Shown here: one piece after another, positions 1 to 43,137 of the stretch
How the letters are laid out: each line of letters begins with the position of its first letter
How positions within the stretch are numbered: the stretch's first letter is position 1
DNA from: Microbacteriaceae bacterium
GTDB lineage: Bacteria > Actinomycetota > Actinomycetes > Actinomycetales > Microbacteriaceae
Direction: 5' to 3'
DNA: 43,137 nucleotides
NCBI GenBank assembly: GCA_025463565.1
Contig: JAODAT010000123.1
Location: 1 to 43,137, forward strand
Notes under the pieces: generated by a model
Told to the model about the DNA's origin: nothing
Database searches by the model: none
What the model saw: only the letters and a program-made list of their open reading frames with translations
Position numbers and translations under genes: made by a program

Positions 1-16
1 GCCATAGGGTTTTGTC

Positions 17-1681
17 ATGGCCGTTGGAAGCGAATGGTGGCGTTCGGCGGTCATCTACCAGATCTATCCGCGCTCGTTTTCTGAGGGCGCAGGCGCGACC
101 GGTGTGGGCGATCTGGCCGGCATCACTGCTCGGTTGCCCGCCCTCGTCGAACTCGGCGTGGATGCCGTCTGGGTCTCGCCCTTCTACCCGTCACCGCAGA
201 AAGACGCTGGCTACGACGTCGCCGACTACTGCGCCGTCGACCCGCTGTTCGGCACGCTGGCCGACTTCGACGCCCTGCTGAAGGAGGCGCACGGCCTCGG
301 TCTCAAGTTCATCGTCGACCTGGTGCCCAACCACACCTCCGACCAGCACGCCTGGTTCCAGGCGGCACTCGCCTCGCCGAAGGGCAGCGACGACCGTGAC
401 CACTACATCTTCCGGGAGGGTCTCGGCAAAGCCGGAGAGCTGCCGCCCAACAACTGGGAATCCGTCTTCGGCGGTCCGGCCTGGACGCGAGTCATCGAAC
501 CGGACGGTGCCCCCGGCCAGTGGTACCTTCACCTCTTCGACACCTCGCAGCCCGACCTCAACTGGCACAGCGCGTGGGTGCACGAGCAGTTCCGCGAGAT
601 CCTGCGATTCTGGCTCGGCCGGGGTGTCGACGGCTTCCGGGTGGATGTCGCCCACGGCCTGATGAAAGCACCCGGGCTTCCCGACTACACGCCGCCCGTC
701 AACGCCAACAGCATGGGCCTGCAGCAGGAGCTCTCCTCCGACGACGAACCGCCCACCCCGCCGTACTGGGCCCAGGACACCGTGCACGCCATCTACCGCG
801 ACTGGCATCGGGTGCTCGAGCAGTACCCGGGCGAGCAGGTGCTCGTCGCCGAGGCCTGGGTCGAGCCGCTCTCCAAGCTCGCCCGCTGGGTGCGGCCAGA
901 CGAGATGCAGCAGGCCTTCAACTTCGCCTACCTCGAGAACCCGTGGGATGCCACCGCCGTTCGCGAAATCATTGACGGTTCGCTCGCGGCCTTCGGAGCG
1001 GTCGGAGCGCCGAGCACCTGGGTGCTGTCCAACCACGACGTCGTGCGGCACGCGACCCGACTGTCGCTGGTGGGCGACCACCCGCAGGGCGTCGGCGTCG
1101 GGCCCGCATCGACAGGGGTGCCCGACCGTGCATTCGGCCTCCGACGAGCGCGCGCCGCCACGGCGGTCATGCTCGCGCTGCCCGGCAGCGCCTACCTGTA
1201 CCAGGGCGAAGAACTCGGCCTGCCCGAGGTGATCGACCTGCCGGATACCGCTCGACAGGACCCGACCTGGGCTCGCACCCACCACGAGCGTTACGGACGG
1301 GACGGATGTCGCGTGCCGCTCCCCTGGGAAGCCCACGCGCCCGCATACGGGTTCAGCGACTCGGGGCAGTCGTGGCTGCCGCAGCCGCCGTACTGGGGCG
1401 GATACGCGCGCGACGCCCAGGCGGGCGATGAGGGGTCGACGCTGGAACTGTACCGGGCCGCGCTGCGGCTGCGGGCATCCGAAACCCTCGGCACCGGCAT
1501 CGTAACCTGGTTAGAGGGTTACCCGTCGACCGCGCTGGCGTTCAGCAACGCGAACGTCACCGTGATCGCGAACGCCGGGCGCGAGCACGTGATGCTGCCG
1601 AAGGGCGAGCTTCTGCTGTCGTCGCAGCCGGGAACGGTCGACGTGCTCGAGCCCGACACCACGGTGTGGCTGCGCATCTAG
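17..1681 (+). CDS. GH13 alpha-glucosidase (oligo-1,6-glucosidase/alpha-glucosidase type)
   Basis: Cytosolic family-13 glycoside hydrolase of 554 residues, the normal size for bacterial alpha-glucosidases. It opens with the typical AVIYQIYPRSF strand. The predicted catalytic triad is visible: nucleophile D210 in GFRVDVAHG, acid/base E279 in VAEAWVEP, and transition-state stabiliser D341 in SNHDV. The DLVPNH loop lies near residue 105. These features support release of glucose from short alpha-glucosides (maltose, isomaltose or related); I cannot tell linkage specificity. ATG 17 gives the family-typical N-terminus, although no strong Shine-Dalgarno sequence precedes it and only 16 bases of upstream sequence are in the window. 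Its TAG stop abuts the stop of the convergent M23 gene with no spacer. Confidence 0.93.
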   Translation: MAVGSEWWRSAVIYQIYPRSFSEGAGATGVGDLAGITARLPALVELGVDAVWVSPFYPSPQKDAGYDVADYCAVDPLFGTLADFDALLKEAHGLGLKFIVDLVPNHTSDQHAWFQAALASPKGSDDRDHYIFREGLGKAGELPPNNWESVFGGPAWTRVIEPDGAPGQWYLHLFDTSQPDLNWHSAWVHEQFREILRFWLGRGVDGFRVDVAHGLMKAPGLPDYTPPVNANSMGLQQELSSDDEPPTPPYWAQDTVHAIYRDWHRVLEQYPGEQVLVAEAWVEPLSKLARWVRPDEMQQAFNFAYLENPWDATAVREIIDGSLAAFGAVGAPSTWVLSNHDVVRHATRLSLVGDHPQGVGVGPASTGVPDRAFGLRRARAATAVMLALPGSAYLYQGEELGLPEVIDLPDTARQDPTWARTHHERYGRDGCRVPLPWEAHAPAYGFSDSGQSWLPQPPYWGGYARDAQAGDEGSTLELYRAALRLRASETLGTGIVTWLEGYPSTALAFSNANVTVIANAGREHVMLPKGELLLSSQPGTVDVLEPDTTVWLRI

Positions 1682-2761
1682 CTAGTTCGCGTTGGCTTTA
1701 AGCCAGGCGAAGGGGTCGATCGGCACGTTGTTCACGTGGATCTCGAGGTGCAGGTGCGCTCCGGTCGACTCACCGGTGCTGCCGACCAGGCCGATGATCT
1801 GCGCGACCGTCACGTGATCGCCGATCGCCACCTTGATCGACCCGTCGAGCATGTGCGCATAAACGCTCTGCACCTGCACCCCCTTGATCACGTGATCGAT
1901 GACGACGTGGTTGCCGAGGCCTGCGTGCGAGTTGACGACATCGCTCACGACACCGTCGGCGATCGCGCCGATCGGCGCGCCCATGCCCGGGTCGAAGTCG
2001 ACTCCCTCGTGGAAGGTTGAGCAGAACGAGCATCCGGCCACTTCGCGCGGACCGAACCCGGTCGCGATCGGCACCTGCACCGGGAAGGGCCACTGGATGG
2101 TTCCGTTGGGGTCGTTGCTGTACGCCCAGCTGGTGCTGCCGAACTGGATGGCGTACCGCTCGGCGAGAGTCTCCACCGTGTACTTGTCACGCGCCGAGGT
2201 CTGGGCGACCGCGTTGGCGTTGACCGCGGCGAGGCTCTGGGACGCCTGCACCTTGCTTGCGCTCAGCGCGTTCAGTTCACCGTCGACATTGGATGCCATC
2301 AGCGCGTTCGCCGGCAACGAGGTCGCGACGAGCAGGGCTCCCGCACCGACCATTGCGAGGAGGCTCAGCACCTTCGGAAGGACTCGGCGGCGCAGCGACT
2401 TCTTCTGCGGACGGGATGAGTAACCGGGCCTCGACAGCGACGGCACCGCGATCGAGTCGTTGCGCACCAGGGGCGCGCGCTCCTGGGACTGCTGCGGCGC
2501 GTTCTTCTGGGGTTTCGCGAGGGCCGCCATCCGCAGCTCTCGGCGTGAAGTGGGGGCGACGTAGGGCGTGGCCTCGTAGTGCTGAACCACTGGCTCTGCA
2601 TTGATTGGGTCTGGCACGAACACCTGCGGCGGCTCGAACGGCTGCAGCGCGGCCGGCTCGACGGCGATCGACGATTCGAGGTGCTCGGGCTCTTCTGTTC
2701 CAAAGCCCATTTGGCCGAGCGTCTCATCGTCCTGGTTCTCCAGGCTCCAGTCGAATCCCAT
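1682..2761 (-). CDS. Membrane-anchored M23 family metallopeptidase
   Basis: 359-residue cell-wall hydrolase candidate. The first ~125 residues are a polar cytoplasmic tail ending in a basic patch (SLRRRVLPK). One membrane segment follows (~130-150), then an extracellular linker and a C-terminal LytM/M23 domain (~235-350). Zinc-binding residues are visible: H251 and D255 in HEGVD, and the HLH pair at 336-338 in AHLHLEIH. The M23 family cleaves peptidoglycan stem peptides or cross-bridges; activity here is inferred from the intact motif. Two cysteines (GCSFC) lie just before the first zinc ligand and could form a disulfide. The long N-terminal tail suggests a regulated, non-diffusible enzyme. 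It is preceded by 175 bases without a gene. Confidence 0.9.
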   Translation of the reverse strand: MGFDWSLENQDDETLGQMGFGTEEPEHLESSIAVEPAALQPFEPPQVFVPDPINAEPVVQHYEATPYVAPTSRRELRMAALAKPQKNAPQQSQERAPLVRNDSIAVPSLSRPGYSSRPQKKSLRRRVLPKVLSLLAMVGAGALLVATSLPANALMASNVDGELNALSASKVQASQSLAAVNANAVAQTSARDKYTVETLAERYAIQFGSTSWAYSNDPNGTIQWPFPVQVPIATGFGPREVAGCSFCSTFHEGVDFDPGMGAPIGAIADGVVSDVVNSHAGLGNHVVIDHVIKGVQVQSVYAHMLDGSIKVAIGDHVTVAQIIGLVGSTGESTGAHLHLEIHVNNVPIDPFAWLKANAN

Positions 2762-2914
2762 TTACCGTGCCTCAGCCGGGGTCGCTGGGAGCAGCAGACC
2801 GCAGGGCTTATGTGTGAGGAGCAAGGTTTTCCTTAGCGACCATCCGGGGTTAACTGGTCGAATCGGGTGATATATTGACTCGCTTTATAACGAATCAGTA
2901 AAGGCTAAGCCATA

Positions 2915-2929
2915 GCCCCCGATGGGGGC
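2915..2929 (-). terminator. Short GC hairpin after the inositol-monophosphatase-like gene
   Basis: A perfect 6-bp stem (GCCCCC/GGGGGC, 3-base loop) begins 8 bases past the stop of the minus-strand gene ending at 2937. Only a weak T-rich stretch follows, so it is a modest terminator candidate. The rest of 2762-2914 holds AT-rich patches that could be promoter elements; I recognise no riboswitch there. Confidence 0.4.
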
Positions 2930-2936
2930 AAGCATC

Positions 2937-3737
2937 TCAGGCGAAGGCTCCCAGGGCGTCGAGGGCGGATTCGAGCGCCTTGGACAACGCCGGGTCGGCC
3001 GCCAGCACGAACTCGCGGCCGGGTGGGTTGCCCGGGGTTCCGCTGACCCGCGCACCGGCCTCGCGCGCGATCAGCGCCCCGGCCGCGTGATCCCACGGGC
3101 TCAGTTCGCGCTCGAGGTAGGCGTCGAGACGCCCGCACGCGACGGCGCAGAGGTCGAGCGCCGCCGACCCCATCCGGCGGATGTCGCGCACCTGCCCGAT
3201 GAGGCCCGCCACGACGAGCGCGTGCGCGGTTCGCACCTCGGCCCGGTACGCGAAGCCCGTACCGACCAGCGCCTGGTCGAGCGGAACAGCCGTGTTCACG
3301 TGGATGGGTTCGCCGTTGAGGAAGGCACCACCGCCGACGGTCGCGGTGAACAGGTCACCGCTCGCCGGGCTGAACACCACTCCGGCGAGCGCCGACCAGC
3401 GAGCGGGGTCGGGCTCCCCCTCCACCACGGCGATGCTCACCGCGTACTGCGGAATTCCGTAGAAGAAGTTGACCGTCCCGTCGATCGGGTCGACCACCCA
3501 GGTACGACCGCTGGTGCCGCGCTCGGCGCCGCTCTCCTCACCGAAGAAGCCGTCATCCGGGCACTGTTCCTTGATGCGGCTGCGGATGAGCGCCTCCGTC
3601 TCGCGGTCGGCGAACGTGACGATGTCTTCCTTCGACGACTTGCTGGCGGCCACGCTCACACCCTCGGCACGACGCATGCGGGCGAGTTCCCCGGCCTCGG
3701 TCGCGATCGAGACGGCCAGATCGAGGAGTTCGCTCAT
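2937..3737 (-). CDS. Inositol monophosphatase family protein
   Basis: 266-residue Mg2+-dependent sugar/nucleotide phosphatase of the IMPase/CysQ/HisN superfamily. The diagnostic metal site is present: D83-PID86-GT in WVVDPIDGTVNF, an upstream GEE motif in FFGEESG, and the C-terminal W-D216-HAAG motif. The family hydrolyses inositol phosphates, histidinol phosphate or 3'-phosphoadenosine phosphate; motif reading does not separate these. I chose ATG 3737 (MSELLDLAV...) over an in-frame GTG at 3764 because family members start here. It lies alone, divergent from the acetyltransferase gene at 3811. Confidence 0.88.
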   Translation of the reverse strand: MSELLDLAVSIATEAGELARMRRAEGVSVAASKSSKEDIVTFADRETEALIRSRIKEQCPDDGFFGEESGAERGTSGRTWVVDPIDGTVNFFYGIPQYAVSIAVVEGEPDPARWSALAGVVFSPASGDLFTATVGGGAFLNGEPIHVNTAVPLDQALVGTGFAYRAEVRTAHALVVAGLIGQVRDIRRMGSAALDLCAVACGRLDAYLERELSPWDHAAGALIAREAGARVSGTPGNPPGREFVLAADPALSKALESALDALGAFA

Positions 3738-3810
3738 GCTCCCGATGCTAGGCGACACACTCACCGCATGTCGGCGGCCTCGGTGCTGCCGCGGGAGAGA
3801 AGATCAATGG

Positions 3811-4353
3811 ATGTCCAGCGGCCGCCTCATGCTCATTAAGAGTCCCGAGTTCCAGGCGATGGCCGCACGCGTGGTCGAGGTGATGGCGCTCACCTCACGA
3901 CTCAACGTGCTGCCGTTCGACGACGAGACCGGCAAAGCGGAGCTGTTCGAGAAGATCCTCGGCAAGCCGCTTCCGCCGAAGGCGACGATCTATCCCCCGT
4001 TCTATACGGAGCACGGGCTGAACCTCGAGCTCGACGAGCGGGTCTTCATCAACCAGGGCTGCACATTTCTCGACTACGCCGGCATCCGTCTCGGGGCGGG
4101 CACCATGATCGGGCCGAAGGTGACCTTCATCACCAGCGGACACCCGGTCGACCCTGAGGAGCGCCACCATTACCTCACCGGCGGGCCGATCGATGTGGCC
4201 GAGAACGTCTGGATCGGCGCGGGCGCCACGATCCTGCCCGGCGTCAGCATCGGACGGGATGCAGTGATCGCTGCCGGCGCCATCGTCGCCGACGACGTTC
4301 CGGCGGCGAGCCTGGTCGCCGGCCCCAAGGGAACCGTCATCCGCGACTGGTGA
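3811..4353 (+). CDS. Sugar O-acetyltransferase (maltose acetyltransferase/LacA-like hexapeptide protein)
   Basis: 180 residues with an N-terminal Mac-like helical segment (to ~50) followed by left-handed beta-helix hexapeptide repeats. The signature stretch is DVAENVWIGAGATILPGVSI, with the SGHPVDPEER loop that carries the catalytic His of this family. Predicted to move an acetyl group from acetyl-CoA to a sugar hydroxyl; the acceptor is unknown. An open frame extends further upstream, but ATG 3811 has a purine-rich ribosome site (GGGAGAGAAG) about 9 bases ahead and avoids overlap with the divergent gene. ATG 3829 is a shorter alternative. Confidence 0.88.
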   Translation: MSSGRLMLIKSPEFQAMAARVVEVMALTSRLNVLPFDDETGKAELFEKILGKPLPPKATIYPPFYTEHGLNLELDERVFINQGCTFLDYAGIRLGAGTMIGPKVTFITSGHPVDPEERHHYLTGGPIDVAENVWIGAGATILPGVSIGRDAVIAAGAIVADDVPAASLVAGPKGTVIRDW

Positions 4354-4360
4354 ATAGCGG

Positions 4361-4411
4361 GCGATTGTGCGCCCGCGTCACCACGGTGCGTGCGCGCCGT
4401 CGCACAATCGC
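4361..4411. repeat. Inverted repeat with GCGATTGTGCG arms
   Basis: Perfect 11-base arms (4361-4371 and 4401-4411, 29-base spacer) start 7 bases after the acetyltransferase stop codon. The same arm (GCGATTGTGC ... GCACAATC) recurs at 28982-29049, also just after a stop codon. Probably a 3'-end hairpin element; it has no T-tract, so it is not a classical terminator. Confidence 0.6.
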
Positions 4412-4464
4412 GACATAACGGCACAGTCACCCTGCTGAGCCGCGCCGACGGCGCAGCGGGCACG

Positions 4465-4490
4465 AAAAAGGGCCCGGCTGAGCCGGGCCC
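4465..4490 (-). terminator. Rho-independent terminator of tRNA-Tyr
   Basis: Read on the minus strand, a GC-only stem (arms 4470-4479 and 4481-4490, perfectly complementary; the innermost pairs must open to form a loop) is followed by five T residues. It begins one base past the encoded CCA end of the tRNA. Confidence 0.85.
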
Positions 4491-4491
4491 G

Positions 4492-4576
4492 TGGTGGCAA
4501 GTGCAGGATTCGAACCTGCGAAGTCTAAGACGGCTGATTTACAGTCAGATCCCTTTGGCCACTTGGGTAACTTGCC
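4492..4576 (-). tRNA. tRNA-Tyr (anticodon GTA)
   Basis: Read on the minus strand, the acceptor arms are GGCAAGT (4576-4570) and ACTTGCC (4502-4496). The anticodon loop is CTGTAAA, with GTA as anticodon. A long variable arm, as expected for bacterial tRNA-Tyr, separates it from the T-arm GGTTCGAATCC. The discriminator is A at 4495 and the CCA end is encoded (4494-4492). Length is 82 nt plus CCA. It sits between the lytic transglycosylase gene and its own terminator. Confidence 0.97.
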
Positions 4577-4601
4577 ATGGCACACGCAAACGCGCTCACC
4601 A

Positions 4602-4630
4602 AGGATACCTATTTTGACTGGCTCGCATAA
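4602..4630 (-). promoter_or_regulatory. Candidate promoter for tRNA-Tyr
   Basis: On the minus strand TTATGC (4630-4625) and TATCCT (4607-4602) are separated by 17 bases, which would put transcription start roughly 19 bases before the tRNA. The -35 box lies inside the 3' end of the lytic transglycosylase gene. Prediction from spacing only. Confidence 0.4.
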
Positions 4631-5364
4631 TCGGCGGCGTAGCGCGCGACCTCGTCAACGTAGGCGTCCGACGAGTTGTAAGCGAGCACCGCGGTGCGCC
4701 ATCCGGTTTCGGTACCGAGGTTGCCGCCGGCGCGGCACAGGTAGTGTGCGGCCGCCATCGTCGAGTCGTCGATGTTCTGCGGATTCTCGACCCCGTCGCC
4801 GTTCGCGTCGACGTGCCAGTTGCGCCACGCCTCCGGGATCAGCTGCATCGGGCCGACCGCCCGATCGCCGGTCGCGTCGCCGTCGATCGCGCCGCCATCC
4901 GAGTCCGGGATGTGCGCGGTAGACGTGCCGTCAAGAGCGACACCGAAGATGGCCGGCACGGCATCCCCGTTTGCGGTGATCTTGCCGCCGAAGATCGTGC
5001 CGTGCCGGGATTCCACCTCGCCGATCGCGGCCAGCAGGTTCCAGCCGATGCCGCAGGCCGGCTGCACCTGCGGGTTCACGATAGCGACGCCGGTGTATGC
5101 CTCCAGCGCTCGGGTTGGGATGCCGGTCTTCTTCGCGGTCGCGGTGATCCATTTCGCGTCGGCCTGCGTGGCAACCCCGGCGCCCGGCTTCGCGGCCGTC
5201 TGCACCGCCGCTGCGGACACCCAGCTCGGCGCCGGCCCTTCGCCACCGTCCGTCTTCAGCGAGGGCACGACTGTCGGTGCGGCGAGGATGACGATCGCGA
5301 CGACCACACCGATCCCGACGACGCCCGCCGCCACGATCAGCAGCACTCGCGGGATGATCCTCAT
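4609..5364 (-). CDS. Membrane-anchored lytic murein transglycosylase
   Basis: 251 residues: an N-terminal signal-anchor (~5-30, VLLIVAAGVVGIGVVVAIVI), a short Ala/Pro-rich linker, then an MltB/SLT-type lysozyme-like domain (~75-245). The catalytic Glu is probably that of AAIGEVESRHG. Partner motifs are AVGPMQLIPEAW, a DANGDG Asp-rich loop, and the AAHYLCRAGGNL and VLAYNSSDAY stretches. The family cuts peptidoglycan glycan strands to leave 1,6-anhydromuramic ends, acting outside the membrane. Two Cys (in QPACGIG and YLCRAG) may form a disulfide. Divergent from yajQ across 40 bases. Confidence 0.9.
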   Translation of the reverse strand: MRIIPRVLLIVAAGVVGIGVVVAIVILAAPTVVPSLKTDGGEGPAPSWVSAAAVQTAAKPGAGVATQADAKWITATAKKTGIPTRALEAYTGVAIVNPQVQPACGIGWNLLAAIGEVESRHGTIFGGKITANGDAVPAIFGVALDGTSTAHIPDSDGGAIDGDATGDRAVGPMQLIPEAWRNWHVDANGDGVENPQNIDDSTMAAAHYLCRAGGNLGTETGWRTAVLAYNSSDAYVDEVARYAADYASQSK

Positions 5365-5404
5365 GGTTCCCCATCATGCCCGTGCCCGCGGTTAAACTGC
5401 TGCC

Positions 5405-5893
5405 ATGGCTGATCCAACGTTTGACATCGTGAGCAAGGTCGACAAGATGGAGGCCGACAACGCGCTTCATCAGGCCCAGAAGGAGATCGCCCAGCGCTAC
5501 GACTTCAAGAACGTCGGCGCCGAGGTGGACTGGAGCGGCGAGAAGCTGCTGCTGAAGGCCTCGTCGGAGGATCGCGTGAAGGCCGTGCTCGAAGTGCTCG
5601 AGGCCAAGTTCATCAAGCGCGGCATCTCGTTGCGAAGCCTCGACACGGGCGAACCGTACCCGTCGGGCAAGGAGTACCGCATCGACGTGTCGCTGAAGAA
5701 CGGCATCTCCTCCGAGGACGCGAAGAAGGTCTCCAAGATCATCCGTGACGAAGGCCCGAAGACCGTGAAGTCGCAGATCCAGGGCGACGAGCTGCGTGTC
5801 ACCTCGAAGAGCCGGGACGACCTGCAGGCGACAATGGCCCTGCTGAAGGGGTCAGATCTCGACATCGACCTCCAGTTCGTCAACTTCAGATGA
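5405..5893 (+). CDS. YajQ family nucleotide-binding protein
   Basis: 162 residues, full length for the YajQ (UPF0234) family, with the conserved start FDIVSKVDKMEADNALHQ and later KEYRIDVSLKNGISSEDAKK. Some proteobacterial members bind cyclic di-GMP or act as regulatory cofactors; whether this actinobacterial protein does is not shown here. ATG 5405 gives the normal N-terminus. The cardiolipin synthase gene starts 13 bases after its stop, so the two may be co-transcribed. Confidence 0.93.
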   Translation: MADPTFDIVSKVDKMEADNALHQAQKEIAQRYDFKNVGAEVDWSGEKLLLKASSEDRVKAVLEVLEAKFIKRGISLRSLDTGEPYPSGKEYRIDVSLKNGISSEDAKKVSKIIRDEGPKTVKSQIQGDELRVTSKSRDDLQATMALLKGSDLDIDLQFVNFR

Positions 5894-5906
5894 CGGCCGT
5901 TTTCGA

Positions 5907-7370
5907 ATGACATCGGACACCCTCGGGGCGATCTACGCGGTCGTCGTGCTCGTGGTCGACATCGTCATTCGCGTGCTCGCGGTCATCTTCGTGCCGCAGA
6001 ACCGCAAACCGCAAACGGCGGCGGCGTGGCTGCTCGCCATCTTCCTCATCCCCTATGTCGGCATCATCCTGTTCCTCCTCATCGGCAATACCCGACTGCC
6101 CAAGTCGCGTCGGGACAAGCAGCGGGAGATCAACGAGTACATCCTCGAGACCACTGAGGGCATGGATGAGGTCGAGCGCGACCCCGACTTTCCGCCGTGG
6201 CTGGACCCGATCGTGGAGCTCAACCGCACGCTCGGTTCGATGCCGCTGGTCGGCGGCAACACCACGCACTTCTACACGGAGTACGAGGAGTCGCTCGCAG
6301 CGATGACGGACGCGATGACCGATGCGAAGCGGTTCATCCACGTCGAGTTCTACATCCTCGCGCTCGACAAGACGACTCGGCCGTTCTTCGACGCAATGGA
6401 TGCCGCCATCAGGCGCGGCGTCACCGTGCGGGTGCTGTTCGACCACATCGCGTGCCTGCGTTCTCCGCACTACCACCGCACCCTTCATGCGCTGCGGCGC
6501 ATGGGTGCCATCTGGCATCCGATGCTCCCGATCCAGCCGCTGCGCGGCAAGTTCCAGCGGCCCGACCTGCGCAACCACCGCAAGATCCTGGTGATCGATG
6601 GCGTCGAAGCTTTCACCGGGTCGCAGAACGTCATCGACCGCAGCTACAACAAGCGCGGCAATATCTCGCGTGGCCTGAAGTGGAAGGATTTCATGGCCCG
6701 CTTCGAGGGCCCGGTGGTCGCCGGCATCAACGCGCTGTTCGTCACCGACTGGTACAGCGAGACGAACGAGCTGCTGGTGCGCGAGGCGCGAGACGCCACG
6801 CACCCGAAGCTGACGCACGCGCTGGATGCCCAGGTGGTGCCGAGCGGTCCCGGTTTCGACCTGGAGAACAACCTGCGCCTGTTCAACGCGCTGGTCTACA
6901 GCGCGCAGCGCAAGGTGATCATCACGAGCCCGTACTTCGTGCCCGACGATTCGATGCTCTACGCGATCACGAACGCTGCATACCGCGGGCTCGACGTGCA
7001 GCTCTTCGCTTCGGAGATCGGTGACCAGGCGGTGGTCTATCACGCGCAGCGCAGCTACTACGAGGCGCTGCTCCGGGCCGGCGTGCGGATCTTCCTCTAC
7101 AAGGCGCCGTACATTTTGCACGCCAAGCACATCTCGATCGACGACGACGTGGCGGTCATCGGGTCGAGCAACATGGACATGCGCTCGTTCAGCCTTGACT
7201 ACGAGATCTCCATCATGATGCGCGGACATGAGGCGGTATCCCGGCTGCGCGAGGTGGAGGAGAGCTACCGCGTCGAGTCCAAGGAGATCACGCTCGAGGC
7301 GTGGCTGAAGCGCCCGATCCGCTCGAAGGTGCTCGACAACACGGCCCGCCTGACGGCCGCGCTGCAGTAG
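5907..7370 (+). CDS. cls: Cardiolipin synthase (phospholipase D superfamily)
   Basis: 487-residue membrane enzyme that joins two phosphatidylglycerol molecules (or PG with another donor) to make cardiolipin. Two N-terminal membrane segments (~5-25 and ~35-58) form the PLDNc_N domain. Both HKD catalytic motifs are present: NHRKILVIDGVEAFTGSQN near residue 225 and HAKHISIDDDVAVIGSSN near 405. Length and order match ClsA-type enzymes. No convincing Shine-Dalgarno sequence is seen before ATG 5907, so translation may be coupled to yajQ. Confidence 0.93.
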   Translation: MTSDTLGAIYAVVVLVVDIVIRVLAVIFVPQNRKPQTAAAWLLAIFLIPYVGIILFLLIGNTRLPKSRRDKQREINEYILETTEGMDEVERDPDFPPWLDPIVELNRTLGSMPLVGGNTTHFYTEYEESLAAMTDAMTDAKRFIHVEFYILALDKTTRPFFDAMDAAIRRGVTVRVLFDHIACLRSPHYHRTLHALRRMGAIWHPMLPIQPLRGKFQRPDLRNHRKILVIDGVEAFTGSQNVIDRSYNKRGNISRGLKWKDFMARFEGPVVAGINALFVTDWYSETNELLVREARDATHPKLTHALDAQVVPSGPGFDLENNLRLFNALVYSAQRKVIITSPYFVPDDSMLYAITNAAYRGLDVQLFASEIGDQAVVYHAQRSYYEALLRAGVRIFLYKAPYILHAKHISIDDDVAVIGSSNMDMRSFSLDYEISIMMRGHEAVSRLREVEESYRVESKEITLEAWLKRPIRSKVLDNTARLTAALQ

Positions 7371-7377
7371 CTGCGCA

Positions 7378-8745
7378 CTAAACCTCGCCGCGGGAGATCT
7401 GTACCATCTCGTCGCGCGGCACGACCTTGATGCGGTTGCGGCCTACCGGCTCGCCCAGCAGGAACTCGTGCCGGTCGAGGCGGTGCCAGCCGTCGAGGGT
7501 CGTGTACTTGATTCCACGCGACTCGAGCAGGTCGAGCACGGACTGTTCGTCCGGCTCGGCCGGCGTCCACCAGCTGGCCTCGTCGTTCATGAGGTTCTTG
7601 ATGGTCTCCATCGCGTCGCTCTTGGTGTGGCCGATGAGCCCGATCGGGCCGCGCTTGATCCAGCCGGTCGCATAAACACCGTGCAACTGCTGCCCGGCAT
7701 CGTCGAGCACCTGGCCCTCGCGGTTCGGGATGACACCACGCCGCTCGTCGAACGGGATCTCGTCGAGAGGGGAGCCGAAGTAACCGACCGCGCGGTAGAT
7801 GGCCTGGATCGGCAGCTCGCGGAACTCGCCCGTCCCCTTCACGCCGCCCTCGGCATCCGGAACCGTGCGCTCGTAACGGAAGCCGCTCACGGTCCCTGAG
7901 CCCGTCGAAGGGTCACCGGTCACCTCGACCGGGTTCGCGTAGAAGTGCAGGTGCAGCCGGCGCGACGCCGAGCCGACCTCGCGCTGGCGCCACTGCTGCA
8001 GCACCTTGTCGATCACGAAAACCTGCTTGTTGGCGGCGATCGCGGCCTTCGACGCCTCGTCGTAGTCGAAATCCTCGTCGTAGACGATCATGTCCACGTC
8101 GCGAAGCTCGCCGAGCTCACGCAGTTCCAGCGGCGAGAACTTCACCTGCGCGGGCCCGCGACGGCCGAAGACGTGAACGTCGGTGACCGGCGAGCCCTTG
8201 AGCACCGTGTACACGTTGTCCGGAATCTCGGTGGGCAGCAGGTCATCAGCATGCTTCGCCAGGATGCGGGCGACATCCAGCGCGACGTTGCCGTTGCCGA
8301 CGACGGCGACGCTCTTCGCCTCCAGCGGCCACTCCCGCGGGAAGTCGGGGTGCCCGTCGTACCAGCTGACGAAATCGGCGGCGCCGTAGCTGCCGTCCAG
8401 TTCGATTCCCGGGATGTTCAGTGCGGCATCCCGGATGGCTCCGGTGGAGAAGATGACGGCGTTGTAGTGCTTCTTCAGGTCGGCGAGCGTGATGTCGCGC
8501 CCGAACAGCACGTTGCCGAACAGCCGGATCTGCCCCGAGTCGAGCACGTCGCGCAGCGCGTTGATGATGCCCTTGATGCGCGGGTGGTCGGGGGCCACAC
8601 CGTATCGGACCAGCCCGTACGGTGCAGGAAGCTGCTCGAACAGGTCGATTGAGACATCGAAGTGCCGCTCGGCCTTCAGCAGGATGTCGGCCGCATAGAT
8701 GCCGGCCGGCCCTGCGCCCACGATGGCGAGGCGCAATTTGGTCAT
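7378..8745 (-). CDS. FprA-like ferredoxin/adrenodoxin-type NADP+ reductase
   Basis: 455-residue flavoprotein. It has an N-terminal FAD Rossmann motif (IVGAGPAGIYAADIL), an EQLPAPYGLVRYGVAPDHP segment, an NADP-binding motif (AVVGNGNVALDVARIL) and the C-terminal signature ATGWIKRGPIGLIGHTKSDA. These match the mitochondrial adrenodoxin-reductase/FprA family, which moves electrons between NADPH and ferredoxin. ATG 8745 is preceded by AAGGAG at good spacing; the longer open frame upstream is spurious. Oddity: residues 277-285 (GDPSTGSGT) are encoded by a copy of a dispersed 24-base repeat (7891-7914) and look like an insertion in a loop. Confidence 0.9.
   Translation of the reverse strand: MTKLRLAIVGAGPAGIYAADILLKAERHFDVSIDLFEQLPAPYGLVRYGVAPDHPRIKGIINALRDVLDSGQIRLFGNVLFGRDITLADLKKHYNAVIFSTGAIRDAALNIPGIELDGSYGAADFVSWYDGHPDFPREWPLEAKSVAVVGNGNVALDVARILAKHADDLLPTEIPDNVYTVLKGSPVTDVHVFGRRGPAQVKFSPLELRELGELRDVDMIVYDEDFDYDEASKAAIAANKQVFVIDKVLQQWRQREVGSASRRLHLHFYANPVEVTGDPSTGSGTVSGFRYERTVPDAEGGVKGTGEFRELPIQAIYRAVGYFGSPLDEIPFDERRGVIPNREGQVLDDAGQQLHGVYATGWIKRGPIGLIGHTKSDAMETIKNLMNDEASWWTPAEPDEQSVLDLLESRGIKYTTLDGWHRLDRHEFLLGEPVGRNRIKVVPRDEMVQISRGEV
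7891..7914 (-). repeat. 24-base dispersed repeat inside the fprA-like gene
   Basis: The minus strand reads GACCCTTCGACGGGCTCAGG then GACC. It matches 33904-33927 in aspS at 22 of 24 bases. In both genes the frame is the same and gives the peptide GDPSTGS. Confidence 0.8.
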
Positions 8746-8756
8746 AGTTTCTCCTT

Positions 8757-8783
8757 GGTGGGGTCTCGACGAGCTCGACCCGC
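8757..8783. repeat. Copy of the 27-base intergenic repeat (GGTCTCGACAAGCTCGACC family)
   Basis: 25 of 27 bases match the arm at 35653-35679. It occupies the 46-base gap between the polyprenyl synthase stop (8792) and the fprA-like start (8745), next to the latter's ribosome site. Confidence 0.75.
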
Positions 8784-8791
8784 GAAAAAAG

Positions 8792-9850
8792 TCAGTTGCT
8801 GCGCTCGACGATCGAGTCGGCGAAACGGGTGAGAGCCTTCTTGACCGGACCCTCGGGCAGCGGCGCGAGCGCCTCGACGGCTTCGCGCGCCCAGCGGTGC
8901 GCCTCATCGAGAGTACGGGCGGTCACTTCATGATCGCGGAGTTCCACGATGGCGGCGGCGAGGTCCGTGCTGTCATCGCCCTCCGCGACATCCGTCTCGA
9001 TGCGGTGTAGCAGGGCTGCGGCAGCGGCATCCGTTGTCGCCAGCTCACGCAGGTACAGCAGCGGCAGTGTCGCGACCCCGGAGCGCAGGTCGGTACCGGC
9101 GGTCTTGCCGGTCTCCGCGCCATCGGAGAGGTCGATCACGTCGTCGATGAGCTGGAACGCGATGCCGATCTTCTCGCCGAACTCCTTCACCGGCGAGCGG
9201 AACTCGACGCTCGCATTGCCGAAGATGACTCCCATTTCGGCGGACGCGGAGATGAGCGACCCGGTCTTGTCGGCGAGCACCTGGATGTAGTGCTCGATCG
9301 GGTTCTCACCGTCTTTCGGGCCGATGGTCTCGTGCAGCTGGCCGAGGCACAGCCGCTCGAACGTGTCGGCCTGCAGCTTGATGGCGCCCTCGCCGAGACT
9401 GGCGATCAGCTTGGATGCTCGGGCGAACAGCAGGTCTCCGGTGAGGATCGCGACCGAGTTGCCCCAGACGTGCTGGGCGGTCGGCACCCCGCGGCGCATG
9501 TTCGCCTCGTCCATGACGTCGTCGTGGTAGAGCGACGCAAGGTGGGTGATCTCCAGCGACTCGGCGGCTTTGATCACGGACGGATTGTTCCCGTCGCCGA
9601 GCTGGGCGGTGAGCAGTGTGAGCGTGGGGCGCACCCGCTTTCCGCCGGCATCGAGCAGGTAGCGGCTGGTGACATCCGCCAGGTTGTCCGCGAACGACAT
9701 CTCGTGCAGCAGTCCCGCCTCGACGGCCTCGAGCCCCTCCTCGAGCGCGGTCGCGAAGCGCCGTTCGCCCGCGGAGGAGAAAAGCTTCTCGCCGAGCCCG
9801 AACTGTGAGCCGAGGTTGGATCGGCGGACGAGAGGAGCGCTGGGAGTCAC
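8792..9850 (-). CDS. Long-chain polyprenyl diphosphate synthase (menaquinone side chain)
   Basis: 352-residue trans-isoprenyl diphosphate synthase. The first Asp-rich motif is D110-D111-V-M-D114 (LYHDDVMDEANMRRG) and the second is D236-D237-V-I-D240 (FQLIDDVIDLSDG); both bind Mg2+-diphosphate. The GGKRVRP motif is also present. It builds the polyprenyl chain that MenA attaches to DHNA; a bacterial product of 35-50 carbons is inferred from its place in a men cluster, not read from sequence. GTG 9850 is strongly supported: it overlaps the menG stop as GTGA. Confidence 0.92.
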   Translation of the reverse strand: MTPSAPLVRRSNLGSQFGLGEKLFSSAGERRFATALEEGLEAVEAGLLHEMSFADNLADVTSRYLLDAGGKRVRPTLTLLTAQLGDGNNPSVIKAAESLEITHLASLYHDDVMDEANMRRGVPTAQHVWGNSVAILTGDLLFARASKLIASLGEGAIKLQADTFERLCLGQLHETIGPKDGENPIEHYIQVLADKTGSLISASAEMGVIFGNASVEFRSPVKEFGEKIGIAFQLIDDVIDLSDGAETGKTAGTDLRSGVATLPLLYLRELATTDAAAAALLHRIETDVAEGDDSTDLAAAIVELRDHEVTARTLDEAHRWAREAVEALAPLPEGPVKKALTRFADSIVERSN

Positions 9851-10602
9851 GTCGCTGAATCCGTAGCAGGCAGAGCATCCGTAGCAGGGCGCCGTTTGGC
9901 CGGGAGTCTCGCCGGCTTGTGGCCGCGGTGAAGCGCGACGACACCCGCCGTGAGATTGCGGTAGGCGACGCGGGTGAATCCGGCCCCGCGGATCCACTGG
10001 CTCAGCGTGACCTGGTCGGGCCAGTCGCGGATCGAGTCGGCGAGGTAGCTGTACGCCTCGGGGTTGGAGCTGGCGGCGTCGACGATCGCCGGCATGAGAA
10101 AGCGCATGTACGCGCTGTAGCCGGCGCGGAAGATGGCCCGCGGCGGCTTCGAGAACTCGCAGATGACGAGCCGGCCGCCCGGCTTCAGCACCCGGAACAT
10201 TTCGCTCAGCGCCTTCTTCGGGTCCTCGATGTTGCGGAGGCCGAAGGAGATGGTGACCGCGTCGAACTGGGCGTCGGCAAACGGCAGGGCCATGGCGTCG
10301 GCCTCGACGAAGGTGATTCCGGGATGCTTCCTGCGACCGACCTCGATCATGCCCGGCGAGAAATCGGCGGCCGTGACCTCCGCGCCGCTCTTCGCGATCG
10401 CGGCGGAACTGGTGCCGGTGCCTGCAGCGATGTCGAGGATCTTCTCGCCCGGCTTCGGCTCGATGGCCCGAACGGTGGCGACCCGCCAGATGAGCGAGTT
10501 GCCCATCGAGAGCACGCCGTTGGTGCGATCGTAGTGCTTCGCGACCTCGTCGAACATCGCCGAAACCTCGTTCGGTTGCTTGTTCAGGTCTGCCCTAGCC
10601 AC
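9847..10602 (-). CDS. menG: Demethylmenaquinone methyltransferase
   Basis: 251-residue class-I SAM-dependent methyltransferase of the MenG/UbiE family, last step of menaquinone synthesis. The SAM-binding loop is ILDIAAGTGTS; the family signatures are ISFGLRNIEDPKKALSEMFRVLKPGG and ICEFSKP. Start is GTG 10602 (MARADLNKQPNEVSAMFD). It overlaps the polyprenyl synthase by 4 bases, so side-chain synthesis and ring methylation are translationally coupled. The C-terminal ~20 residues (RRPATDALPATDSAT) are low-complexity and probably not functional. Confidence 0.94.
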   Translation of the reverse strand: MARADLNKQPNEVSAMFDEVAKHYDRTNGVLSMGNSLIWRVATVRAIEPKPGEKILDIAAGTGTSSAAIAKSGAEVTAADFSPGMIEVGRRKHPGITFVEADAMALPFADAQFDAVTISFGLRNIEDPKKALSEMFRVLKPGGRLVICEFSKPPRAIFRAGYSAYMRFLMPAIVDAASSNPEAYSYLADSIRDWPDQVTLSQWIRGAGFTRVAYRNLTAGVVALHRGHKPARLPAKRRPATDALPATDSAT

Positions 10603-10659
10603 CCCGCCAGTCTAGTTGAGACGTCCTGTGCTCCCAGCGGGCGTGGATACTCTTAACAG

Positions 10660-11874
10660 GTGGTAGCACTGACGGTCGTGACAACCGCGATTCCCGACCC
10701 GGGTCCGCTGGTGCCGATGCTCGATCGTGCGAGCCCGCTCCTGTGGAGCCGTCGCGGGTTCGGTCTCGCCGGGTTCGGTGAGGCGCTCCGGCTCGAGTTC
10801 ACTGGCCCGAACAGGTTCACGGATGCTGCAGCGGCCTGGCGCGACGTGGCCGCCGCCGCGACCGTGACCGACCCTCTCGACCGCACCGGGTCCGGGCTCC
10901 TCGCCTTCGGCAGCTTCGCGTTCGCCGACCACTCCGCCACCACCAGCGTCCTGGTCGTGCCCTCGCTCATCGTGGGCCGGGACACCGACCGGTCGTGGAT
11001 CACGACCATCGGCGACGTGGCCGCCGAGCTTCCCGCGACGACGCCGTACGGCGACGAGTTCTCGGTGGTGCTCGACCAGGGCAGCCTCGACCGCGCCGCC
11101 TACGTGGCCGCCGTGGAGGCCGCCATCGCGCGCATCCGGGCTCACGAGCTGAGCAAGGTGGTCATCGCGCGGGACGCGACCGCTCCGCTGCCGGCCGGCG
11201 CCGACATCCGCCGCCTCATCGACTCGCTGGCCACCCGCTACCCGGATTGCTGGACCTTCGCCATCGACGGGTTCATCGGGGCCAGTCCCGAAACCCTGGT
11301 GAGCGTAGACGCCGGCACGGTGACGGCTCGGGTACTTGCCGGCAGCGCCGCTCGCGGCACGGATGCCGCCTCCGACCAGGCCGCGGCCACCGCGCTCGCC
11401 ACCTCGGCCAAAGACCAGGACGAACACCAGTTCGCCGTGCAGAACGTGCTCGCGTCGCTGCGCTCGCACAGCGCGGACGTCACGGCGAGCGAGATGCCGT
11501 TCACCCTCAAACTGCCGAACCTCTGGCACCTGGCCAGCGACATCGACGGCGAACTGAGCGACGGCTCGACCTCGCTCGACCTGGTGCGGGCGCTGCATCC
11601 GACCGCCGCGGTCGCGGGAACCCCGACGGCGCGTGCGCTCGAGGTGATCGCCGAGCTGGAACCGTTCGACCGCGGTCGCTATGCCGGGCCGGTCGGCTGG
11701 GTCGCCGCCGACGGCGACGGTGAGTGGGCGGTCGCGCTGCGCAGCGCGCAGGTGACAGGCGACCAGATCACGGCGTATGCCGGTGCGGGCATCGTCGCGG
11801 ACTCCGTGCCCCAGCGCGAACTTCTGGAAACGCGGATGAAGTTCCGGCCGATCGTCGAGGCCCTGGGCGGATAG
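10660..11874 (+). CDS. menF: Isochorismate synthase
   Basis: 404-residue chorismate-binding enzyme that converts chorismate to isochorismate, the entry step of the o-succinylbenzoate menaquinone route. Motifs: IGASPETLVSVD, VLAGSAARGTD, KDQDEHQFAVQNV, HPTAAVAGTPTARAL, and a C-terminal AYAGAGIVADSVPQRE Mg2+ site. Start is GTG 10660, divergent from menG across 57 bases. The family also includes salicylate synthases, but the surrounding men genes favour MenF. Confidence 0.93.
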   Translation: MVALTVVTTAIPDPGPLVPMLDRASPLLWSRRGFGLAGFGEALRLEFTGPNRFTDAAAAWRDVAAAATVTDPLDRTGSGLLAFGSFAFADHSATTSVLVVPSLIVGRDTDRSWITTIGDVAAELPATTPYGDEFSVVLDQGSLDRAAYVAAVEAAIARIRAHELSKVVIARDATAPLPAGADIRRLIDSLATRYPDCWTFAIDGFIGASPETLVSVDAGTVTARVLAGSAARGTDAASDQAAATALATSAKDQDEHQFAVQNVLASLRSHSADVTASEMPFTLKLPNLWHLASDIDGELSDGSTSLDLVRALHPTAAVAGTPTARALEVIAELEPFDRGRYAGPVGWVAADGDGEWAVALRSAQVTGDQITAYAGAGIVADSVPQRELLETRMKFRPIVEALGG

Positions 11875-11880
11875 ACCCGC

Positions 11881-12732
11881 CTATCTCATCGCCAGCTTTT
11901 TCTTCTCGGCCTCGATGTCGTAGTCGACCTTGGGCCAGTCGAGCTGCAGCCCGCGCAGCGTCTCGAGCAGGATCTGCTGCACGGCGACGCGGGCATACCA
12001 CTTGGCATTCGCCGGGATCACGAACCACGGCGCGGTGTCCGTCGAGGTGCGCTCGATGGCGATCTGGTACGCCCGCATGTACTCGGGCCACAGCGCGCGC
12101 TCGTCCAGGTCGCCGGGGTTGTACTTCCACTGCTTGTCGACGCTGTCGAGCCGGTCGGAGAGTCGTGCCTTCTGTTCGTCGAGGCTGATCTGCAGCATCA
12201 CCTTCACGATCGTCGTTCCGCCCATCGCGAGCTCCGCTTCGAAGTCGACGATCGTTCCGTAGCGGGCCTCGATCTCCGCGGCGGGCGAGAGCTGGTGCAC
12301 CCGCTCGACCAGGACATCCTCGTAGTGCGACCGGTCGAAGACACCGATCATGCCGGCCGCCGGCAGCTGCTTGCGCACCCGCCAGAGAAAGTCGTGGGCC
12401 AGCTCCTCCTCGGTCGGCTTCTTGAAGGCGTACGCATGTAGGCCCTCGGGCGTGATGCCGCCCATCACGTGCTGCACGATGCCACCCTTGCCTGCGGTGT
12501 CCATCGCCTGTACCACCAGCAGCAGGCTGCGCGTTCCACCGAACCGGCTCTCCGCCCAGAGCCGCTCCTGCTGGTCGTCGAGCTCGGCGGCCCCGGCCGC
12601 GAGGGCCGCCACGCCGTCCTTCTTGCCGCCAGTGAAACCGGGGGTCGAGTCGGGATCGACGCCGGACAGGGAGAATCCGGGCTGTGCCCGCAGCAGCTGG
12701 GAAGGGGAAGCGCTCCACGCCGATTTCGCCAT
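11881..12732 (-). CDS. PPK2-family polyphosphate:nucleotide phosphotransferase
   Basis: 283-residue polyphosphate kinase 2 family protein. Walker A is AMDTAGKGG (76-84) and the Walker B region is FDRSHYED (132-139), followed by a basic lid region. It uses polyphosphate to phosphorylate nucleotides; the N-terminal extension and LPAAGMIGVFDRSHYEDVL resemble the branch acting on AMP/ADP, which is inference. It ends 6 bases from the convergent menF stop and lies downstream of menD on the same strand (9-base gap), so it may share the menD transcript. Confidence 0.9.
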   Translation of the reverse strand: MAKSAWSASPSQLLRAQPGFSLSGVDPDSTPGFTGGKKDGVAALAAGAAELDDQQERLWAESRFGGTRSLLLVVQAMDTAGKGGIVQHVMGGITPEGLHAYAFKKPTEEELAHDFLWRVRKQLPAAGMIGVFDRSHYEDVLVERVHQLSPAAEIEARYGTIVDFEAELAMGGTTIVKVMLQISLDEQKARLSDRLDSVDKQWKYNPGDLDERALWPEYMRAYQIAIERTSTDTAPWFVIPANAKWYARVAVQQILLETLRGLQLDWPKVDYDIEAEKKKLAMR

Positions 12733-12741
12733 GTCGTGACC

Positions 12742-14376
12742 CTAGCGCGGCAGGGGCACCTCGATCAGCATCGGGGCGTCGGATGGCGCGAGCGCCTCAT
12801 CCAGTTCGCCCGCGTTGCCGGCGCGGCGATACTCCCACCCGTATGCTCGCGCGAGTGCCTCGAGGTCGACGGCTTGCGGGGTGAACTGCACTCGGTCGAA
12901 GCTCGCGGTGTCGGCGCTCTCCGCCACTTCCAGCGAATCGAAGATGGTTCCGCCGCCGTCGTTGCCTACGATCACCTGGATGCGCGGCCGCGGCTCGCCC
13001 GTCGGGAACAGCAACGACCCGACGTCATGCAGCAGCGTGAGGTCGCCGAGCAGAACCCGCGTGATGCCCTGGGCGCCGGCGGCCTGGCTCGCCAGCGCGA
13101 TACCGATGCCGGTGGCGATGGTTCCGTCGATACCGGCTAGGCCACGGTTCGCGTGCACGGCGATCTTCTTGCCGGGCACCACGGCATCCGCGTCCCGAAT
13201 GAGTCGCGATGCCCCGAGGACGAGTCGGTCGTGCGGCCAACTGACCTGCCAGACCCGCTCGACCAGCGAGCGCCGGGTGACCGGGGCGCGGAAGGCCGCG
13301 AGCTGCTGGCGACCGAGTGAACCTCCCAGTAAACCGCCGCCGTCGGCAATCGGCTGCTCGAGCAGCGCGCGGCTGGCCTGCACCCAGGTTCCGAGCCAGG
13401 CCCGATCGCCGGGCTCACCCTCGAAGCTCGCCGGGCCGGGCACGACCGTCGCCCGGTGACCCGGGTTGTACGCCTCGGCGCCGGCACCGCGCACGACGAT
13501 CACCTCGACGTCCGCGCGCTGCAGCAGGGCAGGGATCTCTCGCGTGAGCGTGGGATGCCCGAACACGATAGCCCGTTCGACGCGACCACCGAACTCCTGG
13601 TCGCCGAGCAGCTGCCGGTAGGCGACCACGAGGTTCGGACCGAAGCGCGAGCCGCTCGAGATCTCGGCGACGAGCGGAACGCCGAGGGCGTGCGCGAGCT
13701 CCTCCGCCTGCGGACCGGCGGCATCCCCCGCGATCACGATCGTGTGCGGGGCCGCAGCAATTGTCGTTCCGGCATGCGATGCAACGGGCCAGTCGTGCGA
13801 TTCGAGCGTCGGAACACTCTCGACCGGGCCCGACAACGGCTCGCGAAAGGCGAGGTTCAGCTGCACGGCGCCCGGCTGCCCGGAGTGCCCCGCGGCGGCC
13901 GAGAACGACTCGTGCGCGAGCTCGCCCGGCAGGTCGGCATCGAAGCCACTGCTGCTCGGAGCCTGCACGTCACGAAGCCAGCTCACGGCGGTGCCGAACA
14001 TGCCCACCTGGTCGGTGGTCTGGTTGGAGCCGATGCCGCGCAGCTCGTCGGGCCGGTCGGCCGTCAACAGGATGAGCGGGACGCCCGAGTGATGCGCCTC
14101 CAGCACGGCGGGGTGCAGGTTGGCGACGGCCGTGCCCGACGTGGTGATCACGAGCACCGGCGTGCGGGTCTCCGCCGCGAGGCCGAGGGCGAGAAAGCCG
14201 GCGACCCGTTCGTCCATGCGCACGCGGAGGCGCAGCATCCCCGCCTTCTCATAGGCGGCCGCGGCGAGCGCGAGCGCCTGCGATCGCGAGCCCGGGCACA
14301 GCACCACGTCGCGAACCCCGCGGCGAACGAACTCCCCGAGCAGGGCGACCGCGAAGTCGGTGGAGGGGGTGCTCAC
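12742..14376 (-). CDS. menD: SEPHCHC synthase (MenD)
   Basis: 544-residue thiamine-diphosphate enzyme that joins isochorismate and 2-oxoglutarate. The N-terminal PYR domain has [16 protein letters not shown] central transhydrogenase-like domain follows, then the C-terminal PP domain with the ThDP/Mg2+ motif [13 protein letters not shown]. Length is normal for MenD. Start is GTG 14376, placed directly after the TAG stop of the small membrane protein gene, so the two are likely co-translated. Confidence 0.95.
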
Positions 14377-14697
14377 CTACTTCTTCGTGTCATCGTCGTC
14401 GTCGAGCTCGGCAAGCCTCGCCTCGAGGTCGCGGATGCGGGCGTCCGCCGCCTTGTCGGCGCCGATCGTCCTCAGGAAAGCGGGGTCGTCATCCGGAGCA
14501 CCGGACACCCCGCGCGACCGGTCCCGGCCGAGGGTCAGCCACAGGATGCCGCCGAAGATGGGGATGAGGGTGATGATCGCCCAGACCGGCTTCGGAAGAG
14601 CCCGCACCTGCATGCGGTCGGTGACGAGACAGTTCACGAAGGCATAGATCACGAACACCACGGCGATGACGCCGACAATGAGTGCGAGCCTGACCAT
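14377..14697 (-). CDS. Small two-helix membrane protein with PLDNc_N-type domain
   Basis: 106 residues. Two hydrophobic segments (~3-25 and ~38-58, with KPVWAIITLIPIFGGILWLTLG) match the phospholipase-D N-terminal (PLDNc_N) pattern seen also at the start of cardiolipin synthases, but no HKD catalytic domain follows. The tail is a charged helix ending in DDDDDTKK. Function is unknown. It abuts menD and is common beside men genes in related Actinobacteria as I recall, which I cannot verify here. Confidence 0.8.
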   Translation of the reverse strand: MVRLALIVGVIAVVFVIYAFVNCLVTDRMQVRALPKPVWAIITLIPIFGGILWLTLGRDRSRGVSGAPDDDPAFLRTIGADKAADARIRDLEARLAELDDDDDTKK

Positions 14698-14761
14698 GTG
14701 GAGGATTCTAGGCTCAAATTCTGCACACAGAACCCCAAGCTGCCGTGCCTACACTGGAGCC

Positions 14762-15055
14762 GTGAAATCGTCACGGCACTGGCTGCTCTTCTCGCTCATT
14801 CGGCTGGGCATCTTCGCGGTCGCGCTCGCCGGCCTTCTGCTGCTGCAGGTGAACGTCTGGATCGCCGCTTTCGGAGCCGCTCTCATCGGCTTCTGCATCT
14901 CGTACATCTTCCTGCGCGGTCCGCGCGACGCGGTCGCGAAGTCGATGGTGCGCCAGAAGGCCAGCGGATCGAAGTCACGGCCCGATCGCGACCTTGACAA
15001 CGACATCGAGAACGAGGCGCTCGATCGCCTCGAGCGCGGCCAGCAGAACCTCTAG
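14762..15055 (+). CDS. DUF4229 family membrane protein
   Basis: 97 residues with two membrane helices (~8-28 and ~30-50) and a basic-to-acidic tail (KSRPDRDLDNDIENEALDRL). It resembles DUF4229 proteins, which have no known function. GTG 14762 is preferred to an upstream in-frame ATG because it gives VKSSRHWLLFSLIRLG and leaves room for a promoter. Convergent with menA: its stop is immediately followed by the menA stop. Confidence 0.78.
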   Translation: MKSSRHWLLFSLIRLGIFAVALAGLLLLQVNVWIAAFGAALIGFCISYIFLRGPRDAVAKSMVRQKASGSKSRPDRDLDNDIENEALDRLERGQQNL

Positions 15056-16045
15056 TTAGAAGGCGATAGCGGCGCCGAGCCCCAGCCCGAAGAGCAGGGC
15101 GGTGAGGCTGGTGAGCTGCAGCGCGATGATGAACTCCGACGGGGTCTTCGCGGTGAGCGTGATGATCACGGCCGGAAGCGCCGGCAACAGGATGAAGTAC
15201 ACCAGCGGCGCCAGCGGGTAGAAGAGCACGAAGAAGACCAGGATCACGAACGGCAGCAGCACGAAAACGGCGAACAGCACTCGCCCGGCCAGGCTGCCGA
15301 CGAGAACGGCGAGCGTGCGCTTGCCGGCCAGTTTGTCCTGCTCGATGTCGCGCAGGTTGTTCACCATCAGCACCGCGCAGGCCAGGAATCCCGCAGCGAC
15401 GCCCGAGAGCCAGCTCTCGATGTTGACGGTGCCGACCTGGGTGAACGTGGTGCCGGCCACCGCGACGATTCCGAAGAAGACGAACACGAAGAGTTCGCCC
15501 AGGCCGTAATAGCCGTATGGCCGCTTTCCGCCGGTGTAGAAGTACGCGGCCGCGATCGCCACCGCGCCCACCGCGAGCAGCCACCAGTAGTGCGTGAGAA
15601 CGACGAGACCGACCCCGGCGATCGCACCCAGCGCGAAGAAGACGATCGCAACGACGAGCACGGTGCGCGGTTTCGCGGCACCCGATCCGGTGAGCCGCGA
15701 CGGTCCTACCCGGTACTTGTCGGTGCCGCGCACGCCGTCCGAGTAGTCGTTCGCGTAGTTGACGCCGATCTGCAGGGCCAGCGCGACGGCCAGCGCCAGC
15801 AGCGCACGCACCCAATGCCAGCCGGGAGCGGAGAGCAGGTAGGCGGATGCCGTGCCCAGCGCCACGGGAGCGATCGCCAGCGGCAGGGTGCGCAGTCGCG
15901 CCCCGCCGATCCAGTCTGCGGCCGTCGCCTTCTTCACGACGACCCTGGGCGGCTGCCCGCCGGGCCGCCCGCTGCGGGAGCGGACTGTGCTGGTGCGAAC
16001 GGTGCGCGGGTCGATGCGTTTCTGAGGAGGTCTGTTGGATGCCAC
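15056..16045 (-). CDS. menA: 1,4-dihydroxy-2-naphthoate polyprenyltransferase
   Basis: 329-residue UbiA-superfamily membrane prenyltransferase that attaches the polyprenyl chain to DHNA. After a ~40-residue basic cytoplasmic N-tail come 8-9 membrane helices. The first Asp-rich motif NDYSDGVRGTD (99-109) binds Mg2+-diphosphate, and a second lies near NNLRDIEQDKLAGKRTLAV. Start is GTG 16045, only 9 bases from the menE stop, placing it in a menB-menE-menA operon. Confidence 0.94.
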   Translation of the reverse strand: MASNRPPQKRIDPRTVRTSTVRSRSGRPGGQPPRVVVKKATAADWIGGARLRTLPLAIAPVALGTASAYLLSAPGWHWVRALLALAVALALQIGVNYANDYSDGVRGTDKYRVGPSRLTGSGAAKPRTVLVVAIVFFALGAIAGVGLVVLTHYWWLLAVGAVAIAAAYFYTGGKRPYGYYGLGELFVFVFFGIVAVAGTTFTQVGTVNIESWLSGVAAGFLACAVLMVNNLRDIEQDKLAGKRTLAVLVGSLAGRVLFAVFVLLPFVILVFFVLFYPLAPLVYFILLPALPAVIITLTAKTPSEFIIALQLTSLTALLFGLGLGAAIAF

Positions 16046-16054
16046 GGCTGAATC

Positions 16055-17185
16055 CTAGTGATCGTTCTGTTGCACGAGCTTTGCGAGTGTCAGCCTGTCC
16101 GGCTTGCCGCTGGCAAGCGTCGGCAGTTCGTCGACGGTGAGCACGGCGGCGGGGGCGGCGGCCCTGCCGAGGGCGGCGGAGACGCTCGCCCTCACGGCGG
16201 CGAGGTCCGCCTCCCCCGTGGTGACGATGACGGGCACCTCGCCCCAGCGCTCGCTGCGCGCTCGCACGGCCACGGCATCCGCGAGCCCCGGTAGTGTGCG
16301 CACCAGGCGCTCGACCTCGTCGAGCGACACCTTGATGCCGCCGGAGATGATGAGCCCGTCGAGCCTGCCGGTCACAGTGACGATGCCGTCCTCGACCGAC
16401 CCGGTGTCGCCGGTGCGGTACCAGCGCGCGCCATCCTCGTCGTGGAAGGTCGCGGCGGTGCGCTCCGGGTCATCGAGGTAGCCCTCGGCGAGGGTCGGGC
16501 CGCCGAGCTCGAGCTGGCCATCGACCAGGCGGGCGCGGGTGGTGCCGATCGGTACGCCGTCGTAGACGCAGCCCCCACTGGTCTCGCTGGAGCCGTAGGT
16601 GGTCGTGACGTTGAGTCCGAGTTCGACCGCTTTCGCGAGAAGGTCAGACGAGGCGGCCTGCCCACCAAGCAGGATGCGATCGAATCGACGCACGGGCTCC
16701 AGCAGGTCGAGGTCGTGGTCGGCCGCGTCGATCAGGCTCGCCAGCTGGGCCGGAACGAGCGCAGTGAACCGCAGGGCGGCGTCCATCCGAAGCGCAGCGG
16801 CCGCGAACTCGCTGGGCTCGAAGTGTCCGGGCGCGAGCATCACCGGCTCAGTCTGCGCGGCCAGGGACCGCACCAGCACATTGATCCCGGCGATGTAGTG
16901 GGTGGGCAGCGCGAGCAGCCACTGGCCCGGTCCGCCGAGCGCCGAATCGGATGCCGCCGCGCTGGCCAGCAGGGCGCCCGCGCTGAGCGCGACCCGCTTC
17001 GGCTTCCCGGTGGATCCGCTCGTCTCGACGACGAGCGCCACGCGCTGCTCGACGTGTGCCGGCAAGTCGAGCGGTGGCGAGGCCGCCGCAATGACGGCGG
17101 GTCCGTCCGCGGTGATGGCGCGCGCCAGCGCGCTCATCACGGCCGCCGGGTCGCCAGGGTCGACGACCCGCAGCTGCCGGGTCAT
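16055..17185 (-). CDS. menE: o-Succinylbenzoate--CoA ligase
   Basis: 376-residue ANL-superfamily AMP-binding ligase, short for the superfamily but usual for actinobacterial MenE. The P-loop is VETSGSTGKPKR (53-64), the A5 motif TTYGSSETSGG, the A7 motif WYRTGDTGS, and the C-terminal hinge GRLDGLIISGGIKVSLDEVE. It activates o-succinylbenzoate as the acyl-adenylate, then the CoA thioester. ATG 17185 (MTRQLRVVDP) is chosen; a longer open frame upstream runs through the palindrome at 17196-17256 and is not credible. Confidence 0.92.
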   Translation of the reverse strand: MTRQLRVVDPGDPAAVMSALARAITADGPAVIAAASPPLDLPAHVEQRVALVVETSGSTGKPKRVALSAGALLASAAASDSALGGPGQWLLALPTHYIAGINVLVRSLAAQTEPVMLAPGHFEPSEFAAAALRMDAALRFTALVPAQLASLIDAADHDLDLLEPVRRFDRILLGGQAASSDLLAKAVELGLNVTTTYGSSETSGGCVYDGVPIGTTRARLVDGQLELGGPTLAEGYLDDPERTAATFHDEDGARWYRTGDTGSVEDGIVTVTGRLDGLIISGGIKVSLDEVERLVRTLPGLADAVAVRARSERWGEVPVIVTTGEADLAAVRASVSAALGRAAAPAAVLTVDELPTLASGKPDRLTLAKLVQQNDH

Positions 17186-17195
17186 CCCCCACTCC

Positions 17196-17256
17196 CGCGA
17201 GGTGCCCAAGAATCCTGCCAAATCAGCGATTTGGCAGCATTCTTGGGCACCTCGCG
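17196..17256. repeat. Long near-perfect inverted repeat between menB and menE
   Basis: 28-base arms (17196-17223 and 17229-17256) match at 27 of 28 positions around a 5-base loop. The first arm starts CGCGAGGTGCCCAAGAAT. It lies 17 bases after the menB stop and 10 bases before the menE start, in an otherwise tight operon. There is no T-tract in the reading direction, so it may pause or process the transcript rather than end it. Confidence 0.85.
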
Positions 17257-17273
17257 AAAAGCAGCGACGGCCA

Positions 17274-18155
17274 TCAGAACTGCCAGGGGTACGGGGCCCA
17301 GTCGGGGTCGCGCTTCTCGAGGAACGCGTCCTTGCCCTCGACGGCTTCGTCCGTGCCGTAGGCGAGCCGGGTCGCCTCGCCGGCGAACAGCTGCTGGCCG
17401 ACCAGTCCGTCGTCCACGGCATTGAAGGAGTACTTGAGCATGCGGATGGAGGTCGGCGACTTGGTGAGGATCTCGTTCGCCCAGTCGAGAGCGGTCGTCT
17501 CCAGCTCGGCGTGCGGCACGACCGCGTTCACCGCCCCCATCTCGTAGGCGCGCTGGGCGTCGTACGCACGCGCGAGGAAGAACACCTCGCGGGCGAGCTT
17601 CTGGCCGATCTGTTTCGCGTAGTAGGCGCTGCCGTAGCCGCCGTCGAAGGAGCCGACGTCGGCATCCGTCTGCTTGAACATGCCGTGCTCCCGGCTGGCG
17701 ATGGTGAGGTCGCACACCGAGTGCAGCGAGTGCCCGCCGCCGGCCGCCCAGCCGGGCACCACGCAGATGACCACCTTCGGCATGAAGCGGATGATGCGCT
17801 GCACCTCGAGGATGTGCAGGCGACCGGTGGCCGCGACACCGTCCTGGTACTGGTACCCGTCACGCCCGCGGATGCGCTGGTCGCCGCCGCTGCAGAAGGC
17901 CCAGCCGCCATCTTTCGGGCTGGGCCCGTTGCCGGTGAGCAGCACCACCCCGATGTGCGTGTTCATGCGTGCGTCATCGAGCGCGCGGGCGAGCTCATCG
18001 ACGGTTTGCGGCCGAAACGCGTTGCGCACCTCGGGCCGGTTGAACGCCACACGTGCGATCCGGCCGGTGAGGTCGTGATGGTAGGTGATGTCGGTGAGGC
18101 CATCGAAGCCCTCCGCCGGCTTCCAGACCGAGGGGTCGAACAGTTCTGAGACCAT
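17274..18155 (-). CDS. menB: 1,4-dihydroxy-2-naphthoyl-CoA synthase
   Basis: 293-residue crotonase-fold enzyme that cyclises o-succinylbenzoyl-CoA. MenB signatures: FNRPEVRNAFRPQTVDEL, the oxyanion region WAFCSGGDQRIRGRDGY, VVPGWAAGGGHSLHSVCDL, and SFDGGYGSAYYAKQIGQK. Length and residues are typical of MenB rather than generic enoyl-CoA hydratases. ATG 18155 is clear. First gene of the menB-menE-menA run. Confidence 0.96.
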   Translation of the reverse strand: MVSELFDPSVWKPAEGFDGLTDITYHHDLTGRIARVAFNRPEVRNAFRPQTVDELARALDDARMNTHIGVVLLTGNGPSPKDGGWAFCSGGDQRIRGRDGYQYQDGVAATGRLHILEVQRIIRFMPKVVICVVPGWAAGGGHSLHSVCDLTIASREHGMFKQTDADVGSFDGGYGSAYYAKQIGQKLAREVFFLARAYDAQRAYEMGAVNAVVPHAELETTALDWANEILTKSPTSIRMLKYSFNAVDDGLVGQQLFAGEATRLAYGTDEAVEGKDAFLEKRDPDWAPYPWQF

Positions 18156-18179
18156 AGCCCCAGCCTACGAGGAGCTGGC

Positions 18180-18482
18180 CTACGAGGAGCCGAACAGCCC
18201 GAGCACGGCGATCTGCACGAGCGGGTTCGCGAGCACGCTCACGATCATCGCCACGACACCCCAGGCTCCGCCCCGGCGAAGGATGACGGCGGCCAGCCCG
18301 CCGAGAAACCCGACGGCCGTGAGGCCGATCACCCCGTACCCCAGCCAGGTCGCGATCGTCCAGTGCCGGGCATCACCGACGCTGATCGCTGCCACCTCGA
18401 GAAGCACGCACGCTACCGCGATGGCGGCGGCAGCCCGACCGGGCCATGCGACCGGCGCGCGGGTCTCCGGTTCGGTCAGCAT
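18180..18482 (-). CDS. Small three-helix membrane protein, unknown function
   Basis: 100 residues with three hydrophobic segments (~18-36, ~45-70, ~74-97) and short loops. I do not recognise a family. ATG 18482 is chosen; a further upstream start would overlap the divergent menC gene. It sits 24 bases ahead of menB on the same strand and so probably belongs to that transcript. A small direct repeat (GCCTACGAGGAGC) lies at its 3' end and the adjacent gap. Confidence 0.65.
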   Translation of the reverse strand: MLTEPETRAPVAWPGRAAAAIAVACVLLEVAAISVGDARHWTIATWLGYGVIGLTAVGFLGGLAAVILRRGGAWGVVAMIVSVLANPLVQIAVLGLFGSS

Positions 18483-18514
18483 GAGATCACGATAGCCGGG
18501 TACAGACTGGAGGC

Positions 18515-19492
18515 ATGTTGCCAACGCTGTCCGACATCCTCGCCACGCTGCGCGTCGTCTCACTGCCGATGCGCCAGCGATTCCGCGGGATCGAGACCCG
18601 GGAGGCGGCACTCTTCGAGGGTCCGGAGGGCTGGACCGAGTTCTCCCCGTTCCTCGAGTACGACGACGAGGAGTCGTCGGCGTGGCTGGCGGCCGCCATC
18701 GACTTCGGCTGGACGCAGACCCCGGCGATCTTCCGCTCGCGCATCCGCGTGAACGCCACCCTGCCGGCAGTCGGTCCGACGGAGGTCGCGGCCATCCTCG
18801 ACCGATTCCCCGGCTGCCGCACCGTCAAGGTGAAGGTGGCCGAGAAGGGGCAGTCGATCACGGATGACGTGGCCAGGGTGCAGGCGGTGCGCGACTACCT
18901 GGGGCCCGAGGGCCGCATCCGCGTCGACGCCAACCTGGGCTGGAACGTGGACGAGGCCGAGCACGCCATCCACGCCCTCGCGCCGCTCGACCTGGAGTAC
19001 GTCGAACAGCCGTGCGAGACCGTCGAGGAGCTCGCCGACATCCGCAAACGCGTCAAGTACATGGGCGTGCCGATCGCGGCCGACGAGAGCGTGCGCAAGG
19101 CCAGCGACCCGCTCGAGGTGGCGCGGGCGAAAGCCGCCGACCTGCTGGTGGTCAAAGCGCAGCCGCTGGGCGGCATCCGCAGGTCCCTGCGGCTGGTCGG
19201 CGAAGCCGGACTGCCGGTCGTGGTCTCGAGTGCGCTCGAAACCTCGGTCGGGATCGCGATGGGCGCATACCTGGCGGCCGCGATCGAGAACCTGTCGTAC
19301 GACTGCGGGCTCGGAACGGTGAGCCTGCTCGCGGCCGACATCACGGGCGAGCCGCTGGTGGCGAGCGATGGCGCGATCGACGTGCGACGGGTGGTTCCGG
19401 ATGCCGGTCTGCTCGAGAAGCACTCCGCGGACGCCGACCGCACGAACTGGTGGCGCGCGCGCGTCGAGCGGAGCTATGCACTGCTGGAATAG
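18515..19492 (+). CDS. menC: o-Succinylbenzoate synthase
   Basis: 325-residue enolase-superfamily dehydratase that turns SHCHC into o-succinylbenzoate. Catalytic lysines are expected in TVKVKVAEKG and VVKAQPLGG. Metal ligands are IRVDANLGWNVDEA, YVEQPCETVEEL and AADESVRKASD. Start ATG 18515 (MLPTLSDILATLRVVSLPMR) matches actinobacterial MenC. It is divergent from the small membrane gene across 32 bases. Confidence 0.94.
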   Translation: MLPTLSDILATLRVVSLPMRQRFRGIETREAALFEGPEGWTEFSPFLEYDDEESSAWLAAAIDFGWTQTPAIFRSRIRVNATLPAVGPTEVAAILDRFPGCRTVKVKVAEKGQSITDDVARVQAVRDYLGPEGRIRVDANLGWNVDEAEHAIHALAPLDLEYVEQPCETVEELADIRKRVKYMGVPIAADESVRKASDPLEVARAKAADLLVVKAQPLGGIRRSLRLVGEAGLPVVVSSALETSVGIAMGAYLAAAIENLSYDCGLGTVSLLAADITGEPLVASDGAIDVRRVVPDAGLLEKHSADADRTNWWRARVERSYALLE

Positions 19493-19515
19493 TTGCGGCA
19501 TGCGCATAGTTGAAG

Positions 19516-19535
19516 GTCTATGCATTCGCATAGAC
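19516..19535. promoter_or_regulatory. Perfect 8+4+8 palindrome, operator candidate
   Basis: GTCTATGC-ATTC-GCATAGAC lies 15 bases before the LLM monooxygenase start. A partial extra site (GCGCATAGTT) lies ~12 bases further upstream. Size and symmetry suit a MarR- or TetR-type dimer. No regulator gene is adjacent, so the cognate protein is unknown. Confidence 0.65.
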
Positions 19536-19549
19536 AACAGGAGAACCAG

Positions 19550-20578
19550 ATGACGCTCGAACTCGGACTCGACACCTTCGGGGACGTGACCGCCGCGCCC
19601 GACGGCACCCTGCTGTCGCACGCCCAGGTGCTTCGCAACCTCGTGGACCAGGCCGTGCTCGCCGACCAGGTCGGCCTCGACTTCATCGGCATCGGGGAGC
19701 ACCACCGCGAGGACTTCGCCGTCTCCACGCCCGAGGTCGTGCTCGCGGCGATCGCCGGCAAGACCGAGCGCATCCATCTCGGCTCAGCGGTGACCGTGCT
19801 GTCATCCGACGACCCAATCCGCGTGTTCCAGCGCTTCTCCACGCTCGACGCACTGTCGAACGGACGCGCCGAAGTCATCCTCGGCCGGGGGTCGTTCACC
19901 GAGTCGTTCCCGCTCTTCGGACTCGACCTGCGCGACTACGAGAAGCTCTTCGAAGAGAAACTCGAGCTGTTCGCCGCCGTGCGCGAGCAGAACCCGGTCA
20001 ACTGGTCGGGCAGCGTGCGCCCGCCGGTGGAGAACCAGACCGTGTACCCGATGGTGGAGGACGGCCTGCTGACCACCTGGATCGGCGTCGGCGGCAGCCC
20101 GGAGTCGGTCGTGCGCGCCGCCCGCTACGGGTTCCAGCTGACGCTCGCGATCATCGGCGGCGAGGCCTCGCGATTCAAGCCGTACATCGACCTGTTCCAT
20201 CGCGCGCTCGCCCAGTACGAGCATCCGCTGCAGCCCGTCGGCGTGCACTCGCCGGGTTACATCGCCGAGACCGACGCCCAGGCCCGCGAGGAACTCTGGC
20301 CGCACTATTTCACCACCATCTCGAAGATCGGCCGCGAGCGCGGCTGGTCGCCGCCCACCCGCGAATCCTTCGAACACGAGGCGGATGTCGGCGCCCTCTA
20401 CGTGGGAAGCCCCGAGACGGTCGCCCAGAAGATCGCCGCAACCGCGAAAGCGCTCGACATCACACGGTTCGACCTCAAGTACTCGAACGGCCCCCTGAGC
20501 CACGAGAAGATGATGACCAGCATCGGCCTCTACGGCGAGCAGGTCGCGCCGCGGGTGCGCGAGCTCCTCGCCGACTGA
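19550..20578 (+). CDS. LLM-class flavin-dependent monooxygenase
   Basis: 342-residue luciferase-like TIM-barrel oxidoreductase. Start LELGLDTFGDVTAAPDGT, then IGIGEHHREDFAVSTPEVVLAA and ILGRGSFTESFPLFG, match a subgroup of putative FMN-dependent monooxygenases of unassigned substrate. ATG 19550 follows AGGAG at 6 bases; the ATG at 19520 lies inside the palindrome and is rejected. It stands alone, with its own apparent operator upstream and a hairpin after its stop, which suggests a regulated single-gene unit. Confidence 0.88.
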   Translation: MTLELGLDTFGDVTAAPDGTLLSHAQVLRNLVDQAVLADQVGLDFIGIGEHHREDFAVSTPEVVLAAIAGKTERIHLGSAVTVLSSDDPIRVFQRFSTLDALSNGRAEVILGRGSFTESFPLFGLDLRDYEKLFEEKLELFAAVREQNPVNWSGSVRPPVENQTVYPMVEDGLLTTWIGVGGSPESVVRAARYGFQLTLAIIGGEASRFKPYIDLFHRALAQYEHPLQPVGVHSPGYIAETDAQAREELWPHYFTTISKIGRERGWSPPTRESFEHEADVGALYVGSPETVAQKIAATAKALDITRFDLKYSNGPLSHEKMMTSIGLYGEQVAPRVRELLAD

Positions 20579-20588
20579 ATTCACGACC

Positions 20589-20607
20589 GGGTTGGGAATG
20601 CCAACCC
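20589..20607 (+). terminator. Hairpin after the LLM monooxygenase gene
   Basis: Perfect 7-bp stem GGGTTGG/CCAACCC with a 5-base loop, 10 bases after the stop. A weak T-containing stretch (TGTCATT) follows. It is a terminator candidate, or part of the leader of the next gene at 20630. Confidence 0.4.
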
Positions 20608-20629
20608 TGTCATTCCGGTTAATCACTAC

Positions 20630-21034
20630 ATGAGCAGGATCATCGAAGAAATCGAAGACGAGCGTGGCCAGTTGCTGCGCTATCGTCGCCACCCCAACGG
20701 GCGTGGCATGGTCGCTGTGGGCGCCTCGGTGGATGAGACCGCTTTCATCGCACCGAACGCCTACGTCGAGTCACGCGCCCAGGTGGGCCAGAAGGCCACC
20801 ATCGGCGCCGGAAGCTGGATCGAGAGCGAAGCGATCGTCGGACCGAAGGCGGTGCTCGGCAGCAACGTGCACGTCGGCGCCGGAGCATCGATCGGCGTGG
20901 CCGCGCAAGTGGGCAGCTACGCCAAGATCGGCGCGAACGTGCGAGTCGGCAATGGCGCGCACGTGAACGGCGACGCGATCATCGCGGCCGACACGGTCAT
21001 CCCCGGTCGATCGGGCATGGCCAAGGCCGCCTGA
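20630..21034 (+). CDS. Small left-handed beta-helix (hexapeptide repeat) protein
   Basis: 134 residues. After ~30 residues come at least eight I/V-G-x-x-A-x hexapeptide turns (VGQKATIGAGSWIESEAIVG and onward to VGNGAHVNGDAIIAADTVIP). The fold resembles gamma-carbonic anhydrase/acyltransferase beta-helices. I see no His triad or acetyl-CoA-binding C-terminus, so an enzymatic role is doubtful and it may be structural. Function unknown. Convergent with mtlD. Confidence 0.75.
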   Translation: MSRIIEEIEDERGQLLRYRRHPNGRGMVAVGASVDETAFIAPNAYVESRAQVGQKATIGAGSWIESEAIVGPKAVLGSNVHVGAGASIGVAAQVGSYAKIGANVRVGNGAHVNGDAIIAADTVIPGRSGMAKAA

Positions 21035-21039
21035 TAGCC

Positions 21040-22173
21040 CTAGCCGGCGGCCGCGACCTCCGCGACGAGTGCCGGGAACAGCGGATGCGTCTGCGGTAAC
21101 CCCGTCACCTGCAGCACGAAGTCTTCCGCCGACAGCGCGCCGAGCAGCGCCAGCAGCTCGACGCTCTGCGGATCCTCCGGAACATCGAACCGCAGCGATG
21201 CGCCCATCGCCGTCACGAGGGCTTCACACGGAAGCCCGCGCTCGGCCAGCTCCGCAGCAGGCCCGACGAATCGTTCGTTTCGCGAGAGTTTGCGCAACGG
21301 TTGACGCCCGACGCGGTCGACCGTGTCGGTGAGCTCGTCGTTGGCGAAGCGCACGAGGTTTTTCTCGATATACCCCTGCTGCACCTCCGCCGCGAAGTCG
21401 TGCTTGGCGACGAGCAGCGCCTTGGTTTCGGCCAAAACAGCGCGAACGCCGGCGAGCACAGACGGTATGGCGATGGCTTCGGAGATCGTCGTCGCACCCG
21501 CCACGAAGCCCAGGTACGCCGTCGTCGCGTGACCGGTGTTCACGGTGAAGAGTTTGCGCTCTATATAGGGAGCGAGATCGGCGACGAAGTGCGCCTCCGG
21601 GATGACCGGTACGTTGTCGCCGAACGGCGTCGCTTCGACGGCCCATTCGAAGAACGCCTCGACCGTGACGTCGAGCCCTGCGCCCTCGGGCTGCCCCGGC
21701 ACGATGCGGTCGACGGCCGTGTTGGCGAAGACCGCGCGCGCGAGCAGCGACGAATCCTTGAGGGACGCGACCACGGCGTCCCTCAAAATGTCCGTCGCGT
21801 TGATCGCATTCTCGCAGGCCATGACGGCGAGCGGTGGAAGCGCGGCATCCCGGGAGGCCAGGGCCAGAGCGATCACGGGAGCGACGAAGCGCAGGATGTT
21901 CGGACCGACCGCGGTCGTGACGACATCCGCCGTCGCGATCTCGGTGACGACCGAAGCTTCGTTCGTTGCGCTATTCAGCGCGCGGTAGTTCGTGACCGTA
22001 CTGGTCGATGCACCCGCCCCGACCTCGCGAACGAGGTAACTCGAGCTGGAGCTGAGCGCATCGATCAGTTCGGCGTTGACGTCGGCGAAAACGACCTCAT
22101 ACCCGGCGTTGTGAAGGATCAGGCCGACGAAACCGCGACCGATATTCCCAGCACCGAAGTGGACAGCCTTCAC
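21040..22173 (-). CDS. mtlD: Mannitol-1-phosphate 5-dehydrogenase
   Basis: 377-residue polyol-phosphate dehydrogenase that oxidises mannitol-1-phosphate to fructose-6-phosphate with NAD+. The N-terminal Rossmann motif is [14 protein letters not shown]. The C-terminal domain has [13 protein letters not shown] with the catalytic Lys/His region. It is the last gene of the PTS/mtl operon, 6 bases after mtlF. Full length, no defect seen. Confidence 0.95.
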
Positions 22174-22179
22174 GAGAAG

Positions 22180-22611
22180 TCACTCATTCACGTCACCCAG
22201 AAGTTTGAGAACGTCCTCGGGAGTCGTAGCAACGAGCAGGGCCTCGACCTGGTCGTCCTCGCTGAAGATGAGGGCGATGCTGGAGAGGACGTCCATGTGG
22301 CCGCCATCCTTGCCGGCGATCCCGACGACGAAGCGCACCGGATTGCCTCCCCAGTCGAGCGGATCGTCGTAGCGCACGAACGAGAGCGCAGACGCAAGAA
22401 CCGTGTCCTTGCCCTCGTTCGTGCCATGCGGAATTGCCAGGAAGTTGCCCATGTAGGTCGAGACGAGTGCTTCTCGATCGTGCATGTATTTCGGGTAGTT
22501 CGCGGTCACCGCCCCCGTTGACACGAGGATGCGACCTGCCTCATCAATCGCCTCAGCCTGCGTCGTTGCGCTTCCGTGGAGGTTGATTTGCGCGAGCTCC
22601 AATACGCTCAT
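22180..22611 (-). CDS. mtlF: PTS mannitol transporter subunit IIA
   Basis: 143-residue stand-alone EIIA of the fructose/mannitol type. The phospho-acceptor is H62 in AIPHGTNEGK. It takes phosphate from HPr and passes it to the EIIB domain of the EIICB protein encoded just upstream. Separation of EIIA from EIICB is the usual arrangement in Gram-positive bacteria. A 37-base gap separates it from mtlA. Confidence 0.94.
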   Translation of the reverse strand: MSVLELAQINLHGSATTQAEAIDEAGRILVSTGAVTANYPKYMHDREALVSTYMGNFLAIPHGTNEGKDTVLASALSFVRYDDPLDWGGNPVRFVVGIAGKDGGHMDVLSSIALIFSEDDQVEALLVATTPEDVLKLLGDVNE

Positions 22612-22648
22612 TCGCGGTACCTGAATCCCTTCCTGGCCCTATTCGCTG

Positions 22649-24199
22649 CTACGCGCCCTGCGAGGCCTTCGCCTCGGCAACGACCTCGTCGTACTTCGGG
22701 CTCGCCATGAAGTTGTCCACCGACACGTGCTGGGCGTGCGGGGCCTTCTGCTTGGCGCGGTCCGTCAACTGGGACTGCGTGATCACGACATCGACGTCGT
22801 CGGTGAGGTTGGCGATCGCTTTGTTCTCAACCGTGACACCGGTGACGCCGGCCTTCTTCAACTTGTTGCGGACGACCGTCGCGCCCATGGCACTCGAACC
22901 CATCCCGGCGTCGCACGCGAAGACGATCGAGCTGATCTTCGTCGCGGTGATGGTGCCGGCCCCGGCATCCTCTGCATCGGCCTGTGGGCTGTTGGCGCCC
23001 GTGTTGGCGAGCAGGTCGCCGACGCGGCTGTCGCGTCCCTTGTTCGCCTGGTTCTTGACGATCGCATCCGCGAGTGCGGTCTCGCCCGCCGCCTCGGCCG
23101 CGAGGTCGCGCTTGCGACTGGCCCGAAGGATGACCGCGGTGATCACGAACGAGACAGCAGCGGACAGGATGACCGAGAGAATGACGCCGACGTAACTATC
23201 CTTCGATGTCTCGAACAGGATCGCGAAAATCGATCCCGGGGACGCTGGCGCCACCAGTCCGGACTGGAACGCGACGTTGGTCGCAACGCCGGTAGCTCCA
23301 CCCGCGATGACAGACAGCAGCAGGATGGGCTTCGAGAGCACGAACGGGAAGTACACCTCGTGGATGCCGCCGAGGAACTGGATGATGAACGCACCGGGAG
23401 CGGTCGCGCGAGCAATGCCGACGCCGAAGAACGTGAACGCGAGCAGCAGGCCCGCGCCCGGACCGGGGTTGGCCTCGAGCAGGAACAGGATCGACTTTCC
23501 GGACTGCTGCACCTGCTGGATACCCAGCTGGTCGAGCACACCGTGGTTGATGGCGTTGTTCAGGAACACGACCTTGGCCGGCTCGATGAAGATGCTCGCG
23601 AGCGGGAGCAAGTGAGCGTTGACCAGCGCCTTGACGCCGTCACCCAGGATCGTGGAGATCCAGGAGAAGAACGGCGACAGCCAGAAGAAGCCGGCGAGAG
23701 CCAAACCGAATCCGAGGATTCCGGCGGAGAAGTTACTCACCAACATCTCGAAGCCGGCTCGGATTCGGGTTTCCCAGAGACGGTCGAACTGCTTGATCAA
23801 CCAGGCGCCGAGCGGGCCGCAGATCATGGCACCAAGGATCATGGTCGTGCCGAGAGACCCGATGATGACACCCATCGTGAACACGGTGCCGACGACGGCC
23901 CCGCGAAGGCCATAGACCATGCGGCCACCCTGCGCCGCGATGAGCAGCGGGATCAGGTAGGTGATGATCGGCCCGACAAGTCCGACGTTAGCGACGCCGT
24001 TGGTCGTGCCGAAGCCTCCGAGCAAGCCGTTCGGTGTCCATCCGGTCTGGATGAAGAAGGCGGTGATGATTCCCCATGCAATGAACGCGGGGATGTTTGG
24101 CATCACCATTCCGGAGAGGAACGTCCCGAATTTTTGGACGCGAACCCTTCCCTGGGACGACCCCGCGGGAGGCGCGGCCAGTGTTGACGTCGTTGTCAT
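22649..24199 (-). CDS. mtlA: PTS mannitol transporter subunit IICB
   Basis: 516 residues: an EIIC membrane channel (residues ~20-345, eight or so helices, with GIITAFFIQTGWTP and a GGIHEVYFPFVL motif), a linker, and a C-terminal EIIB domain (~420-510). The phosphocysteine is C429 in FACDAGMGSSAMGATVVR. It takes up mannitol and releases mannitol-1-phosphate inside. It starts 2 bases after the ptsI stop, so transporter and energy-coupling EI are on one message. Confidence 0.95.
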   Translation of the reverse strand: MTTTSTLAAPPAGSSQGRVRVQKFGTFLSGMVMPNIPAFIAWGIITAFFIQTGWTPNGLLGGFGTTNGVANVGLVGPIITYLIPLLIAAQGGRMVYGLRGAVVGTVFTMGVIIGSLGTTMILGAMICGPLGAWLIKQFDRLWETRIRAGFEMLVSNFSAGILGFGLALAGFFWLSPFFSWISTILGDGVKALVNAHLLPLASIFIEPAKVVFLNNAINHGVLDQLGIQQVQQSGKSILFLLEANPGPGAGLLLAFTFFGVGIARATAPGAFIIQFLGGIHEVYFPFVLSKPILLLSVIAGGATGVATNVAFQSGLVAPASPGSIFAILFETSKDSYVGVILSVILSAAVSFVITAVILRASRKRDLAAEAAGETALADAIVKNQANKGRDSRVGDLLANTGANSPQADAEDAGAGTITATKISSIVFACDAGMGSSAMGATVVRNKLKKAGVTGVTVENKAIANLTDDVDVVITQSQLTDRAKQKAPHAQHVSVDNFMASPKYDEVVAEAKASQGA

Positions 24200-24201
24200 T
24201 T

Positions 24202-25896
24202 CTACTCCGATTCTGTGTGCTGATTGGGGTGTTTGGGGGTTGCCGCAGAGAGCACCGCGGCGCGGGCCTCCACAGCGCTATTTGCCGAGAGAGCAAGTTC
24301 GGCGAATTCTTCGGTTTGTGCCGTGGTGAAGCGCGCGAGCTCGGCACGCACATCCGCGAGTGCCGCGGGCGACATCGAAAGCGACGTTGCGCCAAGGCCC
24401 ACGAGGACGACCGCCAGCAGCGGGTCGGCCGCGGCTTCACCGCAGATCCCGACGGGCTTACCCAGCGCAGCTCCGGCCTTGCCGACCTCGCCGACCAGGC
24501 GAAGGACGGCGGGATGCCACGGGTCTTGGAACGACGCGACCGATCCAAGGAGTCGATCGGCAGCGAGCGTGTACTGGGTGAGGTCATTGGTGCCGATGCT
24601 CGCGAAGTCGGATTCGGCAAGGATGCGGTCGGCCAGCAGTGCCGCCGCCGGAACTTCGACCATGACACCGGCGGTTTTCACGCCGAGCTCTTTCGCGAGG
24701 CTCACGAAATAGCGTGCCTCCTCGACGGTGGACACCATGGGCGCCATGACCCAGGCATCCGCTGTCGTTGCCGCCGCGGCATTTGCGACAGCGGTGAGCT
24801 GGTCGCGCAGGATCGACTCGTGAGCCCGGAGCGCGCGAAGCCCGCGCAGCCCGAGCGCCGGATTCTCTTCCGGCTCGTCGTTCAAAAAGCTGAGCGGCTT
24901 GTCCGCTCCGGCATCCAGAGCTCGCACCACGACCTTCTTGCCCGGGAACGCGGCGAAGAGCGCGGTGTACTTCGCTTCCTGGTCCGCGACGGTCGGAGCG
25001 GTTTCGGAATCGAGGAACAGGAACTCTGTACGGAACAGGCCAACGCCCTCCGCGCCCTTGGCAACCGCATCGTCGAGCTTGTCGACAGAGCCGAGGTTGG
25101 CCAGAAGCGGGATGGGCGTCCCGTCGGCGAGCGCGCCCGGACCGACCGGAACAGTAGATGCAGCAGCACGAGATTCGAGTGCCGTCACGGAGGCAGCGCG
25201 CTCGGCGTCTGTCGGGTCTACCGTGACGACCCCCGTCGAGGCATCGACGATGACCGTGTCGCCGTCCTCAAGAGACAGGGCACCCTTCGTTCCCACCACC
25301 GCGACGATTGACTTCTCTCGCGCAAGGATCGCGGTGTGAGAAGTGGGGCCACCGTCACTGGTGATGAGGGCAAGAACCTTGTCGAGGTCAAGAAGTGCCG
25401 TATCGGCCGGTGCGAGATCGCGGGCGACGAGCACGAAGGAGTAGTCGGGATCGGGCACGCCCGGAGCGGCAACGCCCTGAAGATTCGCTCGCACGCGCTG
25501 CGAAACATCGTCGAGGTCCGTAGCGCGCTCGCCCATGTATCCGCCCATGCTGACCAACAGGTCGCGGAACTGCACGAATGCCTCGAACACCGCGCGTTCC
25601 GCCGTCTTGCCGGAATCGATCCGGTCGTTGACGTCATCCTTGAGCGTCGGATCCTCGGCCATGAACGCCTGCGCCTCGAGGACGTCCTGTGCTGCTCCAC
25701 CGGCGCGCTCCCCGCGGAGCCGAATGTCTGCCGCGGTTGCGGCGAGTGCACCGGCCGCGCGCACCTTCTCGGCATCCGTGCCCTGCGAGCTTGCGGCATC
25801 CGACGGCTCCGGAAGCGGATCGGGCATGCGAAGGATCGGGCCCACCGCGAGGCCGCGGCCGATCCCGATCCCGACAAGCGTGGTCGATACGGTCAT
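24202..25896 (-). CDS. ptsI: PTS enzyme I (phosphoenolpyruvate--protein phosphotransferase)
   Basis: 564-residue EI. Phospho-acceptor is H187 in GGPTSHTAILAREK. The C-terminal PEP-binding barrel has GLFRTEFLFLD, MAPMVSTVEEARYF and the GICGEAAADP motif. It moves phosphate from PEP to HPr. It overlaps ptsH as ATGA (25893-25896). Its place inside the mannitol operon makes it likely to be induced by mannitol; whether another ptsI exists elsewhere cannot be seen. Confidence 0.96.
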   Translation of the reverse strand: MTVSTTLVGIGIGRGLAVGPILRMPDPLPEPSDAASSQGTDAEKVRAAGALAATAADIRLRGERAGGAAQDVLEAQAFMAEDPTLKDDVNDRIDSGKTAERAVFEAFVQFRDLLVSMGGYMGERATDLDDVSQRVRANLQGVAAPGVPDPDYSFVLVARDLAPADTALLDLDKVLALITSDGGPTSHTAILAREKSIVAVVGTKGALSLEDGDTVIVDASTGVVTVDPTDAERAASVTALESRAAASTVPVGPGALADGTPIPLLANLGSVDKLDDAVAKGAEGVGLFRTEFLFLDSETAPTVADQEAKYTALFAAFPGKKVVVRALDAGADKPLSFLNDEPEENPALGLRGLRALRAHESILRDQLTAVANAAAATTADAWVMAPMVSTVEEARYFVSLAKELGVKTAGVMVEVPAAALLADRILAESDFASIGTNDLTQYTLAADRLLGSVASFQDPWHPAVLRLVGEVGKAGAALGKPVGICGEAAADPLLAVVLVGLGATSLSMSPAALADVRAELARFTTAQTEEFAELALSANSAVEARAAVLSAATPKHPNQHTESE

Positions 25897-26156
25897 GCGT
25901 CGAAGTCGGTCGTGAGGATCTCGGCCAGCTGGTCGAGCACCGCATCCGCGTTGTCGCCCTCGGCGCTCAGGGTGACCTGGTCGCCGTGCTCGATGCCGAG
26001 CGAGATGACCCCGAGGATGCTCGCGCCGTTGAGGGTCTTGTCGCCCTTGGTGAGCGTGACCGGAAGGCCGGATGCCGTGACCGCCTGAACGAAGAGCGAC
26101 GCCGGACGGGCGTGCAAGCCGTGGGCCGAGGCGATCGTGACGGTGCGTTCAGGCAT
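25893..26156 (-). CDS. ptsH: Phosphocarrier protein HPr
   Basis: 87-residue HPr. The EI-phosphorylated His is H15 (SAHGLHARPAS). The regulatory serine position is occupied, S46 in NGASILGVISLGI, so HPr kinase-type control is chemically possible. ATG 26156 gives the standard length; the longer frame upstream is a shadow. It overlaps the EIIB gene by 8 bases and ptsI by 4. Confidence 0.95.
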   Translation of the reverse strand: MPERTVTIASAHGLHARPASLFVQAVTASGLPVTLTKGDKTLNGASILGVISLGIEHGDQVTLSAEGDNADAVLDQLAEILTTDFDA

Positions 26157-26481
26157 TGGGGTTTCCTTCGATGGGGACGGCAAGCAGTGAGATGGCCCTG
26201 GCAAGCGCATCCTCTGCTCCCGTCGGGCCGAACGCCGTCGACGGGAGCAGGGACGCGGGAATGTGGAGCTCGGCCGCCTCGGCCTCGAGCTGGGAGAAGC
26301 TCGACTCAAGGTGCGGGCCGACGAGCAGCAGGCCGGCGCCCTGCAGGCGTGCGGCGAGTTCCTCGGTGCTTGACGCCTTCGCGGTGAGATCGAGACCGCG
26401 CTCGGAGGCGAGCTTGCGAATGCGGCTGGCAAGAAAAGTAGAGGACGCACCCGCGCCGCAGACGACAAGAATCATCACCAT
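26149..26481 (-). CDS. Orphan PTS EIIB (lactose/cellobiose-like fold)
   Basis: 110 residues, a single EIIB domain. The P-loop-like cysteine is C8 in ILVVCGAGASSTFLASRIRK, as in lactose/cellobiose EIIB proteins. No matching EIIC or EIIA of that family lies in the window. ATG 26481 follows AAGGAGG by 8 bases, the best ribosome site in the operon, so it is probably the first and well-translated gene. It could serve another transporter, or be a phosphorylation-state sensor acting on a PRD regulator such as the divergent MtlR. The latter is inference. Confidence 0.85.
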   Translation of the reverse strand: MVMILVVCGAGASSTFLASRIRKLASERGLDLTAKASSTEELAARLQGAGLLLVGPHLESSFSQLEAEAAELHIPASLLPSTAFGPTGAEDALARAISLLAVPIEGNPNA

Positions 26482-26588
26482 CGGATTCGCCTCCTTGCGA
26501 TTCGATACGGGCCTATGGGGGTGCGTGGCATTGCTGCTGCAGTTCACTAATGATTGGACCGGAGGCGGCTGGGGCGCCAACAGACCTG

Positions 26589-26606
26589 TTTCCGCGGGTG
26601 CGGAAA
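26589..26606. promoter_or_regulatory. Palindrome in the mtlR/pts divergent promoter region
   Basis: TTTCCGC-GGGT-GCGGAAA (7+4+7, perfect) lies 53 bases before the mtlR start and 107 bases before the EIIB start. It is the only clear dyad in this 178-base divergent region, so it is a candidate site for MtlR or a global carbon regulator. I could not identify convincing -35/-10 pairs. Confidence 0.5.
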
Positions 26607-26659
26607 AAAGAGTGCTGAGGGGACGCGCACTACCCCGAGTGGCTAGTGTGACTGGCGAG

Positions 26660-28582
26660 ATGAGCGATAAGTATCAACGGCTGCTCGACTACCTTGTGCA
26701 GTCGGATGGCTGGATAACGGCGACGGAGCTGGCGGACCAGCTGGGTGTTACGACACGCAGCGTTCGCAGTTATGTCACCGCGGCCAAGGCTGCGGCCCAT
26801 CCGCTTCCGATCATCACCGCATCCACCGCCGGGTATCGGATCAACCGTGAGGCCTATGCGACGTTCGCGTCCGGCGAGCGCGCCAAAGACAGCGACTTCG
26901 ATACGCCGCGCGATCGCGTCCATCACCTGGTTCGCAGGCTCACCGAGGCGCCGCAGGGACTGGATGTTCACGCCCTGGCCGACAGCCTCTTCGTGAGTGA
27001 GTCGACCATCGAGAGCGACCTGCGCAAGGTCAAAGCCCTCGGCGAGGATGCCGGGGTCACCCTCGCGCGCCATGGCAGCATCGTTTCCCTGACGGGCTCG
27101 GAAAGTGATCACCGCAGGCTGCTGAGCAAGTTGTTTCACAGCGAAAGCGCGCAGGGATTCCTGGAGCTTGAAAACGTGCAGCGCGAATTTGCGTCTGAGG
27201 ATCTCGGGGCATTCAAGACCGACCTCATCGAGATGCTCGACCGCCAGGGCTACTTCGTCAACGAGTACGGCATCAACAGTGTGCTGTTGCACACCGCGAT
27301 CGCGGTCGACCGGGTGCTGCGCGACCAGCGCGCGCCGGATCCGCTCCCGCGCACGCGCGACCCGGAGACCGAGCCGGTCGCATCCGGTCTCGCCATCCTG
27401 ATTTCGACGCACTTCGATGTGACGCTCGGCGACGTCGACCTCGACTACCTCGCAAAGCTACTGACCACGCGCGTCATTACGCCCGGCCAGGGACAGCCGG
27501 CGAAAGAGCTCATCGAGAATTACGTCGACCCCGAGAACCTCGCGCTCGTGCGCAGTATCGTCGCGCAGGTCAGCGAGGAGTACCTCGTAGACCTCAACGA
27601 CGAGGCATTCATGGTCCGGCTCGCATTGCACCTCAGCAACCTCGTGGCGCGGGCAGAGCAGAACTCGTACTCGAAGAATCCGCTCGTGCGCTCGATCAAG
27701 ACCTCCTATCCGATGATCTACGACGTCGCGGTTTTCATGGCATCGCAGATCCAGCGCGCAAAGTCGATCACGATGAATGACGACGAGATCTCCTACATCG
27801 CGCTGCACCTCGGATCGTTCCTCGAGCGGTTGTCCCGTCGTGAAGAACGACTGACCGTGGCAATCGTCTGCCCCGGGTACTACGACATGCACACCATCCT
27901 GCGCGAGCGGATTGAGGCAGCGCTCGGCGACGAGCTGTCGGTCGAAATCGTGGTGACGAGAACGGATATCGACTGGCTCGACTTCTCCACGGATCTGGTG
28001 CTCACGACCATCACCGGCAAGGGCGCGCTCGACAATGTGGTTGTCATCCAGCCGTTCCTGACCGACGGCGACATCGATAACATCCGTCGGGCGATCGCGC
28101 GCGTTCGCCGCCATGCGAGACGGGCCAAGATCAAGGATGACCTGCTGCTGTACTTCTCGGACGGCCTGTTCCTGCGCAACGAGGTCGCGGCCTCAGAGGT
28201 CGAAATGATCCGCAAGCTCGGCGCGCTGATGGTGTCGCACGGGATCATCGACGAGAGCTATGTGGATGGCGCGGTCGAGCGCGAGCTGATGTCATCCACC
28301 GCGTTCACCGACACCATCGCCGTCCCGCACGCCATGGTCATGAGCGCGACCCGCACATCCATCGCCATCGCCGTCAACGAATCGCCCATGAAGTGGGGCG
28401 ACAACCGGGTCAACGTGATTGCGCTGATCGCGTTCTCCTCTAGTGGTCGAAGCTCGTTCCAGGAGGTCTTCGATCAGTTCGTCGAGGTCTTCGCGGATCG
28501 CGGCGACGTGCTCGAGCTCGTCAAGCGCTCAACCGACTTCAGCAGTTTCATCGAAGAGTTGGTCCACGTCATCGGCGCCTAG
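26660..28582 (+). CDS. mtlR: Mannitol operon regulator MtlR (PRD transcription factor)
   Basis: 640 residues. Two N-terminal winged-helix regions (~8-50, ITATELADQLGVTTRSVRSY; ~85-140), two PRD domains with paired regulatory histidines (H211/H251 and H324/H383), an EIIB-like domain with C404 (VAIVCPGYYD), and a C-terminal EIIA-like domain with H557 (AVPHAMV). This is the layout of MtlR-type activators, whose activity depends on phosphorylation by HPr and by PTS subunits. ATG 26660 is chosen because it gives the family N-terminus; the open frame continues far upstream without meaning. Divergent from the operon it is expected to control. Confidence 0.93.
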   Translation: MSDKYQRLLDYLVQSDGWITATELADQLGVTTRSVRSYVTAAKAAAHPLPIITASTAGYRINREAYATFASGERAKDSDFDTPRDRVHHLVRRLTEAPQGLDVHALADSLFVSESTIESDLRKVKALGEDAGVTLARHGSIVSLTGSESDHRRLLSKLFHSESAQGFLELENVQREFASEDLGAFKTDLIEMLDRQGYFVNEYGINSVLLHTAIAVDRVLRDQRAPDPLPRTRDPETEPVASGLAILISTHFDVTLGDVDLDYLAKLLTTRVITPGQGQPAKELIENYVDPENLALVRSIVAQVSEEYLVDLNDEAFMVRLALHLSNLVARAEQNSYSKNPLVRSIKTSYPMIYDVAVFMASQIQRAKSITMNDDEISYIALHLGSFLERLSRREERLTVAIVCPGYYDMHTILRERIEAALGDELSVEIVVTRTDIDWLDFSTDLVLTTITGKGALDNVVVIQPFLTDGDIDNIRRAIARVRRHARRAKIKDDLLLYFSDGLFLRNEVAASEVEMIRKLGALMVSHGIIDESYVDGAVERELMSSTAFTDTIAVPHAMVMSATRTSIAIAVNESPMKWGDNRVNVIALIAFSSSGRSSFQEVFDQFVEVFADRGDVLELVKRSTDFSSFIEELVHVIGA

Positions 28583-28588
28583 CGCCCG

Positions 28589-28957
28589 CTACTTTCCCAT
28601 CGCGATAAGTGCCGCGGTCACCGCGGCGATGACGGCGAGGAACAGGTCGGCGGTAACCCCCGCTACGAGTCCCTTCGTGGTGCCCGCTTTCCGCGATGCG
28701 CGGATGCGCGCGACGGCGGCGGCCACCATGAACAGGGCCAGGCAGACTGCAGCAGCGATGCCGAGCCAGGGCACCCAGATGCCGACGATCAGTCCCGCTG
28801 CGCCAGCCCACTCCAGGATGCCGGTGATGCGCCAGAACCGCGGCTCGACGTGCAGCAGATCGCGCTGCTTGTTCGCGTACCCCAGTCCGAGCACTTTGCC
28901 TGCGCCCGTCACCAGGAACAGCAGCGCCAGTACGGCCGACACAATGATGTGAATCAT
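28589..28957 (-). CDS. DoxX-like small membrane protein
   Basis: 122 residues with four hydrophobic segments (~2-20, ~45-62, ~66-85, ~98-118). Motifs FLVTGAGKVLG and RFWRITGILEWAGAAGLIVG fit the DoxX/SURF4-like family. Members have been tied to redox or oxidative-stress roles, but function here is unknown. ATG 28957 is preferred over the longer frame. Convergent with mtlR (6-base gap). Confidence 0.82.
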   Translation of the reverse strand: MIHIIVSAVLALLFLVTGAGKVLGLGYANKQRDLLHVEPRFWRITGILEWAGAAGLIVGIWVPWLGIAAAVCLALFMVAAAVARIRASRKAGTTKGLVAGVTADLFLAVIAAVTAALIAMGK

Positions 28958-28981
28958 GTGCCAATCATCCCCGACCCGGCC

Positions 28982-29049
28982 GCGATTGTGCCCTCCCGTC
29001 GCGAATGTTTGTGCGCGCGCACGAACATCCGTTCCGCGAGCGCACAATC
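28982..29049. repeat. Complex hairpin element, second GATTGTGC copy
   Basis: Outer arms GATTGTGC (28984-28991) and GCACAATC (29042-29049). An inner strong dyad TGTTTGTGCGC/GCGCACGAACA, with one wobble, is centred near 29016. It starts 30 bases after the ccsB stop and shares its arm with 4361-4411. Confidence 0.6.
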
Positions 29050-29078
29050 ACCGGGTGGACGGCACCCGTACAGCGGGC

Positions 29079-30065
29079 TTACAGACCGCTGTAAGCGTGC
29101 AACCCGTGGAAGTACAGGTTGACCACCGTGAAGTTGAACATGACCGCCGCGAAGCCCACGAGCGCGAGCCAGGCGGACCGCGATCCGCGCCATCCGCGAG
29201 TCGCACGAGCGTGGATGTAGCCGGCGAAGATGGTCCAGATGATGAACGTCCACACCTCTTTGGTGTCCCAGCCCCAGTAGCGACCCCAGGCATGCTCGGC
29301 CCAGATGGCGCCTGCCATGAGTGTGAAGGTCCAGAACACGAAGCCGACCACGACGACGCGGTATGCGAGGTTCTCGAGCTTCACCGAGTCGGGGAAGGTC
29401 TGCATGAACTTGAGCGAGGGCAGGCCGCCGTGCTCGCGTCGGGTCTGGAGCAGCTGCACGATCGACAGTCCGGCGCCGACGGCGAAGAACGCGGTGCCGA
29501 GGGTCGCGACGAAGACGTGGATGACCAGCCAGTACGACTGCAGCGCCGGCGGCAGCGGTACGACATCGACATAGAATCCGACGGTTCCGAAGCCCAGCAC
29601 GATGAGCACGAACCCGGTGATGTACGCGCCCAGGAACATCAGCGGCTGCCAGATCTGCACGAAGATGAAGACGCCGACGATGATGGCGGATGCCGTCAGC
29701 GAGAACTCGAACATGTTCGCCCAGGGAACGCGGTGGGCCGCGACACCTCGCAGCACATCGCCTCCGACGTGAAGCACGAAGCCGAGCACGGTGAGCGCGA
29801 ACGCCACCCGCGCGAAGGGGTTGTTGCGCCGCGTGACCGGCTCCGCAGGAGCTGCGGGCCGCTCCAGAACGACCGTGCCGCCTGCGCTCGCAAGCTTGCC
29901 GACGCCAGCGGTGGAGACGACCTCGGCTACGGGCGTGTTCACGGCCGTGGCCAGCGCCGAACGGCGGGCCAGGTCCAGCGTGTAGGCGATGAATGCGAAC
30001 AGGTAGATGGCCATGGCCGAGTAGACGGCGACGAGCGAGTACGAAGCTAGGGCGGCTGTAGTCAC
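29079..30065 (-). CDS. ccsB: Cytochrome c biogenesis protein CcsB (haem handling, system II)
   Basis: 328-residue membrane protein with about eight helices. The haem-binding tryptophan-rich loop WGRYWGWDTKEVW lies in the last third. With ResB it exports haem and attaches it to apocytochrome c outside the membrane. Start is GTG 30065, overlapping the resB stop as GTGA. Residues ~32-75 form a cytoplasmic linker between helices 1 and 2. Last gene of the operon. Confidence 0.94.
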   Translation of the reverse strand: MTTAALASYSLVAVYSAMAIYLFAFIAYTLDLARRSALATAVNTPVAEVVSTAGVGKLASAGGTVVLERPAAPAEPVTRRNNPFARVAFALTVLGFVLHVGGDVLRGVAAHRVPWANMFEFSLTASAIIVGVFIFVQIWQPLMFLGAYITGFVLIVLGFGTVGFYVDVVPLPPALQSYWLVIHVFVATLGTAFFAVGAGLSIVQLLQTRREHGGLPSLKFMQTFPDSVKLENLAYRVVVVGFVFWTFTLMAGAIWAEHAWGRYWGWDTKEVWTFIIWTIFAGYIHARATRGWRGSRSAWLALVGFAAVMFNFTVVNLYFHGLHAYSGL

Positions 30066-31741
30066 GGTGTCAGCTTAAGCCCGAGTTGCTGGGAGTGCCG
30101 TGCCGCGATGTCCGCCACCGCCGACTCGAGCCCGGGGTCTTCACCACGGGCGAGTCCGGCGTACTCGAGGCGGAGGCCACCATCCTCCTGCTCGACCGCT
30201 TTCACCCAGACCCGGCGGCGCGGAATGAACAGGCCGGTGAGCAGCCCGAGTACGACGCAGATCGCGAAGAACAGCACCCAACCGAGGGTCGGATCGCGAT
30301 GGATGTCGAGCGAAGCGAAGCGCTGCACGCTCTTCTCGAGGTTGCCCTTCTGGTCCGCCGGCGCCATGTTGTCGAAGCTGATGGTTCCGAGGCCGCCCGG
30401 GATCTTCGCGCTCTGGCCCGGCTTCAGGTGGATGGCCGCCGTCGCGACATCCGGTCCCGCTACCTCCGTCATCTTCGAGACGTCGAGCGAGTAGACCGAC
30501 TTCGGCGCACCGGAGTTGATTCCGAGGTTGCCCGTGTACATGACGAACGAGATCTCGGGGTTCAGCAGGTCGGGGTTCACGGAGGCCAGGCTCCCGTCCG
30601 ACGCTTTCTGGGCGGTCGGATAGAAGAAGCTGCGGATGCCCACCTGCTTGGCCAGGCCATCCGGAATCTTGACGATGCCGAGCGAGGTGAGGTTGGCGTC
30701 CTGGGCGAGGTAGATCACCGGCTCGGAGAAGACGATGGTGCCCGACGGGTCGCGCACGGTGATGTGCGGTGCGTAGCCGTTGCCCAGCAGGTAGACCTGG
30801 TTTCCGCCGATCTCGAGCGGCGAGTTCACCTTGATGGTCTGGTCGGTGCCCTTGGTGCTCGTGCCGTCGTAGGTGGTGACCTTCGCCGTGTAGTCGATCG
30901 GCTCGCCGAGGGCGTTGGTGTTCTGCTCCTCGTACTTCGCGGTGAAGGAGTTGAGCTTGATGCGATACGGCACCAGCTGGCCGTCGGTGAAGAACCGGCC
31001 GGGGCTGAACGAGTCGAAGCTCACCCGCACGTTGGCGAAGGCCTGCCCGGTGACCAGCGCGCGCTGGCCGGTGTAGCCGAAGCCGCTGCCGATTCCGACG
31101 GAGATGAGGATGCCGATGAGCGCCGTGTGGAACAGCAGGTTGCCGGTCTCCCGCAGGTAGCCGCGCTCGGCGGACACCGATAAGTCCTTCGAATCAAACA
31201 GCTGCACGCGATAGCCGCTGCGGCGAAGCACGGAGCGGGCCGCCTCGATGGCCGAGGCCGGCGTGATCACGGCGCCGGCGGCATCCGTCTGGCCTGCCGC
31301 CATCTCCGAGGCAGAGAACGTGCCCAACCTCTCGAGGTGAGCGGGGGTGCGCGGCGGCCGCGAGCGCAGCGCCCTGGCGTGGTGGATCGCGCGCGGGATG
31401 ACGCAGCCGATCAGCGAGATGAACAGCAGCAGGTAGATGGCCGAGAACCACACCGAGGTGTACACGTCGAACAGCTGGAACTTGTCGAGAATCGGCGCGG
31501 TGTCTGGATGCTCGGCGAAGTACTGCGTCACACCGTTCGGGTCCGAGCTGCGCTGAGAGAACAGCGAACCGGGCACCGCCGCGATCGCGAGCAGCAGGAG
31601 CAGGAACAGCGCGGTGCGCATGCTGGTGAGCTGGCGCCAGAAGAAGCGTAAATAGCCGACGATTCCGAGGCGGGGCTGCGCGATGCCGGAGTCCTTCGGC
31701 GCGGGCGCCGGCGAATCGATGTGATCAGATGGGCGAGACAA
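30062..31741 (-). CDS. resB: Cytochrome c biogenesis protein ResB
   Basis: 559 residues. Three N-terminal membrane helices (~32-55, ~90-112, ~195-218) are followed by a large extracytoplasmic domain and a final helix (~485-505, GWVLFFAICVVLGLLTGLF). This is the typical ResB/Ccs1 layout; it works with CcsB in haem ligation. No ATG or GTG fits the N-terminus: the frame appears to start at TTG 31741, three bases after GGGAGGA, within the end of ccdA (17-base overlap). The start is therefore less certain than the gene. Confidence 0.92.
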   Translation of the reverse strand: MSRPSDHIDSPAPAPKDSGIAQPRLGIVGYLRFFWRQLTSMRTALFLLLLLAIAAVPGSLFSQRSSDPNGVTQYFAEHPDTAPILDKFQLFDVYTSVWFSAIYLLLFISLIGCVIPRAIHHARALRSRPPRTPAHLERLGTFSASEMAAGQTDAAGAVITPASAIEAARSVLRRSGYRVQLFDSKDLSVSAERGYLRETGNLLFHTALIGILISVGIGSGFGYTGQRALVTGQAFANVRVSFDSFSPGRFFTDGQLVPYRIKLNSFTAKYEEQNTNALGEPIDYTAKVTTYDGTSTKGTDQTIKVNSPLEIGGNQVYLLGNGYAPHITVRDPSGTIVFSEPVIYLAQDANLTSLGIVKIPDGLAKQVGIRSFFYPTAQKASDGSLASVNPDLLNPEISFVMYTGNLGINSGAPKSVYSLDVSKMTEVAGPDVATAAIHLKPGQSAKIPGGLGTISFDNMAPADQKGNLEKSVQRFASLDIHRDPTLGWVLFFAICVVLGLLTGLFIPRRRVWVKAVEQEDGGLRLEYAGLARGEDPGLESAVADIAARHSQQLGLKLTP

Positions 31742-32465
31742 TTCCTCCCATCACCGCCCCGAGGGCCGACATGATGAGCTGCCAGAGGCCGGTGACCATG
31801 ATGAGTCCGATCAGTATGAGGAGCGCTCCGCCCACGATGTTGATGGCACGAATGTGCCGCTTCACCCAGCGAAGAGAGCCGCCGACCCAGTTGAGGCCGA
31901 GCGCGACGAGCAGGAAAGGGATGCCGAGGCCGAGGCAGTAGAAGACCCCGATGAGCGCGCCGCGCCAGAGGCTTCCGCTGCCGGAACTCAGCGTGAGAGC
32001 AGCGGCGAGGGTGGGGCTGATGCACGGCGTCCAGCCGAGGCCGAACACGATGCCGAGCAGCGGCGCTCCGCCGAGGCCGGTCGCAACCCGCCACTCGGGC
32101 TTGAAGCTGCGCTGCATGAAGCTGAACTGTCCGATGAAGACGAGGCCCATGAGGATGAGCACCACGCCCGCGATCCGCGTGATGAGTCCGATCCACGGGA
32201 TGAGCAGCAAGCCCGCCAGCGAGAACACGATGTTGATGGTGATGAACACCACGCTGAAACCGAGCACGAACAGCGCGACACCGATCAGCAGCCGACCGCG
32301 ACCCTTGCGTTCCTGAGTCGACGCGAACCCGCCGACGTAGGCGAGGTAGCCCGGAACCAGCGGCAGTACGCACGGCGAGAGGAAGGCGACCAGGCCCGCG
32401 GCGAGCGCCAGCGGCAGCACGAGGGCGAGGTTGCCGAACTCGGCAAACGACGTTATTCCGCTCAC
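31725..32465 (-). CDS. ccdA: CcdA thiol-disulfide transporter
   Basis: 246-residue membrane protein with six helices. The two redox cysteines are C32 in AFLSPCVLPLVPGY and C148 in GWTPCISPTLAAAL. It moves reducing electrons across the membrane to the ResA-type thioredoxin encoded just upstream, keeping apocytochrome CXXCH cysteines reduced. Start is GTG 32465, overlapping the resA stop as GTGA. Confidence 0.94.
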   Translation of the reverse strand: MSGITSFAEFGNLALVLPLALAAGLVAFLSPCVLPLVPGYLAYVGGFASTQERKGRGRLLIGVALFVLGFSVVFITINIVFSLAGLLLIPWIGLITRIAGVVLILMGLVFIGQFSFMQRSFKPEWRVATGLGGAPLLGIVFGLGWTPCISPTLAAALTLSSGSGSLWRGALIGVFYCLGLGIPFLLVALGLNWVGGSLRWVKRHIRAINIVGGALLILIGLIMVTGLWQLIMSALGAVMGGIVSPI

Positions 32466-33055
32466 TTCTGCTCGGCCAGCGTCTGGGTGATCAGGGTGTT
32501 GAGAATGGATGACGACTGCAGCTCGCCGACGATGCGCGCGGCCACGCGACCCTTGGTGTCGAGCACGAAGGTGACCGGCACCGTGTTGGCGGAGATCGCG
32601 CCGTGGAATGCGATGCGCGCCGAGCCGCTGTCGACGTCCATCACAGAGGGGTAGGTCACCTTGTGCGACTTCTCGAACGCGATCGCGGTGTCGGCCTGGT
32701 CGATCGTGTTGACGCCGATGAAGGAGACGCCGTCGTCCTGGTACTGGTCGGAGAGCCCCTGGAGGATGGGCGCCTCGGCACGGCAGGGGGCGCAACTGGA
32801 GTACCAGAAGTTCACCACAACGACCTTGCCGCGATACGTGCTGAGCGAGAGCGGCGAGCCGTCTTCGGTCTTGCCGGTGAACTCGAGCGGGGCACCGCGG
32901 TCGGCGGGCTTCACCAGCACGGGCTGGCCGCTGTCGTCGATGTAGTTGGAGTTGGTCGCGCTGGAGTCGAGTGCCGTCGATGACGCACAGCCCGTCAGCG
33001 CGAGCATGGCGAAAGCCGCTATAGCGATGGCGCGCTTCACGGCGCCCCCGTTCAT
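32462..33055 (-). CDS. resA: TlpA/ResA family lipoprotein thiol-disulfide oxidoreductase
   Basis: 197 residues. A lipoprotein signal peptide with lipobox ALTGC gives lipidated C23. A thioredoxin fold follows with active site C88-A-P-C91 (FWYSSCAPCRAEAP). Predicted to reduce apocytochrome c cysteines outside the membrane, receiving electrons from CcdA. ATG 33055 overlaps the histidine phosphatase stop as ATGA; the longer frame upstream is spurious. Confidence 0.93.
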   Translation of the reverse strand: MNGGAVKRAIAIAAFAMLALTGCASSTALDSSATNSNYIDDSGQPVLVKPADRGAPLEFTGKTEDGSPLSLSTYRGKVVVVNFWYSSCAPCRAEAPILQGLSDQYQDDGVSFIGVNTIDQADTAIAFEKSHKVTYPSVMDVDSGSARIAFHGAISANTVPVTFVLDTKGRVAARIVGELQSSSILNTLITQTLAEQK

Positions 33056-33690
33056 ACCGCCCCCGTGTCGATGGCCCTGGCCAGAATCTCTGACGACAGG
33101 TCTCTGTAGCCCACCTCGACGAACGCGTCGCCGCGGCGCTCCAGCGTGGTGATGCTCGACAGAGTGCAGCGTCGCGCGCGCGGGTCGTGGAACGAGCGCA
33201 GGCCACTGACCGCGCGCTGCACCATCACGATCGGCATCTGGTGGCTCACCATCACCACCTCGCCGGTCTCGACGGAGGCCCATGCGTCGTCGATCGCCGC
33301 GAACATCCGGCGCACCACATGCGCGTACGGCTCACCCCAGCTGGGCTTGAACGGGTTCATCACCCAGGGCCACACCCGCGGGTGCAGCAGGATGCTCGGG
33401 CCGAACTCGTACGTGCCGCCCTCGAACTTGTTCGTGGGCTCGATCAGTCGCTCGTCGGTCTGGATCGGCAGGTCGAAGTTTTTGGCCCACGGCTCGGCCG
33501 ACTCCTGGGCCCGCAACAGCGGGCTTGCGAACAGTGCGCTGACCGGATGCCCGGCCAGCTCGTCCGCTGCGGCCTGCGCCATCTCTTTGCCGAGGTCCGA
33601 CAGGTGGAACCCGGGCAGTCGCCCATAAAGGACCCCGGTCGGGTTGTGCACCTCGCCGTGCCTCACGAGATGGATCTGGGTCGCTGCCAC
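33052..33690 (-). CDS. Histidine phosphatase (phosphoglycerate-mutase superfamily)
   Basis: About 212 residues with the N-terminal RHG catalytic motif (IHLVRHGEVHNP) and the later VSHQMPI histidine. The substrate is unknown. Start is uncertain: GTG 33690 gives MAATQIHLVRHG, typical of the family, while GTG 33711 would add seven residues. It heads the cytochrome c biogenesis operon, a linkage I recall from other Actinobacteria, though its link to cytochrome assembly is not evident from sequence. Confidence 0.85.
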   Translation of the reverse strand: MAATQIHLVRHGEVHNPTGVLYGRLPGFHLSDLGKEMAQAAADELAGHPVSALFASPLLRAQESAEPWAKNFDLPIQTDERLIEPTNKFEGGTYEFGPSILLHPRVWPWVMNPFKPSWGEPYAHVVRRMFAAIDDAWASVETGEVVMVSHQMPIVMVQRAVSGLRSFHDPRARRCTLSSITTLERRGDAFVEVGYRDLSSEILARAIDTGAV

Positions 33691-33741
33691 GGCCCCAAGT
33701 CTACGTTTCACCGTCCTGCGGAAATCCCGTGAGTAAACTCG

Positions 33742-35073
33742 GTGACCGTGACAACACGCACCCTCATCAAGAACCTTGCCGCCGCTACGGACGGGCCGGT
33801 GAGCGTTTCCGGGTGGGTCGAGGTGATCCGCGACCAGAAGAAGGTGCAGTTCGTCGTGCTGCGCGACGAGTCGGGTGCTGTGCAGCTGGTCAACCCGAAG
33901 GGCGACCCTTCGACAGGCTCAGAGACCGATGAACTCGCAGACAAGATATCGAGTCTGACCCAGGGCACCTTCCTCACCGCGACCGGCGAGCTGAAGCACG
34001 ACGAGCGCGTGAAGCTCGGCGGCGTCGAGATCAAGCTCGACGGGCTGGTGATCGCGGCGATGGCCCTGCCCGAGAACCCCATTGCGGCGGACTCCGGCCT
34101 CGACAAGCGCATGGACTGGCGCTTCATTGACCTGCGCCGTCCCGAGCAGAACCTCATCGCGCGCATCCAGACCACCTTCGAGCACGCGCTCCGCACCTAC
34201 TGGGTCGAGCACGACTTCATCGAGATCCACACCCCGAAGCTGATGGCGAGCGCGAGCGAGTCGAAGGCCGAGCTGTTCGAGGTGAAGTACTTCGAGGGCA
34301 AGGCGTTCCTGTCGCAGAGCCCGCAGTTCTTCAAGCAGATGGCGCAGCCGGCCGGCTTCGGCAAGATCTTCGAGGTGGGCCCGGCGTTCCGCGCGGACCC
34401 CAGCTTCACCAGCCGCCACGCCACCGAGTTCACCAGCGTCGACACCGAGTTCAGCTGGATCGACAGTCACGAAGACGTGATGAAGCTGCACGAAGAGCTG
34501 CTGGTCGCCGGTCTCACCGCGGTCAAGGAGAAGCACGGCGAGCAAATCAAGGAACTGTTCGATGTAGAGGTGACCGTTCCGACGGTGCCGTTCCCGCGCA
34601 TCCCGCTCGCCGAGGCGAAGCGCATCATCGCCGAGCGCGGTTACGAGGTGCCGCGGGCCGATGACGACATGGACCCCGAGGGCGAGCGCCAGATCGCGGC
34701 GTACGTGAAGGAGACGTTCGGGCACGAGTTCGTGTTCCTCACCGACTATGCCTCCAGCATCCGGCCGTTCTATCACATGCGGCACGCTGACGATGAGACA
34801 CTCACCAACAGCTACGACCTCATCTTCAATGGGGTCGAGATCTCCACCGGAGCGCAGCGCGAGCACCGCATCGACGTGCTCATCGAGAACGCGAAGGCCA
34901 AGAAGCTCGACCCGGAAGAGATCGGGTTCTACCTCGACTTCTTCCGCTACGGGGTGCCGCCGCATGGCGGGTTCGGCATGGGACTCAGCCGCGTGATCAT
35001 GCTGATGCTGCACCTGGCGAACCTCCGCGAGGTCACCTACCTGTTCCGCGGGCCCACCCGGCTGCTGCCCTAG
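33742..35073 (+). CDS. aspS: Aspartate--tRNA ligase, short archaeal/eukaryal type (likely Asp/Asn)
   Basis: 443-residue class IIb synthetase: an N-terminal OB-fold anticodon domain (SGWVEVIRDQ), then motif 2 (FEVGPAFRADPSFTSRHATE) and motif 3 (GGFGMGLSRVIM). It lacks the ~150-residue GAD insertion of ordinary bacterial AspRS, so it belongs to the archaeal-like class, often non-discriminating when AsnRS is absent. GTG 33742 or GTG 33748 could be the start. Residues 54-60 (GDPSTGS) are encoded by a dispersed repeat and look inserted into an OB-fold loop. Confidence 0.93.
   Translation: MTVTTRTLIKNLAAATDGPVSVSGWVEVIRDQKKVQFVVLRDESGAVQLVNPKGDPSTGSETDELADKISSLTQGTFLTATGELKHDERVKLGGVEIKLDGLVIAAMALPENPIAADSGLDKRMDWRFIDLRRPEQNLIARIQTTFEHALRTYWVEHDFIEIHTPKLMASASESKAELFEVKYFEGKAFLSQSPQFFKQMAQPAGFGKIFEVGPAFRADPSFTSRHATEFTSVDTEFSWIDSHEDVMKLHEELLVAGLTAVKEKHGEQIKELFDVEVTVPTVPFPRIPLAEAKRIIAERGYEVPRADDDMDPEGERQIAAYVKETFGHEFVFLTDYASSIRPFYHMRHADDETLTNSYDLIFNGVEISTGAQREHRIDVLIENAKAKKLDPEEIGFYLDFFRYGVPPHGGFGMGLSRVIMLMLHLANLREVTYLFRGPTRLLP
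33904..33927 (+). repeat. 24-base dispersed repeat inside aspS
   Basis: Reads GACCCTTCGACAGGCTCAGA then GACC. It has 22 of 24 bases in common with the element in the fprA-like gene (7891-7914), in the same reading frame. Confidence 0.8.
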
Positions 35074-35078
35074 GCACG

Positions 35079-35612
35079 ATGACCGTCGAGGGCCTCCGTT
35101 CGCGTGCGAGAGAGGTGCAGCACGGGTTCAAAGACCTCGTCGCCATGGCGACGGACATCGAAACACGGCACGCGGATGAGGTGCTCCGGATCGCAGACGA
35201 GCTCCGGGCAGCGCCGGAACACCAGGCGCGCATGCTCGCGATCATCATCTGGGGAGACCTGGCCGGGCAGCATCCCGAGCTGATCACCCGCCTGCGCGAC
35301 GACGTGAGCCCCGACCCGGACTGGCGGGTGCAGGAGATGCTGGCGCGGTCGTTCACCGCCTGGTGCACGGCGAACGGATGGGAGGCATCGGTGCCGACGA
35401 TCGCGAGTTGGCTCGCCGACCCGCGGCCGCACGTCAGGCGTGCCGCCACCGAGGGACCGCGCGTCTGGACCAGCCGGGACTACTTCCGGGCGCATCCCGA
35501 GATCGCGGTCGGCATGCTGCGCGGGCAGCTCGACGACCCGGATGACTACGCCCGCCGTTCGGCCGAGAACGCGCTCCGCGACGTGCTCAAGCGGTATCCC
35601 CGGCTGATTTAG
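35079..35612 (+). CDS. HEAT-repeat protein resembling DNA alkylation repair enzymes
   Basis: 177 residues, all-helical. It contains WRVQEMLARSFTAWC, PHVRRAATEGPRVW and DYARRSAENALRDVLKRYP, which look like the HEAT repeats of AlkC/AlkD-type DNA glycosylases. It is shorter than AlkD (~230), so function is uncertain. ATG 35079 lies 5 bases after the aspS stop, so the two are co-transcribed. A perfect 27-base inverted repeat starts one base after its stop. Confidence 0.75.
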   Translation: MTVEGLRSRAREVQHGFKDLVAMATDIETRHADEVLRIADELRAAPEHQARMLAIIIWGDLAGQHPELITRLRDDVSPDPDWRVQEMLARSFTAWCTANGWEASVPTIASWLADPRPHVRRAATEGPRVWTSRDYFRAHPEIAVGMLRGQLDDPDDYARRSAENALRDVLKRYPRLI

Positions 35613-35679
35613 GCGGGTCGAGCTTGTCGAGACCTCACCGACGCGATTCGCAGGTGAGGTCTCGACAAGCTCGACCCGC
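35613..35679 (+). repeat. Perfect 27-base inverted repeat, probable transcript-end hairpin
   Basis: Arms 35613-35639 and 35653-35679 are exact complements around a 13-base loop. The second arm begins GGTGAGGTCTCGACAAGC. It starts one base past the HEAT gene stop and is followed by CTTTGTT. It is two opposed copies of the dispersed 27-base repeat and may also act as a terminator. Confidence 0.85.
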
Positions 35680-35699
35680 TTTGTTGATACGTTGACCGC

Positions 35700-36239
35700 A
35701 TGGAGACGAACAGCAGGCAGGCAGCGATCGACGCGGGCGAGGAGCTGCTCGCGATCCTTCGCCGGCACATCGATGAGGTCGCGGCGAGCGACGAATCGGA
35801 GGATGTCGACAGCCGTCTCTGGGAAGCCGTCGCCACCTACGGTGACGCCCTCGATGAGCTCTACGAGGACGACGACGACGAGGACGACTCGCCAGAGCCG
35901 GACGAGATCACCTTCACCGTCCGCACCCGCTATGACTACACGGTGGTCGACGAGAAGGCGTTCCTGTCGGCCGGCAAGGGCGTCGGCCAGGCCGTCTACG
36001 ACCTGCTGGAGAGATCCGGCAAGACCGTCCCCGCACTCGACGTGTCGAGCCTTGAGGCCGGCAGCGGCCTGGTGACGGTGCACGTCAACGGCGCGCCGCT
36101 GGATGCCGCCGACTTCGACGACGCGGACGAAACGACCGACCTGCTGCTGGTCGACCCGAAGGAGACACTCGCCTGGGTGCTCACCGAGCCGGTCTATGGC
36201 TCACGTGCTGAAGCGGAAGCCGCCGCGAAGAAGAACTGA
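35700..36239 (+). CDS. Acidic protein of unknown function
   Basis: 179 residues, strongly acidic. It has a helical N-terminal region, an Asp/Glu run (YEDDDDEDDSPEPDE, ~57-71), then an alpha/beta region (EITFTVRTRYDYTVVDEKAF to LAWVLTEPVYGSRAEA). No signal peptide or membrane segment. I recognise no family. ATG 35701 or one base earlier in frame is clear from the compact open frame. It stands alone between the inverted repeat and a convergent gene. Confidence 0.7.
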   Translation: METNSRQAAIDAGEELLAILRRHIDEVAASDESEDVDSRLWEAVATYGDALDELYEDDDDEDDSPEPDEITFTVRTRYDYTVVDEKAFLSAGKGVGQAVYDLLERSGKTVPALDVSSLEAGSGLVTVHVNGAPLDAADFDDADETTDLLLVDPKETLAWVLTEPVYGSRAEAEAAAKKN

Positions 36240-36263
36240 CGCGAGCCGAGGCTGCCAGACAAA

Positions 36264-36563
36264 TCAGACGATGATGTCGACGGCCGACCGACTCGCGAAG
36301 TACGGCTTGATCACCGCGACCACCTTCTGGTGCTCCGGGTGCGTGATGTAGGTGCGCAGGGCATCCTCGTCGGCATAGTCGCCGATGAGCACGAGATCCC
36401 AGTTGCCGTCGATTGCGACCGCGTTGGACGCGACGTTGAGGGTGATGATCTCGGGGATGAGCGCCGGAAGCGACATCAGCTGGCCCACGATGAAGGCGGA
36501 GGCTTCGGCCTTCTTCGCCGGGTCCTGCTCGTGCAGGGTCCATGAGACGACGTGATGGATCAT
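36264..36563 (-). CDS. Dabb (stress-responsive alpha/beta barrel) family protein
   Basis: 99 residues starting MIHHVVSWTLHEQDP, the typical Dabb domain pattern, and containing GNWDLVLIGDYADEDALRTY and HPEHQKVV. Dabb proteins form small dimeric ferredoxin-like barrels; no activity is established for this kind. Its ATG overlaps the glutaredoxin stop (ATGA), so the two are translated together. Confidence 0.87.
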   Translation of the reverse strand: MIHHVVSWTLHEQDPAKKAEASAFIVGQLMSLPALIPEIITLNVASNAVAIDGNWDLVLIGDYADEDALRTYITHPEHQKVVAVIKPYFASRSAVDIIV

Positions 36564-36802
36564 GATGCGGCCTCCAGGGCGGATCGAAGGCGCGACGGAT
36601 CGACGCGCCAGATGGTGTGAACCTTGCCGTCGATCAGCACGACCGGCACCTCTTCCGCGTACTCGGCCATGAGATCCGCGTCGTCCATGATGGACAGCTC
36701 GGTCACGGCGAGGCCGAACTCCCCGGCGATGCCCGTGAGCATTGCACGCGCGTCATCACAAAGATGACAGTCGGGTTTGCTGATCAGCGTGACCGAGGCC
36801 AT
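36560..36802 (-). CDS. Glutaredoxin-like thiol protein (DUF836 type)
   Basis: 80 residues with a thioredoxin fold and C12-H-L-C15 active site (LISKPDCHLCDDAR), followed by VPVVLIDGKVHTIWRVD. Likely a small thiol-disulfide oxidoreductase. ATG 36802 is the start; the longer frame upstream runs through the bS22 gene and is spurious. Seventeen bases separate it from the ribosomal-protein stop. Confidence 0.87.
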   Translation of the reverse strand: MASVTLISKPDCHLCDDARAMLTGIAGEFGLAVTELSIMDDADLMAEYAEEVPVVLIDGKVHTIWRVDPSRLRSALEAAS

Positions 36803-36819
36803 AAAGCAGAGGGAAGGAT

Positions 36820-36918
36820 CTACTTCTTGTTGCGACGCTGGTGACGCGTCTTGCGCAGCAGCTTGCGGTGCTTCTTCTTTGCCATGCGCTTGCGGCGCTT
36901 CTTGATTACGGAGCCCAT
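36820..36918 (-). CDS. bS22-like ribosomal protein (AURKAIP1/COX24 domain)
   Basis: 32 residues and extremely basic: [20 protein letters not shown], then a similar Arg/Lys tail ending RRNKK. It matches the small actinobacterial protein with the AURKAIP1/COX24 domain, identified in mycobacterial ribosomes as an extra small-subunit protein (bS22). It is too short for ordinary gene finders. The order proC, BldC-like, bS22 parallels M. tuberculosis Rv0500, Rv0500A and Rv0500B, which strongly supports the call. A purine-rich AGAGG lies before the ATG. Confidence 0.92.
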
Positions 36919-37001
36919 AACGACCTCTACTGTTCTTGACGGACCAACCGGGTCCGATCAGAACCGCGGAAAATGACAACTTGCCTATCTTAGCCGATAC
37001 C

Positions 37002-37132
37002 GCGGGTCGAGCTTGCGCGCTGGAGCTTTGGCGGCTACGCAGTAGCCGTGCGACGCCAGCGCCGACGCAGCTTGCTTCGTCGGTTGTCGGCTTGGGTTTG
37101 TCGTAAGTGAGGTTTCGACAAGCTCAACCCGC
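37002..37132. repeat. Opposed partial copies of the 27-base repeat, bldC-bS22 spacer
   Basis: GCGGGTCGAGCTTG (37002-37015) faces a 24-of-27 copy at 37106-37132. A GGCTAC/GTAGCC mini-hairpin lies between. The element lengthens the otherwise short spacer between the bldC-like and bS22 genes (36919-37138); I see no gene in that spacer. Confidence 0.7.
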
Positions 37133-37138
37133 TCAAGC

Positions 37139-37333
37139 TCAGGCGGTATCGGCGACGTGCGAGTCGATCGCGGCCTCGACTGCGGACTCCGGTACGCGAA
37201 ACGAGCGGCCGAATCGGATGGCCGGCAGGTCGCCCGAGTGCACCAGGCGATACACGGTCATCTTGGACACCCGCATCATGTCGGCCACTTCGGCGACGGT
37301 GAGAAAGCGCACCTCGGAGAGATCGCGTGCCAT
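37139..37333 (-). CDS. BldC-like excisionase-fold DNA-binding protein
   Basis: 64 residues comprising one MerR/excisionase-type winged helix: RFLTVAEVADMMRVSKMTVY and GDLPAIRFGRSFRVPESAV. It is closely similar to Streptomyces BldC and mycobacterial Rv0500A, which bind DNA cooperatively as head-to-tail oligomers. Regulon here unknown. ATG 37333 follows GGGAGGGG. That ribosome site lies within or next to the 3' arm of an inverted repeat (37334-37397), suggesting control of its translation. Confidence 0.92.
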   Translation of the reverse strand: MARDLSEVRFLTVAEVADMMRVSKMTVYRLVHSGDLPAIRFGRSFRVPESAVEAAIDSHVADTA

Positions 37334-37397
37334 CAGTACCCCTCCCGCCGTGTGACTGGTGTTACTCGTGTGCTGAATGGTAACTGTAGGGGTACTG
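37334..37397 (-). promoter_or_regulatory. Inverted repeat that can cover the bldC-like ribosome site
   Basis: On the minus strand CAGTACCCCT (37397-37388) is followed 44 bases later by its exact complement AGGGGTACTG (37343-37334), which ends directly before the ATG and includes part of the GGGAGGGG ribosome site. Depending on the transcription start, it is either an RNA hairpin or a DNA dyad flanking the promoter. Confidence 0.55.
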
Positions 37398-37416
37398 GGT
37401 GCTGCCGGGCAACCGG

Positions 37417-37893
37417 CTATTTTTCCTCGTGCCCGGTGAAACGGCTCTTCAGCGGCTCGATGGCACCCTGGATGCGCTTCGACGCCCCGAAGGCGGCCGT
37501 CGCGGCCGCGCGTCCGACCGCGTTTCCGGCCTTGCCGGGTTCGGGCAGGGGCATGCCCGACCAGGCGGCGAAGACGGCCGAACCGGCGACATCCGCGCTG
37601 GTGTCGAAGTCGGCGCTGAGGAACGGGATGAGCCAGTCTTCGAGGATCTCGAGCGGGCTGGTGTCGATGCAGTAGAAGCGGTGCTGGCCCTCTTCTCGCA
37701 CGGTGACCAGACCCTGGTCGCGCAGCACCTTGAGGTGCTTGGAGACGGTGGGCTGGCTGAGCCCGAGCTTCTCGACCATCTCCCCGACGCTGATCTCGCC
37801 GCTCTCGGAGTCGTGCGACACGTACCGGTCGAGCAGCACCTGCAGCAGGTCGCGGCGGGTGGGGTCTGCGACCACGTCAAAGATGTCAGCCAT
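37417..37893 (-). CDS. ArsR-type winged-helix transcriptional regulator
   Basis: 158 residues. N-terminal ArsR fold: DVVADPTRRDLLQVLLDR, recognition region EKLGLSQPTVSKHLKVLRDQ, and wing VTVREEGQHRFYCID. No CxC or other metal-binding cysteine cluster is seen (the only Cys is in RFYCID), so metal sensing is unlikely. The C-terminal ~60 residues are Ala-rich and of unknown role. It starts 9 bases after the proC stop and is probably co-transcribed with it. Confidence 0.9.
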   Translation of the reverse strand: MADIFDVVADPTRRDLLQVLLDRYVSHDSESGEISVGEMVEKLGLSQPTVSKHLKVLRDQGLVTVREEGQHRFYCIDTSPLEILEDWLIPFLSADFDTSADVAGSAVFAAWSGMPLPEPGKAGNAVGRAAATAAFGASKRIQGAIEPLKSRFTGHEEK

Positions 37894-37902
37894 AAGTGAA
37901 GG

Positions 37903-38718
37903 TTATCCGGCTGCCAGTTCCTTTGCCCGTGCAAGTGCTGAGGCGGTGGCCCGGTCGAACAGGGCGGAGAGGTCGGCTTTCTCGAGTTCCGCGATGGCGC
38001 GCTCGGTGGTGCCGTGCGGGCTGGTCACACGGCGACGAAGTTCACCCGGCTCGACGCCGGAGGAGACGAGCAGCTCGGATGCGCCCACGAACGTTCCGTC
38101 GACCATGATGCGGGCCTGCTCGGGCGTGAAACCCATACCGATCGCCGTCTGGGTGAGCTGCTCGATCAGGTAGAAGACGTAGGCCGGGCCGGAGCCCGAG
38201 ATGGTGCTCAGGGCGTCGATCTGGGATTCCGGGATTTCGAGCACCGTTCCCACCGTCTCGAACAGCGCGCGCACGACCGTGAGATCCGTCGCTCGCGAGC
38301 CGGCGCTGATGCCGGTCACTCCTCGCCCGATCACGGAGGGTGTGTTCGGCATCGCCCGCACCACCACGCCGGGCACGATCGCCTCCATGGTTTCGGTGGT
38401 CACCGCGGCGGCAACGCTGACGATGATGGTCGACGGGTCGAGGGCCGGAACGATCTCGCGCAACAGGTCGGGCACCATGCCCGGCTTCACGCCGATGATC
38501 ACGATGCCGGCGCCGGTGACCGCGGTGACGTTCGCCGCGGGATCGGTCTGCGTGGACCACGACTCGACGGCATCGCTTCTGAGCGGCGCGGCCTTCGCCT
38601 CGGTGCGGTTGGTGACGCGGATGCCGGCCACATCGACATCCGGACCCAGAAGTCCCGAGAGGATCGCACCGCCCATCGAGCCGGCGCCGAGGATTGCAAT
38701 CACTGGAAGGCTGCTCAT
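37903..38718 (-). CDS. proC: Pyrroline-5-carboxylate reductase
   Basis: 271-residue NAD(P)H enzyme for the last step of proline synthesis. The N-terminal Rossmann motif is AILGAGSMGGAIL. The C-terminal signature has ALSTISGSGPAYVFYLIEQL and VTSPHGTTERAIAELEKADL. Full length. First gene of the conserved proC-arsR-bldC-like-bS22 run; divergent from the cation exporter across 22 bases. Confidence 0.95.
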   Translation of the reverse strand: MSSLPVIAILGAGSMGGAILSGLLGPDVDVAGIRVTNRTEAKAAPLRSDAVESWSTQTDPAANVTAVTGAGIVIIGVKPGMVPDLLREIVPALDPSTIIVSVAAAVTTETMEAIVPGVVVRAMPNTPSVIGRGVTGISAGSRATDLTVVRALFETVGTVLEIPESQIDALSTISGSGPAYVFYLIEQLTQTAIGMGFTPEQARIMVDGTFVGASELLVSSGVEPGELRRRVTSPHGTTERAIAELEKADLSALFDRATASALARAKELAAG

Positions 38719-38740
38719 GTGCTCATCCTAGGATTGGGCC

Positions 38741-39703
38741 ATGAGCACTCAGGGCAGCAACCGGGCGATCGTCGCGGCGATGCTCGCCAATCTCGGCATC
38801 GCGGTGGCCAAGTTCGTGGCGTTCTTCTTCTCCGGCTCGAGCTCGATGCTCGGTGAGGGCGTGCACTCGCTGGCCGACACCGGCAACCAGATTCTTCTGC
38901 TGCGCGGCGGTGCGGTGTCACGCAAGGCGGCCGACACCGACCATCCGTTCGGGTATGGCCGCGAGCGCTACGTGTACGCGTTCGTCGTGTCGATCATCCT
39001 GTTCAGCATCGGCGGGGTCTTCTCCATCTACGAGGGCATCTCGAAGATCCGGGCGCCGCACGCGCTCGAGACGCCGTGGCTGCCGATCGCTGTGCTCGTG
39101 GTTGCGATGGTGCTCGAGAGCCTCTCGTTGCGCACCGGCATCAAGGAGTCGAACCACGTGCGCGGCTCGCAGGGCTGGATCTCGTTCATCCGTCACGCGA
39201 AGGCGCCCGAGCTGCCGATCGTGCTGCTTGAGGATGTGGCAGCGCTCACCGGCCTGGTGCTCGCGTTCCTGGGTGTGGGGCTGACGATCATCACCGGCAA
39301 CGGGGTATTCGACGGCATCGGCACCCTCTGCATCGGCGTACTGCTGGTGCTCGTGGCGATCGTGCTCGGCATCGAGACGAAGAGCCTGCTCGTGGGCGAG
39401 GGCGCGTCGGCGGCCGACACCGTCAAGATCCGCGACGCGATCAACGCCGATAAAGAGGTGGAGGCGCTCATCCACATGAAAACCCTCTACCTCGGACCCG
39501 ACGAGCTGCTGGTGGCGGCAAAGGTGGCCTTCGCCGCAAAGATGCGGTTGTCGGATGTCGCCTCCGCGATCAACGCGCTGGAGGCCCGAGTGCGCGAGGC
39601 CGTTCCCATCGCCCGCACCATCTACATCGAGCCCGACATCTACTCCCCGCCGAACGCCGACAACCCGCCGACCGAGTCGATCGTAATTCGCGCTGCGGAC
39701 TGA
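38741..39703 (+). CDS. Cation diffusion facilitator (CDF) family transporter
   Basis: 320 residues, about six membrane helices in the first ~215 residues, then a cytoplasmic alpha/beta domain. Metal-site features: GEGVHSLADTGNQ in helix 2 and HPFGYGRERYVYAF after it. It belongs to the CDF group with a KxxADxxHPFGYG motif, likely exporting Zn2+, Fe2+ or Mn2+ against protons; the metal cannot be read from sequence. Single gene; a long hairpin (39730-39788) follows its stop. Confidence 0.9.
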   Translation: MSTQGSNRAIVAAMLANLGIAVAKFVAFFFSGSSSMLGEGVHSLADTGNQILLLRGGAVSRKAADTDHPFGYGRERYVYAFVVSIILFSIGGVFSIYEGISKIRAPHALETPWLPIAVLVVAMVLESLSLRTGIKESNHVRGSQGWISFIRHAKAPELPIVLLEDVAALTGLVLAFLGVGLTIITGNGVFDGIGTLCIGVLLVLVAIVLGIETKSLLVGEGASAADTVKIRDAINADKEVEALIHMKTLYLGPDELLVAAKVAFAAKMRLSDVASAINALEARVREAVPIARTIYIEPDIYSPPNADNPPTESIVIRAAD

Positions 39704-39729
39704 CTCACGCGCTAACGCACCAAGCCGCC

Positions 39730-39788
39730 TCGAGAGTGCAGTTATGGTGACTTATGCCATGCCAAAGTGGCCACAACTGCACTCTCGA
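39730..39788. repeat. Long imperfect inverted repeat after the CDF gene
   Basis: 24-base arms (39730-39753 and 39765-39788) match at 21 of 24 positions around an 11-base loop. The first arm begins TCGAGAGTGCAGTT. It lies 26 bases after the CDF stop in a convergent gap and may serve both strands. Confidence 0.75.
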
Positions 39789-39861
39789 CGATGTCGCGCC
39801 GAATGCGCCCGATTCGACGAGATCGGCCCGCTTCGGCGGGCTCGGCGAGCGGTTGCTCATC

Positions 39862-39888
39862 GGTGAGGTCTCGACACGCTCGACCCGC
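39862..39888. repeat. Copy of the 27-base dispersed repeat
   Basis: 26 of 27 bases match 35653-35679. It sits 14 bases past the tadA stop in the same convergent gap. Small GC hairpins (for example GCCCGC/GCGGGC) flank it. Confidence 0.75.
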
Positions 39889-39902
39889 TTTGCGGGCGAG
39901 CG

Positions 39903-40349
39903 CTAGCGCCCGAAGAACTCGCGCAACACCGCACCACACGTGTCGGCCTCGACGCCCGCGAAGACCTCCGCGCGGTGCGGCAGCCGGCGGTCGCGCAGGA
40001 TGTCGTAGACCGATCCCGCAGCGCCCGCCTTCTCGTCCCACGCCCCGAACACGACCGTCGGAATCCGGGCCGCGAGAATCGCCCCGGCACACATCGGGCA
40101 CGGCTCGAGGGTGACGACGAGCGTGCAGCCGGTCAGGTGCCAGTCGCCCGTGTGCTCCGCCGCGGCGCGCAGCGCGAGGATCTCGGCGTGAGCGGTCGGG
40201 TCCTGGCGCAATTCGCGCTCGTTGCGACCCAGCCCGATGAGCTCACCCGAAGCATCGAAAACCAGGGCCGCGACGGGAACGTCGCCGTGCGCGGCGGCGA
40301 GGCGGGCGCTCTCGAGTGCCTGCAGCATCCATTCGGAATACCGGGCCAT
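39903..40349 (-). CDS. tadA: tRNA-specific adenosine deaminase / nucleoside deaminase
   Basis: 148 residues of the cytidine-deaminase-like fold. The zinc and catalytic residues are H54-A-E56 and P-C84-P-M-C87. TadA converts A34 to inosine in tRNA-Arg(ACG); related guanine deaminases have a similar motif, but the length and LVVTLEPCPMCAGAI favour TadA. ATG 40349 follows GGGAGGTG. Divergent from upp across 32 bases. Confidence 0.92.
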   Translation of the reverse strand: MARYSEWMLQALESARLAAAHGDVPVAALVFDASGELIGLGRNERELRQDPTAHAEILALRAAAEHTGDWHLTGCTLVVTLEPCPMCAGAILAARIPTVVFGAWDEKAGAAGSVYDILRDRRLPHRAEVFAGVEADTCGAVLREFFGR

Positions 40350-40381
40350 CGCTCACCTCCCGCGTTCGATAGATTGACCCT

Positions 40382-41014
40382 ATGCGAGTCCACGTTGCCG
40401 ACCACCCGCTCGTCACCCACAAGCTCACGGTGCTACGCGACAAGAACACGCCGTCGCCCACCTTCCGCGCTCTCGCCGAAGAACTGGTGACGCTGCTCGC
40501 CTATGAGGCGACCCGGGATGTGCGCACCGAACCGGTCGACATCGTCACCCCGGTCGGACCCACGACCGGCCTCGCCATCAGCGAACCGCGTCCACTGGTC
40601 GTGCCGATTCTTCGCGCAGGGCTCGGGATGCTCGAGGGCATGGTCAAACTGGTTCCGACCGCCGAGGTGGGCTTTCTCGGAATGGTGCGCAACGAGGAGA
40701 CGCTGCAGCCCGACATCTACGCGGAGCGCTTGCCCGCCGACCTCTCCAACCGCCAGTGCTTCGTGCTCGACCCGATGCTCGCCACCGGCGGATCGCTCAT
40801 CGCCGCCATCACCTACCTGTTCGATCGCGGCGCCGTTGACGTCACCGCGATCTGCCTGATCGCCGCTCCGGAGGGCCTGGCGGCCGTCGAAATGGCGACA
40901 GTGGGCCGCGAAGTGCACATCGTCGTCGGCGCCCTCGACGAGAAGCTGAACGAGGTCGGGTACATCGTCCCCGGCCTCGGCGACGCCGGTGACCGCTTGT
41001 ACGGGACCGTCTAA
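40382..41014 (+). CDS. upp: Uracil phosphoribosyltransferase
   Basis: 210 residues, full length. It converts uracil and PRPP to UMP in pyrimidine salvage. The PRPP-binding motif is [14 protein letters not shown], and the C-terminal uracil-binding segment is [15 protein letters not shown]. Start ATG 40382 gives [15 protein letters not shown]. The promoter of the next unit overlaps its last codons. Confidence 0.96.
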
Positions 41015-41026
41015 TCCACGTATAGT
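40997..41026 (+). promoter_or_regulatory. Promoter of the leaderless leader ORF
   Basis: TTGTAC (40997-41002) and TATAGT (41021-41026) are separated by 18 bases. Six bases later comes the A of the ATG at 41033, the distance expected between a -10 box and the start of transcription. The message would then begin with the start codon. Confidence 0.7.
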
Positions 41027-41032
41027 TCTCCC

Positions 41033-41110
41033 ATGACTATGACGACGCCGCACCTGACCACCCTCGAGGTGTCTGGTTCCGCTGTCATGTGTTGTCGAAT
41101 GTGTGCCTAG
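41033..41110 (+). CDS. Cys-rich leader peptide, probably translated without a leader
   Basis: 25 codons, ending SAVMCCRMCA with cysteines 20, 21 and 24, then TAG. No ribosome-binding site is possible if transcription starts at the ATG, so it would be a leaderless ORF. Cys codons next to the stop resemble known actinobacterial cysteine-attenuation leaders upstream of sulfur genes. It stands 148 bases ahead of the winged-helix regulator. The stop codon lies in a short dyad (GCCTAGTAGGC). A regulatory, not structural, role is likely. Confidence 0.7.
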   Translation: MTMTTPHLTTLEVSGSAVMCCRMCA

Positions 41111-41258
41111 TAGGCGAAGTTCTGCCGGGTCCAACTAACGGACTCCAGGGTCTGCTCTCCTCATAACGGGAGCCTCCCACTACCGCACGCCCTGTTTCAT
41201 CCCGAAGGATCACACCCTCATCATTAGAGGCCCTTCACCTTTCCCAAGGAATTCGACC
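41111..41258 (+). promoter_or_regulatory. Structured leader RNA between the leader ORF and the winged-helix gene
   Basis: A stem at 41127-41145 (GGGTCC with GGACTC, one wobble) is followed by two short, mutually exclusive stems: CTCC/GGAG (41157-41172) and GGGA/TCCC (41168-41178). This is the kind of choice used in attenuation, but the stems are short and no clear T-tract terminator is seen. An AAGGA ribosome site lies 8 bases before 41259. Confidence 0.45.
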
Positions 41259-41969
41259 ATGTCACTCGCAACCCTCGATCTCGTCCGTCCCACCACCCAG
41301 GCCCCGCTGCACGTCGCGCCCGCGCCGGCCGCCACACCGGCCGCCGCACCGAAGATCCGCGCCGTGCCCACCGGCACCGAGGCCCGCGGCTTCGTGCTCT
41401 ACGTCGGAGTCGATGAGGCCAAGGCCCTGGCCGCCGGCACCAACCTCGGCGCCGTCGTCGAGGCGCTCAAGAAGCTCGCCGCCCAGCTCGTTCCCGACTC
41501 GGAGACCTACGCGGCCGTGGCCCTTGCGCCCGAGGGCGCCGGCGGCCGGGACGTGGATGTCGTGCGTCTCGCCCTGCAAGACCCGTCGGCCCTGGCCAAG
41601 CACCGCCAGGTCATCGAGCCGGAGCCGGCACCCCGCGCCGGCATCATCGTGGACCTCTCCCGCAAGCGCGTCACCCTCGACGAAGCGACCGCACCCCTCA
41701 CCTACAAGGAGTTCGAGCTGCTGCAGTACCTGGTGCTGCGCGAGGGTCGCACCATCGACCGCGCCGAGCTCATCTCGTCGCTCTGGTCGGTGGGCGACGA
41801 CGACGCCCCGAACGAGCGCACCATCGATGTTCACGTGCGGCGCCTCCGCTCCAAGCTAGGGGCGTACGAGGAGATCGTGCGCACCGTGCGCGGCGTCGGC
41901 TACCGCTTCGACCGACACGCAGACGTGTCGATCCGCCACACGACCACGCCGAGCCCCGACGTTTTCTAG
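41259..41969 (+). CDS. Orphan winged-helix (OmpR/PhoB C-terminal type) regulator
   Basis: 236 residues. The C-terminal ~90 residues are an OmpR-family DNA-binding domain (LTYKEFELLQYLVLREGRTI, DVHVRRLRSKLG and the terminal VRGVGYRFDRH). The N-terminal ~130 residues are not a normal receiver: no phospho-Asp signature is seen. It holds an Ala/Pro-rich start and a small alpha/beta stretch (GFVLYVGVDEAKALAAGTNL). No sensor kinase lies nearby. Its message carries the Cys-rich leader ORF, so the regulator itself may be under amino-acid control. Shares the bases CTAG with the convergent gene's stop. Confidence 0.85.
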   Translation: MSLATLDLVRPTTQAPLHVAPAPAATPAAAPKIRAVPTGTEARGFVLYVGVDEAKALAAGTNLGAVVEALKKLAAQLVPDSETYAAVALAPEGAGGRDVDVVRLALQDPSALAKHRQVIEPEPAPRAGIIVDLSRKRVTLDEATAPLTYKEFELLQYLVLREGRTIDRAELISSLWSVGDDDAPNERTIDVHVRRLRSKLGAYEEIVRTVRGVGYRFDRHADVSIRHTTTPSPDVF

Positions 41970-42343
41970 ACGGTCTTCGTTTCGCTCAGCACGCCCGCCG
42001 CGGTGAGCGCCGCCCCAACGCGCGCTGCCAGCTCGTCGAACACCGACGCGGTTCGCGTTGCCCCGATGAGCCCGCCCTTGAGTGCGCCGGCCGCGAGGTC
42101 CCGGCTCAGCCGCGCGACCACCCGACCGTTGTCATCGAAGAACTGCACGTCGAATCGCATGTGCATGCCCTTGCCGGCGAGCCCGCCGAGCAGCAGCGTG
42201 CGAGTGGCGCTGCCCCGGCTGGCGACCAGGCCCCCGTTCGGCGTGGCCTCCGCCGCGAATCCGTTCTGGCGCAGGATCTCGGCGAGCCGAGTGCGCGCAT
42301 CATCGAGACTGTCGGTGAGGAAGTAGTCGTAGGTGCCGGCCAT
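41966..42343 (-). CDS. Conserved-looking protein of unknown function
   Basis: 125 residues: MAGTYDYFLTDSLDDARTRL, then an alpha/beta middle (RTLLLGGLAGKGMHMRFDVQ) and FFDDNGRVVARLSRDLAAGALKGG. No signal peptide, and only weak hydrophobicity. I recognise no family. Its stop codon overlaps that of the convergent regulator (CTAG palindrome). Single gene or in a unit with the gene at 42365-42670 upstream on the same strand. Confidence 0.7.
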   Translation of the reverse strand: MAGTYDYFLTDSLDDARTRLAEILRQNGFAAEATPNGGLVASRGSATRTLLLGGLAGKGMHMRFDVQFFDDNGRVVARLSRDLAAGALKGGLIGATRTASVFDELAARVGAALTAAGVLSETKTV

Positions 42344-42364
42344 GCTCCCATTGTCCGGTCGGCG

Positions 42365-42670
42365 TCACGCACGCACAACCCGGGCGAGCGCCGGACGTAC
42401 CTCCAGCACACACTCGAACTCGTTCACGCCGAACTCATAGTCCGGGGCGGCGGTGCGCCACGCTCGCGCAAGGATGTCGGCGACGACATCCGTCGCCTGT
42501 CCCGCCTCAAGGTCGGCGGCTAGTCGTGCCGCGCGTTCCCTGTCTTCCCTCGCGAGAGACTTGAGCTCACGCTCCGCCAGGTCGAGACAAAGACGCTCGT
42601 CGTCGGCGAACGGCCAGTCCGCCGTACGGATCTCGAAGACGTGCTGCGCGAGTGTGAAACGTCGCTTCAT
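42365..42670 (-). CDS. Small charged protein of unknown function
   Basis: 101 residues, helical and charged (LDLAERELKSLAREDRERAA), with few hydrophobic stretches. No family recognised. ATG 42670 is preceded by AGAGGG. It lies 21 bases upstream of the gene at 41966-42343 on the same strand, so the two may form a small operon of unknown purpose. Confidence 0.62.
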   Translation of the reverse strand: MKRRFTLAQHVFEIRTADWPFADDERLCLDLAERELKSLAREDRERAARLAADLEAGQATDVVADILARAWRTAAPDYEFGVNEFECVLEVRPALARVVRA

Positions 42671-42768
42671 CGGTGTGGCCCTCTGCTGGTATCACGATCG
42701 ACCGGGTTCACCGCGCGAGGGCCTGGCGCGGTTGGTCACGAACATTGTGCACAACCATAGCGGGCCGA

Positions 42769-42783
42769 TGTTCCAACGGAACA
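42769..42783. promoter_or_regulatory. Palindrome upstream of the 42365-42670 gene
   Basis: TGTTCC-AAC-GGAACA, 6+3+6 and perfect, about 100 bases before ATG 42670. A second palindrome TTGTGCACAA lies nearer (about 42745). Candidate regulator sites; no cognate is known. Confidence 0.45.
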
Positions 42784-42897
42784 GTCCCCAGAGTTAGGCG
42801 CGCCCACGCGGGGGGGGGTAGAGGCATTGGGGGATCCCTTATCGGGCTCACAGCAAAATAACGGTTTGATAACTAGCGCAGCGTTACCGGACCGTTA

Positions 42898-43019
42898 TAT
42901 AGTTTCAAACAGCAGGAGTTGTTTGCTGTGGCAGCTGCTGCGGAATGTGATTGCAGGACACTCTTGGTGCAAGGGAGAGGGTGAGCTTCAAGCCTCTGAA
43001 GCTCACCCTCAATCCTTTT
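42898..43019 (+). ncRNA. Candidate small RNA, promoter-like box to strong hairpin
   Basis: The 354-base interval 42671-43024 has no convincing gene. A TATAGT box at 42898-42903 (plus strand) is followed by ~100 bases including CAGCA/TGCTG dyads and then a perfect 14-bp terminator-like stem. I could not find a -35 box at normal spacing, so this is speculative. A nine-G run lies at 42810-42818. Confidence 0.3.
42977..43019. terminator. Strong 14-bp hairpin, probable bidirectional terminator
   Basis: Arms GAGGGTGAGCTTCA (42977-42990) and TGAAGCTCACCCTC (42997-43010) with a 6-base loop. CCTTTT follows on the plus strand. On the minus strand it starts 14 bases after the stop of the gene at the right edge, with a weak T-rich tail. 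Confidence 0.75.
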
Positions 43020-43024
43020 AACGA

Positions 43025-43137
43025 CTAGATCTGGTCCAGCTTCGGCAGCACTTCCTTCACGACGCGCGCGGTCCAGGCCGCCGGATCCTCCGTCTTCGCA
43101 CCCATCTTCACCTCGGAGATGCCGAGCTTCGCGTACT
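43025..43137 (-). CDS. 3' end of a gene truncated by the window edge
   Basis: The last 37 codons of a minus-strand gene, ending ARVVKEVLPKLDQI then TAG. The start lies outside the window. The fragment (LGISEVKMGAKTEDPAAWTA upstream of that) resembles the C-terminal helix of TIM-barrel LLM-type oxidoreductases, where a DPxAWxxxxxxxVLPxL pattern is common. That reading is weak, and other families cannot be excluded. Confidence 0.6.
   Translation of the reverse strand, partial: YAKLGISEVKMGAKTEDPAAWTARVVKEVLPKLDQI

Follow-up and report, generated by a model that had tools for sequence, protein, structure and literature searches.

A conserved Cys-rich leader ORF of the leaderless type precedes an orphan winged-helix regulator in Microbacteriaceae: a candidate sulfur amino acid attenuator

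A short ORF with a Cys-rich end lies at 41033–41110 of the window (the whole stretch of 43,137 nucleotides analyzed here), upstream of the gene for an orphan regulator, and our analysis confirmed that this arrangement is real. Comparison with related genomes points to a conserved ORF with a selected tail, a folded body in its full-length forms, a promoter geometry of the leaderless type and a single target gene. We propose that the leader is a ribosome-mediated attenuator that senses the supply of sulfur amino acids and controls the orphan regulator, a reading that we hold with even confidence, neither leaning towards it nor away from it.

The leader ORF and its locus

The features of the locus are as follows.
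39903..40349, minus strand: tadA-like tRNA adenosine deaminase gene (best NCBIfam match slightly under the cut-off)
40382..41014, plus strand: upp, uracil phosphoribosyltransferase (protein match)
40997..41026, plus strand: promoter-like pair TTGTAC/TATAGT, whose placement would put the transcription start on the leader ATG or beside it
41033..41110, plus strand: leaderless-type leader ORF of 25 codons, MTMTTPHLTTLEVSGSAVMCCRMCA and stop (translation and comparison)
41090..41104, plus strand: conserved core TGT TGT CGA ATG TGT (Cys-Cys-Arg-Met-Cys); a single Ala codon and then the stop come after it
41111..41258, plus strand: untranslated gap of 148 nt, C-rich and G-poor, a possible Rho loading region by base composition
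41246..41257, plus strand: Shine-Dalgarno sequence AAGGA (41246–41250), then ATTCGAC (41251–41257), a possible pairing partner of GTCGAAT in the core (41094–41100)
41259..41969, plus strand: orphan regulator of 236 aa, with a variable N-terminus, a conserved domain of unknown type and an OmpR-type winged helix

The window translation of the leader ends in VMCCRMCA before the stop, in agreement with an earlier note on this DNA, which had described a 25-codon ORF with three Cys codons among its last six, and the stretch between its stop codon and the regulator measures 148 nt, as that note had it. Among the 382 ORFs of 8–60 codons in the window, the leader ORF is the only one with at least three Cys in the last six codons. 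Codons of the amino acid that would be sensed therefore stand near the end of the ORF.

The hexamer TTGTAC (40997–41002) lies inside the 3′ end of upp, which stops at 41014, and TATAGT (41021–41026) is separated from the ATG at 41033 by the six bases TCTCCC, so that the promoter-like pair claimed six bases before the ATG was indeed found. This pair scores 8 of 12; a generic sigma-70 scan with a threshold of 9 of 12 called no promoter here. The same placement recurs in relatives: the best −35/−10 fit at the leader ATG reached at least 8 of 12 in 74 of 81 leaders, compared with 3.5% of shuffles, and the distance between the end of the −10 element and the ATG was 6 or 7 nt in all 81 best fits (search range 5–9). 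Judged by this geometry, the start of the leader appears to be of the leaderless type in 74/81. By eye, we also noted a palindrome near GTGCAA-N5-TTGCAC, a possible operator, that overlaps the −10 region in four loci (L070, L087, L111, L131). A direct repeat near CATTGTTAC, with copies ~20 bases apart, occurs in the promoter region of L161, L162, L164, L179 and L180; such repeats upstream of the leader, likewise seen by eye, may be an activator site.

Conservation and codon selection of the leader

The regulator is present in 289 of 299 sampled genomes of the family (limit E 1e-30). A first inspection of 30 loci (L001, L009–L037) showed the CCRMC end upstream of it in 28, and the remaining two end in LCRMCA and CCRMHA. 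A leader precedes the regulator in all 80 named relatives (68 with the strict pattern, 12 with a variant), which are best matches and hence biased to close kin; their titles include Lacisediminihabitans, Cryobacterium, Herbiconiux and Leifsonia. Among 30 hand-picked family genomes, mostly chosen because earlier listed matches showed no strict pattern, 26 have the leader (24/28 in one set, plus L158 and L159). The other four lack a proper leader: that of L190 is degenerate and has lost its Cys codons, and none was found in L200, L202 and L206. Since the same kind of end occurs in 80/80 named relatives and 26/30 picked genomes, the leader before the regulator is no chance feature; these comparisons lack phylogenetic independence. 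Loss of the Cys codons, which the earlier note would have counted against it if found in close relatives, was seen in a minority (L160, L163 and L190), not in close relatives. The absence of Cys from these three leaders, together with the three genomes in which no leader was found, stands against an attenuator.

A covariance model built without the window detected the window leader at 39.2 bits. In a 40-genome sample, covariance-model search matched 21 of 25 family genomes, once each except for a weak second match in G191, and two other families gave one weak match apiece. The leader looks like an element with a single target. Copies before other genes were considered and rejected, on the basis of places with the CCRMC pattern and the window's own genome: among the CCRMC matches listed, 18 places were fetched, five of which precede the regulator (L044, L045, L046, L048, L049), and of the other 13 plus one from the own genome, 13/14 lie inside an ORF of at least 150 aa and none has a stop two codons past the ATG. 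In L047, the pattern occurs away from the regulator and is covered by no long ORF; in L050, also away from the regulator, it reads CSQCCRMCRSGQ and stop, so that its frame ends shortly past the motif, and a longer ORF overlaps it.

We then compared codons among 108 leaders anchored on CGAATG, an anchor that makes CGA and ATG constant by construction. Relative to it, Cys occupies position −2 in 101, −1 in 105 and +2 in 94 leaders, and the stop codon lies at a constant distance from the motif in 107, as TAA (47), TGA (42) or TAG (18). The searches that found the leaders of the 80 named relatives allowed other Arg codons or required only Cys, and CGA-ATG is nevertheless present in 80/80. The expectation of conserved Cys codons therefore held for the Cys-rich end and failed for Cys as its most constant part; that Arg-Met is better conserved than Cys also stands against an attenuator. 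In relatives, Cys codons are replaced by those for His, Ser, Gln, Arg, Pro, Met and others, and the number of Cys per leader ranges from 0 (L160, L163, L190) to 6 (L196, which ends in CACRMCCCC). Most of the 108 leaders have tandem Cys before CGA; some lack it, with ends such as MRRMCA (L159), LRRRMCR and RNRMCM. A role of the Cys cluster as a metal or redox ligand is not favored, as individual Cys residues are freely lost.

The choice of codons is also unusual. CGA is rare in 81 regulators (86 of 1994 Arg codons) yet is kept in the leaders; TGT is rare among the Cys codons of 13 window genes (7 of 37) yet is the Cys codon mostly used in the leaders. Between similar leaders, changes in the last six codons were 149 synonymous to 127 nonsynonymous, and those in the body 612 to 2447, in counts from leader pairs that are not independent; random single changes would be 24% synonymous, and the body falls below that. 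Because these ratios differ, we conclude from the comparison that selection acts on the last six codons, either as codons or as peptide, and that the rest is not selected as peptide. The body nonetheless keeps frame, every gap in an alignment of 38 leaders (A3) being a multiple of three. In L181, we noted by eye an 11-bp inverted repeat, CGTCCGCGGCC/GGCCGCGGACG, that begins in the last leader codons.

Methionine is enriched along with Cys. The median Cys+Met fraction was 0.219 in 136 leaders versus 0.053 in 270 short ORFs of the window, and 127 of the 136 exceeded the 95th percentile of the latter, in a set that omits the Cys-free leader ORFs (L160, L163, L190) and genomes without a leader. 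Because of this joint enrichment, a sulfur amino acid signal fits the leaders better than cysteine alone.

The constancy of Arg-Met raises the alternative of an arrest peptide, in which a chain ending in Arg-Met-Cys-(Ala/Arg)-stop would stall the ribosome through the exit tunnel and sense another ligand or a translation inhibitor. TnaC and the erm leaders are precedents for arrest peptides. Arg-Met is the most constant part of the leader, L209 keeps the charge with Lys (AAA) in place of Arg, and the fixed distance from motif to stop in 107/108 would suit such a peptide. We consider it unlikely, as a peptide leaves the synonymous constancy of CGA unexplained, leaders of other families do not keep this motif yet are rich in Cys or Met, and those of L162, L194 and L196 run past the motif.

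The constancy of CGA itself could mean that the leader is a sensor of CGA decoding, reporting TadA activity or Arg-tRNA and tied to the neighboring tadA. The tRNA that decodes CGA is tRNA-Arg(ICG), which owes its inosine to TadA. The retention of this rare codon in all named relatives agrees with such a sensor, and the regulator is accompanied in them by tadA in 76/80 and by upp in 77/80. Among the 40 tRNA genes of the window's draft genome, tRNA-Arg genes with ACG and CCG are present and TCG is absent, an absence whose weight is limited by the 88% completeness of the draft. In other families, however, tadA lies near the regulator in only 1 of 13 loci (1.5-kb flanks), and L209 has AAA, L215 has CGG and L181 is without CGA. 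This leaves the decoding sensor very improbable. As an observation on gene order, the group tadA-upp-leader-regulator stays together in the window (39903–41014 for the first two genes) and in relatives L059–L138.

Outside the family, a class-wide profile search (E 1e-40) found the regulator in 17 of 296 genomes, all in three families (f1, f6, f7), and a less strict search at the level of the order found it in 67 of 297, now also in f9 and f12, several of whose matches are partial. Of 13 loci from other families, 7 have upp in their 1.5-kb flanks. Every other-family locus that was read (a subset) has a short leaderless-type ORF before the regulator gene. In f6, leaders end in CCRRMQA, CGCRMQA, CCRMHA or CCCRML.., and the others come from one or two genomes each: f9 ends in ACGRACCRS, f7 has MFFQQRMPMLCVRDLTC and MHRSPCHRLARSAIAMMRCVRGLR, and f12 has 11 internal Met and one Cys. 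Two f6 genomes, L160 and L163, have a 30-codon leader ORF without Cys or internal Met that ends next to the regulator start. There the ORF is kept at its usual place despite the absence of both residues.

The Cys-free ORFs of L160 and L163, ending as they do beside the regulator, would suit a leader ORF that serves just to load ribosomes and to couple translation to the regulator, without any sensing role for its composition. The named relatives, however, have gaps of about 110 to 309 nt (with starts as chosen by the script) and keep the rare TGT and CGA codons against codon bias; both argue against coupling, which we regard as the least probable of the readings considered.

RNA structure and the downstream switch

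The fold of the window sequence taken alone (41033–41275) had a z-score of −1.25, with 19 of 200 shuffles folding at least as well, and is weak evidence. The comparison is more informative: a multibranch fold was predicted in 36 of 38 selected full-length leader bodies versus 271 of 1520 shuffles (mean z −2.13), and the excess was smaller against synonymous shuffles (mean z −0.98, 35 chosen leaders). All sets for structure were chosen by us, namely 38 full-length leaders in A3, 44 in A2 and 35 in the synonymous-shuffle test. In full-length leaders, the second hairpin shows two-sided changes at two pairs, with pairs broken in the other cells of the counts, which rest on two register classes assigned by eye; two of its positions are unpaired in 8/22 and 4/14 leaders. 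RNAalifold on A3 did not return this hairpin, in our guess because the alignment sets the two registers out of step. The second hairpin is missing from the window leader, which is a short form, and from other short forms. The earlier note had placed alternative stems in the 148-base leader after the ORF; the best-supported fold lies instead inside the ORF, upstream of the Cys codons, and an alternative pairing is predicted there between the Cys-Arg codons and the 5′ arm of the second hairpin.

Such a fold might itself be the sensor or a stability element, for instance riboswitch-like, with translation secondary. The prevalence of the multibranch fold over shuffles and a leader body that is not conserved as peptide are consistent with this. 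Against it, the second hairpin is absent from the short forms, the window leader among them, some of its pairs are broken in part of the leaders, and the frame, the stop and the synonymous changes of the tail form the pattern of a translated ORF. Moreover, the Shine-Dalgarno sequence of the regulator is far away and Rfam gave no match for the leader: with Rfam 15, the whole window matched only a tRNA, and 40950–41300 had no match down to E 1. A structural sensor is accordingly quite improbable in our judgement.

We return to the ribosome-mediated attenuator, of which translation, pausing, signal, direction and downstream switch are what we infer. Judging from the promoter, transcription would start at the leader ATG, and ribosomes would translate the leader as a leaderless message. 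At the slow, sulfur-rich end (rare TGT, rare CGA, ATG and TGT, close to the stop), pausing would depend on charged tRNA-Cys, and probably also on the charging of tRNA-Met. The position of the paused ribosome would decide whether the C-rich stretch remains open or brings about termination, which would most likely depend on Rho; alternatively, it would free the start region of the regulator. Low Cys or Met would in this way change the level of the orphan regulator.

No intrinsic terminator was found in the window. The gap after the leader has on average 0.40 C and 0.23 G, and its excess of C over G is above 0.2 in 65 of 81 gaps versus 24 of 81 regulator stretches; this richness in C may partly reflect strand composition, as regulator genes also have more C than G. 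Since the gap is C-rich and G-poor and the window shows no terminator, Rho-dependent control fits as the downstream switch. Between the Shine-Dalgarno sequence and the regulator start, ATTCGAC is found in the window and in 17 of 80 relatives (15 from one comparison plus L124 and L132), and its potential pairing with GTCGAAT of the core would fit translational attenuation. The idea that the CGAAUG core has a pairing partner downstream in every leader was rejected, as complementarity was at chance in 108 leaders (mean p 0.49; 13/108 at or below 0.05). Release of the Shine-Dalgarno sequence by a stalled ribosome, modeled by masking, likewise had no consistent effect across 108 leaders. Both results, like the lack of an intrinsic terminator in the window, count against the attenuator.

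The regulator, sulfur supply and known leaders

The only Pfam match of the regulator is Trans_reg_C (PF00486; residues 145–217, E 1.1e-21), and no receiver domain is among the matches, as the earlier note had read from the sequence (an OmpR-type DNA-binding domain without receiver). The winged helix was modeled with pLDDT above 90 over most of the domain. For the N-terminal domain, a first structure model was poor and a second better (mean pLDDT 87); the best Foldseek matches of its search were winged-helix domains or regulators containing one. GlnR carries a receiver-type N-terminal domain and differs in this from the present regulator, which has no receiver match; its winged helix is the nearest solved one (PDB 8hml, 8hig; 43–45% identity in Foldseek alignments). 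The window's own genome also encodes, at 1450–2082 of contig C78 (locus L002), a second short regulator 47% identical to the orphan regulator. A 12-codon ORF, MSGSKTSHCCRR, lies just upstream of it, and a gene beside it looks like that for a branched-chain amino acid binding protein.

What links the leader to sulfur is its composition. PF01507 (the PAPS-reductase family) was detected in 14/14 controls and in 7 of 26 family genomes (7/22 at ≥90% completeness and ≤5% contamination); it was not found in the window's own draft (88% complete). The 19 family genomes without a match include nearly complete, full-size ones. Leifsonia xyli lacks genes for assimilatory sulfate reduction, according to excerpts of a 2005 paper (PMC1266029). 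A sulfur amino acid signal would matter to organisms without sulfate reduction genes.

The nearest known kind of element is the leaderless Cys-rich ORF of mycobacteria, and by analogy the window element probably works likewise. The two share a leaderless short ORF, Cys codons near its end and a downstream gene on the same message. They differ in their targets, which in mycobacteria are cysA2, nirA and Rv0485, and in the CGA-ATG core, none being described in the excerpts of the mycobacterial work; the window element further differs in its receiverless OmpR-type target, the co-enrichment of Met and the multibranch fold in the ORF of full-length forms. Rv0485 is a ROK-type regulator. The earlier note placed known actinobacterial Cys leaders ahead of genes for sulfur assimilation or transport, which, taken as a limit, is too narrow, as the excerpted text of Shell et al. 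2015 (PMC4633059) has leaderless Cys-rich ORFs before cysA2, nirA and Rv0485, the last also as Msmeg_0932. A role in cysteine-dependent attenuation is cited for the mycobacterial leaders in an excerpt of PMC9031893; Canestrari 2020 is cited there and in PMC9094748 and PMC13236596.

Other known leaders share single features with this one. As excerpted from PMC1262725, candidate Cys leaders in Mycobacterium, Propionibacterium acnes and Bifidobacterium longum also have Cys codons near the stop and no terminator hairpin, and a Rho-dependent switch was proposed for them; they differ in preceding cys operons or cbs and are described as runs of Cys codons. The uORFC-8-2 motif before cysS of Rhodobacterales similarly combines tandem conserved Cys codons with RNA stems, but, by the excerpt of PMC8632094, it has an intrinsic terminator, its target is cysteinyl-tRNA synthetase and it belongs to another phylum. 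Among the literature matches listed, none described the present leader. The TnaC leader of the tna operon has conserved C-terminal residues just before its stop and possible Rho control of the gap that follows; its sequence is unrelated to that found here. The excerpt of PMC1262725 names tna.

More tentatively, and with clearly less confidence than in attenuation as such, the leader may represent a family-wide sulfur amino acid attenuator of a previously unlinked kind. On this doubtful extension, the first ~100 nt of a leaderless message would, in full-length forms, be a multibranch RNA and at the same time an ORF that ends in near-invariant CGA-ATG amid Cys and Met codons. Equally tentative is that its control acts on a receiverless regulator and not directly on sulfate assimilation, with the shares of Cys and Met exchanged between families.

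If attenuation by sulfur amino acids is true, a nutrient-sensing leader would feed a transcription factor rather than a pathway gene, and would do so in a family most of whose tested genomes (19 of 26) have no PAPS-reductase match. The leader offers a natural test of codon choice (rare TGT and CGA) and of an RNA fold within the ORF in attenuation, and it gives an entry point to an uncharacterized regulator carried by nearly all sampled genomes of the family.
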